From contig BGOU01000004.1 in assembly GCA_003569705.1 (NCBI GenBank), positions 1-64,000 on the forward strand: a stretch of DNA of 64,000 nt. Reading direction: 5' to 3'. Position numbers and translations under genes: made by a program. Shown one piece after another: positions 1 to 64,000 of this stretch. Numbering within the stretch: the stretch's first letter is position 1; every line of letters begins with the position of its first letter. The notes beneath the pieces were generated by a model, which was not told where the DNA came from, did not search any database, and saw nothing but the letters and a program-made list of their open reading frames with translations. The DNA is from Nitrosarchaeum sp. (GTDB taxonomy: Archaea; Thermoproteota; Nitrososphaeria; Nitrososphaerales; Nitrosopumilaceae).

Positions 1-1436
1 TTAGTATGAAAAATGGAGATCCAAAAATATCAGCGTGAAATATCTTGTCATTTTTTCCTAAATTTTTCTTACTACAGCAGAATTTGAAGGAGCATCTCTA
101 CCACCTATTGCAAGAATTCCATCTGATGTGAAAAACCATCTATATCTTCATACCAATTCTTTTTTCTAATTTCTGCAAATGAAACTGAATCTTTTTCTGT
201 TTTAGCTGTACTTTGTAACTTTGTTAATTTTTTCTGTGTGTTATTTTTAATTTGCTCAATGGATTTTATTGCACCTGATTTGTTTTGCTTCATTAAATAA
301 TACTGATGCAATTGATTGCAGTGAAGATTTTGAATCTACCTTTATCTTTCTCATCATCAACTATAATGAGTAAATTCCTTCTCTTTAGTCAATTTAGAAT
401 TATGAGTTGCCAAAATCTCATGAGCCCTTGAATCTTCAACAGACGTGATACCTTTGAGATCATCTCAAAAAGTGAATTGGCAACACTAGTTATGTGAGTA
501 GATTTTTCTTTTACTGTATCTATTGCCTTTTCTTGTTCTGCTAGCTGACTTTCAAGTTCTTTTATTTTCTTATCAAACCGCCAGTTTGAATTGATTTGGC
601 CCTATCTCTACAAGATTTTCTGTGAAAACAGTATCTAAACCTTCGATAAAGCTATTGACAACGGTACATTTGTCATCCATCTTTCCTAATCTAATAGGAA
701 TGATTTCTGTTTTTTCATTTCTAATAATTACCGGCTCATGTTTGCCTGTAATCACATTTGTAACAATTATCTTTTGTTGTATCATAGAGTTTCTTTATCT
801 GTTCAGATGTCAGATTATTTCCTAGACATTTGAATCAATCTCAGATATTTCAAATATACCTTCAACATATTTTTTTGGTAAACCCAGTGTTCGTCCAAGC
901 CATTTTGCTGCTGGCAAATCTGATGTTTTTAGTTCTTCAAAGTCTGACTCTGTTATTTTAATTACATCCAAACCGTTCATAGGTGGTGGCGTATACACTA
1001 AACCAACACCAAGCTTTCGGTGTCTTACATCAATAGAATGCTGTAATGCAAGAATCTTCATTTCATTATTACAGAGTAAAATATTTCCTTCACCAAAAAA
1101 TTCACCAACAATTACAAATTCTTTATCAAATCCTGCAAAAGTAAAATATGTAATTCTTTCTGACGCTATTTGTTCTACTTTTTTTAATTTTAATCGTAAC
1201 AGATCACTTCGTAATCTTTTTAGTAGTCTGTTTGGTTCCATTTGCTCAATTTTTACAGATGTCAACCAAACACCAGACGTGGATATCATCATAAAAATAT
1301 CTGATTTTTCAGTATGATGAAGTTTGAATAATATGCTGTCTTTTGTAACACCATAGATGTTACTTACATAGTAGTCCTGTATTGCTTCTGAAATTTGATC
1401 CACCAAATAACGAAGTTCTATTCCTGCTAGAGTCAC
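1..1436 (-). pseudogene. rqcH: RqcH/NEMF (NFACT) ribosome quality control protein, broken and cut by the window edge
   Basis: Archaeal RqcH/NEMF binds 60S-type subunits carrying stalled nascent chains. The start at 1436 gives a clean NFACT N-terminal domain of 204 codons (begins MTLAGIELRYLVDQISEAI). The frame then breaks near 825; downstream blocks in shifted frames still read as the family: a block around 573-785 (GKHEPVIIRNEKTEIIPIRL), a coiled-coil block near 450-590, and the NFACT-R motif FAEIRKKNWYED near 130-170, followed in another frame by SDGILAIGGRDAPSNSA (about 70-130) and IFHADIFGSPFFIL (about 5-50). At least six indels are needed to join them. The C-terminal part lies beyond the left edge. 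Family assignment is firm; whether this is real decay or bad sequence is not resolved. Confidence 0.8.
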
Positions 1437-1540
1437 AACAATCTATCTGGTATCTGAAATTATATTCTTACTCTATTTCATGCTTGTTTTGTGACCAAAG
1501 ATTTTAAACAAGGCTAAATAAAGTCAACCTAGAAATTTAC

Positions 1541-2011
1541 TTGGCAAAATTCAAAAAAAAGAAATCTGAACCGACACCTGATCCTGAAGATTCTAAAAAA
1601 GAGTCAATTAAAGAGGAAAATAATGAAATTCCAGAGACAGAATCAAGCAGTTCTGAATCTGAACCTACAAGTCAGACAGGAAAAAGTGAAAAAGACAAGA
1701 AATTAGACAAACTATTCTACTTGAGGGTTGGTTTTGCAGTAATTGCTGGTACTCTAGCAACTTTTCTCTTTGAAGATATTCAGGGAGAAGAGAGAAGATG
1801 GGCATCAATTGTATTTATGATTATTATTTTTATTGTAACTATATTCATTGCAAAATCAATGAATATGCAATTACCATCATCTGATAGAAAAAAGATTATT
1901 ACACAAGGCATAGGAAGTTACATTTTTCTATACTTGTTTGTCTGGATTCTAACATATACTATAGCACATGCCGGCACTGTCTCAACTGGTATTCCCTCTC
2001 CACTACCATAA
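1541..2011 (+). CDS. Small membrane protein with charged N-terminus, unknown function
   Basis: I do not recognise this family. The 156-residue product starts at a TTG (MAKFKKKKSE), has about 60 residues rich in Lys, Glu, Ser and Pro that should be disordered and cytosolic, then three hydrophobic segments at roughly residues 64-80, 88-106 and 124-146. The three-helix layout behind a polar N-terminus is reminiscent of EMC6/Rab5ip-like proteins, but no diagnostic residue supports that and I give it little weight. It sits 16 bases upstream of cbiT and could be co-transcribed with it; nothing in the sequence links it to cobalamin synthesis. Confidence 0.65.
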   Translation: MAKFKKKKSEPTPDPEDSKKESIKEENNEIPETESSSSESEPTSQTGKSEKDKKLDKLFYLRVGFAVIAGTLATFLFEDIQGEERRWASIVFMIIIFIVTIFIAKSMNMQLPSSDRKKIITQGIGSYIFLYLFVWILTYTIAHAGTVSTGIPSPLP

Positions 2012-2027
2012 TTGTTGATCTGAGTCT

Positions 2028-2615
2028 ATGTGGAATTATAAAACACCGGGAATTCCAGATGATTTCTTTGAGCGTTCTGAGAACGTACCAATAACAAAAG
2101 AAGAAGTACGAGTTATTCAAATTAGTAAAGCAAGACTCTGTCCAGGGTATACGGTATATGATATTGGATGTGGAAGCGGTTCAATATCTATAGAAGCTGC
2201 AATTCAAGTTGAATCAGGTAGAGTAATTGCAATAGACTATGACACCAATGCAATTGAATTGACAAAAAAAAATATTAACAAATTTGGATTAACAAATATT
2301 TCTGTAATATTTGGCAACGCAAAAGAAAAGATCTCAGAACTTGATTTAGCTGATGCCATATTTGTCGGAGGAACTGGGGGTGATACAGAAGAAATTGTGA
2401 ATCTATGCCAGGATAAACTCAAATCTGGAGGGAGAATTGTTATTGGAATCATCTTAATTGAGACTTTATATTCTGTCTTGCAAGTTTTAGAGAAATTACA
2501 ATTTGATTCAGTAGATATAACTCAAGTTACCATCTCTAAGAGCAGAAAGACCTCAAAAGGTACCATGATGCTTGCTAGAAATCCTGTTACAATAATTTCT
2601 GCAACAAAAATCTAA
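2028..2615 (+). CDS. cbiT: CbiT, cobalt-precorrin-6B C15-methyltransferase (decarboxylating)
   Basis: CbiT methylates C15 and decarboxylates the C12 acetate of cobalt-precorrin-6B in the corrin pathway. The 195-residue protein opens with the typical GIPDDFF segment (about residues 7-13), then a class I SAM-methyltransferase fold: VYDIGCGSGSISIEAA (motif I, about 43-58), an acidic residue ending the next strand (VIAIDYD), and a later GG-containing loop (IFVGGTGGDTEEI). Length matches stand-alone archaeal CbiT; no CbiE is fused to it or visible nearby. It is first of a run cbiT-cbiL-cbiF on the plus strand, with 36 bases to cbiL. Reading frame intact. Confidence 0.93.
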   Translation: MWNYKTPGIPDDFFERSENVPITKEEVRVIQISKARLCPGYTVYDIGCGSGSISIEAAIQVESGRVIAIDYDTNAIELTKKNINKFGLTNISVIFGNAKEKISELDLADAIFVGGTGGDTEEIVNLCQDKLKSGGRIVIGIILIETLYSVLQVLEKLQFDSVDITQVTISKSRKTSKGTMMLARNPVTIISATKI

Positions 2616-2651
2616 CCTAGATTTTTAATTGGGAATAAAACTCTATTTTTC

Positions 2652-3374
2652 ATGCCTGAATTAATTGGAATAGGAGTGGGTCCTGGCGATCCTGAATTGC
2701 TTACAGTAAAGGCTGTCAAGGCAATTCAAAATGCTGATACCATAATGTGTCCTGCTTCAAGTGAAGACAGACCAAGCATTGCATTTTCCATTGTATCTTC
2801 ACTAATTGACAAATCAAAAAATCAAGAAATAATAAAATTAATCTTTCCAATGACTAAAGACAAAGACATACTTGAAGCAACATGGAAAAAAAATGCGAAG
2901 ATTATGGCTGATAAAGTTTTAACGGGAAAAAATGTTGTCTATCTTACAATAGGTGATCCATATTTGTACAGTACATGGATTTACATGCATAAAGACATTG
3001 AATTGAATCATCCGGAAATTAAAATCAGTGTAATTCCAGGAATTGTTTCTATGTTTACTTTTGCAGCCAAAGTCGGTGTAAGCATTGCAGAAGGTGCAGA
3101 AAAAGTTGCAATCATTCCATCTTGTTATGATTTGAGTACAGTAAAGGAGATTGCAAAACATTCTGAAACAATGGTTTTTTTAAAAGACGGCAGATATTTT
3201 GATAAAGTAATTGACTTGCTAAGAGAAGCTGGCTTTCCTGATAATTCTATTTTTGCAATTGGACAAGATCTTGGAACAGAAAATGAAATTATTCGAAAAC
3301 TTACTCTGGGCGAAGTAAATGACGGAACATTAACTACAAAATATTTTTCAATCTTGGTGGTCAAACGTGTCTAG
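2652..3374 (+). CDS. cbiL: CbiL, precorrin-2 C20-methyltransferase
   Basis: CbiL transfers a methyl group from SAM to C20 of (cobalt-)factor II/precorrin-2. The 240-residue protein has the tetrapyrrole methyltransferase fold: GIGVGPGDPELLTVKAVKAI at the N-terminus, the CPASSEDRPSIA segment typical of C20 enzymes, TIGDPYLYSTW in the second conserved block and VIPGIVSMFTFAA in the third. Its last codons overlap the GTG start of cbiF by 8 bases, implying translational coupling. The assignment to CbiL rather than CbiF/CbiH rests on the CPAS segment and on the gene order. Confidence 0.93.
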   Translation: MPELIGIGVGPGDPELLTVKAVKAIQNADTIMCPASSEDRPSIAFSIVSSLIDKSKNQEIIKLIFPMTKDKDILEATWKKNAKIMADKVLTGKNVVYLTIGDPYLYSTWIYMHKDIELNHPEIKISVIPGIVSMFTFAAKVGVSIAEGAEKVAIIPSCYDLSTVKEIAKHSETMVFLKDGRYFDKVIDLLREAGFPDNSIFAIGQDLGTENEIIRKLTLGEVNDGTLTTKYFSILVVKRV

Positions 3375-4131
3375 AGTTTATTTTGTAGGATGCGGTCCAG
3401 GTGACCCAGAATTAATTACAATCAAAGCCAAAAAATTAATTCAAAAAGCAGACATTGTAGTTTATTCGGGCTCTCTAATTCCTCCTCCAATTCTAAAATT
3501 ATGCAAAAAAGGTGAACTGTATGATGCAGCTGGTTTGGTAAGAGAAGAAATCTTTGATCTGCTTTACAAAAACGCAAAGAGTGACAAACTAGTTGTCAGA
3601 CTACATGATGGTGATCCATCAATTTATGGAGCAATCAAAGAGCAAATAGATAATCTAGAAAAAAAGGGAATTGAATCCATAGTAATTCCTGGCATTACCG
3701 CATTTTTAGCCTCAGCCGCTGCACTAGGAATTCAACTAACACTTCCAGGTGTAACTCAAACCATTATTGTTACTCGAGCAGAATCTAGAACCAAAGTACC
3801 AAAGAGGGAAAAAATCTCCGAGCTTGCAAAACACAAAGCAACTTTGATTTTTTATCTTAGTGTTCATCTACTTTCTAATATTGTAAGAGAAGCAGTTGCT
3901 GGCGGATACAAAAAATCCACACCTGTTGGTGTGGTGTATAGGGCAAGCTGGGATGATCAAAAAATCATTAAAGGCACCCTTAATAATATTGTAAAAAAAG
4001 TCAAAGATGAAAAAATAACACGAACTGCAATTGTAATTATTAGCGATGTGATTGATCCAAAAACTTATGAATATTCAAAATTGTATGATAAGAAATTTAG
4101 TCATGGATACAGAAAGGCAAAACTCAAGTAG
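3367..4131 (+). CDS. cbiF: CbiF, cobalt-precorrin-4 C11-methyltransferase
   Basis: CbiF (CobM) methylates C11 of cobalt-precorrin-4. The 254-residue product begins at GTG 3367 with FVGCGPGDPELITIKAKKLI, followed by VVYSGSLIPPPILKLC, a signature of the C11 enzymes, then RLHDGDPSIYGAIKEQ and VIPGITAFLASAAALGIQLT. The GTG lies inside the end of cbiL, and no closer ATG fits the conserved N-terminus. Its 3' end overlaps the convergent racemase-like gene by 8 bases. Full length, no frameshift. Confidence 0.93.
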   Translation: MSRVYFVGCGPGDPELITIKAKKLIQKADIVVYSGSLIPPPILKLCKKGELYDAAGLVREEIFDLLYKNAKSDKLVVRLHDGDPSIYGAIKEQIDNLEKKGIESIVIPGITAFLASAAALGIQLTLPGVTQTIIVTRAESRTKVPKREKISELAKHKATLIFYLSVHLLSNIVREAVAGGYKKSTPVGVVYRASWDDQKIIKGTLNNIVKKVKDEKITRTAIVIISDVIDPKTYEYSKLYDKKFSHGYRKAKLK

Positions 4132-4879
4132 ATAGAAAATTTACTTTATTTTTTATTCCAAGTTTGTCTAGGTTCTTTTCAAAAAGTTTTATATTTCCAG
4201 ATGTAAAAATTTTAATTGTATTTTTCTTTGATTCTTTTTTAATCTTTGCAAGAACTTTACATGCTATTATATCTGCAGGATCAATAAATTTTACTTCAGG
4301 AAATTCTGATTCTAACAATGATTTTAAAAATGACAAGTGTGTACTTGATAAAGTAGCCACATCTATTTTATTTGAAAATATATCACCAAGGATTTTTTTA
4401 ATAATTTTTTTGCAGTATATTTTATCTGTAGTGAATTTATTTGATTCTACAAGATCTACTAATATGGATATATCTACTTTGTAAATTTTTTTATCTTTTG
4501 AGAAATTAAATTTTTTTATGTAACTGGAGAGACTTTTACTTTTAATTGCAGATTGTGTTCCAAGTATTGCAATATTTTTTGTCTTGGATAATGTCATGGC
4601 TTTTCTTATTGGTGGATTTACCCCAATTACTTTTCTGTTTGTATTTACCATCAAACTTGGAGTGTTTGATGCCATTACTATAACATCTGGGGAAAAATTT
4701 TCTTTTAACATCTTAATTGTATGTTTTATAATTGTCTCTAGTTGTTTCTTTGATTTTTTTCCATATGGAAAATTTTTCTGGTCTGCAAAATAGATAATTT
4801 CTGATTTGCAAATCTTTTGAATTGCTTTAATTATTGACAAAGATCCCAGTCCAGAATCAAAAACTGCAATTCTTACCAT
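4124..4879 (-). CDS. Aspartate/glutamate racemase-family protein with both catalytic cysteines replaced by serine
   Basis: The fold is that of the Asp/Glu racemase (MurI) family: DSGLGSLSIIKAI at the N-terminus, YFADQKNFPYGKKSKKQL (the family's D-x-x-x-x-PYG block), and paired C-terminal motifs. In glutamate racemases two cysteines act as acid and base, in ACNTxS and GCTHYP contexts. Here the first reads MASNTPSLM (codon TCA for Ser) and the second LSSTHLSFLK (codon AGT for Ser). Both changes are visible in the DNA and the frame is intact over 251 residues, so classic two-cysteine racemisation is unlikely. The actual role is unknown; a ligand-binding or non-racemase activity is possible. It converges on cbiF. 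Confidence 0.8.
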   Translation of the reverse strand: MVRIAVFDSGLGSLSIIKAIQKICKSEIIYFADQKNFPYGKKSKKQLETIIKHTIKMLKENFSPDVIVMASNTPSLMVNTNRKVIGVNPPIRKAMTLSKTKNIAILGTQSAIKSKSLSSYIKKFNFSKDKKIYKVDISILVDLVESNKFTTDKIYCKKIIKKILGDIFSNKIDVATLSSTHLSFLKSLLESEFPEVKFIDPADIIACKVLAKIKKESKKNTIKIFTSGNIKLFEKNLDKLGIKNKVNFLST

Positions 4880-4983
4880 GATTAATTGAATTTGTATCCA
4901 GAATTAGTTTGTTAGCTAAATTTACTCTAAAGTTTATCTAAATTCACTCTGTGCATTAAGAGATAATTTCTAAATCACCTGAC

Positions 4984-5631
4984 ATGCCAAACTTCGATAA
5001 GACTTGGGCTCGACAAGAGACACCAGGTGTAACCGACAAACTCCGTGAGTCAATAAAACCTCAAGGTGCATTAAAACCACGAATCCAAACCGCAGTAAAC
5101 AAACTACAAGTCCAGATAACAAAAATGGACTCTATGCTTGGAAAACTGCATGAAAGAGACGCGCAGCTCTTCCAGAGGGTCGTGACTGCAATGCAGCAAC
5201 ATGATACAAGTACAAGCAGAGTTTTGTCAAATGAATTAGCTGAAATTCGTAAGGTTACAAAGATGCTCGGCAATGCAAGAATGTCATTGGAACAAGTCCA
5301 ACTAAGACTAACGACTATTCATGATCTAGGCGATGCTATGGTAGCAATCGGCCCAGCGATGTCTACAATGAAGGGATTGAAGTCATCACTAGGAAGATTC
5401 ATGCCAGAAGCAGACTCAGAATTGAATTCCATGACACAGACACTCAATGGTCTAATGATGGACTCTTTAGCAGGAGACTCATTTAGCATGGAGACTGGCG
5501 CTTCAAGTGAGGAAACCGAAAGAATCCTACAAGAAGCATCTGCAGTAGCTGAGCAACAGGTTGGAGACAAATTTCCATCTGTACCAACACCAACAGGACT
5601 ATCGTCCCAATCATCTACTTCTACATATTAG
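4984..5631 (+). CDS. cdvB: CdvB, ESCRT-III-like cell division protein
   Basis: CdvB proteins form ESCRT-III-like filaments for membrane scission in archaea with the Cdv system. The 215-residue product has a basic N-terminal helix region (about 20-70, rich in Lys, Arg and Gln), long amphipathic helices with Snf7-like spacing (about 40-135), and an acidic C-terminal helix containing EETERILQEASAVAEQQ, as in Snf7 family proteins. The tail contains FPSVPTPTG, which resembles a proline-rich MIM2 motif that binds MIT domains of Vps4/CdvC. No cdvA or cdvC is next to it. No winged-helix domain is present at the C-terminus. Thaumarchaeal genomes carry several paralogs; which one this is I cannot tell. 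Confidence 0.88.
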   Translation: MPNFDKTWARQETPGVTDKLRESIKPQGALKPRIQTAVNKLQVQITKMDSMLGKLHERDAQLFQRVVTAMQQHDTSTSRVLSNELAEIRKVTKMLGNARMSLEQVQLRLTTIHDLGDAMVAIGPAMSTMKGLKSSLGRFMPEADSELNSMTQTLNGLMMDSLAGDSFSMETGASSEETERILQEASAVAEQQVGDKFPSVPTPTGLSSQSSTSTY

Positions 5632-5657
5632 TAGTTTGGAACGACGTCAATCTTTTT

Positions 5658-6431
5658 CTATTTATTTGTAAAATCAACTTTCATTCTTGAAATTACTATT
5701 ATCATAATCATTGTAACTATCAAAACTGAAATAGATAATGGAAATTCAGGAAGTGAACTATCAGGAGAATAAAACGTACCCCAATAAATCGGTGATGGAA
5801 TTACAAAATTATTTTCTAATATTATATCCCTAGGCCATGTATTCATAACATTTCTGTGAAAATCATAAACAGATAGATAGAAACTATACTCATTATTTCT
5901 TCCTATTAGTTCTAATGGAATTTTAAATTCATATGATGCATGTGGAACCGGAGTATATCTATCTGCATTATTTGACATTGCTCCAACTCCAATAAATTCA
6001 GTATTAGATATTTTTTTAAAATTTCCAGAAATAGCAATAGACGAACCTCCTTGAAGAACTATTGGGCTATTGTCTCCCAATGTTACTAAAAAGCAATAAT
6101 CATTCTCATTGGCAATTTTGTTGTGGTTTGGATCTCCAAAACATACAGTAGCTCTATCAGTTCCTTTATCCTTAAAGATATCAGAGAGATAATCTGCAAA
6201 TACATAGATATAATTTCCATCATGTGCAGTTCTTAAAACAAGCTTTGTTCCATCATTAAATGACCATGAATTTAAGCCACTTTCTTTCCATTCACTAGTG
6301 AAAGTCCACTTTCCATCAAAAATTATTTCATCTACTGCTTCAGAATAAGTTGTTGGAATAGATTCTTCTGCAAAAACAAATTGGTTAATACTGATAAAAA
6401 AAAACATAACAATCAATATCTGCAAGTACAC
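5658..6431 (-). CDS. Secreted, C-terminally anchored beta-sandwich-like protein with a PEF-type sorting tail
   Basis: The 257-residue protein has an N-terminal signal peptide (hydrophobic about 3-20, probable cleavage after VFAEE), a central region of about 200 residues rich in beta strands with aromatic residues (FDGKWTFTSEWKESG, YIYVFADYLSDIF, DRATVCFGDPNHN), and a C-terminal transmembrane helix followed by Arg/Lys. The tail LPEFPLSISVLIVTMI with a short basic end resembles the PEF-CTERM sorting signals processed by archaeosortases in thaumarchaea. The core resembles DOMON/CBM9-like extracellular domains, but that is only by general pattern. It converges on cdvB; a single CxxxxxxC-type pair is visible but no heme motif. 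Confidence 0.65.
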   Translation of the reverse strand: MYLQILIVMFFFISINQFVFAEESIPTTYSEAVDEIIFDGKWTFTSEWKESGLNSWSFNDGTKLVLRTAHDGNYIYVFADYLSDIFKDKGTDRATVCFGDPNHNKIANENDYCFLVTLGDNSPIVLQGGSSIAISGNFKKISNTEFIGVGAMSNNADRYTPVPHASYEFKIPLELIGRNNEYSFYLSVYDFHRNVMNTWPRDIILENNFVIPSPIYWGTFYSPDSSLPEFPLSISVLIVTMIMIIVISRMKVDFTNK

Positions 6432-6482
6432 ATATTTTGTAACAAATCAAAGTTTATAGATGTTAATTACATTATTGAATCA

Positions 6483-6671
6483 TTGAATAAAATCATCATT
6501 GCAGGAATAATTGCAGTTTTAGTAATAATCGGAATTGGTTACATCTCTGGTGTGATGACAGGTCAAACCAAAAGCCAACTTGGCACTAATATTGTCTTAG
6601 AACCACAAACTACAGGCAGAAACATAACTATCAATCTAAATGAAGGACTAAATATGCAGACATCACCATAA
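6483..6671 (+). CDS. Small single-pass membrane protein, unknown function
   Basis: Starting at TTG 6483 gives a 62-residue protein: a short basic start (LNKIII), one hydrophobic segment (about residues 5-24) and a polar exported tail ending GLNMQTSP. The open frame extends upstream to 6381, but that part lies antisense to the signal peptide of the divergent gene and looks like overlap noise, so I chose the TTG directly before the hydrophobic stretch. Function unknown. It is followed by a hairpin and then by another exported protein gene, so both may belong to the cell envelope. Confidence 0.5.
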   Translation: MNKIIIAGIIAVLVIIGIGYISGVMTGQTKSQLGTNIVLEPQTTGRNITINLNEGLNMQTSP

Positions 6672-6691
6672 TAGTGCCAAATTGGACACTA
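6672..6691. terminator. Near-perfect inverted repeat after the small membrane gene
   Basis: The 20 bases directly after the stop codon fold as TAGTG/CACTA and CCAA/TTGG arms around a single A, with one unpaired A in the descending arm. It lies between two plus-strand genes, 54 bases before the next start. No T-run follows, so it could be an operator or mRNA-stabilising hairpin rather than a terminator. A similar short palindrome (GCCAA-C-TTGGC) lies about 100 bases upstream, inside the coding region. Confidence 0.4.
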
Positions 6692-6716
6692 TATCAGTTA
6701 AAAACTTCCGGTAAGG

Positions 6717-6725
6717 TTAATAAAT
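6717..6725 (+). promoter_or_regulatory. Candidate TATA box for the secreted protein at 6746
   Basis: An AT-only stretch (TTAATAAAT) is centred about 25 bases before the ATG, the distance at which archaeal transcription starts from a TATA element. This would give a leaderless mRNA. The surrounding AT-richness weakens the call. Confidence 0.3.
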
Positions 6726-6745
6726 AAAAAAAATATAATTAATCA

Positions 6746-7402
6746 ATGAAAAATACTATAACAATAGTAGTAGTAGCCGCAATTGTTGCAGTAGGAGCAG
6801 GTTTCCTTGGATTCAGTTTTGCATCTAATCAATCTATTCCTAGTCAATCATTTGTTACATCTGCAATGATGAACGGTCACATACAACTAGTTGTTACCGA
6901 TCCAGATGGTCAAATAAAAGGATACAGACAAACAGATAACGCAATTACAACAAGGGCTGAAAACTGTGTAGCAAAATTATTGTTTAAAGGCCCCAGCACA
7001 GGTGCAGTTGCAGGAAATACTTATGGATGTCAAGGAGCTATCAACAATCCATTTGCCTATATTGCAGTTGGTACAGGTACTACTGGAGAAACAAATACCC
7101 TTACTGACCTGACAACAGAACTTGCAACTTCTGGATTAACCAGAGCATTAGGTACTGTCACCATCACTAATTCTACAACAGGTGGAACAGGCTCATCAAA
7201 TGCAGCAGTTTCTATTACGAAAGCTTTCTCTGTATCTGGTACACAAACAGTTACTGAAGCAGGACTCTTCAACGAGACAGCAGCATCAGGCACTGATTCA
7301 ATGTTTGCAAGAAAACTTTTCACTGGAGTCGCTGTGGCTAACGGTGATACACTAACTGTAACTTGGACAATCAACATTGGTAACACAACAAGCATCAACT
7401 AG
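6746..7402 (+). CDS. Exported protein with a phage-tail-like beta domain
   Basis: The 218-residue product has a signal or anchor segment (hydrophobic about 4-27, MKNTITIVVVAAIVAVGAG), then a Thr/Gly/Ser-rich domain. The order AVGTGTTGETNTLTDLTTEL, LGTVTI, VTEAGLFNET and DTLTVTWTI matches a motif series common in tail-fibre or virion structural proteins of phages and also found in exported thaumarchaeal proteins. I infer a beta-structured surface or fibre-like subunit. No prophage genes surround it, so it is more likely a cell-surface protein than a virus gene. Two Cys in the N-terminal half could form a disulfide. A T-rich tract directly after the stop (7404-7430) may end transcription. Confidence 0.65.
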   Translation: MKNTITIVVVAAIVAVGAGFLGFSFASNQSIPSQSFVTSAMMNGHIQLVVTDPDGQIKGYRQTDNAITTRAENCVAKLLFKGPSTGAVAGNTYGCQGAINNPFAYIAVGTGTTGETNTLTDLTTELATSGLTRALGTVTITNSTTGGTGSSNAAVSITKAFSVSGTQTVTEAGLFNETAASGTDSMFARKLFTGVAVANGDTLTVTWTINIGNTTSIN

Positions 7403-9477
7403 TTCCTATTTTTCTATTTTATTTTTTTATATTATTGAATTAATACATACTATATGTTATTTTGAAATAAATATGAAAAAAGAAATTAGAACACAAGCAT
7501 AATTTAATTATTCATAATGACACGATAGTTTTGGCATGTATACGTGATATCAGTTCTACATCTACTTTTCCAACTACTGCTGATGTATATATGATCTAGT
7601 TCACAACAATAACACTTATGATTTCTTTGTTACACACATTACAGTAAATTTACCTATCTCCTCTGGAACTATACATGCCAATATACTATTCATTTTAGGA
7701 CTATAAGACTAAATTCAACTTACAAAAACATCTGCAACTAAATTTCTTAGTACTGGAACGTATCTACAGGTAAAGAATTTATTGTAACCTTACTGAAAAT
7801 GATGTAGGCTCTACTTATACCGTCAAAGCTGATTTCTCTACTGATGTTGCAGTAGTATTACCATATACACTACAGATGAGGGGAGCAAATACAGATTCTG
7901 ACATTTTGTTTTTGGATCAAATATTATACAATGATATTACTTATTTGATATCTGCAACATTTACCTTTCAAGATTGACATTTACTGCTGTAGATCATGCA
8001 GCTGCAGGCCTGACATTGTGATGTAATAATTTATCATGATGAAGATAAAAGTTTTGAGGAAAGCGAATATCAAATAATTACAATTACTCCAAGTTTTACA
8101 CCAGAGTCTATACTGCAACAGTAGATGTTCCTGTTAACTCTAAATTTACATTAGATGATGGTTTTAGAAATTAAGAATCTAGTAAATCTATCAAATCACT
8201 TATGATCATTGTGATGCAAACAAAGTCATTCTAATTATAATGATCATATAAATTCAGTAAACAACACCATCTGAAATTGATACTACAAAACATTTCTTAG
8301 GACTAGATGCTTACTAATACCACATATGATACAATGAAAGATGATTGCTTGTAGGAAAACAAAGCAATACTAGTCTGGATGCAATGTCATCAGAGTAACC
8401 TTATCTTAATGATGAAAAATAAATGATTATACTATCTAGTTTAATCACATCAGATGTATGAAATTTTTAGTTATTGCAAAAGACAAACATCATTGCTTTG
8501 AGGTATAACCTGTTGTGTAAAATTATTATTGTACTGCACTAATCTGCATATATTTTCTCAAAGAATTCATCATAGTTAGCTAGAATGGATTAAAAACGAC
8601 ACAAGTGATAATCAGATGTAATTACTGATGATGATACATTTGTAAACAAATTTACTATCTGACGAATAACAAAATTATCAAAGTGAATTAGTCTTCATCT
8701 AATACTTTGATTATATAATTCAGTTCATATCTATAGAAAGACCAGATTAATTCTATAATTTTTTTTAATAAACCCATTAACTTCTGCTTTAATTTTTTCT
8801 ATCCATTAACTTGTTAAAAATAACAGCTCATATTTGCATTTGATAATAGAAAAATTATACAAAATTTATTTCAATGTATTATGAATCAATTCTGATATAT
8901 ACAATATACATAATATTTTTTTAATTTTCTACACAATGTTTATCAAACAAATTAATTATGAATTTACTTTTAATCATAAAACTTACAAGTTTACTTTACA
9001 AATATTATTCTAATTCAAATATTGTATTTTTTTATTTTAAAATTGATTATTACATAATTCAATTTATTATGTTATTGTTTCAAAATTATTTTTTGCCAAG
9101 AAAAAAACCAATCTTTAAAATATCTTCTATATTTTATACAGCACATTTTTACTCATTAATATAATAATTTTAAATCATAATTTTATTATTATTTATAAAA
9201 TATTTTGTAATATTAATTTCTAAATCAAATGGAATTTTGATTGATTACAAATATTATATTTTAATCATAAATAATAATCAAGAAAACAAATTTCTCATTT
9301 AATTAAAAAAATCTATTTTATTGATGTTTTTATCAAAAAGATGGGTTTCCTATTTGGATTTTTTAATCAATAAAAATAACCAATTTGGAATCTGATCCAT
9401 TGTAAAAAATCCTCTCCTCTTACTAACTTTCCATCCTAAATAGTATCATGAACTGGATTTCAAAAAAGAATGGGTTA
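7403..9477. other. 2.1-kb gap without an intact gene: gene relic, then very AT-rich DNA
   Basis: No open frame here reads like a real protein along its length. Roughly 7500-8300 holds broken coding blocks (separate entry). From about 8300 to 9477 the DNA is extremely AT-rich with only short open stretches. A 68-codon frame at 8958-9164 is made almost only of Leu, Ile, Tyr, Phe and Asn, as expected from random AT-rich sequence. I see no RNA gene, terminal repeats or transposase remnants. The gap ends at the palindromes in front of the giant surface gene. Confidence 0.6.
7500..8190 (+). pseudogene. Relic of a secreted or surface protein gene, shattered by indels
   Basis: Coding-like blocks appear in changing plus-strand frames: FVTHITVNLPISSGTIHA (about 7625-7680), LTENDVGSTYTVKADFSTD and the following 40 residues ending YLISATFTF (about 7790-7975), LTFTAVDHAAAGLTL (about 7975-8020), HDEDKSFEESEYQIITITP (about 8035-8095) and TATVDVPVNSKFTLDDGF (about 8105-8165). 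Read in order they form a beta-rich extracellular protein. About one frame change every 40-100 bases is needed, far denser than in the other broken genes of this window. No start or stop can be placed. This may be a true pseudogene. Confidence 0.6.
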
Positions 9478-9519
9478 TTGAAAATAAATACTGTATTTTC
9501 AATTACTCTCAGAGTAATT
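9478..9519. promoter_or_regulatory. Two adjoining perfect palindromes upstream of the giant surface gene
   Basis: TTGAAAATA (9478-9486) and TATTTTCAA (9494-9502) are perfect 9-base inverted repeats around a 7-base spacer. Directly adjoining and sharing two bases, AATTACTCT (9501-9509) and AGAGTAATT (9511-9519) form a second perfect 9-base pair around one C. The block ends 26 bases before the start at 9546, where a promoter or short leader should lie. Dimeric regulator sites or alternative RNA hairpins would both fit; the sequence does not decide. Confidence 0.5.
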
Positions 9520-9545
9520 CATTTTCAATTATTTGATGGAGTGTT

Positions 9546-12500
9546 TTGATTAATTTGAAAAAAATTTTTGTAATATTTTTAATGATTGGTCTGTTAGCTG
9601 TTTTTCCAAATTACAGTATTCCAAAAGATAGCTATGCTGATAACTTAATTCAAGAAAATACTAATTCATTATCATATGAAAATACTAACTCATTATCATA
9701 TGAATCTAGTAAATCTATTTTACTAAATTTACATGAAACATTAAATCTTCAACTTGACAGCTCAAACTATAATCCAAAATCATTACCAACAAATGTGAAT
9801 TATAAAATTTCACTTGTCGATAATTTACATATTGATATCGATGACAAAAAATTAGATAAAATAATTCTAGTTTCAAATCCATATGATAAAATTAAATTAA
9901 TGGAACGAATAAGATCAAACAAGCAAGAAAATGTTTTCTCATCTGATAGTTATTTAATTTCAAATCCTTTAATCACAACTAATCTACAACATCTTAATGA
10001 TCCAATTGTAGTTAATAATGAATTTAATTTATTATCTTTTGACTTCAATTATTTTATTGATGATACTATTACAAAGATTAAATCCATTAATGAAATTTTC
10101 AAGTTAGATCAATTAACACAAAACTTTGATGGTCATCTTGTACTCATTTTCATTCCATTTATTGGATTTCTATTTTTTAAATTAGAGTATGGAAAAATAT
10201 CTATCGTAAGATCTAGATCATCATTAAGTTCATTTCTAGTAATTTTGCTAGTCTTCTCAGCATTTTCATCTCCATTTACAATCTCTTCTAATTATTATGG
10301 TTCTGCATATGCAGAAGAATTTTCATTTTCTGGTATAATGAATGATGATCTTATCAATCATTTGAACTCAAACAATGGTGTTAAAGTTACAATTGAACCA
10401 CTTTTAGCATCAGATGTTTCGGATAATTCAACAAATTCTAATACAGAATCAATCATTGATGCATCAACTGAGCCTATACTTAATTCTACATCAAATCTAG
10501 TAAACGCTACAACCACAGAGCCTATACTTAATTCTACATCAAATCTAGTAAACGCTACAACCACAGAGCCTATCATTGAATCAACTGGAACTATTTTATC
10601 TACAGAATTAGATTCTCTTCAAAATAAACTTACAGAAACTGAAATTCTTGCTAACCAAACATCAAGTTCCATTAAATTAGATGGTAACGATGATTTTGTA
10701 ACAATAGTCAATGAAACATCTACTGATAACTTAGCAGAACTAACAATTTCTTCATGGGTAAAACCAGATTATTCTCAAGGCTCTCAGGAATTTACTGTAA
10801 TTAGTAAAGATAACTCGTTTATTTTATCAATTAATAATCTAATCACACCAACAAAAATTGCCAAATTCTCAGTCTTTGATGGTATAAAATGGACAAGTGT
10901 CGAATCTACTAGTATAATTGATGAAAAATGGACACAACTAGGTGCCACATTTAATGGAACATCAATTCAAATCTATGTTAACGGACAACTAGAATCTACC
11001 AATACACTTGAAGATCAATTAACTTTATCTGTAAATGGCAAGCTTACTCCCACAACAATTGATTCTTTATCATCAGAAGCGGATATTGTTATTGGTGCAT
11101 ATGTTGATGTAAGAAAAGGTTCAGAACAAATTTCACAACAATTTTCTGGTCAAATAGATGGTGTTTCATTATTTAATTTACAATTGGATAATTCACAAAT
11201 TAAATCACTTTATGATGAAAAATCTGAATATTACCTGTCACAAGACTCTGTAGAAATTGATCTTGATGCAATATTGGCAGAAATAACAGCTGAACAATCT
11301 CTCAATGCAACCTCTACAGATCTAGTCAATTCCACCTCTACAGAACCTACTGAAATTACTGTTACTGAATTAATAGTAAATGCAACTCTAGATTCTGTTA
11401 AAGAAAGCTATCTAATTACAGAAAATGCTAAACTAACTTTAGAATTCTATAATGATACTGCTGTTTTGACAAATGAACTTGAAGAACTTGAAAATTCTTT
11501 ACTATTATTATCTGAATTAGAACAAAAATTAGAAGAACCAGTCATTGCTAATGCTACTGCAACAGAACCAACAGCTGATGAACAATTAAAAATAGATATT
11601 GCAAATATCAAAGAACAAATTCTATTACTAAAAGAAAAAATCAATATAATTAAAGCAAAAAAAGAACTTAATGAGCAAGACATCAAAGAATCTAAACTTC
11701 AACTTAAATCAATTCTAACAGAACTTGATCAAAATGCAAATAGTCTATCACAAAATAATGATGACATGACACAGCAAATACAAAACTCTACTAATAACAT
11801 TGAAGAAATTGGCGATGTAGAATCTGAAGATATAATTCAGAAAGATACATGGACTGGAAATGAAGAACAAATTACAACAGAAGTTTATGATGCACAAGGC
11901 AATCTTGTAGAGATAAAAACAAACTATGAAAAAATTAGAGATGGTAAATTCGAAATCAATCTAGACTTTGATGCAAATGACAAGCCAGGTCTTTACAAAG
12001 TAAAGACAACATTACTTGTAAACGGAGAAGAGCATACAGTAGAAAGCGAATTTGCATGGGGACTGGTATCACTAAACACTAAAAAAAGTACATACAAGCC
12101 AGGTGAGACTGCAGAGTTTGTAATTGTTGTATTGGATAACCAAGGACATCCAATAGGCGATGCTACACTATCAATGGATATTATTAATCCAAATTCCCAG
12201 ATTACACATCTGTCATCTGGAAATGGAATTGTTTCAGGTGCAGAAACAGGTCTTTATGATACTAAATTTGTAACTGGGGAAGAAGGGGTTTACACAGTTG
12301 ATATCAATGCAAAAGCAAATGGAATTGATACAAACTTTAGCACAACATTTAGTGTAAAATCATTTGTAGAATATGATATTATAAGAACTGCTCAAAGCAA
12401 GATAGATCCTGTTACTAATCCAAACTCCTTTGATGTAACAATTGACGTAAAATCATTTGTTGGAAGCGGACAGCTCACAATAAGAGAATATGTTCCGTCT

Positions 12501-14609
12501 ATATTTGACGTACAAACAGATGGCACAGTCAAACAAGTAGGAGATCAAAAGATCATAACATGGACCAAAGACCAAGTGAATAATTCTTCTACAGTATCTT
12601 ACAAATATTCAGTACCGTTAGAATACCCAAGACTGTATGCATTAGGAAAACTAGAAGTGATGCAAGATGGATATCCTCCATTTACTGAAGCTAGAAACTG
12701 GTTTGTAGCTGTGGATCCAGATTCCGCTCCTCAAAATAGAGGAGGCATGATCACATATGCTGATACTACTACTGGTACACCAAAATACAGATTCTATGAT
12801 GATACCGCAGCAACGAAATGGTCTACTGAAAGATCTGCTCTAAGCGTGGGTGCTGGAGCTATAAATCAACTTGTACTCAAAGCCAATCCCATTAGAGATG
12901 AATACATCCTAGTAACTAAAGACGCTAATTTTGATATTGTTGTTCAGATCAATGGCACTCATAGTAATGGTGTAAAATGTTGGGGTGATGGTACTACTTG
13001 TGGAGCAACAAAATCACTAACCACTAACACAGCTAATGTTGCGGCGATAAGAAGCTTTGATGTTGAATATGAGCAGCTTACAGGTAAAGCAGTCATAGTT
13101 TATTCTGATAACTCAATTACTCCAAAATACATCACTTGGGATGGATCTACTTGGTCTACTGCTACCAGTATTGGTCAAACCAAGCTTACTGGAACAAACA
13201 TAGAATGGATTGAAATGGCTGAAAAACCTGCCTCAAATGAAATTACTGTAGCATTCTCTGATACCAACGATGACTTGAATGCAATGATCTGGTCAGGTTC
13301 ATCATGGGGAGGAGAACCAGGAGCTGTATTAAATATAAGTCTTGGAGCATCAGATTTCTACAAATTTGATGTATCGTATGAGGGAATCTCTGGCGATCTT
13401 ATTATCTACTCATCTAACTCTACTGCATCGGATCTTGTAAGTCATACAAGAGTAGGAACAACATGGACAACTCTAACTCAGACAGGATATACAGAAAATG
13501 GTATTGGAGGAGTTGACTTGTCCGAACCTGTTTCTGGAACTAATTATGTTTATGTCGGAAATCTTGATTCTGGTTTCTCAGATATGGGTGCAGGTGGATG
13601 GACAGGTACTGCAGAAATATCAAATGCTGTTTGTCTTGACACATCAACAAGAACTCAAGCAGCAGGAGGTCGTGAAGTCAGTGCTGGTTATCTTGGAGCC
13701 TCTACAAAAGAAGGTCTTATAGTTTATGCAGATAGTACCGGAACAGGATTAGATTATTGTACTTATAGTGTTGCTGGATCTGCATGGACCTTACAAACTG
13801 ATCTTACAACTTCTCCTGCAGTGGGATTAAAAACAAACATTCAGACTTACAAATTTCCAACTCAAAATAAAGTGATGATTGTATTTGAAGATGCAAATCA
13901 AGATCTCTATGCCAAAACATATGATGGAACAACATTAGTTAATACTGAGGGAGGTAGTGCATTAACAGCTAGTCTTGCAAATCTTGAGTTCCTTACATTT
14001 GATTTTGCTTTTAAAAGAGCACCATTCCAAATCTCACTAACTGAAAACCTCGGCATCACCGACTCTACAACAAAGACAAAATCCATAACAAAATCACTAA
14101 CTGAAAACCTCGGCATGAAAGACGCAGTATCGGCTACTGTAACCAAAAACATCTCACTAACAGAGAAACTCGGCATGACAGACGCAGTTACAAAATCCAT
14201 AACAAAATCACTAACTGAAAACCTCGGCATGAAAGACACAGTATCAACTAACATCTCCACTACAATCCCACTAACTGAAAACCTCGGCATGAAAGACACA
14301 GTATCACTTACTAGATCCATAAACATCCCACTAACTGAAAACCTCGGCATGACAGACGCAGTTACAAAATCCATAACAAAATCACTAACTGAAAACCTCG
14401 GCATGAAAGACACAGTATCAACTAACATCTCCACTACAATCCCACTAACTGAAAACCTCGGCATGAAAGACACAGTATCAACTAACATCTCCACTACAAT
14501 CCCACTAACTGAAAACCTCGGCATGACAGACGCAGTTACAAAATCCATAACAAAATCACTAACTGAAAACCTCGGCATGAAAGACACAGTATCACTTACT
14601 AGATCATAA
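9546..14609 (+). CDS. Giant surface protein, N-terminal part (LamG, coiled coil, beta domains, start of repeats)
   Basis: This 1687-codon frame is the first piece of a gene that originally ran to about 19159. It begins at TTG 9546 with a signal-like segment (hydrophobic about 6-22). Two more hydrophobic stretches lie at about 197-213 and 224-245, the second ending in SAYAEEF like another signal-peptide cleavage site. Then follow two 16-residue repeats (NSTSNLVNATTTEPI), a LamG/concanavalin-like domain (about 375-560, with ISSWVKPD and IQIYVNGQ), a charged coiled coil (about 580-750), an MG2-like domain (about 840-930, STYKPGETAEFVIVVLD), a beta-rich region with repeated ITYADTT/IVYSDNS-type motifs (about 1065-1490), and the LTENLG repeats. 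An extracellular, adhesive role is inferred. The frame stops at 14607 because one C is missing relative to sister repeats. Confidence 0.8.
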   Translation: MINLKKIFVIFLMIGLLAVFPNYSIPKDSYADNLIQENTNSLSYENTNSLSYESSKSILLNLHETLNLQLDSSNYNPKSLPTNVNYKISLVDNLHIDIDDKKLDKIILVSNPYDKIKLMERIRSNKQENVFSSDSYLISNPLITTNLQHLNDPIVVNNEFNLLSFDFNYFIDDTITKIKSINEIFKLDQLTQNFDGHLVLIFIPFIGFLFFKLEYGKISIVRSRSSLSSFLVILLVFSAFSSPFTISSNYYGSAYAEEFSFSGIMNDDLINHLNSNNGVKVTIEPLLASDVSDNSTNSNTESIIDASTEPILNSTSNLVNATTTEPILNSTSNLVNATTTEPIIESTGTILSTELDSLQNKLTETEILANQTSSSIKLDGNDDFVTIVNETSTDNLAELTISSWVKPDYSQGSQEFTVISKDNSFILSINNLITPTKIAKFSVFDGIKWTSVESTSIIDEKWTQLGATFNGTSIQIYVNGQLESTNTLEDQLTLSVNGKLTPTTIDSLSSEADIVIGAYVDVRKGSEQISQQFSGQIDGVSLFNLQLDNSQIKSLYDEKSEYYLSQDSVEIDLDAILAEITAEQSLNATSTDLVNSTSTEPTEITVTELIVNATLDSVKESYLITENAKLTLEFYNDTAVLTNELEELENSLLLLSELEQKLEEPVIANATATEPTADEQLKIDIANIKEQILLLKEKINIIKAKKELNEQDIKESKLQLKSILTELDQNANSLSQNNDDMTQQIQNSTNNIEEIGDVESEDIIQKDTWTGNEEQITTEVYDAQGNLVEIKTNYEKIRDGKFEINLDFDANDKPGLYKVKTTLLVNGEEHTVESEFAWGLVSLNTKKSTYKPGETAEFVIVVLDNQGHPIGDATLSMDIINPNSQITHLSSGNGIVSGAETGLYDTKFVTGEEGVYTVDINAKANGIDTNFSTTFSVKSFVEYDIIRTAQSKIDPVTNPNSFDVTIDVKSFVGSGQLTIREYVPSIFDVQTDGTVKQVGDQKIITWTKDQVNNSSTVSYKYSVPLEYPRLYALGKLEVMQDGYPPFTEARNWFVAVDPDSAPQNRGGMITYADTTTGTPKYRFYDDTAATKWSTERSALSVGAGAINQLVLKANPIRDEYILVTKDANFDIVVQINGTHSNGVKCWGDGTTCGATKSLTTNTANVAAIRSFDVEYEQLTGKAVIVYSDNSITPKYITWDGSTWSTATSIGQTKLTGTNIEWIEMAEKPASNEITVAFSDTNDDLNAMIWSGSSWGGEPGAVLNISLGASDFYKFDVSYEGISGDLIIYSSNSTASDLVSHTRVGTTWTTLTQTGYTENGIGGVDLSEPVSGTNYVYVGNLDSGFSDMGAGGWTGTAEISNAVCLDTSTRTQAAGGREVSAGYLGASTKEGLIVYADSTGTGLDYCTYSVAGSAWTLQTDLTTSPAVGLKTNIQTYKFPTQNKVMIVFEDANQDLYAKTYDGTTLVNTEGGSALTASLANLEFLTFDFAFKRAPFQISLTENLGITDSTTKTKSITKSLTENLGMKDAVSATVTKNISLTEKLGMTDAVTKSITKSLTENLGMKDTVSTNISTTIPLTENLGMKDTVSLTRSINIPLTENLGMTDAVTKSITKSLTENLGMKDTVSTNISTTIPLTENLGMKDTVSTNISTTIPLTENLGMTDAVTKSITKSLTENLGMKDTVSLTRS
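10470..10565 (+). repeat. Two identical 48-bp tandem copies in the surface gene
   Basis: Two perfect copies of a 48-base unit encode the 16-residue motif EPILNSTSNLVNATTT twice, followed by the beginning of a third (EPI). Perfect identity at DNA level points to a recent duplication. The unit carries N-x-S/T sequons that AglB could glycosylate. Confidence 0.85.
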
Positions 14610-16917
14610 ACATCCCACTAACTGAAAACCTCGGCATGAAAGACACAGTATCAACTAACATCTCCACTACAATTTCACTAACTGAAAACCTCGGCATGAA
14701 AGACACAGTATCAACTAACATCTCCACTACAATCCCACTAACTGAAAACCTCGGCATGACAGACGCAGTTACAAAATCCATAACAAAATCACTAACTGAA
14801 AACCTCGGCATGAAAGACACAGTATCAACTAACATCTCCACTACAATCCCACTAACTGAAAACCTCGGCATGAAAGACACAGTATCAACTAACATCTCCA
14901 CTACAATCCCACTAACTGAAAACCTCGGCATGACAGACGCAGTTACAAAATCCATAACAAAATCACTAACTGAAAACCTCGGCATGAAAGACACAGTATC
15001 AACTAACATCTCCACTACAATTTCACTAACTGAAAACCTCGGCATGAAAGACACAGTATCACTTACTAGATCCATAAACATCCCACTAACTGAAAACCTC
15101 GGCATGACAGACGCAGTTACAAAATCCATAACAAAATCACTAACTGAAAACCTCGGCATGAAAGACACAGTATCAACTAACATCTCCACTACAATTTCAC
15201 TATCTGAAAACCTCGGCATGAAAGACACAGTATCACTTACTAGATCCATAAACATCCCACTAACTGAAAACCTCGGCATGACAGACGCAGTTACAAAATC
15301 CATAACAAAATCACTAACTGAAAACCTCGGCATGAAAGACACAGTATCAACTAACATCTCCACTACAATTTCACTAACTGAAAACCTCGGCATGAAAGAC
15401 ACAGTATCACTTACTAGATCCATAAACATCCCACTAACTGAAAACCTCGGCATGACAGACGCAGTTACAAAATCCATAACAAAATCACTAACTGAAAACC
15501 TCGGCATGAAAGACACAGTATCAACTAACATCTCCACTACAATTTCACTATCTGAAAACCTCGGCATGAAAGACACAGTATCACTTACTAGATCCATAAA
15601 CATCCCACTAACTGAAAACCTCGGCATGACAGACGCAGTTACAAAATCCATAACAAAATCACTAACTGAAAACCTCGGCATGAAAGACACAGTATCAACT
15701 AACATCTCCACTACAATCCCACTAACTGAAAACCTCGGCATGAAAGACACAGTATCACTTACTAGATCCATAACATCCCACTAACTGAAAACCTCGGCAT
15801 GACAGACGCAGTTACAAAATCCATAACAAAATCACTAACTGAAAACCTCGGCATGAAAGACACAGTATCAACTAACATCTCCACTACAATCCCACTAACT
15901 GAAAACCTCGGCATGAAAGACACAGTATCACTTACTAGATCCATAAACATCCCACTAACTGAAACCTCGGCATGACAGACGCAGTTACAAAATCCATAAC
16001 AAAATCACTAACTGAAAACCTCGGCATGAAAGACACAGTATCAACTAACATCTCCACTACAATCCCACTAACTGAAAACCTCGGCATGAAAGACACAGTA
16101 TCACTTACTAGATCCATAAACATCCCACTAACTGAAAACCTCGGCATGACAGACGCAGTTACAAAATCCATAACAAAATCACTAACTGAAAACCTCGGCA
16201 TGAAAGACACAGTATCAACTAACATCTCCACTACAATCCCACTAACTGAAAACCTCGGCATGAAAGACACAGTATCACTTACTAGATCCATAAACATCCC
16301 ACTAACTGAAAACCTCGGCATGACAGACGCAGTTACAAAATCCATAACAAAATCACTAACTGAAAACCTCGGCATGAAAGACACAGTATCAACTAACATC
16401 TCCACTACAATCCCACTAACTGAAAACCTCGGCATGACAGACGCAGTCTCTGCAACTAAAACAAAGACACTCTCATTAACTGAAAACCTCGGCATGACTG
16501 ACACAGTATCACTTACTAGATCCAGAATCATCCCACTATCTGAAAAATTAGGCATGAAAGACACAGTATCAACTAACATCTCCACTACAATCCCACTAAC
16601 TGAAAACCTCGGCATGACAGACGCAGTCTCTGCAACTAAAACAAAGACACTCTCATTAACTGAAAACCTCGGCATGACTGACACAGTATCACTTACTAGA
16701 TCCAGAATCATCCCACTATCTGAAAAATTAGGCATGAAAGACACAGTATCAACTAACATCTCCACTACAATCCCACTAACTGAAAACCTCGGCATGACAG
16801 ACGCAGTCTCTGCAACTAAAACAAAGACACTCTCATTAACTGAAAACCTCGGCATTACAGACTCAATGCAACGTATTGCTCATCTTACAATAAGATTTAC
16901 TGAAAACCTCGGTTTAG
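14037..16917 (+). repeat. Array of about 50 LTENLG units with a 174-bp higher-order period
   Basis: The unit is 18 or 20 residues (54 or 60 bases) starting L(T/S)E(N/K)LG(M/I)xD. Three main types alternate: LTENLGMTDAVTKSITKS (18), LTENLGMKDTVSTNISTTIP (20) and LTENLGMKDTVSLTRSINIP (20). In the middle they recur in that order as a 58-residue, 174-base super-unit. Near the 3' end a second super-unit appears (MTDAVSATKTKTLS, MTDTVSLTRSRIIP, LSEKLGMKDTVS). My count is about 50 units. Internal copies are nearly identical, edge copies diverge, as expected from unequal exchange. Three copies lack a single base (near 14606, 15771 and 15963), which breaks the frame. Confidence 0.9.
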
Positions 16918-17324
16918 ATCAAGCAGGATTTTCATATGCTCTTTTAGTTGGTCAAACCACTGTCATAACACCAACTCCTGACTCTACTATTGTTCCAATA
17001 ACTACTTCTAATTCCAAGATTGAAGTTCCAACTGGAGGATTTACTGGATCCAGTGTGACAATTAATGTTAGTGATGTTACTGATGCAGTTCTTGACTTTA
17101 ACTCAGGTAATACAGTAACTCTAACAAAGCCTATGATAATCAACAATGACTTCCATAATGATGCAACACCAGATGTTAAAACAACAATTTATGCAAATAC
17201 CCAATTATCTGGAACTAATTGGGATAGTAACTTCAAAATCGTCACTACTAATACAGTTACAGTACCAACTAGTACATCAGATTCTACCACTACCACATAT
17301 TCAGATGCAATCGAGTTGAACTAG
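14610..17324 (+). CDS. Giant surface protein, repeat region and following beta domain (frame interrupted)
   Basis: Continuation of the gene from 9546 through two open pieces, 14636-15784 and 15972-17324, separated by single-base losses. After the last repeat (about 16917) the protein becomes Thr/Val-rich without LTENLG motifs (SYALLVGQTTVITPTPDS, then a region rich in VTVPTSTSDSTTTT), which looks like a distinct beta domain. The stop at 17322 (LN then TAG) is again a frame break, because matching protein (LTTINLSKPLRVEFKNG) continues in another frame at once. Treat these as parts of one gene, not as separate proteins. Confidence 0.7.
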
Positions 17325-18533
17325 GATCCAGCTCACTACCATTAATCTTTCAAAACCATTACGTGTTGAATTCAAGAATGGAGCCGCTCTATATGATGTA
17401 GGATTTGTAAAATCATTTGATGGAACTACACAAATAGTTACCACAACATGTGTTGCAGATGATGTTGATAATACAGGACTTGCAGCTGGAGCAGCATGTA
17501 TCATTGATGGTCCAACTGACTTTGTAGTATGGACTAGACATCTCTCTGTTGTAGGATCAGCAAGAGCTCCAACACACCATCTTCATCTAGCGGATCTACT
17601 ACCAGTTCTACTAGCGGATCTACTAGCGGTGGAGGCAAAACAGGTGTAGGACAGGTGGCGCTAGCAGAGGATTGGGAGGATTTGGTGGAATCTTGGGCAC
17701 CTCATTGACAATAAATGAGATCAACTATGACAGATGTGTAGAAAATATGGCTACAATTCTAGTCTCAAGTGATGCTGACAAGGCCCCATCTGTAACTGTT
17801 CACACTGCAAAGTCAGGATCAGTCATAGCCAACTAGCAGATAACCAACCATATGAGCAATCAAACAAGATTACAAAATTGACAAATATCTCTATGAAATT
17901 CCAATTACTTCTGATGAGACATTCTTAATGGTAGTTGTTACTGAAGAAAAAGGAGTATCTCACAATACTGTCCAGTCAGCAATTCATCTTACATCATGTG
18001 AAGGAGCAACAGTAATCAGTAAAGTCCCAAAAGAAACACAGGAAGAGATTGCATCATCTGCACCAAAAATATTTGATATTAAATTCCAAATTGAAAATAA
18101 CACCCAACAAAGATCAGAGACTGAATCTGAATTCTTGTATGTAGATAATCAAGACTTGAGTGTCTCTGCAATTGTAGATGCACAGACTACACTGCAGAGA
18201 AGCGAACTCAGAGTAATCACTATGGGACAATCACAAGAAGATTATGTTGCAATCAAAATGGATGTAGAGTCATTACCAATTTCAAATTCCACATATGTAA
18301 TTAGCGCAACAATCCCATCATATCTGATGCAGGAACCAGCAATTTCATACTGGATTCATGTAATTGATCAGGATCTAAATGAAGCAGAATCAAAGCAATA
18401 CAACATTGGTGTAAAACCAATCTCTGTTGGCGATATTTCATTTGAGATGGACATTTCATCAATCAAAGAAAGCGGTTCACTAGTTAGACCCAAATTATTT
18501 GTAGATAACAAGATCTACCATCGTACGGTATAG
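17325..18533 (+). CDS. Giant surface protein, linker and C-terminal region (frame interrupted)
   Basis: Continues the same gene in pieces. A block with TTTCVADDVDNTGLAAGAAC (about 17335-17570) leads into a low-complexity Ser/Thr/Gly linker (SSSSGSTTSSTSGSTSGGG, about 17580-17640), then GGFGGILGTSLTINEINYD, and the long frame 17928-18533. Joining them needs about five indels (near 17322, 17575, 17650, 17830 and 17860). Four of the five are explained by adding one base to a two-base run. The ATG at 17928 is internal, not a true start. The region looks like extracellular beta domains. Confidence 0.6.
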
Positions 18534-19159
18534 TATCTCTATTTGTAAATGGAGATGTCATATCCAAGAAATCACAGTTATTTGCAACTGGAGAAACAAT
18601 TGTTAATCTTGAATGGAAATCTCCAAACTTGGGTGAGCACATCATATATGATGTAATGGCAAGTGTTGATTTGTATGACAAATCAATTTCTACACAGTCT
18701 GCCAAACTACACATTTATCCAAAAACGATAACCATGTTAGCCTCAGATATAAAGCCACTAGAATCCATTACAGAAAATGATACCGTATTGGCAGACCCAG
18801 CACTAATTTATGCATCAAACTCTATTGATCAAAACTTGAGATTCCGTGTAATAGCTCCAAATGGTCAATGTATAATTGGTGTCTCAGAAGAATGTGCAAT
18901 ACATGACAGTACAGCAAATCAACGTGGCGGATTGGCAAGTATTGAATATGAAGATCAAATTATTAGAGTAAGATACAGTGGTCCAGAGAATTCACTTGAA
19001 AGATTCTCAATTACATCAATTGATCCACTAGTAAATCACTGGACTGTATCACTAGAAACATCTGATGGAATTGTTCCTCAAGCACAAGCAATCAAAGACA
19101 TGTCTATCAAAGTAAAGTATAGAACATATTCAGAAACAATTACTGTTAATTCCGAGTAA
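18527..19159 (+). CDS. Giant surface protein, C-terminal end
   Basis: The frame is open from about 18527 (GIVSLFVNGDVISKK) to the stop at 19159. The first ATG at 18629 is internal, since the reading matches directly onto the previous piece with one base added near 18526. The sequence is a beta-rich extracellular domain (IIYDVMASVDLYDKS, RFRVIAPNGQC) and ends in ETITVNSE without a C-terminal membrane helix or sorting tail, so anchoring must come from the N-terminal hydrophobic segments or from non-covalent binding. The convergent glyS gene ends 20 bases later. Confidence 0.6.
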   Translation, partial: GIVSLFVNGDVISKKSQLFATGETIVNLEWKSPNLGEHIIYDVMASVDLYDKSISTQSAKLHIYPKTITMLASDIKPLESITENDTVLADPALIYASNSIDQNLRFRVIAPNGQCIIGVSEECAIHDSTANQRGGLASIEYEDQIIRVRYSGPENSLERFSITSIDPLVNHWTVSLETSDGIVPQAQAIKDMSIKVKYRTYSETITVNSE

Positions 19160-19179
19160 TGTGATTATATTTTTTAAAA

Positions 19180-20637
19180 CTATGGATAGGCAGTAAATTC
19201 AGAAAGAATAGAGTCAATCTCTGAAATCTTGATTCTGTTTTGCTCCATTGAATCTCTTTTACGCAATGTTACAGTTTGGTCTTCCAAAGTTTGATAATCA
19301 ACAGTAATGGCAAATGGCGCACCTATCTCATCTAGTCTTCTGTATCTTCTTCCTATTGCACCGGAATGATCCAAAAACACATCATATTTTCTTTTAATCT
19401 GAAGATATATCTCATCTGTCTTTTCTTTTAACCCATCTTTTTTTATCAACGAAAGAACACCAATGTGTATGGGAGCCAAATATGGCTTTAGAGACAGTAC
19501 GGTTCTTTCATTTTCTTTATCTTCATAAAGTGAATGCTCTAGAATTGTGTAAAGACTACGATCAATTCCCATTGAAATCTCAAAAACATGTGGTAAAACT
19601 TTCTCATCATTATCCATTACTTCAAATTTCTCTTTGCTTTTCTTAGCATGACTGGACAAATCATAGTCTGATCTGTAATTGCATGCAACTAGCTCAAGCC
19701 AACCTATTGTAGTTTCAACTTCAAAATCAAATGCAACTTGTGCATAGAATGCTTTTTCCTTATCGCCTAGTTTTCTGAATCTGCTTTTTGTTACATCAAT
19801 TCCTGTTTTCTCATAAAATTCGATTAATATTGCTAAATAATATGCTACAAACTTGTTTGGAATTATCTTTGATTCTACTGCTTCTTTACATGTCATTACT
19901 TGGAGTTTAGAATCAACTTGAATTCTAATTACTGTATCTGCAATTTCAGAAAACTTTTCCATCTCATCTAATTTTGTTGGATTGCAAAACACTTCAATCT
20001 CTGCCTGATAAAATTCGCGAAGACGCAACAAACTTTGTCTTGGTGATATCTCATTTCTGAAGCTTTTACCCACTTGGGCAATTCCAAGTGGAAGCTTGCC
20101 TCTCATTGTTTTAAACAGTCTTGGAAAATCAACGAATATGGACTGACATGTCTCAGGTCTAAGATATGCTTCCTCCCCCTCTGGGCCTATTCCCACTTTG
20201 AACATCATGTTGAATTTTTTGGTATTTTCAAAATCTCCCTTACATTTTGGACACTTGATGTTGTTTTGCAAAATTGCATTATCAAACTCCTCCAAATCTG
20301 CACTTTCAGGAATTTCAATCTTTGAGATTTCAGAAATAGTTCTGTCTGCCCTAAAGGTTGCCTTGCATTTTGTACATTTTATTATTGGATCTGCAAAATT
20401 CCCCAAGTGTCCTGATGCCTCAAATACAGATTTTGACATTATCTGTGAGCCATCAATTTCCATCATTCCGTCTCTTCTAATCAATTCTCTTCGCCATAAC
20501 TCTAGAAATTTATTTTTCAAACTTACACCACAAGGCCCATATTCCCAAAAACCTGCTTGGGCATCTGCATACACCTCACAGCTAGGAAAGTAAAATCCAC
20601 GCTCAAGTGCTAATTTCATTACGTCTTCATAATTCAT
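19180..20637 (-). CDS. glyS: Glycyl-tRNA synthetase
   Basis: A class II synthetase of the archaeal/eukaryotic dimeric type that charges tRNA-Gly. The 485-residue protein begins MNYEDVMKLALERGFYFPS and has GFWEYGPCGVSLKNKF, a Cys-pair zinc-like insert (CTKCKATF and CPKCKGDF, about 93-136), motif 2 (GKSFRNEISPRQSLLRLREF) and motif 3 (EISMGIDRSLYTILE), then an anticodon-binding domain. The ATG overlaps the stop of the upstream tnpB, so any native promoter would lie inside the insertion element. A tRNA-Gly(CCC) lies elsewhere in the window. Intact. Confidence 0.95.
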   Translation of the reverse strand: MNYEDVMKLALERGFYFPSCEVYADAQAGFWEYGPCGVSLKNKFLELWRRELIRRDGMMEIDGSQIMSKSVFEASGHLGNFADPIIKCTKCKATFRADRTISEISKIEIPESADLEEFDNAILQNNIKCPKCKGDFENTKKFNMMFKVGIGPEGEEAYLRPETCQSIFVDFPRLFKTMRGKLPLGIAQVGKSFRNEISPRQSLLRLREFYQAEIEVFCNPTKLDEMEKFSEIADTVIRIQVDSKLQVMTCKEAVESKIIPNKFVAYYLAILIEFYEKTGIDVTKSRFRKLGDKEKAFYAQVAFDFEVETTIGWLELVACNYRSDYDLSSHAKKSKEKFEVMDNDEKVLPHVFEISMGIDRSLYTILEHSLYEDKENERTVLSLKPYLAPIHIGVLSLIKKDGLKEKTDEIYLQIKRKYDVFLDHSGAIGRRYRRLDEIGAPFAITVDYQTLEDQTVTLRKRDSMEQNRIKISEIDSILSEFTAYP

Positions 20638-21843
20638 TGTACCATTTCACCGTTAACTGAGTGAACTACTACCGGACGTCCTGTAGCCTTTTCCTGCTTC
20701 CTTGACCACTTGGTGATCTCTACAGGCGTTACTTCCCACAGTTCCTGCGGTAGTTTACTTTGATTAAATATTTTCAATCCTTTTTTCAAAATATTGATGG
20801 CGGCATTATAATCTCTGTCCAGCACAAGACCACATACAGTGCATCTGTGAATTCTTATAGCTAGATTTTTTGGCACCTTACTGCCACATCTTGAGCAATC
20901 TATCGTTGTATTTCTTGCTGGAACTTTTATCAACAATTTGCACTTGTATTCTAATTTTTGTAGGAATGAACTCCAACTTGAATCCATTATGCTTTGTGCT
21001 AGTTTATGATTTTTCACCATATTTGTGAGTTGTAAATCTTCTACAAATATCACATCGTAATGATTTGCGTATATTGATGAGAGCTTGTGCTGGAAATCAT
21101 TCCTTTTGTTTGTTATTCTTTCGTGGATTCTCTGCAATCTTTTGATATGTTTTATTCTATTATTAGAATTTTTTACGCATTTTGATACTTTTCTTTGTAC
21201 TCTGACTAGTGGTTTTAACATCTTTTTGAGATTCAATGGGTTTGGTGTGTTATGTTCATCTGAATCATACACAAATGACTTTATTCCAACATCTATGCCA
21301 ACTGCTTTCGCAAATGAAATTTTTGTAATGTTGAACAAGGATTCCACAATATCGCATGTTACACATGCATGCCATTTACCTGATTTTGATTTTGATACTG
21401 TTATTTGTTTGATGGTATTATTCTCTGAAATTTCTCTATGTGTGATGATTTTGATTTTGCCTATTTTGGATAGATGCAAAAAACTGTCCTTGATTGCAAA
21501 TCCGGATTGGTTGTACACAAAGGTGTTGTATTTGGAAAATCTTGCAAATTTGAGACTTCCTGTTTTGTGGCCGTTTTTTTTGCAATTCTGCCAATGATTT
21601 TTGAGCTCCATCAATTTGTGTGGATACCATCTGCAGCATTTTGGAATGATGGTTATAAAGCCATGGTTCAGATTCCTTTAATTCTGTGAGAAAATAATTG
21701 AGATCGTTTCTTGTCTGGAATCCTTCCCTGTTTATTTTTTCTATCATGGTATTGTAGACCCATCTGCATGCATCCAGAGGATGATCTAGTTTTTTGTATT
21801 GGTTGTGATCTGGATACAGTCTAAACTTGTAAGTTCTTTGCAA
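20634..21843 (-). CDS. tnpB: TnpB, IS605-family RNA-guided nuclease/transposon protein (one frameshift)
   Basis: TnpB proteins are RuvC-type, omega-RNA-guided nucleases carried by IS200/IS605 elements. The N-terminal part (21436-21843, MQRTYKFRLYPDHNQ, HSKMLQMVSTQIDGAQKSL) and the remainder (20634-21614) join at a run of eight A near 21570; seven A would restore one frame of about 400 residues. RuvC residues are present: Asp in AVGIDVGIKSF, Glu in VIFVEDLQ, Asp in LDRDYNAAINI. A zinc finger (DCSRCG and HRCTVCG) is intact. Its stop codon overlaps the glyS ATG, so there is no room for the usual downstream element end and omega-RNA guide outside glyS. Confidence 0.85.
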
Positions 21844-21878
21844 TTCTTTTAGTTTGGAATTTTGTTGTTTTTAATATT

Positions 21879-22010
21879 ATGGTTGAAAAGACTGCAATCT
21901 CAGCTGGGTACAATATCAACAATCATTTTGTGTGGTGTACAAAGTACCGCAAGAAAATACTTACTGGTAAGGAACGGCATTTATCCACCTTCAAGTCAAG
22001 GGTCTTCTGC
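21879..22010 (+). pseudogene. tnpA: TnpA (Y1 HUH transposase) N-terminal stub
   Basis: From ATG 21879 the plus strand reads MVEKTAISAGYNINNHFVWC and continues TKYRKKILTGKE, the typical start of IS200 TnpA with its conserved HFVWCTKYR strand. After about 38 codons the similarity is lost and a stop follows near the nfo end. The HUH motif and catalytic tyrosine are absent. It is divergent from tnpB. An inactive remnant. Confidence 0.7.
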
Positions 22011-22029
22011 CGCCAAATTCTATAAATTC

Positions 22030-22869
22030 CTACGCCAACTCCTTGACTTTTCTTATGTTTTCAAAATCATCTCTAACATCATCAATTGGAGTTTCTAAAA
22101 TTATTGGAATCTTTTTCTTGTTTGCAGTTTTTATCACTTCTGATAATCCTTTCTCTCCGATATTTCCCAATCCCACATGATAATGTCTATCAAGATTGCA
22201 GCCAATCTCTCCCTTGGCATCATTAAGGTGTAAAATCTTTAAATTTTCAAATCCAACTGTATCATCAAATTTTGCTAAAGTGTCTTTGACTGATTTTTCT
22301 GTTCTTAGATCATAACCAGAAACAAATGCGTGACATGTATCAAGACAAACACCAAATTTTTTTGCAGGCTTTAACTGATTAAATATCTCTGCCAACTGCT
22401 CAAAATTTGCGCCAACAGAATTTTTTTGTCCAGCAGTGTTTTCTAATAAAATCATTACATCGTTTTTTGTTTGTCCTGCTTTGTTTAATCCTTTGACTAG
22501 TTGTTTGATTCCTGCCTCTTCACCTGTCCCTAAATGGCTACCAAGATGTGTAACCAAATATGGGATGCCTATTTTTCCACATCTATTAACTTCATTAATC
22601 AGTGTATTTACTGATTTTTCAAATCCATCTTCTTTTGGAGTGGACAGATTTGGCAAATACGGCATATGTGCACATGTTGCAAATCTATCTATCTTGCTTG
22701 CTTTTAATTTCTCTTTGAAATTTGTAATATCACCATCTGAAAGATCTTTTGCATGCCATCCTCTTGGATTTCTAGTAAATATCTGAAAAGCAGAACACTC
22801 TCTTTCTATGGCATTATCTACTGCTTTGTCAATTGAACCTGAGATCGAAACATGGCAACCGATCTGCAT
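22030..22869 (-). CDS. nfo: Endonuclease IV (AP endonuclease)
   Basis: Endonuclease IV cuts abasic sites in base excision repair. The 279-residue TIM-barrel protein shows the metal-ligand motifs of the family: GCHVSISGSI at the start, FTRNPRGW, CAHMPYLPN, THLGSHLG, LLENTAG, CLDTCHAF, LHLNDAKG with RHYHVGLGNIG, and PIILETP near the end. All are in order and the length is typical. Its C-terminus (RKVKELA) is complete, right at the edge of the IS605 remnant. It is divergent from priL. Confidence 0.95.
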   Translation of the reverse strand: MQIGCHVSISGSIDKAVDNAIERECSAFQIFTRNPRGWHAKDLSDGDITNFKEKLKASKIDRFATCAHMPYLPNLSTPKEDGFEKSVNTLINEVNRCGKIGIPYLVTHLGSHLGTGEEAGIKQLVKGLNKAGQTKNDVMILLENTAGQKNSVGANFEQLAEIFNQLKPAKKFGVCLDTCHAFVSGYDLRTEKSVKDTLAKFDDTVGFENLKILHLNDAKGEIGCNLDRHYHVGLGNIGEKGLSEVIKTANKKKIPIILETPIDDVRDDFENIRKVKELA

Positions 22870-22930
22870 ATGTCACAACATTACCTAAACATAATTTAAA
22901 TCAGCATTTGTTTGGAAAATTAAAACCAGA

Positions 22931-22941
22931 TTTTTATGTAA
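22931..22941 (+). promoter_or_regulatory. TATA box of priL
   Basis: TTTTTATGTAA is centred 25 bases before the priL ATG, with a purine-containing BRE-like stretch (ACCAGA) just upstream. The spacing predicts a leaderless transcript. Confidence 0.5.
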
Positions 22942-22960
22942 TTAGCATTAATCCATATTC

Positions 22961-23986
22961 ATGCTTGCACTTGGACAGGATGAAATTGCAAAATACCCCT
23001 TTTTAGCAGATGCGGGTCAATACCTAAAAGATAAGGGCTTTACACTGGAGCAATTTGGAACTGATCCAGATTTGAAATCATTGGTGGAAAAGGCATTTAA
23101 TCGAATTGAAGTGGCTGCGGATGGAAAAATATATCATTCTGATTTGATAGGAGATCAAGCATCAAATCAAGCTGCACTTCCAAGAGAGGTATTCTCTTTT
23201 CTCTTAGCCATTGTATTGCTCAAATTAAGCGGCATGACTACACTAATCAAAAGATTTGCACTTGCCGAAGCAAGACGCGCAGAAAAATACCTAGAAAAGG
23301 ATTTGGCAAATATCTCTGATGAATCAAAAAAACAATTGGCAATTAGAATTATTGATGATTTATTTTCAGTTCAGGTAAAAAAACAGGATGATTATTTTGT
23401 AATACCAGTATCTGATTATCTCAAGCATTCAATAAATTTCCATGAAAGAGAATGGAAATTAATAAACAGACATGTAGAAAATGGTCTGGTATTTCTTACT
23501 CCACACGAAACAGTCAGATTAATTCGAAAAGAATTGGGAACTTATATCAGCTCTAAAATTATTAATGCAAAAACACCACCAATGATCTCAGGTTTTGAAG
23601 AACCAGTCAACAAATTAATTTCCATGTCTAAAAAGTTTACAACTTTTACTATAACTACTGGAGAATATCCACCATGCATAAAGCACGCCATTGAAATTCT
23701 TGAAAAAGGTGAAAATCTCCCACACTCTGGAAGATTTATGGTTGCAACATTTCTCTTATCAAAAGGTCAATCAGTAGAAGAAATTGCACCATTATTCAAA
23801 AATGCACCTGATTACAATGAACGAGTTACTCTTTACCAACTAAATCATTTAGCAGGAACTTCAGGAAGTGGTACTCATTATTCATGTCCTTCATGTGAAA
23901 AACTCAAGACACAAAATTTGTGTTTTGCAATACCAGAATGTGATAATATCATAAACCCACTTCAATTTGGAAAAAAGAGAATCTAA
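22961..23986 (+). CDS. priL: DNA primase large subunit PriL
   Basis: PriL partners PriS in the archaeal/eukaryotic primase that starts Okazaki fragments. The 341-residue protein is helical in its first half. Its C-terminal domain carries the four iron-sulfur cysteines in the expected order: PPCIKHA, then YSCPSC and NLCF, then PECD. The final codon and priS start share one base (23986), giving tight coupling. The start MLALGQDEIAKYPF is supported by a TATA box at the leaderless distance. Confidence 0.93.
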   Translation: MLALGQDEIAKYPFLADAGQYLKDKGFTLEQFGTDPDLKSLVEKAFNRIEVAADGKIYHSDLIGDQASNQAALPREVFSFLLAIVLLKLSGMTTLIKRFALAEARRAEKYLEKDLANISDESKKQLAIRIIDDLFSVQVKKQDDYFVIPVSDYLKHSINFHEREWKLINRHVENGLVFLTPHETVRLIRKELGTYISSKIINAKTPPMISGFEEPVNKLISMSKKFTTFTITTGEYPPCIKHAIEILEKGENLPHSGRFMVATFLLSKGQSVEEIAPLFKNAPDYNERVTLYQLNHLAGTSGSGTHYSCPSCEKLKTQNLCFAIPECDNIINPLQFGKKRI

Positions 23987-25107
23987 TGCAAGAAAATGAC
24001 ATAAAATTTCTAGAAGATTCTTTCAAGAAATACTATTTTGAGCATTTTGATCTTATCCGTGTACCAAACAGAACTTCTGAGCGAGAATTTGGATTTCAAA
24101 AATTCAATTCTGGTATGACACGACACATCTCAATTAAAGATGACAAAGAATTGCATCTTTTACTGATGAAAAATATTCCATCTGATGTCTATTGCTCTAA
24201 TGCATGTTACTCTTTTCCAAATTTACCTATGAATGAAAAAGATTGGAAAGATGCAGATCTAATTTTTGATATTGATGCCAAAGATCTAAATCTAGAATGC
24301 AGAAAAAATCATACAATTTACAAATGCAATGAATGCAGTGAAATATCCACTAACAGTAATAATTGTAGTAAGTGCAATTCTATAAAAATAGAAAAAAAAT
24401 CCCTTCCATGTAAAAATTGCATAGACGCATCCAAAAATGAAGTATACAAATTATCAAAAATTCTAACTGAAGACTTGGATGTTCAACAAAATGATATTCA
24501 TGTTTATTTCTCTGGCAATGAAGGGTTTCATGTGTATGTGTATAATTCACAATTTCAACAACTAGGTTCAAGGGAAAGATCAGATTTAACAGATTACATA
24601 ATGTTTAATGGAGTAATTCCGGAAACTTTTGGAATGAAAAAATTCAAACCAAATCGTTTATCATTTCCAGATTTTGAAGAAAAAGGATGGAGAGGAAGAT
24701 TTTCAAAAGAAGTATATGGTTCAAAATCAAAACGATCAAAAATAATCTCAGAACTAATTACCAACGGATATTCTTCTTTTCAAAAAACTCTAGAAGATAT
24801 CTCTGATAAGATTGGATCTAAAATTGATCCTAATGTAACGATGGATATTCATAGAATATTCAGACTTCCAGGATCACTAAATAGTAAAAGTGGTCTGACA
24901 AAAATTTTCTGCAATGATCTTGCAAAGTTTGATCCCTACATAGAAGCCTCATTTCTTGGCGAAAACTCGGTACACGTAATGGCTAATTGCCCTATTGAAT
25001 TTAAGCTAAAAAACAGAAAATTTGGTCCATACTTTAATGAAAAAGTGTCTGTCCCGACATATGCTGCAGTATACATGATTTGCAAAAAATTGGCAACAAT
25101 CTCTTAA
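23986..25107 (+). CDS. priS: DNA primase small (catalytic) subunit PriS
   Basis: PriS synthesises the primer. The 373-residue protein has the catalytic aspartates in LIFDIDAKD (about residues 95-103), a zinc-binding insert with several CxxC pairs (CNECSE, CSKCN, CKNC, about 113-144), the nucleotide-binding SGNEGFHVYV motif and the conserved MDIHRIFRLPGSLNSK block near residue 285. Coupled to priL by a one-base overlap. Confidence 0.95.
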   Translation: MQENDIKFLEDSFKKYYFEHFDLIRVPNRTSEREFGFQKFNSGMTRHISIKDDKELHLLLMKNIPSDVYCSNACYSFPNLPMNEKDWKDADLIFDIDAKDLNLECRKNHTIYKCNECSEISTNSNNCSKCNSIKIEKKSLPCKNCIDASKNEVYKLSKILTEDLDVQQNDIHVYFSGNEGFHVYVYNSQFQQLGSRERSDLTDYIMFNGVIPETFGMKKFKPNRLSFPDFEEKGWRGRFSKEVYGSKSKRSKIISELITNGYSSFQKTLEDISDKIGSKIDPNVTMDIHRIFRLPGSLNSKSGLTKIFCNDLAKFDPYIEASFLGENSVHVMANCPIEFKLKNRKFGPYFNEKVSVPTYAAVYMICKKLATIS

Positions 25108-25225
25108 TTTTTTAAATCAATCTATTTAGTAATAATATCAAAATCCAAGTAAAATAATTTCAAAAATAATGCCAAATCCAGAATTTTTGCTGGTAAGACA
25201 TTAATTTACCAAGTAACAAGAAACG

Positions 25226-28081
25226 TTGATTTTGTATAGCGCCTCCACTGACAAGCAAGCCCCACCTCCTGACACAGGAAAATTTGCCAGATTACTCATA
25301 GTTGCCATAATTGCTGTTGTAATACTTGCAGTTGCTGGAAATCAAGCTGTAATTTTATCGATGAATTTTACCGAATTTGGGGAACAATTTAGTAAACCAC
25401 TGTATTATTCCCTAGTCTCAACTATTATTCTTTCAGCAATTGCTCTGATACGAGTAAACATCATTGGAAGGTCATCTATCTTTTGGTATGGAATTCATAC
25501 AGCTATTGGTTTTATCGGAAAAAGCACCCAACCAATCTCAAATAATATTTCAAGCTTTAGGGATTACAAGCTTAGCCCAGTACAATTTGTCATTTGGCAA
25601 ATTACAAAAATTTTGCTCTTTGGAGCATTTTTTGTAAATATTATGTTTGGATTTGCAGCAATGTCTTTTATTGATGGAAATAATTTAGGTTTAGAAAATC
25701 TATCTAATCTATTTTCTTTACCGTTTGTAACACCTACTGATCCTAACTATGCAGTTAAACAAGTTATTCCAATGATTCCGTCATTGGTAATTCTCTTACC
25801 TCCAATTCTTGCAGTAATTGGACTTCGTTTAGTTTTGTATGTAGGCATTCATAAAATTATTAATGTCATTACTTCTTATCTTCAAGATTCAAAAAGCGGA
25901 AAACCAAGATACCTCAATTATGTTTCAAGTATAGAAACTATAATTGGTGTAGGTGTACTCTGGCTAGGTTTTAATCTATTTTTTACTGATCAAATTGATT
26001 ATAATACAAGATACATCGTAGGTGGAACTCTAATAATCGGATTTGCTCTTTTAGCTTTTTCAATTGTAGATAGAATAAGAGCACGTGTTCTCACTCACAT
26101 GTTTAAGAGAGATGTATACATTAGAATTCTAACCATTCTTGCAATTGCAGTTATTGTCGGTGGATTAGTAGCTGTCAATAATAGTATTGCAGATGCAAAA
26201 AAAATTGAATACTTGGGACCTTACACTGCTCAACAAATTGGTGTTAATCGTTATATCGGTCAACTAAATGACATCAAAGAAAACACACATGAGGTAAAAT
26301 TACAATCTGTATCTCCAAATAATATAAAAAATTATGTAAATAAAAACAGCGATGTACTTGATGTAGTTAGAATATGGGATTGGGAGGCAGCATTTGCTAA
26401 ATTAAAACCAGAAATTGGATTGATACCAAACGTAGATTTTGAAGATAATGACATTCTTCGTTTTAACAATACATTATACTGGACTGCCTCAATGAAGCCT
26501 GTTTTACCTTCTTCCGTTAGTCTTGAAAATAGATGGTATAATGAGCATCTTGTGTATACTCACGTTCCAAATGGATTCCTTACACTTGAGGCTACAAACG
26601 GTCAAATTGTAGATAGTGGTGAATTTTTCAAACAACGAGAAATTTATTATGGTGAAGGAGGTCTCTTTGAGCAAACTTGGTCTGCATATCCGAATTCTAG
26701 AGGATCTACTAGTGCAGAACTAGGAGGAGTATCTTATAATGGTAAAGGAGGATTGGATGTATCTCCACCACTTAGCTGGACTTTTGAGCCAAACTTTCTA
26801 CTTTCATTTCCTACAGAATCAGTCCACGTAATGAGATACAAAGATGTTCAGGACAGAATGAAACTTTTGTATCCTTATTTTCTATATGATCTCTTTGGTA
26901 AGGAATTAGATTCTATTCCAGTAACTGATGGAGAAAATTCATACTGGTTGATGCCTTTGATAATTGGATTTGATACTCGTGATGTACCATGGTCTGCTGG
27001 AAACCCATATCTTAGATTAGTAGGATTTGCTCTGATTGATAGTCATGATGGTAATATTCAACTATTGAAAACGGGTGATGATTTCTTTACTGAAATGTTT
27101 GTCAATCAATACTCTGATCAGTTCAAACCAATACCACATTGGCTTGAAAAACAAATACGATATCCAGTCGAGCTGTTTAACTGGAAAGCAGAAATGTATA
27201 ACATTTATCATGTAAATGATGCTGAAACATTCATTCAAGCAAATGAATTTTATGAGATTCCTCAAGGTTTGGAAACTTACTATGTGGAAGCAAAACCACC
27301 AGGTTTTAATCAAACAGAATTCATAGGTTTGCTTTCCTTGGAACTACGAGGTTCTCAAGGAAGAAATCTTGCAGGATATATGATAGTGGAAAATGATCTT
27401 AAAAATCTCGGTGATATACAATTCTATGAAGTTCCATTAAACTCTACTACCAAATTGATTGGCCCAACTGCAGTTAGAGAAGCACTTGATAAAGATCCAG
27501 CATTTGCTGAATTAAAGACACTTTTGAGAAATCCTAGGATTGGAGATAATATTCTATATCGAGTAGGTGAACATGATGTCTACTTTATTCCAGTATACAC
27601 TGCAGGAGCTGAAGGAGTTGTTGCACAACTTGGTACTATTGCAGCCGTAGGTGCAGCATTTACAGGAGAATATTATGTTGGACTGGGAGATACTCAAGAA
27701 GAGGCATTTGAGGCATACTTGAAAAAGGTATCTGGCGTAGCTGGTTCCTCAACTTCAGTTGATGCTGATTATATTGAATTAGGAAAGTCAGACAGAATCG
27801 ATATTATAAAATCTGCATTTAAAGAAAATGGAGTAGAGATTTCTGAACCGACATCAATACAAATTCCATTATCATTTAAAGAAGGAGAGATATTTTTCTT
27901 TACTGAAAATGATCGTGCTGACACAGAAGGCTTTTTAGCTAAATTCATAGATAATTTCGTGAAACCAAGAAGTGACAGAGTATTCATGTGGCAAGAAGAC
28001 ACTAATCTCAATATTGGAACAATAGTTGTAAAAGACAGCATTCCTGAGATGCATTATATCTCAATTGCAATAGGCAATTGA
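25226..28081 (+). CDS. UPF0182-family large membrane protein
   Basis: The 951-residue protein matches the UPF0182 layout: about seven transmembrane helices in the first third (roughly residues 22-325), then a large exported domain of about 600 residues with motifs such as DVVRIWDWEAAF, RWYNEHLVYTHVPNGF, YGEGGLFEQTW and FDTRDVPWSAGNPYLRL. The family is widespread in bacteria and archaea and its function is not established. The start is a TTG (25226); a second in-frame TTG lies two codons later. It stands alone, with a hairpin-plus-T-run after it. Confidence 0.8.
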   Translation: MILYSASTDKQAPPPDTGKFARLLIVAIIAVVILAVAGNQAVILSMNFTEFGEQFSKPLYYSLVSTIILSAIALIRVNIIGRSSIFWYGIHTAIGFIGKSTQPISNNISSFRDYKLSPVQFVIWQITKILLFGAFFVNIMFGFAAMSFIDGNNLGLENLSNLFSLPFVTPTDPNYAVKQVIPMIPSLVILLPPILAVIGLRLVLYVGIHKIINVITSYLQDSKSGKPRYLNYVSSIETIIGVGVLWLGFNLFFTDQIDYNTRYIVGGTLIIGFALLAFSIVDRIRARVLTHMFKRDVYIRILTILAIAVIVGGLVAVNNSIADAKKIEYLGPYTAQQIGVNRYIGQLNDIKENTHEVKLQSVSPNNIKNYVNKNSDVLDVVRIWDWEAAFAKLKPEIGLIPNVDFEDNDILRFNNTLYWTASMKPVLPSSVSLENRWYNEHLVYTHVPNGFLTLEATNGQIVDSGEFFKQREIYYGEGGLFEQTWSAYPNSRGSTSAELGGVSYNGKGGLDVSPPLSWTFEPNFLLSFPTESVHVMRYKDVQDRMKLLYPYFLYDLFGKELDSIPVTDGENSYWLMPLIIGFDTRDVPWSAGNPYLRLVGFALIDSHDGNIQLLKTGDDFFTEMFVNQYSDQFKPIPHWLEKQIRYPVELFNWKAEMYNIYHVNDAETFIQANEFYEIPQGLETYYVEAKPPGFNQTEFIGLLSLELRGSQGRNLAGYMIVENDLKNLGDIQFYEVPLNSTTKLIGPTAVREALDKDPAFAELKTLLRNPRIGDNILYRVGEHDVYFIPVYTAGAEGVVAQLGTIAAVGAAFTGEYYVGLGDTQEEAFEAYLKKVSGVAGSSTSVDADYIELGKSDRIDIIKSAFKENGVEISEPTSIQIPLSFKEGEIFFFTENDRADTEGFLAKFIDNFVKPRSDRVFMWQEDTNLNIGTIVVKDSIPEMHYISIAIGN

Positions 28082-28136
28082 TTGCTATTATTACTAAAAT
28101 TATTTCTAGCAAATTTTAATAATTAAACATTCTCTT

Positions 28137-28190
28137 CACCTAAAATTATGCCTAAATATTTTAGAACGTTAAATTAGGTGGAGTTTTTTT
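28137..28190 (+). terminator. Hairpin followed by seven T residues
   Basis: CACCTAA (28137-28143) pairs with TTAGGTG (28174-28180), with an inner CTAAA/TTTAG pair (28152-28164), and GAGTTTTTTT follows. It lies between the UPF0182 gene and the amidotransferase gene. A stem plus T-run is the form of an intrinsic terminator, which is less standard in archaea, where T-runs alone can suffice. Confidence 0.45.
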
Positions 28191-28199
28191 ATGTACTAA

Positions 28200-28740
28200 T
28201 TGCTACTAGTCATTGATAATGGTTCTATCTATACAAAAAATTTACTTGATTTTTTAAATTACAAAAAAATCTCATTTGAAAAACAAACGCCTGAACTATT
28301 TGATTTAAAATCACTAATAATTACAACTCGTTTATTCTCTCTGGAGAAGAAAAAATGAAAAAATAATAAATAAAATCAATTCCAAAATAATTAATCATGC
28401 AATTCAAAACGATAAGAAATTATTGGGGATTTGTTACGGTGCAGAAATATTGGCTCTGACTTTGGGTGGAACAATTCGAAAACTTGCATTCCCTCAAAAA
28501 GGTAATGAAAAAATTGACATTCAAAGAGAAAATCTTCTTTCCAATGACGATTTACAGGTATTTGAGAGTCATGGATTTGAGATTTCTAAATTACCAAATA
28601 TTTTACTTGTAATAGGCGAATCCAAAAACTGTAAATTTGAAATTATTCAATATGATAAAAAACCAATTTTTGGAACTCAATTTCATCCTGAAATGAGTGA
28701 CGATGGTAAAAATTTGATTCAAAAGTTCTGCTCTCTCTGA
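28200..28740 (+). CDS. Class I glutamine amidotransferase, GMP-synthase-subunit-like (two frameshifts)
   Basis: Class I glutaminase domains release ammonia from glutamine for a partner synthetase. From TTG 28200 the frame reads LLLVIDNGSIYTKNLLDFL, breaks near 28322, is shifted again near 28358, and continues to the stop as KLLGICYGAEILALTLGG (nucleophile Cys), VFESHGFEISKLP and FGTQFHPEMSDDG (catalytic His and Glu). Adding one base at each break gives about 180 residues, the length of archaeal GuaA glutaminase subunits. The second break is a six-A run that should be seven. The synthetase half is not nearby, so the GMP synthase assignment is by resemblance only. Confidence 0.7.
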
Positions 28741-28775
28741 TTAATTTTAATACCTCTCAAATTTGATTCAATCTC

Positions 28776-29738
28776 ATGGATTCATTGGATCATCAACTTT
28801 TACTTCCTTTGGTAGGAGAAGAAAATATTTGCTTGCCTCTACCAATCAATGTAGTTTCAAAATATTGGAATGTTGAACTTTCAATGGATGAAGCTATTGA
28901 AACTGCAAAACAATATGCTAATTCTAACGGAAGTATCTTAATTGAAGGAATTGAATCTGCAGAAAGACATGGATTGGTATGTAAAATTATTCATTCTTCT
29001 TTATCTGAATTAAAAAAAATAATAGACATTGGAATTCCACCGATAGTAATTCTTCCAGGAATTCCTGAAATTACACAACACGCTTCAGTAATATCTGGAT
29101 ATGATGATAATGAAAAAACCATTCTTCACTACATTCAGAAAGGAAATCAAGAAGGAGAGCAGCAAGAGGGAGCTATTCCTCAGGAAATTTTTGATAAAGA
29201 ATGGTCTGAAGATGGACGACTGTTAATAATTTTAGCTCCATCAAATGTATTGTCTTCTATAAAACTAGAAAATGATTCGAGTGAAAGATCAAATAGACTA
29301 TGTTTTATTTCTGAAAGATTAAGTATACAAAAAAACACATCCGAATCTTTACTATCTCTAAAAAAAGCAATTGAATTAGATAAAAACAATCCAACTACAT
29401 TGTATTTGTTAGCAAGTTTACTTAACGAACAAAATTCTAATGAATGTGTACAGTATTATGAAAAATGTATTAAAATTAACAATATGTTTTACCTTGCATA
29501 TAATGGATTAGGTAACTATTATCTAAAATCTAATCAATTTGATAAATCTGAAATCTATTATAGTAAAGCCATTGAAATCAATCCTAAGAGATCCGCAAAA
29601 ATTTACAAAAATCGCGCTTATCTTAAAGAGAAACAAAAAAAGAACTCTGAAGCAAAAGATGATCTAAAAAGTTATTTGAAACTTTTTCCAAAAGCCAAAG
29701 ATAGAGGAATTATAGAACAGGCAATCAGAGAATTATAA
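28776..29738 (+). CDS. C39-peptidase-like domain fused to TPR repeats
   Basis: The first 165 residues resemble papain-fold C39 peptidases: GEENICLPLPINVVSKYWN supplies a Cys in the place of the usual DCGPxA motif, and TQHASVISGYDD supplies the His followed by GYDD, but the Gly-Pro after the Cys is lost. The second half has TPR repeats (ESLLSLKKAIELDKNNP, YYEKCIKINNMFYLAYNGLG, YYSKAIEINPKRS). It has no signal peptide and is probably cytosolic. Whether it still cuts peptides is uncertain; a binding or scaffold role is possible. It lies between the amidotransferase and tRNA-Gly. Confidence 0.65.
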   Translation: MDSLDHQLLLPLVGEENICLPLPINVVSKYWNVELSMDEAIETAKQYANSNGSILIEGIESAERHGLVCKIIHSSLSELKKIIDIGIPPIVILPGIPEITQHASVISGYDDNEKTILHYIQKGNQEGEQQEGAIPQEIFDKEWSEDGRLLIILAPSNVLSSIKLENDSSERSNRLCFISERLSIQKNTSESLLSLKKAIELDKNNPTTLYLLASLLNEQNSNECVQYYEKCIKINNMFYLAYNGLGNYYLKSNQFDKSEIYYSKAIEINPKRSAKIYKNRAYLKEKQKKNSEAKDDLKSYLKLFPKAKDRGIIEQAIREL

Positions 29739-29742
29739 AATA

Positions 29743-29816
29743 TGCGGAGTGCGGGATTTGAACCCGCGACCTTCAACTTGGGAAGCTGACATCTTACCGA
29801 GCTAGACTAACTCCGC
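29743..29816 (-). tRNA. tRNA-Gly(CCC)
   Basis: On the minus strand the acceptor GCGGAGT pairs fully with ACTCCGC. The D-stem is GTCT/AGAT, the anticodon stem TCAGC/GTTGA with loop TTCCCAA (anticodon CCC), and the T-arm GCGGG-TTCAAAT-CCCGC. Discriminator base A, no CCA encoded, no intron seen. Confidence 0.93.
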
Positions 29817-29868
29817 CTAACTCAAATTCATTAATTATGATTAAATATCTTGATTACAAAACCATATC

Positions 29869-30042
29869 ATGGATGCACGTTGCCCTGAATGTGAGAAAGT
29901 AGCAATTTTAAATGATGAAATCACTAATGTGAAATGTCCTCATTGTAATTTTGAAGCAGATTATGATGCTTACCTTGAAATTATGAAAGATCAGGCAATT
30001 AACATGTCATATAATTATATCCCAAAAAGATCTGGTCTTTGA
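29869..30042 (+). CDS. Small zinc-ribbon protein (57 residues)
   Basis: ATG 29869 opens MDARCPECEKVAILNDEITN followed by VKCPHCNFEADYDAYLEIM. The two CPxC knuckles are spaced 18 residues apart, a classic zinc ribbon, with a helical tail. The ORF is short but has the composition of a real protein. It could bind nucleic acid or act as a small transcription-related ribbon. It is convergent with, and adjacent to, another tiny zinc-ribbon gene on the opposite strand. Confidence 0.7.
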   Translation: MDARCPECEKVAILNDEITNVKCPHCNFEADYDAYLEIMKDQAINMSYNYIPKRSGL

Positions 30043-30162
30043 TTACCAAAAATTTCCTTTATCAGAACAATCCAAATGTGCTCCACACTTTGGACAAAAC
30101 ATATGACATGCTTGCATATCTACCATCTTATTATCACATCTTGGACACCTGATTTCATCCAT
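30043..30162 (-). CDS. Tiny zinc-ribbon protein (39 residues)
   Basis: On the minus strand ATG 30162 gives MDEIRCPRCDNKMVDMQACH followed by MFCPKCGAHLDCSDKGNFW. CPRC and CPKC form a zinc ribbon, with extra Cys/His residues. The stop lies immediately after the convergent gene's stop. Function unknown; similar 35-45-residue ribbons are common and often left unannotated in archaea. Confidence 0.6.
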   Translation of the reverse strand: MDEIRCPRCDNKMVDMQACHMFCPKCGAHLDCSDKGNFW

Positions 30163-30236
30163 ACATATGTCAAGTAATCTTGATTTAAAAATAATGTCCA
30201 AAGGTTAATTAGTCGTTCAACTTTTTTTTGTAATAC

Positions 30237-30617
30237 TTGACAAATTTCAAACTCACCGTATCAGATGTAAATGGAAAATCTATCACTAAAGAGTTGAAAG
30301 ACAGTGATGCAAATACATTATTGGGTTTACAACTAGGCAATGAAACAGATGCATCTATTGTAGGATTGCAAGGAAAATTAAAACTAACTGGTGGTAGTGA
30401 TAAATCTGGTGTACCAATGAGAAAAGATATTCATGGTTCAGCAAGAAAATATGTTTTACTTTCAAAAGGAATTGGATTACAAACAGCAGAAATTGGACAA
30501 AGAGCAAGAAAACTTATGCGCGGAAATACTGTCTCAGAAGAAATATACCAAATAAATTGTAAATTTAATGGAGAGTTGCCAGTAGAAACTCCAACTGAAG
30601 TAGCAGTAGAAGCTTGA
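30237..30617 (+). CDS. rps6e: Ribosomal protein eS6
   Basis: Small-subunit protein eS6. The 126-residue product contains the family blocks LQLGNETDAS, LTGGSDKSGVPMRKDIHG and VLLSKGIGLQ, and ends with an acidic archaeal tail. The start is TTG 30237. It is followed after 52 bases by aIF2 gamma and then a PIN gene, an order found in many archaea. Confidence 0.95.
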   Translation: MTNFKLTVSDVNGKSITKELKDSDANTLLGLQLGNETDASIVGLQGKLKLTGGSDKSGVPMRKDIHGSARKYVLLSKGIGLQTAEIGQRARKLMRGNTVSEEIYQINCKFNGELPVETPTEVAVEA

Positions 30618-30669
30618 GAAAATAAATAAAAAGAATAACTTAACATATACCGGCTCTACATTTTGATTT

Positions 30670-31932
30670 ATGCATTGGAGAGAAACACTTCCTGATTGGT
30701 ACATAAAAAAATATGGTCATCAACCATGTGTGAATATTGGAACTGCAGGTCATGTGGATCATGGTAAAACTACACTTATTCAAGCATTAACAGGTTCATG
30801 GACAAGTGTTCACAGTCAAGAACTAAAACGAGGAATTACAATTCGTGTAGGTTATTCTGATGCAGCATTTTACAAATGTAAAAGTTGTGAAGAGCCATTA
30901 GGATATTCAACAACTCCTAAATGTAATAACTGTGGAAAAGAAAGTGAATTATCTAGAGTTGTTAGTTTTGTAGATAGTCCGGGACATGAAAGTTTAATGG
31001 CAAACATGCTTTCAGGTTCTGCACTAATGGATGGAGCGTTATTATTAGTAGCTGCCAATGAACAGGTACCTAAACCACAAACTAAAGAACATCTTTTAGC
31101 ACTTCAAACACTTGGAATACAACAAATTGTTATATTGCAAAATAAAGTAGATTTGATTTCATATGAAGAAGCCATTGCTAATCATCAAGAAATTATAAAA
31201 TTTGTTAAAGGAACATATGCTGCAAAAGCGCCAATAATTCCAATATCTGCACAGTCTGGACTTAACATAGATGCATTAATTGGTGCAATAGAATCTACCA
31301 TTAAGACTCCAGAACGAGATGAATCTAAAGAACCAATAATGCATGTATTACGATCTTTTGATGTCAACAAGCCTGGTACAAAACTAAAAAATATCAAAGG
31401 TGGTGTAATTGGAGGAAGTTTAACGCAGGGAACTTTCAATGTTGGTGATGAAATCGAAATTAAACCTGGCATAATGGATGAAAAAAAGAAAACATATGAA
31501 TCGTTGTTGACCGAAATTACCTCATTAGGTACAGCCGCTGGAATTGTTGATTCTGTAAAACCTGGTGGTTTGGTGGCAATTGGTACAAAATTAGATCCCG
31601 CAATGACAAGAAGTGACTCTTTCATAGGATCTGTAATTGGAAAACCTGGAACATTGCCTGAAAATTTAATCCAGATAAACCTCGAAGTAAATCTGTTTGA
31701 TTCTGCTGTTGGAGCAGCTGAAGATACCAAAGTACTCCCAATTCAAGTAGGAGAATTATTACGATTAAACATTGGAACTGCTCCAATTCTAGGTAAAGTC
31801 TCTAAAATCAAATCAAATAACATCGATGTTGAACTTCGAAGACCTGCTTGCATATTTGAAGGTGGTAATGTGGCTATTAGTAGAAGAATTACTGATAGAT
31901 GGAGATTAATTGGAGCAGGAATACTTGGTTGA
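30670..31932 (+). CDS. Translation initiation factor aIF2 gamma subunit
   Basis: GTPase subunit of aIF2 that carries Met-tRNAi to the ribosome. The 420-residue protein has G1 GHVDHGKT, G3 DSPGHES, G4 NKVD and a zinc knuckle (CKSCEEP and CNNCGKE, about 76-96) in the G domain, then two beta-barrel domains. The alpha subunit is at 35194-35989; no beta subunit is in the window. Its 3' end overlaps the PIN gene by a few bases. Confidence 0.96.
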   Translation: MHWRETLPDWYIKKYGHQPCVNIGTAGHVDHGKTTLIQALTGSWTSVHSQELKRGITIRVGYSDAAFYKCKSCEEPLGYSTTPKCNNCGKESELSRVVSFVDSPGHESLMANMLSGSALMDGALLLVAANEQVPKPQTKEHLLALQTLGIQQIVILQNKVDLISYEEAIANHQEIIKFVKGTYAAKAPIIPISAQSGLNIDALIGAIESTIKTPERDESKEPIMHVLRSFDVNKPGTKLKNIKGGVIGGSLTQGTFNVGDEIEIKPGIMDEKKKTYESLLTEITSLGTAAGIVDSVKPGGLVAIGTKLDPAMTRSDSFIGSVIGKPGTLPENLIQINLEVNLFDSAVGAAEDTKVLPIQVGELLRLNIGTAPILGKVSKIKSNNIDVELRRPACIFEGGNVAISRRITDRWRLIGAGILG

Positions 31933-32293
31933 AGTAATCTGTGATACAAGTTTTCTAATTCATTTAGCTACTAAAAGAATCAAAAATATTGATAATATTG
32001 ATGTTGAAATAGGACAAGTTACTTTTGTTGTTCCACAAGTTGTTCAAAACGAACTTTCTGAATTAATTAAAAATCCACAAAAAAATCAAACTGCACTTAT
32101 AACTAGAGATTTTATAAAAAATTTCAAAATCATATCAATTTCTGGAAATTTTGCAGATAAGGAATTAATTGATTATGTAAAAAAAAATAGATCTATAATT
32201 GGCACCATGGATAAGGAATTAAAAAAACAAATTAAAGAACATGGTGGCTCTATAATGTCTTTCTCAAATGACAAAATCGTTTTAGAGTCATAG
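31925..32293 (+). CDS. PIN-domain RNase-like protein (Fcf1/VapC9-like)
   Basis: PIN domains are metal-dependent RNases. The protein keeps CDTSFLIHLA (first acidic residue), a mid Glu in VVQNELSELI, and GTMDKELKKQIKEHGG near the C-terminus, matching archaeal single-domain PIN proteins found beside aIF2 gamma. I chose TTG 31925, which starts right at the first strand (LVEVICDTSF). An upstream TTG at 31910 would add five residues. Probably rRNA processing or quality control rather than a toxin, since no antitoxin lies next to it. Confidence 0.8.
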   Translation: MVEVICDTSFLIHLATKRIKNIDNIDVEIGQVTFVVPQVVQNELSELIKNPQKNQTALITRDFIKNFKIISISGNFADKELIDYVKKNRSIIGTMDKELKKQIKEHGGSIMSFSNDKIVLES

Positions 32294-32328
32294 TAAAATT
32301 TAACTTGAAGAATTTATCAATAACCTAT

Positions 32329-32784
32329 ATGAGTGATTTGATTTTAGAAAGCAGTGTTTTTAAAAATGGTCAGGAAATTCCAAGAAAATATGGTTATAAA
32401 AATACCAACATAAATCCACCATTAAAGATTAAAGGAATACCACAAAATGCCAAATCCCTAGTTCTCATAATGGATGATCCTGATGCATTGGGTGCAGTAG
32501 GAAAAATTTGGGTTCATTGGGTGATATGGAACATTGAACCTAACACAACAGAAATCAAAGAAGATTCAATCCCAACTGGTGCAATTGAAGGAAAAACCGA
32601 TTTTGGAGAAACTGGTTATGGAGGTCCAGCTCCACCTGATAAAGAGCACACATACATCTTCAAATTATATGCATTAGATAATAAACTAAATCTCAATGAA
32701 GGTGCATCTAAAACAGATGTGGAAAAATCCATGAAAAATCATATTCTTGCCGAAGTTAGATTGACAGGTAAATATTCTCCTTGA
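32329..32784 (+). CDS. PEBP-family protein (YbhB/YbcL-like)
   Basis: Phosphatidylethanolamine-binding-protein fold of the bacterial/archaeal YbhB type; molecular role not established. Motifs: LESSVFKNGQEIPRKY at the start, LVLIMDDPDA, IWVHWVIWNI and TGYGGPAPPDKEHTYIFKLY, which form the anion-binding pocket. ATG 32329 (MSDLILESS) fits the family N-terminus better than an upstream TTG at 32305. No signal peptide. Confidence 0.85.
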   Translation: MSDLILESSVFKNGQEIPRKYGYKNTNINPPLKIKGIPQNAKSLVLIMDDPDALGAVGKIWVHWVIWNIEPNTTEIKEDSIPTGAIEGKTDFGETGYGGPAPPDKEHTYIFKLYALDNKLNLNEGASKTDVEKSMKNHILAEVRLTGKYSP

Positions 32785-32886
32785 ATCAATCATTATGGAT
32801 TTTAAATACCTGTTTCTAAATATATGAATAATTTTAATTATTTTTTATACAAAGAGTAATAAACAAAGTTTAGAGAGAAAATCTAA

Positions 32887-35025
32887 TTGATTTCAAACAT
32901 GACTTTATTCTCACTAGGAAAATCTGATTTTAAATTACACCATCTCTTAATTGTAGGAATTCTTTCCTTATCTTTTTCTGTTTCGTTTTTAGTTAGATCA
33001 CAAGCAGCTGATTATGGTTGGGAGCTAAATGAATTTGATCCATTTTTCAATTATAGAGCTACACAATATATGGTTGACAATGGAATAAATGCATATTTTC
33101 AATGGGATGATGATCTAAGTTGGTATCCTCATGGAAGAGATGTTTCACAAACTTCACAAGTAGTACTTCATATGACTGCCGCTATTACATATTGGATTTT
33201 TGGTGGGGGAATGGAACTTTATGATTTTACAATTCTCTTTCCTGTGATTTTTGGTTCTCTTAGTGTTATTGTAATTTTTGCATTAGTTAGAGTAATAGGA
33301 GGAACAACTGCTGGGTTATTTTCTGCATTATTTTTCTCCGTTTCATTACCATTGATATTGAGAGGAACAATAGGTTGGTTCAAATCTGAACCTCTTGGAC
33401 TATTTTTTGGTCTTTTAGCCATCTATTTTTTGTTAAGTGGTATTAATTCTAAAAATAAAAAAATAGCAATTGCAAAATTAATAACTGCAGGAATCGTGAT
33501 ACCCTTATCGTTATCATCATGGGGTGGAGCCCAATTTTTTATAATTCCTATTGGTGTTTTCTTTCTCACATTACCTTTTGTAAGATCCGATCATAAATTT
33601 ATCATATGTGCAATTCCTCTCTTTACAGCAACAGTATTTCTCGTATCTCTAATTTTTGAAAGACTAAGTTCAAATTTCATCTTTGGATTGGGAGGAGCTT
33701 CACTACTAGTTCCAACAATTTTCATAATATCTTGCATTTTTATCCAAAACAAAAGTAATCAAAACAAAAAAACTAGAAATGGCTTATTATTTTTAGCCTC
33801 TATTTTGATACTTGGTACATTGATTTTGATAATTAATGCTGATACAAATTTTTTACCAATTCCAAGTTATAGATATCTCAATGCAATTAATCCATTTTTG
33901 ACTACTTCTATTCCTTTAATAGATTCAGTTGCAGAACATGCCAGTACAACAATTCAACAATCATTTTTGTTTCATTCTATTTTGATGATCTTTGCAGGGT
34001 TAGGAATTTGGTTAATTATAAAAAATTATCAAATAAAAAATTCTGGTTTTATTAAAAATGATATGATTTTATTTTCATTAATTTTTGGATTAGTTGGAAT
34101 ATATGTTAGCTCTGCATTTGTAAGATTAGAAGTCTTCGCATCTTTATCTTTGATAATATTGTCTTCATTAGGTTTATCTGTACTTGTAAAAGAGATTTTG
34201 AATAACACAGAAAGGAAAAATTTTAAAAACTCATTTATGAAATTCTCTTTTCTCATAGGGATAATAATTCTTTTAGTAATGCCAATTTTATTCCCAACAA
34301 ATGGTAATTGGGTTACAGCAACAAAAACTCCCCCTACCATCCTCAATGGTGGTTCTGCTTATCCAGTAAGTACAAATGATTGGTTAGAATCAATGGAATG
34401 GATAAAAAACAATACTCCTAAAGATGCTGTAATTGCATCCTGGTGGGATTATGGATATTGGATATCTACATTGGGAGAAAGAGCAACAATTGCTGATAAC
34501 TCAACATTATACACCAGTGTTATAGAAAATCTTGCCAAAATGTTTCTTAGTTCCCCAGAAGAAGGTTGGAAAACCTTAAGAGGTATGCAAGCTGATTATA
34601 TTGTAGTTTTTGTTTCAGGTCAAAGATTGGCAGTTGATAATGAAGATCAATCTCTTTACATATTACAAGGTGGTGGTGATGAATCAAAAAAACAGTGGTT
34701 TATACGAATTGCAGATAAGTCTACTACACAATATCTGGAATCTGATGGTATTAGTGGTACTGATTCTTTTTGGAATGATACTTTACTAGGCAAAATGTTT
34801 CCATTTACTCCCTTAGCATATGTCAATTTACAAACTAATCAACAATCTGCAACATATCAACCAGGATTTACACCAATATATGTAAAAGACATCAAATATC
34901 CTTCTGATAGTAATGGCCCATTAAGACTTGTACATGTATCTCCAAGTTTCAATGCAGAGAAAGGCCAACCTATGATAGGCGTATTCATTTATGAAGTAAA
35001 CAAAGATTTTGTTCCATCTGAATGA
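32887..35025 (+). CDS. aglB: AglB/Stt3 oligosaccharyltransferase
   Basis: AglB transfers lipid-linked oligosaccharide to Asn in N-x-S/T sequons on the outer face of the membrane. The 712-residue protein has about 12-13 transmembrane helices in the first 480 residues, the acidic motif EFDPFFNYRAT in the first outer loop, and the catalytic WWDYGYWI motif near residue 522 opening the soluble domain. Start TTG 32887; an in-frame ATG lies four codons later. An AT-rich TATA-like stretch at 32841-32850 precedes it. The exported, sequon-bearing surface protein in this window is a plausible substrate. Confidence 0.95.
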   Translation: MISNMTLFSLGKSDFKLHHLLIVGILSLSFSVSFLVRSQAADYGWELNEFDPFFNYRATQYMVDNGINAYFQWDDDLSWYPHGRDVSQTSQVVLHMTAAITYWIFGGGMELYDFTILFPVIFGSLSVIVIFALVRVIGGTTAGLFSALFFSVSLPLILRGTIGWFKSEPLGLFFGLLAIYFLLSGINSKNKKIAIAKLITAGIVIPLSLSSWGGAQFFIIPIGVFFLTLPFVRSDHKFIICAIPLFTATVFLVSLIFERLSSNFIFGLGGASLLVPTIFIISCIFIQNKSNQNKKTRNGLLFLASILILGTLILIINADTNFLPIPSYRYLNAINPFLTTSIPLIDSVAEHASTTIQQSFLFHSILMIFAGLGIWLIIKNYQIKNSGFIKNDMILFSLIFGLVGIYVSSAFVRLEVFASLSLIILSSLGLSVLVKEILNNTERKNFKNSFMKFSFLIGIIILLVMPILFPTNGNWVTATKTPPTILNGGSAYPVSTNDWLESMEWIKNNTPKDAVIASWWDYGYWISTLGERATIADNSTLYTSVIENLAKMFLSSPEEGWKTLRGMQADYIVVFVSGQRLAVDNEDQSLYILQGGGDESKKQWFIRIADKSTTQYLESDGISGTDSFWNDTLLGKMFPFTPLAYVNLQTNQQSATYQPGFTPIYVKDIKYPSDSNGPLRLVHVSPSFNAEKGQPMIGVFIYEVNKDFVPSE

Positions 35026-35036
35026 TTTAATATTTT

Positions 35037-35192
35037 TTAATTATATCTTTCAGCCAATCTATATCGCATGTATTTATCATCTGGTGAAAATTTAGCTGGA
35101 TGTGCAGAAACTGTTTCTTCATTACATAGTGGACATTTCTCCTTAAGTGAATAGTGATTACACTTTGAGCATCTTCTTAATTGAAATCTCAT
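35037..35192 (-). CDS. nop10: Nop10, H/ACA RNP protein
   Basis: Nop10 is the small core protein of H/ACA RNPs that guide pseudouridylation. The 51-residue product reads MRFQLRRCSKCNHYSLKEKC with PLCNEETVSAHPAKFSPDDK: a four-Cys zinc ribbon, then the conserved HPAKFSPDDKY segment. It begins one base after the aIF2 alpha stop, the usual archaeal pairing. Complete. Confidence 0.93.
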   Translation of the reverse strand: MRFQLRRCSKCNHYSLKEKCPLCNEETVSAHPAKFSPDDKYMRYRLAERYN

Positions 35193-35193
35193 C

Positions 35194-35989
35194 TTAGTTC
35201 TCTCTGGTTTTTTTAGATTCTTCTCTGGTAAATTTGAATGAACCTTTTTTCTTTTCTATGCTTTCTTGAATTTCCACTATTATTGGTTTTAGTGTTTTTT
35301 CAGCAGATTTGAAATCTTCTGAAGTAATAGATAGTCTATATTTTGGTGCACCTAAATAAGTAATATCTATTGAGGGATCTTTTTTTGTTGCATCTAAAAG
35401 TGCTTTTTTAATAATTTCAACTCCATCTGATTTGTTATTTGTAATTTCCATAATCCCTCTGATTTCAACTGAAGGAAGTTTGATTTTAGAACATATTTCT
35501 TCAATAATTGATGCCGTTTTTTTAGGAATCTTTAACTCTATTATTGATTCTATTCCATTTCTTCCAATTTCAATAAAAGCATCATAAACAGAATCAAATT
35601 TTGAATAAATACTATCTTCTAATTTTTCAATATCTTCATCTGAAAGTTTTCCCTTTTCTTTAACATTTTCTAGTAATGTTTTCCCTTTTCAAATTTCTTG
35701 ACTTCTTTTAACTTCTGTTTTTTTGATCTTTGGATACTTGTTTTAATGAGAGATCTATGTCTCCTCTACCTAAATTTACTTTTTTTACTAGTAATACCTT
35801 TTTTTCTCCATCTTTTACAAATCTACTAACTGATCTAATCCAACCTGGTGCTATTTCTGAAATATGTAAAAATCCTTGAATATCATTATATTCATCTAAA
35901 GTTACATAAGCCCCATGATCCATTACTTTGGTTATTGTAGCAAGAACAATTTCTCCTTGTTCTGGCATCTCTTGAACTTCAGTAGACAT
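35194..35989 (-). CDS. Translation initiation factor aIF2 alpha subunit (two frameshifts)
   Basis: Alpha subunit of aIF2. The first piece (35708-35989) is the S1 domain: PEQGEIVLATITKVMDHGAY and GFLHISEIAPGWI. The third piece reaches back to about 35660 and contains the alpha-beta domain (VEIRGIMEITNNKSDGV, ITYLGAPKYRLSI). Between them lies the helical domain. Frame breaks occur at a seven-A run (should be eight, near 35726) and a four-A run (should be five, near 35684). Adding one A at each restores one protein of about 265 residues. As the gene is essential, the breaks are probably consensus errors. Directly upstream of nop10. Confidence 0.85.
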
Positions 35990-36029
35990 TTCTTCTAAAT
36001 TTCTCTTCTGTATAATTTAATGTTGCTAG

Positions 36030-36563
36030 TTAGAAATCAATTCCTTTCTTTGCTTTTATGCCCCGTTGAAATGGATGTTTTATTTCCCTCATTTCTGTGA
36101 CTAGGTCTGCTAATTCAATAATTTCATCTCTAGCATAATTTCCAGTTAGTATAAGATCTAATTCTGGTGGTTTTGATTTAATCAAATTAATAACATCTTC
36201 AACTTTTACTAGATCTAAATTTATAGCATAATTTATCTCATCTAAAATTACAATGTCATATTTTCCTGATTGAATTTTTTCAGTACTGATTTTTATTGCC
36301 TCTTTTGCAATTTGTTCATGCTCTTCTTTAGAACTTTTGTCATCCATTATCCCAACAAAACCTTTTCCAATGGCAACCATTTCAAATTCTGGTTCTAATC
36401 TCTTAGATGAATACATCTCACCATAATGCCATGATCCTTTGATGAACTGTATCATGCAGGTTTTCTTTGCATAACCTGTTGCTCTTAATGCAATTCCTAA
36501 AGCTGCAGTAGTCTTTCCCTTACCTTTTCCAGTATATACAATAGTTAACCCGTCCTTATCCAT
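36030..36563 (-). CDS. cobA: Cob(I)yrinic acid a,c-diamide adenosyltransferase (CobA/BtuR)
   Basis: Adds the 5'-deoxyadenosyl group to reduced corrinoids. The 177-residue protein has the P-loop variant VYTGKGKGKTTAALGIALRA, then MIQFIKGSWHYGE and DIVILDEINYAI, all typical of the CobA/BtuR type, and ends HPFQRGIKAKKGIDF. It lies 40 bases upstream of aIF2 alpha on the same strand and is divergent from cobB, so the two cobalamin genes could share a regulatory region at 36564-36654. Confidence 0.93.
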   Translation of the reverse strand: MDKDGLTIVYTGKGKGKTTAALGIALRATGYAKKTCMIQFIKGSWHYGEMYSSKRLEPEFEMVAIGKGFVGIMDDKSSKEEHEQIAKEAIKISTEKIQSGKYDIVILDEINYAINLDLVKVEDVINLIKSKPPELDLILTGNYARDEIIELADLVTEMREIKHPFQRGIKAKKGIDF

Positions 36564-36654
36564 AGATAATTTATGAATTATCCAAGTAAAAACATTGAGT
36601 ATTGTTTAGCTCAAATGTATCAATTTAAATAAAAAACGATTTTAATCATACGAA

Positions 36655-38006
36655 TTGAAAGTCCCAAGAATTACATTAGCAGGAGCTACTAGTGGAGTTG
36701 GAAAAACATCAATAACTTGTGCAATTATCTATGCTTTACAAAAAAAGGGTTTTTCTGTACAACCATTCAAAGTAGGTCCAGATTACATTGACCCAAGTTA
36801 TCTTTCAAGCATATCAAAACATGAAGCATTTAATCTTGATGTTTGGCTAATGGGAGAAAATCAAGTTTTGGAGAGCTTTGTATCTAATTCAAAATCAGAC
36901 GTTTCTGTTATTGAAGGAGTAATGGGGTACTATGATGGATTTGGTGGGGATTCAAACTATGCTAGCACTCAACATGTTGCATCTATAATAAAATCTCCTG
37001 TGATTTTAATATTAGATGCAAGTAAAACTGCTAGATCAATTGCAGCAACAGCACTTGGATTTCAAAAATTTCACAGAAATTCTAGAATTTCAGGAATTAT
37101 TCTAAATAAAATTGGTAGTAAAAACATGAAATTTTATGTAGACAAGCACTTGAAAAAACAAAACTTCCAACTATCGGAGTAATTTATAAAAATTCAGAAT
37201 TAAATTTTGAATCCAGACATCTGGGATTAATTCCAGCAGAAGAAAAAAATCTTAAATCAAAAATTGAAAAAACCTCTAAAATAATATCCGAATCACTTGA
37301 TATTGAAAAAATTATTCAAATTATGAAAAATCCCTTACCCCTTGCAAAAAAATCTAAAATTATAATAAAAAAACCAAAAACTACCATCTCTATTGCACTT
37401 GATAGTTCTTTTAATTTCTATTATCGTGATAATCTAGAAGCATTACGACGTGAAGGTGCCATTCTAAAGTTTTTTAGTCCAATATATCATGAGAAACTTC
37501 CAAAATCTGATGGAATTTACATTGGAGGTGGTTTTCCGGAAATTCTTGGTGATTTACTTGAAAAAAATCATGTTATGCGAAAAACCATAAAGAAATTATC
37601 TGAAGAAAATACTCCAATCTATGCCGAATGTGGAGGATTGATGTATCTTACAAAATCTATTGATTACGGAAATAAAAAATTTAAAATGATTGGTCTGTTT
37701 GATGCAGAAACAAAAATGACTAAAAAAATGAAATTAAATTATACAAAAGGTAAGATAATTTCAAAAAATATCATTTCAGATAAAACACATGATTTACGAG
37801 GACACGAATTTCATTATTCTGAATTAGATTCTGTTTCTTCTGATTCAAAATTTGCATATGAATTAGATATTGGTGAAGGAATTAAAAATCATAAAGATGG
37901 CATGATTCAATACAACACCTTAGCATCATATGGACATCTTTATTTTGATAGTTCTAATTATGCCAAAATTTTTGTAAAAAATTGCATTGATCATTCAAGA
38001 AGATGA
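36655..38006 (+). CDS. cobB: CobB/CbiA cobyrinate a,c-diamide synthase (one frameshift)
   Basis: Amidates the a and c side chains of the corrin ring using glutamine and ATP. Starts at TTG 36655 with the P-loop LAGATSGVGKTSI, then FKVGPDYIDPSY and VIEGVMGYYDGFGG. The frame ends at 37182, but the protein continues in the next frame as LEKTKLPTIGVIYKNSE from about 37148. Losing one base in GACAAGCA (near 37145) explains it. The rest to 38006 holds the glutaminase domain with IYIGGGFPE and the nucleophile in YAECGGLMYL. Corrected length about 450 residues, normal for the family. Its 3' end overlaps cbiC on the other strand by 12 bases. Confidence 0.88.
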
Positions 38007-38636
38007 TTCTGCTCTTACAAGCTTGTATAATGCATTAATTATTGCAGATGCTGAAGAACTACCACCTTTCCTTCCTTTATTAGTGATAAATGGTGCCCCT
38101 TCTAATTTACTCAATTCTTCTTTTGACTCTGCAGCACAAATGAATCCTACTGGAATTCCAATGATTAATGCAGGTTTGATAATGCCTTCTTTTACCATTT
38201 GTATTACTTCAATAAGGGCAGTTGGAGCATTACCAATTGCAACAATTCCACCATCAATATCTGATGATGCTTCCCTCATTGATACCTGAGAACGAGTTTT
38301 ATTTTCTTTTTTTGCAATTTCCATTATTTCTGGATTTGAAATATTGCAAATAATCTTGTTTTGAAAATCTTTCGGATTTTGCTTATTCAAACCACCGATT
38401 ACACCATTTACATCAACTACAATACTACATCCATTTTTTAGAGCATTCATTCCACTTTCAATAGCTTCTTTATGGAAAATTACTCTATTTTCTCTTGCAA
38501 AATCAAAATCAGCAGTTGAATGAATTATTCTTCTGACAATGGGCCATTCTTTTTCATTATATTGATGAGTACCAATTTCCTCATCAATCATTTGCATACT
38601 TGCATCTTCAATTGATTGACCCTTTCTAGTTTGCAT
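37995..38636 (-). CDS. cbiC: CbiC, cobalt-precorrin-8 methylmutase
   Basis: Moves the methyl group from C11 to C12 to give cobyrinate. The 213-residue protein has the catalytic His in VRRIIHSTADFDF, then NGCSIVVDVNGVIGG, GGIVAIGNAPTAL and PVGFICAAESKEEL, all family motifs. It is the last gene of the reverse-strand run cbiD-cbiG-cbiX-cbiC, and its ATG overlaps the end of cbiX. Confidence 0.94.
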   Translation of the reverse strand: MQTRKGQSIEDASMQMIDEEIGTHQYNEKEWPIVRRIIHSTADFDFARENRVIFHKEAIESGMNALKNGCSIVVDVNGVIGGLNKQNPKDFQNKIICNISNPEIMEIAKKENKTRSQVSMREASSDIDGGIVAIGNAPTALIEVIQMVKEGIIKPALIIGIPVGFICAAESKEELSKLEGAPFITNKGRKGGSSSASAIINALYKLVRAESSS

Positions 38637-39377
38637 TTTCTACCTCTTTCGCTCTTTCTATTATTAACTCGATCATTTTTTCATCAGCTCCCAAATGTTT
38701 TGTAATGTATGTCTTTTTAATATTAGAATTCTCTAGTGCCGGTAAAAGATCATTATTGATATCAGTTTTGACATGCGCACCTTCATGTAAGAAATAAAAT
38801 ACAATTACAAGAATCTGAGGATTATTTTTTTCACAAATCTTAATACCTTCTACAATGTCAGGCTGTTCTATTTCTAACCAGCATCTATTTACATTTCTAT
38901 AATTTTCTTTAACCCATCCACAACATAATCTAATGACATTTGTGCATTGGGATCTTTACTACCATGTCCAATAATTAGTACATCTACATCCTTTTTTGGA
39001 ATTGTAACATGATTTTTCTGCAATGTTGTAGATATTCTGTTCTCAACTAGATTGATCAGAGTTTTATGCATGCTCATTGGTTTTGTGACAACAAATTTCA
39101 CTTTGGTATCTTTCTGAAATTTCATAACATCTGTAACTGCATTTTTTACTTTTTTTCCAGGATACAGAAAATAAGGAACTATCGTTAAATGATCAATATT
39201 TTGTTTAAGACATTTTGCAATTCCATCTTCAATGTATGGTGGTTCTACTTCAAGAAAACAGTACTCTGTAAAAACATAATCTCCCTTTGCTTTTATCGCA
39301 TTGCAAATAACTTCCAATTCTTCAGAAGCTTCTCTTTCCCTACTACCTCTATCGATTAGTAATAATCCACGTTTCAA
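38626..39377 (-). CDS. cbiX: CbiX, sirohydrochlorin cobaltochelatase, two-domain form (one frameshift)
   Basis: Inserts cobalt into sirohydrochlorin at the entry of the pathway. The first frame (38889-39377) starts MKRGLLLIDRGSREREASEE and covers the first chelatase domain and the start of the second (VLIIGHGSKDPNAQMSLDYV). The frame breaks near 38903, then reads VNRCWLEIEQPDIVEG, FYFLHEGAHVKTDI and ERAKEVENAN to the stop at 38626. One missing T (TTT to TT) restores about 250 residues. In the first domain the usual His of the HGS motif is Arg (DRGS), while the second keeps GHGS and HEGAH. The start lies within the 3' end of cbiG. Confidence 0.85.
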
Positions 39378-40425
39378 TCTAATATCCTCGCTATGGCTAT
39401 CGTCAAATTTGGTGGAAATTTCTGTTTTTCAACAATTAATTCTCCGCCAGAAACTTTGATTGCGGCAGCTTCTGATACACTGGAAGTTCCTTCAAATGCT
39501 TTGACCGTATCTGATGGATTCGGTGCAGAAATTTCTGCCAAATCTTCTCTATTCACATATTCCACAGTAATTCCCATTTCTTTTCCAATATCAACTAGTC
39601 CCTTGACATCTTCTGGTTTTTTTATTGAGACTAATTTTACAATAGATTTTTCACTAAGTTTGAATTTTTGTAAACAAAAATCCAATCCTTCCTTTATGAT
39701 CTCCTTAGATGTATCCCAATGCAATCCAATTCCTACCACAAGACTAGGAGGTCTATACACTACAGAATTTTTGAGAAAATCTCCTTCTAGAATTCTATCA
39801 GAAATTATCAAATATCCAATAGAGCCAGAATTTTTCATTTCATCTAAATTCTGATAAATTTTTACATTCTTTGGTAATTCTTTCCACCAATTAATTTTGC
39901 CTGCTTCTTGGTAAACCCCTATATTTTCTTCATTTACCATATGTGCACTAATTTTAGTCACTGTAGAATCATCATCTATTTTCCAACCAAATTCTCTTCC
40001 AACAAGATCAACTGCTATTGTTTTATTGACATCAGCAGCAGTGGTAATTACTGGTATTGCATCCAGTTTTTGAGCAATAATTGTGTTAATTCATTTGCTC
40101 CACCTAAATGTCCAGATAATACACTGATTACAAAATTAGTTTTATCGTCAATTACAATTACTGCAGGATCTGTTTTCTTATCTTTCAAGTGTGGTGCAAT
40201 CAATCTAATTACTGCACCTAAAGAAAATAAACAAATCAATGCATTATTGTTTTTAAAAAGTTCAACAATTTTTTCAGATGTAGTATCTGAATACCAAACT
40301 ATTTCCTTATTGCCATTTGAAAATTTAGATGGTGCAAAAATCTCCCAGGTTGGAAAAAATTCTTTTAGTCTTAACCCTATGCTTACCCCATTTTTGGTAA
40401 TTGCAAGAACTGCAATTTTTTCCAT
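39374..40425 (-). CDS. cbiG: CbiG, cobalt-precorrin-5A hydrolase (one frameshift)
   Basis: Opens the delta-lactone of cobalt-precorrin-5A, releasing acetaldehyde. The N-terminal piece has ALICLFSLGAVIRLIAPHL, ITKNGVSIGLRL and SGHLGGANELTQLL, all CbiG signatures. The frame ends at 40048, but the next frame continues from about 40075 as AQKLDAIPVITTAADVNKT and on through the C-terminal domain (VGIGLHWDTSKEII, EGTSSVSEAAAI). One base missing in the CAATTATTG stretch explains the break. I start at ATG 40425 (MEKIAVLAI); a TTG two codons earlier is also in frame. Overlaps the cbiX start by 4 bases. Confidence 0.87.
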
Positions 40426-40462
40426 AATCAAATTCTCTCAAATTAAATAAAATACCTTACTA

Positions 40463-41555
40463 CTAGAACTTTCTAGCCAAGATATTTCCATCGAAATCAA
40501 ACAATATGACATCTAATGGGACTTTTTCTTCTGAATGTTTTCTCATGTGTTGTATGTCTCATTACATATTTCCTCAAAGAATCCATTAACATTATTTTCT
40601 ATAATTATTTCAGATACATGTCTGGCAGTATTTGCCGTCTTTATGCTCTCAATTATTCTTTCATTTGCATTACATTTCCTAGCTAACTCTGCCAAGAAAT
40701 TCATATCTACCTTGGAACCTTTGACATGTGTTTGTTTTACTCCTGCAGCCATTTTTGCCAATTTACCAATAAACCCTACAACATATGCTTTTTTGATCTC
40801 TTTTCTTGCACACTGTTGTATTGTATACCCAGAAAAATCACCCATCTGCACAAAACAATGTTCTGGCAAATCTACAATTTTTTTTGCAAAATCTTCACTT
40901 CTTCCACCAGTTGTAAGAACAACAGTATCATTTCCCATTGCAATTGCTACATCAAGATTTTGTCTAATTGAAGCAGCATATGATGCAGTTGAAAATGGTA
41001 TTACAATGCCACTAGTTCCTAAAATTGAAATTCCATTTAAAATACCAATTCTTGGATTGTCTGTTTTAGGACCTAATTCTTTTCCTTTTGGAACAGAAAT
41101 TATAACTTTGATTCCTTTTTTTAAAAGTATTTGTCTATGATCTCTCTCAGATTCTCATTAATCATTTTTTTTGGAACTGGATTGATTGCAGCTTTGTTTA
41201 ATTCAAGACCTAATCCAGGTTTGGTAACTATTCCTACTCCCTCTCCACCATCAATTTCAATTTCATTAATCTTATCTGTAAATGATAGCTCTACTACAAT
41301 CTCTGCACCGTGAGTGACATCTGGATCATCTCCACCGTCTTTAATCACAGAACACTTGGATCTACTTTTATCAAATTGGCATAAATGAATAGGAATTTTG
41401 ATAAAACTTCCTTTGGGTAATTTGACATCGATATTTTCAATTTTTGTTTGATTAATTATAGATAGTAATGCGGCTTTGGCAGCTGCTGTTGCAGAAGTAC
41501 CAGTAGTATACCCAGTCCTCAACTTTTCTTTTTTTATCTCTTCCACACTAATCAT
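40463..41555 (-). CDS. cbiD: CbiD, cobalt-precorrin-5B C1-methyltransferase (two frameshifts)
   Basis: Methylates C1 in the oxygen-independent route. The first piece (41121-41555) begins MISVEEIKKEKLRTGYTTGT with SATAAAKAALL and VIKDGGDDPDVTHGAEI, clear CbiD motifs. The second (from about 41120) continues LLKKGIKVIISVPKGKELG, GNDTVVLTTGGRSEDFA and VGFIGKLAKMAAGVKQTHVK. The third ends HSEEKVPLDVILFDFDGNI to the stop at 40463. Breaks lie at an AAA that should be AAAA (near 41127) and at GAGACATACAA, which should gain an A (near 40550). Corrected length about 365 residues. First gene of the reverse cobalamin run. Confidence 0.87.
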
Positions 41556-41690
41556 GCCTATTTTGACGTATTAACTCTTCTTTGATTTCTTTCAGCTTGA
41601 GATTTTGAGACCAGAAATATGTCTTAAAATTCTAAGCATATCTACCATTATTTCTTTAGAATATATTTAAAATAAAAACTACAGCAGAGT

Positions 41691-42560
41691 ATGGTAAAAG
41701 ATATGCAAGTTGTTGTGACTGGAGCTGGTGGATTTGTAGCAAAAAATGTTAGAAAATATCTCTCAGATAACAATGTAAAATTAATTTCAATTTCACGAAA
41801 AGATTTTAAAAAATTTAAAAATGAAACAAAAATTATCACCAAAAACTATGATGAAAAAACTATTTTACCAAAACTTAAAAATTCTTATGCGTTAATTCAT
41901 TTAGTTGGAATTGGAAAACAGACCGTTGATAATGATTACAATCTTATCCATATAGAACTTACAAAAAAAATAATTAATTTATGTAAAAAATCAAAAATAA
42001 AAAAAATCATTTATACAAGCGGACTAGGCGTTTCAAAAAATACCACTCTTGGATATTTTATTTCAAAATACAAAGCAGAAAGACAGATAATTGATTCTAA
42101 ATTAGATTATACAATTTTTCGACCATCATATATTGTTGGTAAAGATGATCTTTTTACAAAATATCTTAAAAAGCAAATCAAAATAGGTCAAATTCAAATT
42201 CCTGGCTCAGGTAACTATTCTATCCAACCTATCTACATAGATGATGTTTCACAAATTATTTTCAATGCCATAACTCAAAATAAATTCAGTAAGATGATTT
42301 TAGATCTTGTAGGTTCAGAATCAATTACTTTTGAAAAATATGTTAAAGAATTTTCTAGTGGGACAAATACTAAAATTAAAAAAATTAGTCTTGAAACTGC
42401 TTACCATCAAGCTATTTCTAACCCTAATAGTAAATTCGGAGTAGATGATCTAAATCTCTTAATTGGTGATTTTAAGGGTGATTACAAAAAATTAAAGAAT
42501 ATTTCTGAAATAAAATTTTCTTCTATACAAAAACTACTAAAGTCCGGCAGCCTTCTTTAA
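41691..42560 (+). CDS. SDR-family NAD(P)-binding protein (NDUFA9-like epimerase/dehydratase fold)
   Basis: Atypical short-chain dehydrogenase with the nucleotide-binding [18 protein letters not shown] at the N-terminus, [37 protein letters not shown] and [20 protein letters not shown], as in complex I NDUFA9-like and NAD-dependent epimerase proteins. The active-site Tyr-x-x-x-Lys is represented by Y-F-I-S-K. The substrate cannot be told. The start may be ATG 41691 or the ATG at 41703 that begins MQVVVTG. Its 3' end overlaps the convergent metK by 24 bases. Confidence 0.82.
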
Positions 42561-43703
42561 TACGTCCGCTTTATCTGTTTTTTCCCAAGTGAATTCAGGC
42601 TCATTTCTTCCAAAATGTCCATATGCTGCTGTTTTTCTATAAATTGGTCTTTTCAAGTCAAGTTGTGAAATAATTCCTGATGGTTTCATGTTAAAATTCT
42701 TTCTAACTAATTCTTCTATTTCTTTTTCTGGAATCTTACTAGAGTCAAATGTGTTAACATAAAGTGAAACTGGTTCAGCCACTCCTATTGCATATGCTAA
42801 TTGAACTTCACATCTTTCAGCCAAACCTGCAGCCACAATATTTTTGGCAATATATCTACACATGTAACATGCAGATCTATCTACCTTTGAAGGATCTTTT
42901 CCTGAGAAAGCTCCACCACCATGCCTTCCAAATCCACCATAACTATCTACAATTATTTTTCTTCCTGTAAGTCCACTGTCTCCATGTGGCCCTCCTATCA
43001 CAAATTTTCCTGTAGGATTAATATGAGTTTTAATTTGGTCATTCCAAAGATTTCCTAAAACTGGTTTGATTACCTTATCGATAATTTCTTTTGATATTTG
43101 TTCTTGTGAAATTTCAGGTGCATGTTGAGTTGAAATAACTATTGTTTCAATTTTTGTTGGTTTGTTATTTTCATATCTAACAGAAACCTGTGATTTTCCA
43201 TCAGGTCTTACCCAAGGCAAAACTTTGTTTTTTCTAACTTCTGCTAGTTTTTGTGTTAATTTGTGTGCAAGTAATATCGGCATTGGCATAAGTTCTTTGG
43301 TTTCATTTGTAGCATAACCAAACATCAATCCTTGATCTCCTGCTCCTTGTTCTTTCTCTTCAGTTGCAGTTACTCCTTGACTAATATCTGGACTTTGAGA
43401 ATGTAATCTTAGTGTAACTTGACAAGACTCAGTATCAAACATCAAATCTTTGTTATCGTATCCGATTTCTCTAATTACTTTTCTAACTAATTCCTCTTGA
43501 GATTTCTTGTCGAAATTAGCTTTTGATGTTACTTCTCCTGCAACTGCCACAAAATCTGTAGTAACCATTGTTTCAATTGCTACTCTAGAGTCTGGATCTT
43601 GTCTGAGAAATTCATCTAAAAATGCATCTGAAATTTGATCACATATCTTATCTGGATGACCTTCGGTAACTGATTCTGAAGTAAACAGAAAATTATTAGT
43701 CAT
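42537..43703 (-). CDS. metK: S-adenosylmethionine synthetase, bacterial-type MetK
   Basis: Makes SAM from methionine and ATP; the corrin methyltransferases here all use SAM. The 388-residue protein has the bacterial/eukaryotic MAT motifs [55 protein letters not shown] and [20 protein letters not shown], unlike the diverged archaeal-type enzyme. This suggests an old transfer from bacteria. It lies 8 bases after the LSm gene, probably in one transcript. Intact. Confidence 0.96.
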
Positions 43704-43711
43704 AAGAACCC

Positions 43712-43954
43712 CTAGAGTTCGTCTTCTAGTTTGATAAATAATACGTTATTGCCTCTAACAATTACTCTACCGTAATTTGCAATTACTTTACCATCGTGGA
43801 ATTCTTCTGCATCAGTCATGATTAAATTCATGTATGAGTCAACGTTATCCATCTTTCCTTTGTATTCAACTTCATTTTTCAGTCTTACAGTAACTTTCTT
43901 CTTGGTGCTTTTTTGAAGAGTTGTTAATGGTCTTTTTGCACTAGTTTGTGACAC
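43712..43954 (-). CDS. LSm/Sm-like RNA-binding protein
   Basis: Archaeal Sm-like proteins form heptameric rings that bind U-rich RNA. The 80-residue protein has the Sm1 motif ([24 protein letters not shown] is the region; core VDSYMNLIM) and the Sm2 motif [16 protein letters not shown]. It has a short basic N-terminal extension. Directly upstream of metK. Confidence 0.92.
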
Positions 43955-44063
43955 TAATTATTCACTTGTTTTGCTTACGTTGTTCTCTAGAATAAAAGCC
44001 TTGCCTCTTTTGTGAATTATGAAATCCCTTAAATTTTTTCATCATTTTTAGATAATTACACAA

Positions 44064-44723
44064 ATGATCTCTACAGGATTACAAAAATTAGACGAATTTT
44101 TATCTGGTGGAATACCTAATGGTGTAATTACTGACATTTATGGTGGAAGTGGAACTGGTAAAACTCAACTATTATTTCAAATCTGCATAAATGCAATAAA
44201 AAATGGAGGTAATGTTCTATATCAAGATACAACAGGTAGTTTTAGACCTGAACGAATTATTGAAATTCAAAAACAACAAAATTTAACATTTGACATTCTT
44301 GAAAAAATAACAGTTTCACGAATTACTAATACTTCTGAGCAAATCAAATCAATTGATATTATGAATGTCTCAAATTTTTCTCTAATTGTGATTGATAACA
44401 TTACTGATTTATTTTCCTTTGAATATCCAAAAGAAAATACAACATTTGAAAAGAATTCCTTATTTATCAAATATGTTCATAATTTATCATTAGTTGCAAT
44501 TAATAAAAAAATTCCTATTATTATTACTAATATGATTAGAAACATAGAAGGCACAGAAATGGAAAATATGAGAACAGCGATTGATCTATTTACGCACATT
44601 AAAATTAAACTTACAAAAATTTCCTCAAAATTTCATGCAGAAATAAGATGGCTTCTTCATCAAACTCATTTTTCTTATAAAATAGATGCTACCGGATTAT
44701 CTGATTATACTGAAGATATTTAA
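44064..44723 (+). CDS. radB: RadB-like RecA-family ATPase
   Basis: RecA-fold protein with Walker A GGSGTGKTQLLFQ (about residues 27-39) and Walker B SLIVIDNITDLF. The length of 219 residues, lack of the RadA N-terminal HhH domain and the start TGLQKLDEFLSGGIPNGVIT suggest the RadB type, which modulates recombination. The C-terminal DNA-binding loops are short. RadA/KaiC paralogs cannot be ruled out. It stands two genes ahead of the Lhr helicase. Confidence 0.78.
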   Translation: MISTGLQKLDEFLSGGIPNGVITDIYGGSGTGKTQLLFQICINAIKNGGNVLYQDTTGSFRPERIIEIQKQQNLTFDILEKITVSRITNTSEQIKSIDIMNVSNFSLIVIDNITDLFSFEYPKENTTFEKNSLFIKYVHNLSLVAINKKIPIIITNMIRNIEGTEMENMRTAIDLFTHIKIKLTKISSKFHAEIRWLLHQTHFSYKIDATGLSDYTEDI

Positions 44724-44745
44724 CCTTCAATCATAAAGTTTAGCA

Positions 44746-44865
44746 ATGGCAGGAATTTTTGATTTAATTCCAATAATTACTATAGTCTTATTTACACTTG
44801 GACTAGTTGGCGTAATAGTTTATGAAAAATCACAATCAAATACAACAAAAGAATCAGTTTCCTGA
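44746..44865 (+). CDS. Candidate 39-residue membrane peptide
   Basis: ATG 44746 opens MAGIFDLIPIITIVLFTLGL followed by VGVIVYEKSQSN: one transmembrane segment and a polar tail. It begins 22 bases after the radB-like stop and overlaps the Lhr start by 44 bases. The hydrophobic pattern and clear start argue for a gene; the size and overlap argue against. Function unknown. Confidence 0.4.
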   Translation: MAGIFDLIPIITIVLFTLGLVGVIVYEKSQSNTTKESVS

Positions 44866-47575
44866 TTCAATACTTGATTCCCTGTTTGCTCATTTTGGAT
44901 TTACTGATCTTACCGAAATTCAGAAAAAAGCCTCGCCTATAATTTTACAAAAAAAAGACTGTCTAGTAATTGCACCCACTGGTTCTGGCAAAACAGAATG
45001 CTCTGTAATTCCAATTTTTTCACTAGTAAAGAAATCAAAAAAACTTGGAAAAATTAAAGTTCTTTACATTACTCCTTTACGAGCACTAAATCGAGATGTG
45101 TTTCGAAGGATTACCAAATATGCACAATATAATGATCTTTCAATTGAAATCCGACATGGTGATACAACTCAGACTGCAAGAAGAAAAATTACTGAAAATC
45201 CTCCAGATGTTCTAATAACAACTCCTGAAACCCTAGTTATTCTTCTCACGCAGATAAAGATGTTAGATGCATTATCTGAACTTGAGTGGATTGTTATTGA
45301 TGAGGTACATGAATTACTTGCTAGCGAAAGAGGTTCTCAACTATCATTAAGTATAGAGCGATTACAGATTAATTCAAAACTATATCTTACAAAAATTGGA
45401 TTATCTGCAACTGTTGGTAATTTCAAAGAAGCTGGAAAATTTGTGGTAGGAACTAAAAGAAAATGCCAAATTATTAGAGATACTTCTGTTCGAAATTATG
45501 ATGTTGAAGTTAAATTTGTAAATGGGACCATTTCAGATGTTGCAGATAAAATAATTGAGCATGTTTTAGAATTAAATTTGGATTCACCTATACTTCTTTT
45601 TACTAATACCAGGGGAGAGGCTGAATTTTTAGCTTCTATACTAAAAGAAAAATCAACTATCAATATAGAATTACATCATGGATCATTATCAAAAGAGGTG
45701 CGAGAGGACACCGAGCTTACATTAAGAGAAGGAAAACGTGGAATTGTAGTTTGTACTTCTTCACTTGAATTAGGATTGGATATAGGTTCAATAGAGTTGG
45801 TAATTCATTATGGTTCTCCTAGGCAAGTATCAAAACTAATTCAAAGAATAGGACGTAGTAGACATAACAGAGATGCTTCTGCTAAGGGGTTAATAATTAC
45901 AAATAATTCTGATGATGAATTTGAAGCAAGAGCAATACTAGATCGTGTTAAAGAAGGTTCTATAGAAGAGCAAAAAATTCATGATGGCTCTCTAGATGTA
46001 CTTGCACATCATCTTGTTGGAATGACAATGCAACTTGGAGAAATCTCTGTGAATTTAGCATTAGAAATAATAAACAATGCGTATCCATTTAGAAATTTAC
46101 AATTAGATGATTTATTGGACGTTTTAGATTTGCTTGATTCTAACTATTTGATCTTCTTTGATAGAACAAAAATGACTTTTTGGAAAAAAGGACGTTCCTT
46201 CAAATATTACTTTGAAAATCTTTCTACAATTCCTGATATTCTTAAATTCAAAGTATTTGATAGTGTTGGAAAAAAAATCATTGGAACATTAGATCAAAGA
46301 TTTGTAGGTGATTTTGGAGATTCCGGAAACATCTTTGTTCTAAAAGGCTCACAATGGAGAATACTTAATGTTGATGAAAAATCATTTTCAGTAAATGTTG
46401 AACCCTTTAGAGGGGGAAGCATAACTGTTCCTTATTGGGAAGGAGAAAGTATTCCTGTTGATTATAATACTGCAAAAAAAGTTGGAACATTTCGTAGTAA
46501 AGTAAAAAATGGATCATTGAAATTAATCAATAAAACTATTGAAGAATTAAGTTTTAATGAAATTCCAGATGAAAAAAATATTGTTATAGAATCTAGTCGT
46601 TTACAAGGTTCCATAGTAATACATTCTTGTTTTGGAACAAAAATTAATTCAACATTATCTGCCTTACTTTCTGCAATGATATCATCAATGTTAGGTTTCA
46701 TGGTTGATTCACGCTCTGATGGTTATAGGATAGTTTTATCTTCTAGATCAAGAATTTCCGAAAAACTTTTTCTTGAAGTTATAAAAGACAATTATAATCT
46801 TTATTCAATTGTAACTGCTTCTTTGACAGGAACTCATAATGTAAATTGGAAAACATGGTGTGTTGCAAAAAAATTTGGAGTTGTTGGAAGAGGAGCAATT
46901 TATGAAAAAAAATCAGCCCGATTTTTATATGAAAGATATGTTAAAACATCTCTTGTAAAAGAAGCACTACGTGAATTATTTCATGATAAATACGATCTCG
47001 AAAATACAGATAAAATTCTGAAAAAAATTAGAGATAGTGAAATTACAATTAAATGGCTAGAAGTAGATACATTTTCAAAATTAGCTGAGCCAATTTTAGA
47101 TCACACTGCAAAATATTATTCTTCTCCTGCTAATCTTGACAAAGGGATAATTGATCTTGTAAAAGCAAGGTTGGCAAAGACAAAACATCGCCTTATTTGT
47201 GCACGATGTGGTAAATGGGAGCGAGTAATGGAGACAAACGAGGTCAAAAATATACTGATTTGTCCTTATTGTAAAGCAAGACAAATCACTGCCACTTTTT
47301 ATTCGGATTATGATCTTCCAAAAATAATACGTAAAAAATATGAAGGAAAAAAACTCTCTTTAGATGAAAAACACAAGTTTGATCGAGCCTGGAAAGTCTC
47401 TTCTTTAATAGAAAATTTTGGAAAAATTGCAATAACTGTCATATCTGGATATGGAGTTGGTGCTGACACTGCTGCACGGATATTGCGAAATATGGTCGAC
47501 GAAGAACACCTCTTTAAGCAAATCTATGAAGCAGAAAGACAATATGTTGTAACTAGAGGATTTTGGGATTCTTAA
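44822..47575 (+). CDS. lhr: Lhr-type ATP-dependent DNA helicase
   Basis: Superfamily 2 helicase of the Lhr-core type involved in archaeal DNA repair. The 917-residue protein has motif I APTGSGKTECSV (about 51-62), Ia TPLRALNRDVF, motif II IDEVHELL, motif III LSATVGN, and motif VI QRIGRSRHNRD, then the WH and Lhr-specific domains. A zinc site (CARCGKWE and CPYCKAR) sits near residue 800. It could start at ATG 44822 or slightly later; the first conserved block is LFAHFGFTDLTEIQKKA. Its 3' end overlaps the convergent RPA gene by 4 bases. Confidence 0.93.
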   Translation: MKNHNQIQQKNQFPDSILDSLFAHFGFTDLTEIQKKASPIILQKKDCLVIAPTGSGKTECSVIPIFSLVKKSKKLGKIKVLYITPLRALNRDVFRRITKYAQYNDLSIEIRHGDTTQTARRKITENPPDVLITTPETLVILLTQIKMLDALSELEWIVIDEVHELLASERGSQLSLSIERLQINSKLYLTKIGLSATVGNFKEAGKFVVGTKRKCQIIRDTSVRNYDVEVKFVNGTISDVADKIIEHVLELNLDSPILLFTNTRGEAEFLASILKEKSTINIELHHGSLSKEVREDTELTLREGKRGIVVCTSSLELGLDIGSIELVIHYGSPRQVSKLIQRIGRSRHNRDASAKGLIITNNSDDEFEARAILDRVKEGSIEEQKIHDGSLDVLAHHLVGMTMQLGEISVNLALEIINNAYPFRNLQLDDLLDVLDLLDSNYLIFFDRTKMTFWKKGRSFKYYFENLSTIPDILKFKVFDSVGKKIIGTLDQRFVGDFGDSGNIFVLKGSQWRILNVDEKSFSVNVEPFRGGSITVPYWEGESIPVDYNTAKKVGTFRSKVKNGSLKLINKTIEELSFNEIPDEKNIVIESSRLQGSIVIHSCFGTKINSTLSALLSAMISSMLGFMVDSRSDGYRIVLSSRSRISEKLFLEVIKDNYNLYSIVTASLTGTHNVNWKTWCVAKKFGVVGRGAIYEKKSARFLYERYVKTSLVKEALRELFHDKYDLENTDKILKKIRDSEITIKWLEVDTFSKLAEPILDHTAKYYSSPANLDKGIIDLVKARLAKTKHRLICARCGKWERVMETNEVKNILICPYCKARQITATFYSDYDLPKIIRKKYEGKKLSLDEKHKFDRAWKVSSLIENFGKIAITVISGYGVGADTAARILRNMVDEEHLFKQIYEAERQYVVTRGFWDS

Positions 47576-48966
47576 TTTTTCTTTGTAATTTTAGAAAATG
47601 CTGTAAGGGTCAATTCGATTCTTCCTTCTAAACCTGCTTTCGCATTTACTCCTGTTATTGAAATTATTTCTCCCAATTCACATTTGTCTATCAGTCTAGC
47701 TTGATTTCTCCATCCTTTAACCCAAATTTGACCAGTATCGTCTTCAACAAACATCTCTGATAATAGAACTGATTCTCCAGATTTGGTTTGAATTTCTCGT
47801 CTTTCTGGAATTTTAAGTACTATAGATTCAATACAGTAATTCCCATCTACTTTAACTTCATTAATCTTTGTTCTTATCTTTGCCAATGATGGAATTGATT
47901 CATCATTTTCTAATTTTCTTACAAATGAATTATTATCTAATGTAACAGAGTTTCCGTACACTTTTGATGGCATGCACTCAATAACATCACCCTCGTTACA
48001 AATACTAGAATTTGATTGCTCAGTAATGTTGTAAATATTTTTTTTATTATCAATGCCTAAAATCATATTCTTTCCATTTTCTGTTGTTACAATTGAAAGA
48101 ATTCTTACAATTACAGGCTCTGCTTCTTTACCACCTTCAATTTCAATTATTGTTGAATCATTACCGTGAATTTCTAGTCCTTGATTCCCATTTTTTATAT
48201 TAATACCAAGTAATCTAACTTTGGCACCTTGAGAAATCATATTTGGAATATCTGATTCATCTTTTCCCCATAAAACTACCCTCATGGTACTGCCCTCTTT
48301 TCCTTTTAGCCTCATTCTCAGTGCTTTTCCAGGCTGACCTCGCGAATTTGTAAATTCCATACTATTTACAACACCATCTATCATTCCTGTAATTACAAGA
48401 TCTTTTTGTCCCTCTTGTAGCTCACTGATATCTTTTGTAATCTTATCTATAGTTGGAATTTCGCTTTTGTTATCTGTTATTTCTATATTGGAACCTGAAC
48501 CAATGTTAATAGTTGGAGATCCATTAAGATCTGATTTTACATATGCTTTAATAATTTTAATTAAATCTCCTGGCTTGATATTTTCAATTCCAGGAAGATT
48601 TGCTTTATCATCCCATAATTTTACACTAGCAGTTGAATTTGTATCATATACTGTCATGGTCCTAAGATAAAAAGGCGAACCATCTTTGCGAGAAAATTGT
48701 TTTGCAGGAGATACATTGAGAACTCTGGTTTCTAAAGAGATCTCTTTTGCACCTGCATAAAGATCCTTTAAACCCATTTCAACTTTTAATGGTCCTGATA
48801 AAGAAATTCCAAAATCAGACGCAATCAAAAATAGAGCACCTTGATCTGTTAGATAACCCGCTCCGATCTTCTCTTTTTTCTGTTTAATTTGCTCTTTAAT
48901 GTCCTCTCTAGTTAATTCTGGTTTTTGTTCTAGTAATTTATCTACAAGAATATCAAATTCAGACAA
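47572..48966 (-). CDS. rpa: Replication protein A-like ssDNA-binding protein
   Basis: A single-strand DNA-binding protein with several OB folds. The 464-residue product starts with a helical domain (LTREDIKEQIKQKKEKIGAG), then OB folds at about 75-170 (FYLRTMTVYDTNSTASVKLW), 180-270 (MRMRLKGKEGSTMRVVLWGKD pattern) and 365-460 (MFVEDDTGQIWVKGW). The repeated VKLWDD/VVLWGKD/VKGWRN strands are typical of archaeal RPA. No Cys zinc finger is evident. Intact. Confidence 0.9.
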   Translation of the reverse strand: MSEFDILVDKLLEQKPELTREDIKEQIKQKKEKIGAGYLTDQGALFLIASDFGISLSGPLKVEMGLKDLYAGAKEISLETRVLNVSPAKQFSRKDGSPFYLRTMTVYDTNSTASVKLWDDKANLPGIENIKPGDLIKIIKAYVKSDLNGSPTINIGSGSNIEITDNKSEIPTIDKITKDISELQEGQKDLVITGMIDGVVNSMEFTNSRGQPGKALRMRLKGKEGSTMRVVLWGKDESDIPNMISQGAKVRLLGINIKNGNQGLEIHGNDSTIIEIEGGKEAEPVIVRILSIVTTENGKNMILGIDNKKNIYNITEQSNSSICNEGDVIECMPSKVYGNSVTLDNNSFVRKLENDESIPSLAKIRTKINEVKVDGNYCIESIVLKIPERREIQTKSGESVLLSEMFVEDDTGQIWVKGWRNQARLIDKCELGEIISITGVNAKAGLEGRIELTLTAFSKITKKN

Positions 48967-49138
48967 TTCATTGTCTGTAAATTAGTTCTATTAATAAAAA
49001 TTTCATTATAATTTTGTAGTATGTATAATCTCAAATTGATCGCTAAATTGCATCTTTTTTGTTTATTCAAATAATTCCTATCATGACTATGGTGATTTAC
49101 CTCATTAACTAAATTAGTAAGAAGATCGCACTCTTTTC

Positions 49139-50077
49139 ATGTCCTGCATTAATGTTGAACATTTATCAAAATTATATGGATCTGTAAAAGCAGTTGATGA
49201 TATTGTTTTATCGGTAAAATCTGGCCAAGTTTTTGGATTTTTAGGTCCTAATGGTGCAGGAAAATCAACTACTATCAAACTTCTAACAACACTAATTCCA
49301 CCCTCAAGTGGCTCTCTGATGATTTTAGGAATAAATGCAATCGAAAATCCTCTACAAATTCGTCATAAAATTGGTGTAGTTTTACAACAACCTAGCTATG
49401 AACCAACATTAACTGTTGAAAAATCTCTTGATAAATATGGCATGATGTGGAATGTTCCAAAAATTGAACGTAAAAAAAGAATGGAAGAACTCCTAAAAGA
49501 TTTTGATTTGGTAGATATTCGTAAGAAAAGAAACGAAGATCTATCCATTGGTCAGAGAAGAAGAGTACAGGTAGCTCGTGAATTTATGCATGATATGGAT
49601 CTTTTATTCCTAGACGAACCAACTGTGGGATTAGATCCTAGCGCTCGAAGAAAATTGTTGGATTATTTAAAAAATAAAGTAAAAACAGGTTTGACAATAT
49701 TTTATACTACACATATCCTAAGTGAAGCTGAATATCTTTGTGATGAAATAGCTATTATAGATAAAGGAAAAATTCTTACTGTAGATACACCTGAGGCTTT
49801 AAAAAAGAGATTTGGGAAAGAAAAAACAATAAAAATTCATTTATTAGAAAAACAAAATGAAATAACAACTTTTCTTTCAGGTATTATTGATTGTAAAATT
49901 GATTTTGATAATGGAACTAATATTGTAATTCGTTCAGAGCAATCTGAATTGGTATTATTACAAGTTTTACGAATTCTAAATGATAATCAAATTGAGATAG
50001 AGGATCTATCTGCCGTTCCTACAAATCTTGAGGAGATCTTTTTAAAAATGGTGAGTGATAATGCATCCAATAATTAG
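49139..50077 (+). CDS. ABC transporter ATP-binding protein (ABC-2 type exporter)
   Basis: Nucleotide-binding subunit of an ABC-2 exporter. The 312-residue protein has Walker A FLGPNGAGKSTTIKLL, Q-loop VVLQQPSYEP, signature LSIGQRRRVQVARE, Walker B LLFLDEPTVGLDPSARR and the H-loop in YTTHILSEAEYL, followed by about 90 residues of C-terminal domain, as in DrrA-like proteins. It overlaps the permease start, so both form one unit. Substrate unknown; drug, lipid or polysaccharide export all fit. Confidence 0.92.
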   Translation: MSCINVEHLSKLYGSVKAVDDIVLSVKSGQVFGFLGPNGAGKSTTIKLLTTLIPPSSGSLMILGINAIENPLQIRHKIGVVLQQPSYEPTLTVEKSLDKYGMMWNVPKIERKKRMEELLKDFDLVDIRKKRNEDLSIGQRRRVQVAREFMHDMDLLFLDEPTVGLDPSARRKLLDYLKNKVKTGLTIFYTTHILSEAEYLCDEIAIIDKGKILTVDTPEALKKRFGKEKTIKIHLLEKQNEITTFLSGIIDCKIDFDNGTNIVIRSEQSELVLLQVLRILNDNQIEIEDLSAVPTNLEEIFLKMVSDNASNN

Positions 50078-50822
50078 ACTTGTTAATAGAAATTTAACAA
50101 TATCCATTAATCCTGGATTTTTGATCTGGCAAGTAGTATTTCCTTTAATTTACATTTTTGTTGCTGGTTATGCTTACACATCATTAATTGAAGTAGTCCC
50201 TTTTGGTAACAAAAGTATTGGATATCCTGCATTTTTGGCATCAGGTATGATTGGATTTAACATCATGAATAGTACTCTTATCTCAGGAATAATAATTTGG
50301 AATGATAGGAGGCATGGAATGTTTGAGCAAATAATGTCAGGTCCATTTACACGAACTGATTATATTTTGAGTAATATTTGCACTATTGGAATTGTGGGAT
50401 TAGTAAGTGCATCTTTAATTGCACTTGTTGGATATCCTGTATTTTTTGAATCAATTGAATTTACTGTGTTTACCATTCCTATGATTATTTTTGCTGCACT
50501 TGTCGGCTCTGTTTTGTTTGGCTCAATTGCATCGATAATTTCTACCCGATTACGTTCTAGTGAAGGATTTAATGTAATAATTAACACTGTTTTTCTATTC
50601 CTTGCATTTGTTAGTACGGCATTTTATCCAGCTTCGGGTTCACCAGAACCCCTTAGAACAGCTTTTTATCTAAATCCTCTTACTTACTTGGTTGATGTTA
50701 TACGCGCTGGTATTTTTGGTAATATTACAGAATTTGTAATTATGGAGATGGGTGTTTTAGTTGTTATTGCATCATTATTTTTTATAATCGCAACAAAATT
50801 ACTTACAAAATTAGACTTTTAA
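50061..50822 (+). CDS. ABC-2 type transporter permease
   Basis: Membrane subunit of the exporter. The 253-residue protein has about six transmembrane helices and the ABC-2 signature region with GMFEQIMSGPFTRTDYILS in the coupling loop and NPLTYLVDVIRAGIFG near the C-terminus. ATG 50061 (MHPIIRLVNRN) is preferred to an in-frame GTG two codons earlier. Overlaps the ATPase gene by 17 bases and the convergent dehydrogenase-like gene by 4. Confidence 0.9.
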   Translation: MHPIIRLVNRNLTISINPGFLIWQVVFPLIYIFVAGYAYTSLIEVVPFGNKSIGYPAFLASGMIGFNIMNSTLISGIIIWNDRRHGMFEQIMSGPFTRTDYILSNICTIGIVGLVSASLIALVGYPVFFESIEFTVFTIPMIIFAALVGSVLFGSIASIISTRLRSSEGFNVIINTVFLFLAFVSTAFYPASGSPEPLRTAFYLNPLTYLVDVIRAGIFGNITEFVIMEMGVLVVIASLFFIIATKLLTKLDF

Positions 50823-51574
50823 TCATTAGGATTTTTAACATCGCTAAAACTCTTGTATAGATCATTTATTTTTTTAATTAGATCTAAATTATCATATTTC
50901 GCTAAACTTAGATTTGGTATGACACAGTGACCTCCTATTATTCCAGGGTACATCTTTGGTCTATTTCCTAAATTTTCATGAATTTCATCTGCAAATTTCC
51001 ACATCTCATCAAAATCTATTTTTTCTTTATCACAAATCATTTTTGTAATCTGAGCATAATTGATTAGCCATCCATAATACGTTGTATCTACTAAAATTTT
51101 TGCCAATTCAGCAGTTTTAGTAGTAGACATCCATTGTATTTTTTGAAATCTCTTTTCTACCTCTAATTTAATTTTAGGATTAATCTCAGCCTTGTCTGAA
51201 GAGACGAATTTTGTGTATTTTTTTATATCATCTAAAAATCTTCTATGTACTCCACGTACTGGTGAAAATAAAATAGGCAAATCAAATTTGTCTTGAAGAT
51301 TTTTTGTAGTACCTGGCTTTACAGTAGAATGGATAATAACAACTTGCAAGTCGTTAATTTTCTTAATCCAATTTGTCGCAATTTCTAAAAATTCATTTAA
51401 TTCTCCTGGAAGACAAATGTGTAGATATTCTGGATTTTCTATGGGAATATTTTCAGAATAGTTTTTACATTTTGATTTATCACTGTCTATTCCTACACAA
51501 TTAAAACCACGTTGAACAAGTAATTCAAACAGAGTAGAACCTACTTCCCCCATCCCTAAAATGATATCAGTCAT
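50819..51574 (-). CDS. UDP-sugar/GDP-mannose 6-dehydrogenase-like protein, short form
   Basis: Rossmann-fold protein beginning MTDIILGMGEVGSTLFELL with the NAD-binding glycines, then VVIIHSTVKPGTT and an active-site-like GIIGGHCVIPN, the motif that carries the catalytic Cys in UDP-ManNAc and UDP-Glc dehydrogenases. At 251 residues it is well short of the usual 400 or more and lacks the UDP-binding C-terminal domain. So it may act on another sugar or be a binding protein. With DUF354 and AglB it fits surface-glycan metabolism, but that is inference. Confidence 0.72.
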   Translation of the reverse strand: MTDIILGMGEVGSTLFELLVQRGFNCVGIDSDKSKCKNYSENIPIENPEYLHICLPGELNEFLEIATNWIKKINDLQVVIIHSTVKPGTTKNLQDKFDLPILFSPVRGVHRRFLDDIKKYTKFVSSDKAEINPKIKLEVEKRFQKIQWMSTTKTAELAKILVDTTYYGWLINYAQITKMICDKEKIDFDEMWKFADEIHENLGNRPKMYPGIIGGHCVIPNLSLAKYDNLDLIKKINDLYKSFSDVKNPND

Positions 51575-51643
51575 TTGTTACCATCTGAAAATTCACAGTG
51601 TTATATTCGTGTTACAGTGGATGTTTATTTTTTAATAAATAAG

Positions 51644-51716
51644 TAGTCCTGCCCAGACTCGAACTGGGGTTAAGGGCTTCAAAGGCCCCTGTGCTTGACC
51701 GCTACACTACAGGGCT
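51644..51716 (-). tRNA. tRNA-Gln(UUG)
   Basis: Minus-strand cloverleaf: acceptor AGCCCTG with CAGGACT (A1-U72; one C-A mismatch at position 3-70), D-arm GTGT/GCAC, anticodon stem GGGGC/GCCCT with loop CTTTGAA (anticodon TTG), T-arm CCCAG-TTCGAGT-CTGGG, discriminator A, no CCA encoded. In archaea this tRNA is first charged with Glu and then amidated by GatDE, whose genes are at 58.5-61.7 kb. Confidence 0.9.
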
Positions 51717-51791
51717 GACAAAAAGGAGCAACATGATTCCCTTAATGAACTTTTTATTTACGTTTATTTCTAAACTAAAATCAATTCATAA

Positions 51792-52820
51792 TTATTTCTT
51801 AATAACTTGAATTAACTTTTGAATAGGGTCTTCCATATTGTTTGAAATTTTTCTTGCCTTTCTTCTATAATCATTATTGGATGATTCAAGGAATTTTTTG
51901 ATGATTTTGTTAATTTTTTTGGGATTTGTTTCTCTTTTTACAAGATTATTTTTTACTAAATACTTTTCAACAATATTTGGTACTGCATTATAGGAAATAG
52001 TTGGTACTCCAAGTAAAGCCGATTCTGCAGTCATAGTACCACCTGATCCTAGAAAAACATCAGTATTATTTAACAAATATTTTCCATCAAATGACATCTT
52101 CATAATTTTTGCTTTTTTACCAAATAATTTTCTTAGGTTTTTAATTTGCTCAGAATATCTTCCAAGAATTACTATATTTTCTCCATCAAATTCATTTACA
52201 ATTTCTCTTATTATTGGAATTATCATTCTTGATTTTGATGTATATGATGCTTGTTCTTCTTCTACTCTAATAAGAATATTTTTCTTATGATTATTTTTAA
52301 ATGGTAAGGCATCTTTCTGATTCACGCTTCTTTTTATTGTAACAGATGCATCAATTGCTCTGTATGGAATAATATTTTTTGCATCTATACCATATTTTGA
52401 AAATTCTTTTTTGGGAATAATCCATGGTATTAATAATTTTTGAATTAAAGGTAATGTCAGCTTCATTACTGCATTAGCATGTGGTGAATCACAAAATGCA
52501 ATGTGTTTAATTCCCATACCAAATGATACTCTTGCTGCTTCAGGAGAACAAAAACTAATTACCAATTCTGGAGAGAATTTGTTAATTAACAAAGATAGTT
52601 TCTTTATACGGTTGATACTAGCCTCAAGTTTACCATATTTTTCACTTCCCCCATGACTTCCAACATAAACTAGGTCAAAGTTTCGAATTTTTGCAAGTTT
52701 TGAGACTTCATCGTATGATCGCGAGGTACACAAAACATTATGTTTCTTCCTTAATTTTTCAATCATTGGTTCAGAAAACAATAATTGCTTAGGAGTTAGA
52801 ACATCGATCCATATTTTCAA
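51792..52820 (-). CDS. DUF354 family protein (GT-B glycosyltransferase-like)
   Basis: The 342-residue protein starts MKIWIDVLTPKQLLFSEPMI, the characteristic DUF354 opening, then HNVLCTSRSYDEV, HIAFCDSPHA and GSGGTMTAESALLGVPTISY. The last motif resembles the donor-binding loop of GT-B glycosyltransferases such as UDP-GlcNAc 2-epimerase or MurG relatives. Function not established; a sugar-transfer step is the likeliest role. No membrane segments. It lies upstream of, and divergent from, the Rossmann protein at 52885. Confidence 0.8.
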   Translation of the reverse strand: MKIWIDVLTPKQLLFSEPMIEKLRKKHNVLCTSRSYDEVSKLAKIRNFDLVYVGSHGGSEKYGKLEASINRIKKLSLLINKFSPELVISFCSPEAARVSFGMGIKHIAFCDSPHANAVMKLTLPLIQKLLIPWIIPKKEFSKYGIDAKNIIPYRAIDASVTIKRSVNQKDALPFKNNHKKNILIRVEEEQASYTSKSRMIIPIIREIVNEFDGENIVILGRYSEQIKNLRKLFGKKAKIMKMSFDGKYLLNNTDVFLGSGGTMTAESALLGVPTISYNAVPNIVEKYLVKNNLVKRETNPKKINKIIKKFLESSNNDYRRKARKISNNMEDPIQKLIQVIKK

Positions 52821-52884
52821 GTATTTTCCATTATTGTGGCAAGTTCAATAAGTTTTTCTTAGTCTATTACTAGCCTTATGTGTC

Positions 52885-54024
52885 ATGGGTGGAGCAAAAG
52901 TTGTTGTTTATGGATTAAGTACTGAAGGTTATGCTATTGCATGTCAAATGGCAATAAAAGGTGCAGATGTATACATTATTGATGAATCAACACCATCTGC
53001 AATTTCTCTAAAAGCAGAAATAGCTAAAACTTACCCTAATGTATCCTCTCTAAAAGAAGATGAACCCTTATTGGCCATGGAGCCAATAGATGTAGCTATT
53101 TCAAAAGCTCAATATCTCTTCTTTACACCAAGAATTAGAAAAACAGGACAAGACATCAAAACTGAAATTCATTCAAAATTCAAAGACGCTACAACTTCTC
53201 TAAAAAAAAATAGTTCTGTAATTTACACTCTACCAACTGGTTTTGGTGGTAATAATGAAAACATTTCACTACTTGAACATGTAACAGGACTTGAAGTAGG
53301 AAAACAAATTTCTTACTTTTACTATCCTTTGGAAGATCTTAATCAACAACCAAAGATCATTGGTTCTTTTAATGGAAAAGAAGATTCAATATTGGCAGAT
53401 CTTTTGGCAACTGGAAAAAAAGAAAAAAAATTCGTAGCAATTTCTTCCTCTGAACACCTTCATGCAATTAACGTATTGTCTAGATTTTCTAGTCTTAGTA
53501 GCATTCTAGAAGTTTGTAGATATGTACAAGATGACGTTACAAAAAATGATCTTTCTTCAGATGATTTTCAAGAAATTTTCTTAAATGATATGGTTAGTGG
53601 ATTATTTGACCTTAAATCACTAGGTTCCTCCTTTGAAAGTGCAAATACCCTCATGTATCTAATCAATGGAAGTGTTAAGGGAATTGATGGCTATATTAAA
53701 AAACTAATTGATGAAATCCGTTCTACATTAAAGAAAAATGATCTCAAAGCTAGCAGAACAAAAATTGCGTTATCGTGGACACTTGATCAACATGAAATGC
53801 GTGGAGATAAAATTGAAATGTTGCAGAATCTAACTTCAAGATTACGTGATTATATTGGTGATGTTGAAGCTTACCAACATCCAAATTTTGATTTATTTCA
53901 TAGTGACAAAACTACTATTATTGTAGCATGCTCAAAAATAGATTTTGAAAATATAGAAAAAAATAAACAGGATACCAATATTATTGTAATTAAAGCTAAT
54001 CCTTTATGTGAAATTATTCAATAA
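52885..54024 (+). CDS. Unassigned Rossmann-fold protein, dehydrogenase-like
   Basis: I recognise the fold but not the function. The 379-residue protein begins KVVVYGLSTEGYAIACQMA with an incomplete Rossmann glycine pattern (YGLSTEG rather than GxGxxG), then ADVYIIDESTPSA where nucleotide-sugar dehydrogenases place the acidic residue, SVIYTLPTGFGGNNENISLL, and a long helical second half with KIALSWTLDQHEMRGDKIEM. A nucleotide-sugar dehydrogenase ancestor is possible, yet no catalytic Cys or Lys motif is evident. It precedes grpE-dnaK-dnaJ by only 26 bases, but grpE has its own TATA box in that gap. Confidence 0.7.
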   Translation: MGGAKVVVYGLSTEGYAIACQMAIKGADVYIIDESTPSAISLKAEIAKTYPNVSSLKEDEPLLAMEPIDVAISKAQYLFFTPRIRKTGQDIKTEIHSKFKDATTSLKKNSSVIYTLPTGFGGNNENISLLEHVTGLEVGKQISYFYYPLEDLNQQPKIIGSFNGKEDSILADLLATGKKEKKFVAISSSEHLHAINVLSRFSSLSSILEVCRYVQDDVTKNDLSSDDFQEIFLNDMVSGLFDLKSLGSSFESANTLMYLINGSVKGIDGYIKKLIDEIRSTLKKNDLKASRTKIALSWTLDQHEMRGDKIEMLQNLTSRLRDYIGDVEAYQHPNFDLFHSDKTTIIVACSKIDFENIEKNKQDTNIIVIKANPLCEIIQ

Positions 54025-54026
54025 GA

Positions 54027-54035
54027 GTATAAATT
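54027..54035 (+). promoter_or_regulatory. TATA box of grpE-dnaK-dnaJ
   Basis: GTATAAATT lies just after the stop of the previous gene and is centred about 20 bases before the grpE ATG, predicting a leaderless or nearly leaderless mRNA. It gives the chaperone genes a promoter separate from the upstream Rossmann gene. Confidence 0.5.
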
Positions 54036-54050
54036 AGCTAATAGATCATT

Positions 54051-54626
54051 ATGTTTGAATTGTCAGATGAAAATAATTTAGATGAAATTCCAGTTAATGT
54101 AATTTCTAAGAATCAAATCAATGATTCATTTGATGATTTGACACAGTCTGTTACTGAAACTCTAACTATTGAACAATTAGAAAATCTTTTGGAAAAAGAA
54201 AAACAAAAAATACAAGATTATGAGGAAAAAATTAAACATGTATTAGCGGATTATCAAAATCTAAATAAAAAAACACAATCTGATATTGAAAAAGGTGTAA
54301 ATACAAAAATTGATGAATTCATGTTAGATTTTTTAAACATTTATGATGATTTTATACGAGCTAAGCAAGTATTTACAGAAAGTAAAATCAATACAGAAGG
54401 ATTAGACTCTATTTTGAAAAATATGAATTCTTTGTTGGTAAAATATAATGTGATTTCTATAGGTGCGTTAGGCGAAATATTTGATCCAAATTTTCATGAA
54501 GCAATATCAATTATTACTGATTCTGATCTAGATGATAATACAATTACAAAAGAACTTAGGAAAGGATATATTTCTCATAAGAGAGTTATTAGACCAACAC
54601 TGGTAGAAATATCAAAAAAACAATGA
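54051..54626 (+). CDS. grpE: GrpE, nucleotide exchange factor for DnaK
   Basis: GrpE releases ADP from DnaK. The 191-residue protein has an acidic, disordered start, a long coiled coil (about 45-105, LEKEKQKIQDYEEKIKHVLA, with DYQNLNKKTQ as in the family), a four-helix region and the C-terminal beta domain with GEIFDPNFHEAIS and ITKELRKGYISHKRVIRPT. First of the three-gene Hsp70 set, 9 bases before dnaK. Confidence 0.93.
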   Translation: MFELSDENNLDEIPVNVISKNQINDSFDDLTQSVTETLTIEQLENLLEKEKQKIQDYEEKIKHVLADYQNLNKKTQSDIEKGVNTKIDEFMLDFLNIYDDFIRAKQVFTESKINTEGLDSILKNMNSLLVKYNVISIGALGEIFDPNFHEAISIITDSDLDDNTITKELRKGYISHKRVIRPTLVEISKKQ

Positions 54627-54635
54627 TGAAATAAA

Positions 54636-56498
54636 ATGGCTAAAATAATAGGAATAGATTTAGGAACAAGCAATTCTGCGGCTGCAGTAGTAATGGGTGG
54701 AAAACCAACTATTATTCCCGCAGCAGAGGGTGCTACGGTAGGCGGTAAGGCATTTCCCTCCGTTGTAGCATTTACTAAAACCGGTGAACTTTTGGTAGGC
54801 GAACCTGCCAGAAGACAGGCTGTAACCAATCCTGATAGTACTATTGCTGCAGTAAAAAGAAAGATGGGTTCTGATTATATTTTTAAAATACAAGATAAAA
54901 ATTACAAACCTCAACAAATTTCAGCGTTTATTCTTCAAAAAATAAAAAAAGATGCTGAAGCATTCATAGGTGAATCAGTTGAGAAAGCTGTAATCACAGT
55001 TCCGGCATATTTTGATGATAATCAACGTCAAGCAACTAAAGATGCAGGAACTATTGCTGGTCTTGATGTTGTAAGAATAATAAATGAACCAACAGCTGCT
55101 GCTTTGGCATTTGGATTAGATAAAACAAAAGAAGACATGAAAATTCTTGTATTTGATTTTGGTGGAGGAACACTGGATGTTACAATAATGGAAATGGGTG
55201 GTGGTGTCTTTGAAGTATTGAGTACTTCTGGTGATACACAATTAGGTGGAACAGATATGGATAAAGTTGTAATTGATTATGTTCTTGATGAATTTAAGAA
55301 AAAAGAGGGAGTTGATCTCTCTAAAGATACTACTGCAATGGCTAGAATTAGAGAGGCTGCAGAAAAAGCAAAGATTGAACTTTCTACAGTTATGGAAACC
55401 GACATTAATCTTCCTTTCATTTCTCATGATCCTTCATCAGGTTCAAAGAATCTTGAACTAAGAATAACAAGAGCAAAACTTGATGAATTAATTCGACCTA
55501 TCATTCAACGATGTAAACCTTCTATAGAAAAAGCGCTTGAAGATGCTAAATTATCAAAATCTGATATTAGCAAAATTGTGATGGTTGGAGGACCCACAAG
55601 AATTCCATTAGTGAAAAAATTTGTTGGTGAAGTACTCGGAAAAGATCCTGAATCTGGTGTAGATCCAATGGAAGCAGTGGCTATGGGTGCAGCAATTCAG
55701 GCAGGAATTATTGCTGGTGATGTAACTAGTGATATTGTTTTACTTGATGTAACTCCATTGACATTAGGAATTGAGACTTTGGGTGGAGTAAGAGAACCAT
55801 TAATTGAAAGAAATACGACAATACCTACATCAAAAAGTAAAGTTTTCACTACTGCAGTAGATAATCAAACAGCAGTAACAATCCATGTAGTTCAAGGTGA
55901 AAGACCTATGGCAACTGATAATGTTTCTTTGGGAAGTTTTAATCTTACAGATTTGCTACCTGCTCCAAGAGGCATTCCTCAAATTGAGGTAAAATTTGAC
56001 ATTGATGCAAATGGAATAATCAATGTAGCTGCAAAAGATCTTGGCACAAAAAGGGAAGCAAAAATTACAATTTCATCTAATTCAAAATTATCAAAAGAAG
56101 AAATTGAAAAACTAAAAGAAGATGCTGAAAAATTCTCTGATGAAGATAAAAAGAAAAAAGAAAAAATTGATCTAAAAAATGAAGCTGAAAGTTTTATTTA
56201 CACTGTTGAAAAACTCGTCAATCATGATCTTAAAGATAAAATCTCACAAGAACAGGGAATTAAAATTACTGATGCTGTAAAAGAAGTCAAAGAATCACTT
56301 GATAAGGAAATTGATGAACTTAAACCAAAACTTGATACTCTAAAATCACTAGTGAATGAAATTACAACCGAACTTTACAAAAATGCTGCATCTCAATCTG
56401 GTTCAAATCAACAAAATGCTGGAGCAGATGGTCAACAAGAACAAAATAACACTCAGCAAAATTCTGAATCATCTTCAACTGATGAAACTAAAAACTAA
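54636..56498 (+). CDS. dnaK: DnaK, Hsp70 chaperone
   Basis: ATP-driven chaperone. The 620-residue protein begins [19 protein letters not shown], has [49 protein letters not shown] and [10 protein letters not shown] of the ATPase domain, [16 protein letters not shown] at the linker, and a substrate domain with [17 protein letters not shown]. The Gln/Asn/Ser-rich tail (about 590-620) is typical. Archaeal hsp70 genes are thought to come from bacteria. Confidence 0.97.
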
Positions 56499-56542
56499 CA
56501 AACTCTACAATTTATACATCAATTACAATTAAAGGATAATTT

Positions 56543-57622
56543 ATGGCTGCAAAACGTGATTATTATGATGTTTTAGGAGTTTCAAAGACATCACCATCTA
56601 ATGAAATCAAAGCACAATATAGGAAATTCGCATTAAAATTTCATCCTGATCGTAACAAATCTGCTGAGGCTGGAGAACACTTTAAAGAAATTTCTGAGGC
56701 ATATGCTATTCTTTCGGATCCTGAAAAAAGAAAAGTTTACGATCAACATGGTCATGCTGGTGTAGATGGAAGATATAGCAATGATGATATTTCTCAAGGT
56801 GCACGTGGTGATTTTAGTGATCTATTTGGAAGAAGTGGTGGGTTTGATTCTATTTTTGAATCTATCTTTGGTAGAACTGGAGGATCTAGTTATGGACAAC
56901 AAAGAGGTTCTGATATTCTTTATGAAACTTCAGTAACTCTTGAAGATGTTCTTCATGGCAAAAAAATGGAAATTAATTTACAAAAAGAGATACAATGTGA
57001 AATCTGTAATGGTTCTGGATGTAAACAAGGTACAAAGAAGAATACTTGTTCAACATGTAATGGTCAAGGTCAAGTACGTAGAAGCAGAAGCATGGGATTT
57101 GCATCATTTGTTACAGTAGAGCCTTGTTCAACATGTAAGGGACAAGGCTCAATCATACAAACACCATGTAGCGAATGTAGAGGAAATGGTAAGAAGAAAG
57201 GTACCAAAAAAATATCATTTGATATTCCACCAGGTGTGGATACTGGTGACTATACTGTTCCAGAAGAAGGGAATGAAATGCCTGGAGGGATAAATGGAGA
57301 TTTAATTGTTAGAATTAGAGTTCAACCTCATCAAAAATTCAAGAGAGATGATATGGACATTTTTTATGATCAAGATGTATCTATGATTGATGCTGCTTTA
57401 GGTCGTGAAATAATGGTTCCAACTTTGGATGGAACTGAAAAAATTAAAGTAGAATCTGGTAGTCAACCAAATACCATCATAAAATTAAAAGGTAAGGGTA
57501 TTCCACACATGCATTCAAAAAATAGAGGAGATCAGTACATACGAATTGTTGTTAATATTCCAAAAAAACTTAGTAAACATCAAAAGAATCTGTTAGACGA
57601 ATTCCAAAAATCTAATGAATAA
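56543..57622 (+). CDS. dnaJ: DnaJ, Hsp40 co-chaperone
   Basis: Delivers substrates and stimulates DnaK. The 359-residue type I DnaJ has a J-domain (RDYYDVLGVSKTSPSNEIKA, HPD in LKFHPDRNK), a Gly-rich region (DLFGRSGGFDSIF), four zinc-binding repeats (CEICNGSGC, CSTCNGQG, CSTCKGQG, CSECRGNG) and the C-terminal peptide-binding barrels. 44 bases after dnaK, same transcript likely. Confidence 0.97.
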   Translation: MAAKRDYYDVLGVSKTSPSNEIKAQYRKFALKFHPDRNKSAEAGEHFKEISEAYAILSDPEKRKVYDQHGHAGVDGRYSNDDISQGARGDFSDLFGRSGGFDSIFESIFGRTGGSSYGQQRGSDILYETSVTLEDVLHGKKMEINLQKEIQCEICNGSGCKQGTKKNTCSTCNGQGQVRRSRSMGFASFVTVEPCSTCKGQGSIIQTPCSECRGNGKKKGTKKISFDIPPGVDTGDYTVPEEGNEMPGGINGDLIVRIRVQPHQKFKRDDMDIFYDQDVSMIDAALGREIMVPTLDGTEKIKVESGSQPNTIIKLKGKGIPHMHSKNRGDQYIRIVVNIPKKLSKHQKNLLDEFQKSNE

Positions 57623-57634
57623 TAGGTAATAAAA

Positions 57635-58171
57635 TTGAAAATTGCTCTAGATGTTGATGGTGTGTTAGCTGATGTAATTGAATCATGGCTAATTTACAGT
57701 AATAAAATTAGACCTAGTATTTCTAAAGATGATATAACAAATTGGGATTTTTGGAAAAAATTCAAAATTAATAGATATGATTTTTATGAAGAATTAACTT
57801 CATGTTGGAAAAACTGGAATTCTATTCCTCCAACAGAAGATAATCTCTCCATAGTCACACAAAATCTTTCAAATTTTGGACAAGTTGATATTGTTACAGC
57901 CAGAGAACTTTCGACTGATTCTTTTGTAAAAAATTGGCTTAAACTACATGATGTAACTTATCAAAATTATGTTTCAGTAATTGATGGTCCAATGAAAGCA
58001 GATTTAGATTATGATGTTTTTATTGATGACTCTCCACTAAATGCAATTAAATTTTTAAAACATAAAAAAAATGTCTTTCTATATTCACAACCATGGAATC
58101 AACATATTTCTGATAAAAACATTCAAAGAATTTCTACCTTATCTGAAGCTGTTGAAAAATTAAAATTATGA
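57635..58171 (+). CDS. HAD-superfamily phosphatase, 5'(3')-deoxyribonucleotidase-like
   Basis: The 178-residue protein shows HAD motif I IALDVDGVLADVIES with the nucleophile and acid aspartates, motif II Thr in DIVTARELS, a Lys region (MKADLDYDVF), and motif IV FIDDSPLNA. The cap is small, as in the NT5C deoxyribonucleotidase group, so a nucleotide or small phosphate ester is the likely substrate. Start TTG 57635, 12 bases after dnaJ, so it may be read through from the chaperone genes. Its end overlaps a small minus-strand gene by 6 bases. Confidence 0.8.
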   Translation: MKIALDVDGVLADVIESWLIYSNKIRPSISKDDITNWDFWKKFKINRYDFYEELTSCWKNWNSIPPTEDNLSIVTQNLSNFGQVDIVTARELSTDSFVKNWLKLHDVTYQNYVSVIDGPMKADLDYDVFIDDSPLNAIKFLKHKKNVFLYSQPWNQHISDKNIQRISTLSEAVEKLKL

Positions 58172-58339
58172 TTTAATTTTCTGGATAAACTTTCTTATTG
58201 TAACTTGATGACCACTTCGTATATGAGATGTATGGTGAGTATTCACTATTTCTCCAATTTTATCATCACTATAGAATTTTATGTTATAGCGCCCTAGAAT
58301 TTTTTTACAATTACTACAGTAAATCTCTCTGAATTCCAT
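58166..58339 (-). CDS. Small CxxC protein (57 residues), unknown function
   Basis: ATG 58339 on the minus strand gives MEFREIYCSNCKKILGRYNI followed by KFYSDDKIGEIVNTHHTSHI, ending in a basic stretch (VTIRKFIQKIKS). One CxxC pair and several His in the middle could bind a metal. The start is clear and the composition is protein-like. Its end overlaps the HAD gene. Unknown function; the basic tail hints at nucleic acid binding. Confidence 0.55.
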   Translation of the reverse strand: MEFREIYCSNCKKILGRYNIKFYSDDKIGEIVNTHHTSHIRSGHQVTIRKFIQKIKS

Positions 58340-58419
58340 TTTCTATATAATTAATTTGATGTATTTTAATTAAAACAATATAATAAAGAAACTTATTCTA
58401 GATTTCAAAAATTCAGATT

Positions 58420-58504
58420 GCGGGAGTCGCCCAGCCCGGTCAAAGGCGTAAGGTTCAGATCCTTATCTTCTAGGAGTTCGTGGGTTCAAATCCCACTTCC
58501 CGCA
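58420..58504 (+). tRNA. tRNA-Leu(CAG)
   Basis: Class II tRNA of 85 bases. Acceptor GCGGGAG pairs with TTCCCGC (one G-T wobble), D-stem GCCC/GGCG, anticodon stem TAAGG/CCTTA with loop TTCAGAT (anticodon CAG), a long variable arm (TCTTCTAGGAG) and T-arm GTGGG-TTCAAAT-CCCAC. Discriminator A, no CCA encoded, no intron. Confidence 0.93.
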
Positions 58505-58512
58505 TACAATTA

Positions 58513-60423
58513 TTATTGATTATTTTCCAAAAATTTCTTTATCTTTTCTAAAAGAATACTATTCACCATTTCACCTGATACTTTTCCTCTAAGTTCCTTC
58601 ATGGCAATCCCCATTAATGGGCTAACTGAACGCTCTTTTTGGTTTTGGATAATTTCTTTGTTATTTATGATGATATTCTCTATGACTTTTTCAAATTCTT
58701 CTTTACTAACAATCTCAATAGATGTATTTTCTATTGCATCTTCGATTGTTTTTGATTTTCCAGCCATGATATTTTCAAATATAATTTCAATTGATTCTTT
58801 AGCAATTTTTCCTTTTGCTAAAAATTCAAAAGTTTTTGCAATTTCTTCATTTCTTAATAATTGGGAATTCAAACCATTTCTTTCTAGACTGGTAATAGTT
58901 GAACAAAGAATTGAGGCTATGAAAGTTGGTATTATTGAAGTTTTTTCACAAATTTTTTCAAAAATTTCTAAATATGCTGAATCAAAAATCTGCTCTGCTA
59001 ATTGTAAATTCAAATCATATTTTTTTTGTAGATCATCAAGTGATTCATCCCATGATTTTGGGATATTTTTCTTAGCATCATCTAATTCTTTTTTTGTTAT
59101 AATGATTGGAGGAATATCTGTTTCAGGATACATCCTTGATGCACCTGGTCGAGGTCTGAGAAATATCGTTTCACCAGTTTGAGTAGCTAATCTGGTTTCC
59201 GCAGGAACTCCTTTCTTTGCTTGACTTAATCTTTTAATTATAGAATCAATTGCAAAATCAATTTTTACTAGTGGTGCAGCAATTATTAAAAATGCATCTA
59301 CCTCGTTGATTTCTAATATTTTTTTTACAATAGATACATCGCTTTCTTCAATGCCGTAATTTGGTAATTCATCTGAATGGAAAACTCCTCCAATTCCATA
59401 GAATTTTACAATCTGACCGATTTCCTTTCCTAATCTTATTCCTTCATATGGTGAATAACCAAACATACCTGCAAAATTCCTGATTCGAATTGCCTTGATA
59501 ATTGAGTTATCTTTTAATGATTTTTGAATAATTTTTGATTCACAATTCTTAAAATCATTTGTTATGTCAAAAACATCATTATTTTTTGAAATTTCTCCAA
59601 AATTAGAATTCTGTAATTTTTTAGCTATCTTGACAAGACCATGTTGCCTTTTAGCCTCAAATTCTACTACTTTTTCTAATTGATCTAATTGCTGTACTCC
59701 TTTGACTTCAACTACTCCTCCACCATCCTTGACAGAGACATTGACATCTTGTCGTATTGAACCAATTCCACGGGTAACCTTTTTTGTACTTCGTAATAAT
59801 CTGCCAAGAGATAATGCAATTTTTTTTATTTTTTTTGAGTCTCCCTCAACAGGCTCTAACGCAATTTCAATCAAAGGAACACCAAGACGATCCAAACTGT
59901 ATTCTCTTATGTCTCCCTTATCACCAAGCAGTTTTGCAGCATCTTCTTCTAAACAAATTGACTGAACACCAATTTTTTCACCATCTACATCAATATGCCC
60001 TCCTTGAGAAATCAACATAGTTCTCTGAAAACCAGTAGTGTTTGAACCGTCAATCACAGTTTTTCTCATGGGATAAATTTCACTAAAAATATTTGATTCA
60101 AGTGCAGATGAAATTATCAGTGCAAGATTTTTTGCATCATTATCTAAATTATGAGGAGGCTCTTCATCCTGTTCTACCAAACAGCTACTTTCTGGATTGG
60201 CATAATACATTATTGTTTTAGATTTTGAATTCTCAAAAAGAGCTGCTGGATCATATTCCCCCAATTCACTTTTGACTGCTCTTAATTTTCTTTGAAATTT
60301 TATAGTGTATTTATCTGATTCAAGTGGTACACAACTACAGAATAATTTTTTGTTTGTAGATAATTGCTGATGTATCTCAAGACCAACCTTTAATCCAATA
60401 TTTTCAATGAAAAATTCAGACAT
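58513..60423 (-). CDS. gatE: GatE, Glu-tRNA(Gln) amidotransferase subunit E
   Basis: GatE binds Glu-tRNA(Gln) and converts it to Gln-tRNA(Gln) with ammonia from GatD. The 636-residue protein starts GLKVGLEIHQQLSTNKKLFC, the GatB/E cradle motif, then YANPESSCLVEQDEEPPH, TVIDGSNTTGFQRT, GSIRQDVNVSV, and an AspRS-like insertion and helical tail with VSPLMGIAMKELRG. The length is right for GatE rather than GatB. Lies 15 bases after gatD. Confidence 0.96.
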   Translation of the reverse strand: MSEFFIENIGLKVGLEIHQQLSTNKKLFCSCVPLESDKYTIKFQRKLRAVKSELGEYDPAALFENSKSKTIMYYANPESSCLVEQDEEPPHNLDNDAKNLALIISSALESNIFSEIYPMRKTVIDGSNTTGFQRTMLISQGGHIDVDGEKIGVQSICLEEDAAKLLGDKGDIREYSLDRLGVPLIEIALEPVEGDSKKIKKIALSLGRLLRSTKKVTRGIGSIRQDVNVSVKDGGGVVEVKGVQQLDQLEKVVEFEAKRQHGLVKIAKKLQNSNFGEISKNNDVFDITNDFKNCESKIIQKSLKDNSIIKAIRIRNFAGMFGYSPYEGIRLGKEIGQIVKFYGIGGVFHSDELPNYGIEESDVSIVKKILEINEVDAFLIIAAPLVKIDFAIDSIIKRLSQAKKGVPAETRLATQTGETIFLRPRPGASRMYPETDIPPIIITKKELDDAKKNIPKSWDESLDDLQKKYDLNLQLAEQIFDSAYLEIFEKICEKTSIIPTFIASILCSTITSLERNGLNSQLLRNEEIAKTFEFLAKGKIAKESIEIIFENIMAGKSKTIEDAIENTSIEIVSKEEFEKVIENIIINNKEIIQNQKERSVSPLMGIAMKELRGKVSGEMVNSILLEKIKKFLENNQ

Positions 60424-60438
60424 TCATATCATTCCTTT

Positions 60439-61728
60439 TTAATCAGATATTTCAGAAGCAATATTTTGAAGCATTATCTGTTTAACATCTTCAAGGGTTT
60501 TTGAATTTCCCAGAGCCCACATGGCTTTGACTAGTGCTACTTCTGGGATCATATTTTCTAAAGAAATTATTCCTAAATTAAGTAAATCACGACCACTTTC
60601 ATATACTGTCATTCCTACTCTGCCATCAATACACTGTGAAGTCATGCCTAAGAACATGCCTTTTTCGTTTGCTTTTTTTACATTATCATACATTGTTTTT
60701 CCAATATGTCCTAAACCAGTTCCCTCAAAAATTATTCCACTATAATTCATTTCAATAATTTTCCCTAAAAGACTTGGATCATATCCTGGATGATATTTTA
60801 CTAATGCCACTTTTGTATTGAGATTAATCTTTGGCTGAAATTCTTTGACTTTGAAAAACTCACCTTTCATATTTCTCTGAATTTGATCATTTACAATAAT
60901 AAATGCTGGATTACCTCCAATAGTTTGAAATGCTCCTCTTTTACTGGTATGATTCTTTCTAACTCTTGTTCCTAAATGGCATGCAATTGTTTCATCATTT
61001 TCATCTTGATGCATTACGATATACACGCCATTTGTTTTACAACCAACAAGAAATTTTATTGCACCCATTAAATTCAGGGCTGCATCTGATGAAGCACGAT
61101 CAGAAGATCTTTGCGAACCTACAAGTGCAATTGGGATAGGAAATCCTGCAAGTGCAAATGAAAGAAATGATGATGTATAATGCATTGTATCTGTTCCATG
61201 TGCAATAATTATTCCTGAATAATTTGAAGTTGAATACTCTTTTAATTTCTCAGCCATTTTTAACCAATGTTCTGGCATTATGTTTTCTGAATATTCAGAA
61301 AACAATACTTCAGCATCTACATTGGCAATTTTAGCAAGTTCAGGAATTGATGAATTAAGTTCTTCAGCAGTTAAAACGGGAGTTACTGCACCTGTTCTAT
61401 AATCTACTTTGCTTGCAATTGTTCCTCCTGTTGATAGTAAGAGAATCTTTGGTAAAGCAGGATTTTTTTCTAAACTTTCCTTTTTTTCAATACTTTTTTC
61501 GGGGCTAGATATTTTCTCTATTTTCTCAATCTTTTCTATTTCTAATCCGATATTGTATCCACTCTTTAATTTGAGAACTAGATGTTTATCGTCAGTATGT
61601 TCGTATCTTGGCATAATTATTCCTAAATATGTTAAATCTGCAAGAATCTTCACTGAATCACCAACACCTATTTTGTTAGTTTTTAAAAATTCTAATGATT
61701 TTCCAGTATATCCTCTAAATTCAGACAT
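60439..61728 (-). CDS. gatD: GatD, Glu-tRNA(Gln) amidotransferase subunit D
   Basis: GatD is the asparaginase-like glutaminase that supplies ammonia to GatE. The 429-residue protein has an N-terminal SH3-like part (about 1-70), then LLLSTGGTIASKVDYRTGAV with the first catalytic Thr, IIAHGTDTMHYTSSFLSFAL with the Thr-Asp pair and the motif Lys region VALVKYHPGYDP. The order gatD then gatE on the minus strand is the usual archaeal arrangement. Confidence 0.96.
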   Translation of the reverse strand: MSEFRGYTGKSLEFLKTNKIGVGDSVKILADLTYLGIIMPRYEHTDDKHLVLKLKSGYNIGLEIEKIEKIEKISSPEKSIEKKESLEKNPALPKILLLSTGGTIASKVDYRTGAVTPVLTAEELNSSIPELAKIANVDAEVLFSEYSENIMPEHWLKMAEKLKEYSTSNYSGIIIAHGTDTMHYTSSFLSFALAGFPIPIALVGSQRSSDRASSDAALNLMGAIKFLVGCKTNGVYIVMHQDENDETIACHLGTRVRKNHTSKRGAFQTIGGNPAFIIVNDQIQRNMKGEFFKVKEFQPKINLNTKVALVKYHPGYDPSLLGKIIEMNYSGIIFEGTGLGHIGKTMYDNVKKANEKGMFLGMTSQCIDGRVGMTVYESGRDLLNLGIISLENMIPEVALVKAMWALGNSKTLEDVKQIMLQNIASEISD

Positions 61729-61760
61729 TTACGAGAGTTGGTTTGTCTATTTAATAAAAA

Positions 61761-63947
61761 CTACCTGTAATAGGAGGCCACAAGCTTTTCGCCTATCTTG
61801 AGGTTTTTTTGTTCTCTTACTTTCTTTACTGCTGCTTCAAAGTGTTTCATAGTTACTTTGGCATCTTCAGAACTTTTCTCAATGTCTTTTACATCTGGAT
61901 GTGTATCTAAAAATTCATGAATAACCAGAGATACTGCAGTATTTGCAATTGCAGCAGTGTCTGCACCGCTTAAACCATCTGTTAATTCTGCAATTTTATC
62001 TATGTCTACTCGCTGTGGATCCTTAGGATCATCAAGTGTTGGTATTTTTTTAGCATTAATTTCCAAAATCATTTTTCTGCCTGCTTTGTCTGGTAATGGT
62101 ATCTGAATAATTTTGTCAAATCTTCCAGGTCTTAATAATGCTGGATCAATCATATCTGGTCTGTTAGTAGCTGCTAAAACAATAACACCATGCATATTTT
62201 CCATACCGTCCAATTCAGTAAGTAACTGACTGACTACTCTTTCTGTAACAGCTGTTTCTCCTCCTGCTCCCCTAATTGGTGCAATTGAATCAATTTCATC
62301 AAAGAATATTACACATGGTGAAGCTTGTCTTGCTCTTCTAAAGATCTCTCTTATTCCTCTTTCTGATTCTCCCACCCATTTTGATAGTAATTCAGGACCT
62401 CTAACAGAAACAAAATTTGCTTCACTTTGAGTTGCAACAGCTTTTGCTAATAATGTTTTACCAGTACCGCTTGGACCATGAAGTAAAATTCCTCTTGGCA
62501 TTTTATGTCCTAATTTATCATATAATCCAGGATACTTCATTGGCCATTCTACTGCTTCTTGAAGCTCGCGTTTGACATCTTCCAGACCTCCAACTTCTTC
62601 CCATTTTACATCTGGATTTTCAATGAAAACTTCCCTCATTCCAGATGGAGTAACTTCAATCAATGCTTTTTGGAAATCCTCATTATTTACAATTAATTTA
62701 TCCAAAGTCTCTGGAGGAAGTTTTTCTTCTTCCATGTTAAGTTCAGGAAGTAATCTTCTCAAACATTTCATTGCAGCTTCTTTACAGAGATATTCTAAAT
62801 CTGCCCCAACATATCCATGGCTAACACTGGATATTTTCTCAACATCCACATCATCTGATAGCGGCATGTTTCTGCTATGAATGGCAAGAATGTCTTTTCT
62901 TCCCTTTTTATCTGGAACTTTAATCTCTATTTCTCTATCAAATCTTCCAGGTCTTCTTAGTGCAGGATCTATTGCATTTGGTCTATTTGTAGCTGCGATA
63001 ACGATAACCTTTCCTCTGGCTTCTAATCCATCCATTAATGATAACATTTGTGATACTACTCTTCTTTCCACTTCTCCGGTTACTTCTTCTCTCTTTGGTG
63101 CAATTGAATCAATTTCATCTACAAAGATAATTGATGGTGATTTTTCTCTAGCCTCTTTAAAAATTTCTCTTAGTCTAGCTTCACTTTCTCCATAAAATTT
63201 GCTCATAATTTCTGGACCAGAAATACTAATGAAATGAGCTTGACTTTCATTTGCAACTGCTTTTGCAAGTAATGTCTTTCCTGTTCCAGGTGGACCATAT
63301 AACAACACACCTTTTGGAGCTTCAATTCCTAATTTCTCAAAAATTTCTGGATGTCTTAATGGTAACTCTATCATCTCTCTTACTTTCTTTATCTCATTAG
63401 TTAAACCACCAATGTCCTCGTAAGTTACTTGAGGTACACCACGTAATGTTTCACCTTTTTCTGCAATATGGAAAACAGTTTTTTGAGTAACTAACACTGC
63501 ATCTGCTGCTGGTGTTACTCCAATTACTTGAAATGTTAAACGACCGCCAAAATATGGGACCATTACATTATCTCCTTTAATTAAAGGAACACTTTCTAGA
63601 GCATCTGCAAGATAGCGTTCATCAATTGGAGGAATTGCTTCAAGTGGTGCTACTACAACTTTTTCAGCTGCAACTGCTTTAATTTTTCTTACAGTAATGG
63701 TATCACCTATTGCAATACCTGAATTATTACGACCTAATCCATCAATTCTGATGATTCCTTTTCCTTCATCTGATGGATAAAGTGGAAGACATTTTGCAAC
63801 GGTTCTTCTTTTACCCTTAATCTCAATTACATCGCCAGTAGAGGCATTTAGTGTATCCATAGAATCATAATCAATTCTTGCAACTCCACGTCCTACATCT
63901 CGTGTATATGCTTCTAAAACTTTTAGAGAAAGTGCATTCTGGCTCAT
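61761..63947 (-). CDS. Cdc48/VAT AAA+ ATPase
   Basis: Archaeal p97 that unfolds substrates. The 728-residue protein has an N-domain (double-psi barrel, about 1-180), D1 with Walker [18 protein letters not shown] and Walker [16 protein letters not shown], and D2 with [17 protein letters not shown] and [12 protein letters not shown], plus second-region-of-homology arginines ([19 protein letters not shown]). It ends SYYR; the final Tyr-Tyr-Arg fits the HbYX motif that docks ATPases on the 20S proteasome. Start ATG 63947. Confidence 0.96.
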
Positions 63948-64000
63948 AAAACAAACTCTTCTGATCTAATTTTTATATCTTTGTGATAATTTTATCAAAT

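Follow-up and report, generated by a model that had tools for sequence, protein, structure and literature searches.

The single bases missing from a repeat array and from dozens of other genes in the draft genome of an ammonia-oxidising archaeon of the genus Nitrosarchaeum almost certainly reflect errors of sequencing or assembly, and the apparent pseudogenes in this draft are untrustworthy. The missing bases represent an artefact of an ordinary, well-known kind. The draft (G000) comprised 10 contigs with a total of 1,462,514 bp (~1.46 Mb) and its closest named relatives were Nitrosarchaeum MAGs. The window analysed was the first 64 kb of contig C4 (69,995 nt). Intact proteins from seven relatives were searched against the window with frame switches taken as the signal of a lesion, and lesions were called from tblastn frame switches together with local alignments, which at the window lesions included up to eight relatives. 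A strict DNA-level intersection of gaps over all relatives was dropped, as gap placement varied between alignments and most lesions escaped it.

A large surface-type gene (9546-19159, forward strand) encoded Laminin_G_3 and MG2 domains (Pfam), about 48 copies of a repeat of ~20 aa (TENLGMxDxV) and a conserved C-terminal region that aligned to intact relatives. Within it was a tandem array (about 14049-16908, forward strand) with a higher-order unit of 174 nt (60+60+54 nt) and 49 complete units, forty-six of which were exactly 54 or 60 nt long while three were short by one base at 59 nt each. One-base losses relative to sister copies had been predicted at about 14606, 15771 and 15963, and all three were located at these positions on the forward strand. 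The first was CC to C at ~14606 (14601-14608) in the B-type unit 14571-14629 (AGATC-ATAAAC) and led to a stop codon, TAA, at 14607-14609. The second was AAA to AA at ~15771 (15766-15774) in the B-type unit 15734-15792 (CCATAA-CATC), and the third was AAAA to AAA at ~15963 (15960-15966) at the end of the B-type unit 15907-15965 (CTGAAA-CCTC).

All three array losses were in unit type B, which accounted for 12 of the 49 units. Losses aside, no unit of type A, B, C or D lacked an identical copy elsewhere in the array. Any further variation within these four repeated types was shared by two or more units, which left the three deletions as the sole private changes in types A-D, and no private substitution or insertion was identified in them, in agreement with the original prediction that the rest of each repeat was identical. 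The near-identical units are an internal gauge of error that works without the need for reads. Since the three losses total -3, the upstream frame (ORF 9546-14609, phase 0) was restored past 15963, where it continued as ORF 15972-17324 (phase 0), and the array between the first and last loss was read in the other two phases. More losses in the same gene (17324-18512, forward strand) were placed by alignment at 17652, 17831, 17880 and 18510, and two at about 17324 and 17575 were indicated by frame changes only. The gene was read in pieces because of these single-base losses.

The array was also open over 382 codons of the -1 sense frame and contained long ORFs on the antisense strand (226, 390 and 306 aa; window 13907-16855), and ORF callers may therefore report spurious genes there. 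The unit type with all three array losses contains CTAG, which could hint at a base-calling error near a modified motif. Related repeat arrays were detected in L014 and L010 of the relatives by a loose pattern search, and other 60-nt repeats were present near the large surface-type gene on the relatives' contigs L016 and L017.

Genes outside the array were also broken on contig C4. Two losses each were identified in a class-I glutamine amidotransferase (28200-28737, forward strand, 180 aa in relatives; ~28316 and ~28345), in aIF2alpha (35197-35989, reverse strand, 265 aa in relatives; ~35690 and ~35721), which is the only copy of its family in the genome, and in CbiD (40466-41555, reverse strand, 364 aa in relatives; ~40552 and ~41128), also the only copy and matched in two pieces. 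An insertion in aIF2alpha, hinted at by its frame change, was rejected as the full alignment resolved into two deletions. One loss each was identified in a CbiA/CobB-type cobyrinate amidase (36655-38003, forward strand, 450 aa in relatives; ~37121), CbiX (38629-39377, reverse strand, 250 aa in relatives; ~38905) and CbiG (39377-40425, reverse strand, 350 aa in relatives; ~40082), the last being the only copy. An NFACT/RqcH-like gene at the contig start (1-1436, reverse strand) was frame-broken with candidate sites at ~147, ~350 and ~829, and Pelota at the far end of the contig had three frame breaks. At each aligned window lesion the extra base was present in all relatives that covered the site, up to eight in number. 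The original prediction had explained the broken aIF2alpha, cbiD, cbiG, cbiX and a glutaminase by a one-base loss. Comparison with the relatives' proteins confirmed these breaks as real, but aIF2alpha, CbiD and the glutamine amidotransferase had two losses each, and the list, correct as far as it went, omitted CbiA/CobB, NFACT and the four aligned sites downstream in the array gene.

A genome-wide census identified 42 frame switches in 389 kb of sampled own coding DNA, or 1.08 per 10 kb. The reciprocal test on 385 kb of the sister genome G003 gave at most five, at least one of which was spurious, its source being an ORF of the own genome that lies antisense to cbiG. The own rate was at least 8 times that of the sister genome. 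The genomes G008, G007 and G003 compared against each other had 0 frame switches in about 140 kb. Switches were located on eight of the ten contigs irrespective of gene function and included housekeeping genes; genes broken elsewhere were GluRS, TiaS, hisG, histidinol dehydrogenase (hisD) and an adjoining aminotransferase, prephenate dehydratase and ThiD/ThiN.

The lesions were patchy (dispersion 3.1, p 5e-5), with seven breaks in his genes and TiaS in a region of ~11 kb on contig C3 (8.5-19.6 kb; L086, G000:C3:8500-19600) and eight in C4:28.3-41.2 kb, and no lesion was detected in C4 41.2-64 kb relative to G003. This patchiness suggests a local shortage of depth or polishing. Contig ends had 1.44 switches per 10 kb versus 0.88 for the rest, a mild difference in the raw rates, and both ends of C4 were affected. 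A contig-end effect as the cause was rejected, given that the excess was only mild.

At the resolved sites, nearly all switches were due to the deletion of 1 nt. One clear insertion (C2:150122) was present among the 42, and a few alignments were messy. Outside the window, fifteen of thirty losses touched runs of at least 5 bases as compared to a background of 8.6% of random positions (p 4.5e-9). Most losses in the window were in runs of 1-4 bases and many in runs of 1-3. Seven to eleven of the 15 window losses were in ancestral runs of at least 3 (24% expected) and only one or two in runs of at least 5. The coding stretch of the window contained 188 homopolymer runs of at least 6, and only one or two of the 15 placed losses (37121, perhaps 35721) were in such runs. 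The homopolymer-prone process that had been proposed was therefore evident genome-wide (p about 5e-9) but weak in the window, and the scarcity of window losses in long runs means that a purely homopolymer-driven platform fails to explain them. A process that is deletion-prone and worse in homopolymers was the best fit, over one driven purely by homopolymers.

Motifs near the losses bear on a sub-type of consensus error in which base calling fails systematically at a modified motif, either CTAG or GATC. Out of 136 tetramer classes, these two ranked highest near window losses (GATC 6/17, CTAG 5/17), and CTAG had a weak excess near losses outside the window (5/30, within about 14 nt, p 0.027). 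The enrichment of GATC and CTAG in the window was not, however, significant after correction for 136 motifs, and such a motif-linked error is unlikely. An error linked to GATC in particular was rejected since this motif, although the top tetramer of the window, was not enriched outside (1/30).

Consensus sequences from Nanopore reads carry homopolymer indels that result in frameshifts, and polishing with short reads is required for bins of low coverage (PMC9262707). Errors in long-read (Oxford Nanopore R9-type) metagenome consensus resemble those observed here as single-base indels that split gene calls, are enriched in homopolymers and are worse where coverage is low or polishing is lacking (PMC9262707). 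The window differs from the R9-type pattern in its many losses in runs of 1-3. The platforms 454 and Ion Torrent produce single-base length errors that are concentrated in longer runs and occur in both directions. The losses in this genome are similar to these as single-base length errors in runs, but nearly all were deletions and many were in short runs.

Genuine pseudogenes likewise have a broken frame and fragments called as separate ORFs. Unlike them, the broken genes in this genome had no accumulated substitutions, showed intact purifying selection and included essential genes. The dN/dS of broken genes did not differ significantly from that of intact neighbour genes in comparisons with three relatives (p 0.30, 0.86 and 0.054), and no second locus was identified in the genome for the four families checked (aIF2alpha, CbiD, CbiG and GluRS). 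These results uphold the earlier caution that predicted gene fragments should not be taken as pseudogenes without a check. The region 7420-8760 of the window consisted of decayed-looking coding DNA with many stops and with coding-like stretches, all of them short, in each of the three frames, and had a partial, gapped paralogous match of 73% identity at G000:C10:104599-105157. It is probably a real pseudogene, or else a very error-rich patch, in contrast to the lesion sites, which were single bases missing from otherwise well-conserved genes.

The normal dN/dS would also be compatible with real frameshifts of extreme recency, arising for instance in a bottlenecked lineage or culture with selection lost on many genes, and the absence of the lesions from relatives is as expected of private mutation. 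Single-copy essential genes were, however, broken, some of them two or three times (aIF2alpha, Pelota, GluRS), and the lesions were nearly all -1 and clustered. Real decay also brings substitutions and larger indels, as in the 7.4-8.7 kb remnant, and these were absent at the lesion sites. Recent mutation of this kind is very unlikely, and it is just as hard to credit that the losses are real in the sampled population, in which case this ammonia oxidiser would somehow have to tolerate, or read through, many fresh frameshifts in its essential and cobalamin genes. Strand-slippage polymorphism or phase variation of the array, with a surface protein switched on and off in part of the population and the consensus having caught the off state, is more improbable still, for although the tandem repeats encode a surface-type protein and the array is open over 382 codons in the -1 frame, slippage between units would add or remove complete units of 54 or 60 nt and keep the frame, rather than change one base in a run of 2-4, and the same lesion occurred in many non-repeat genes genome-wide.

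We therefore consider it highly probable that the lost bases reflect errors in the assembly consensus and not mutations of the organism, as the original prediction had proposed. The nearly uniform loss of 1 nt, shared by none of up to eight relatives, the single-copy housekeeping genes hit, the normal dN/dS, the genome-wide rate and the patchiness all support consensus error. The errors would stem from reads prone to deletions, most likely long ones, whose depth or polishing was locally insufficient. Single bases would have been dropped from the consensus preferentially in homopolymers, although runs of 1-3 were affected as well, and each loss would shift the reading frame and split a gene call, with the near-identical array units exposing three of the losses without outside data. 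The cells themselves presumably carry full-length genes.

With a frame break roughly every 9 kb of coding DNA, the draft would mislead claims of gene loss in this archaeon, such as the loss of cobalamin synthesis or of aIF2alpha, and its large repeat protein falsely appears split in pieces.
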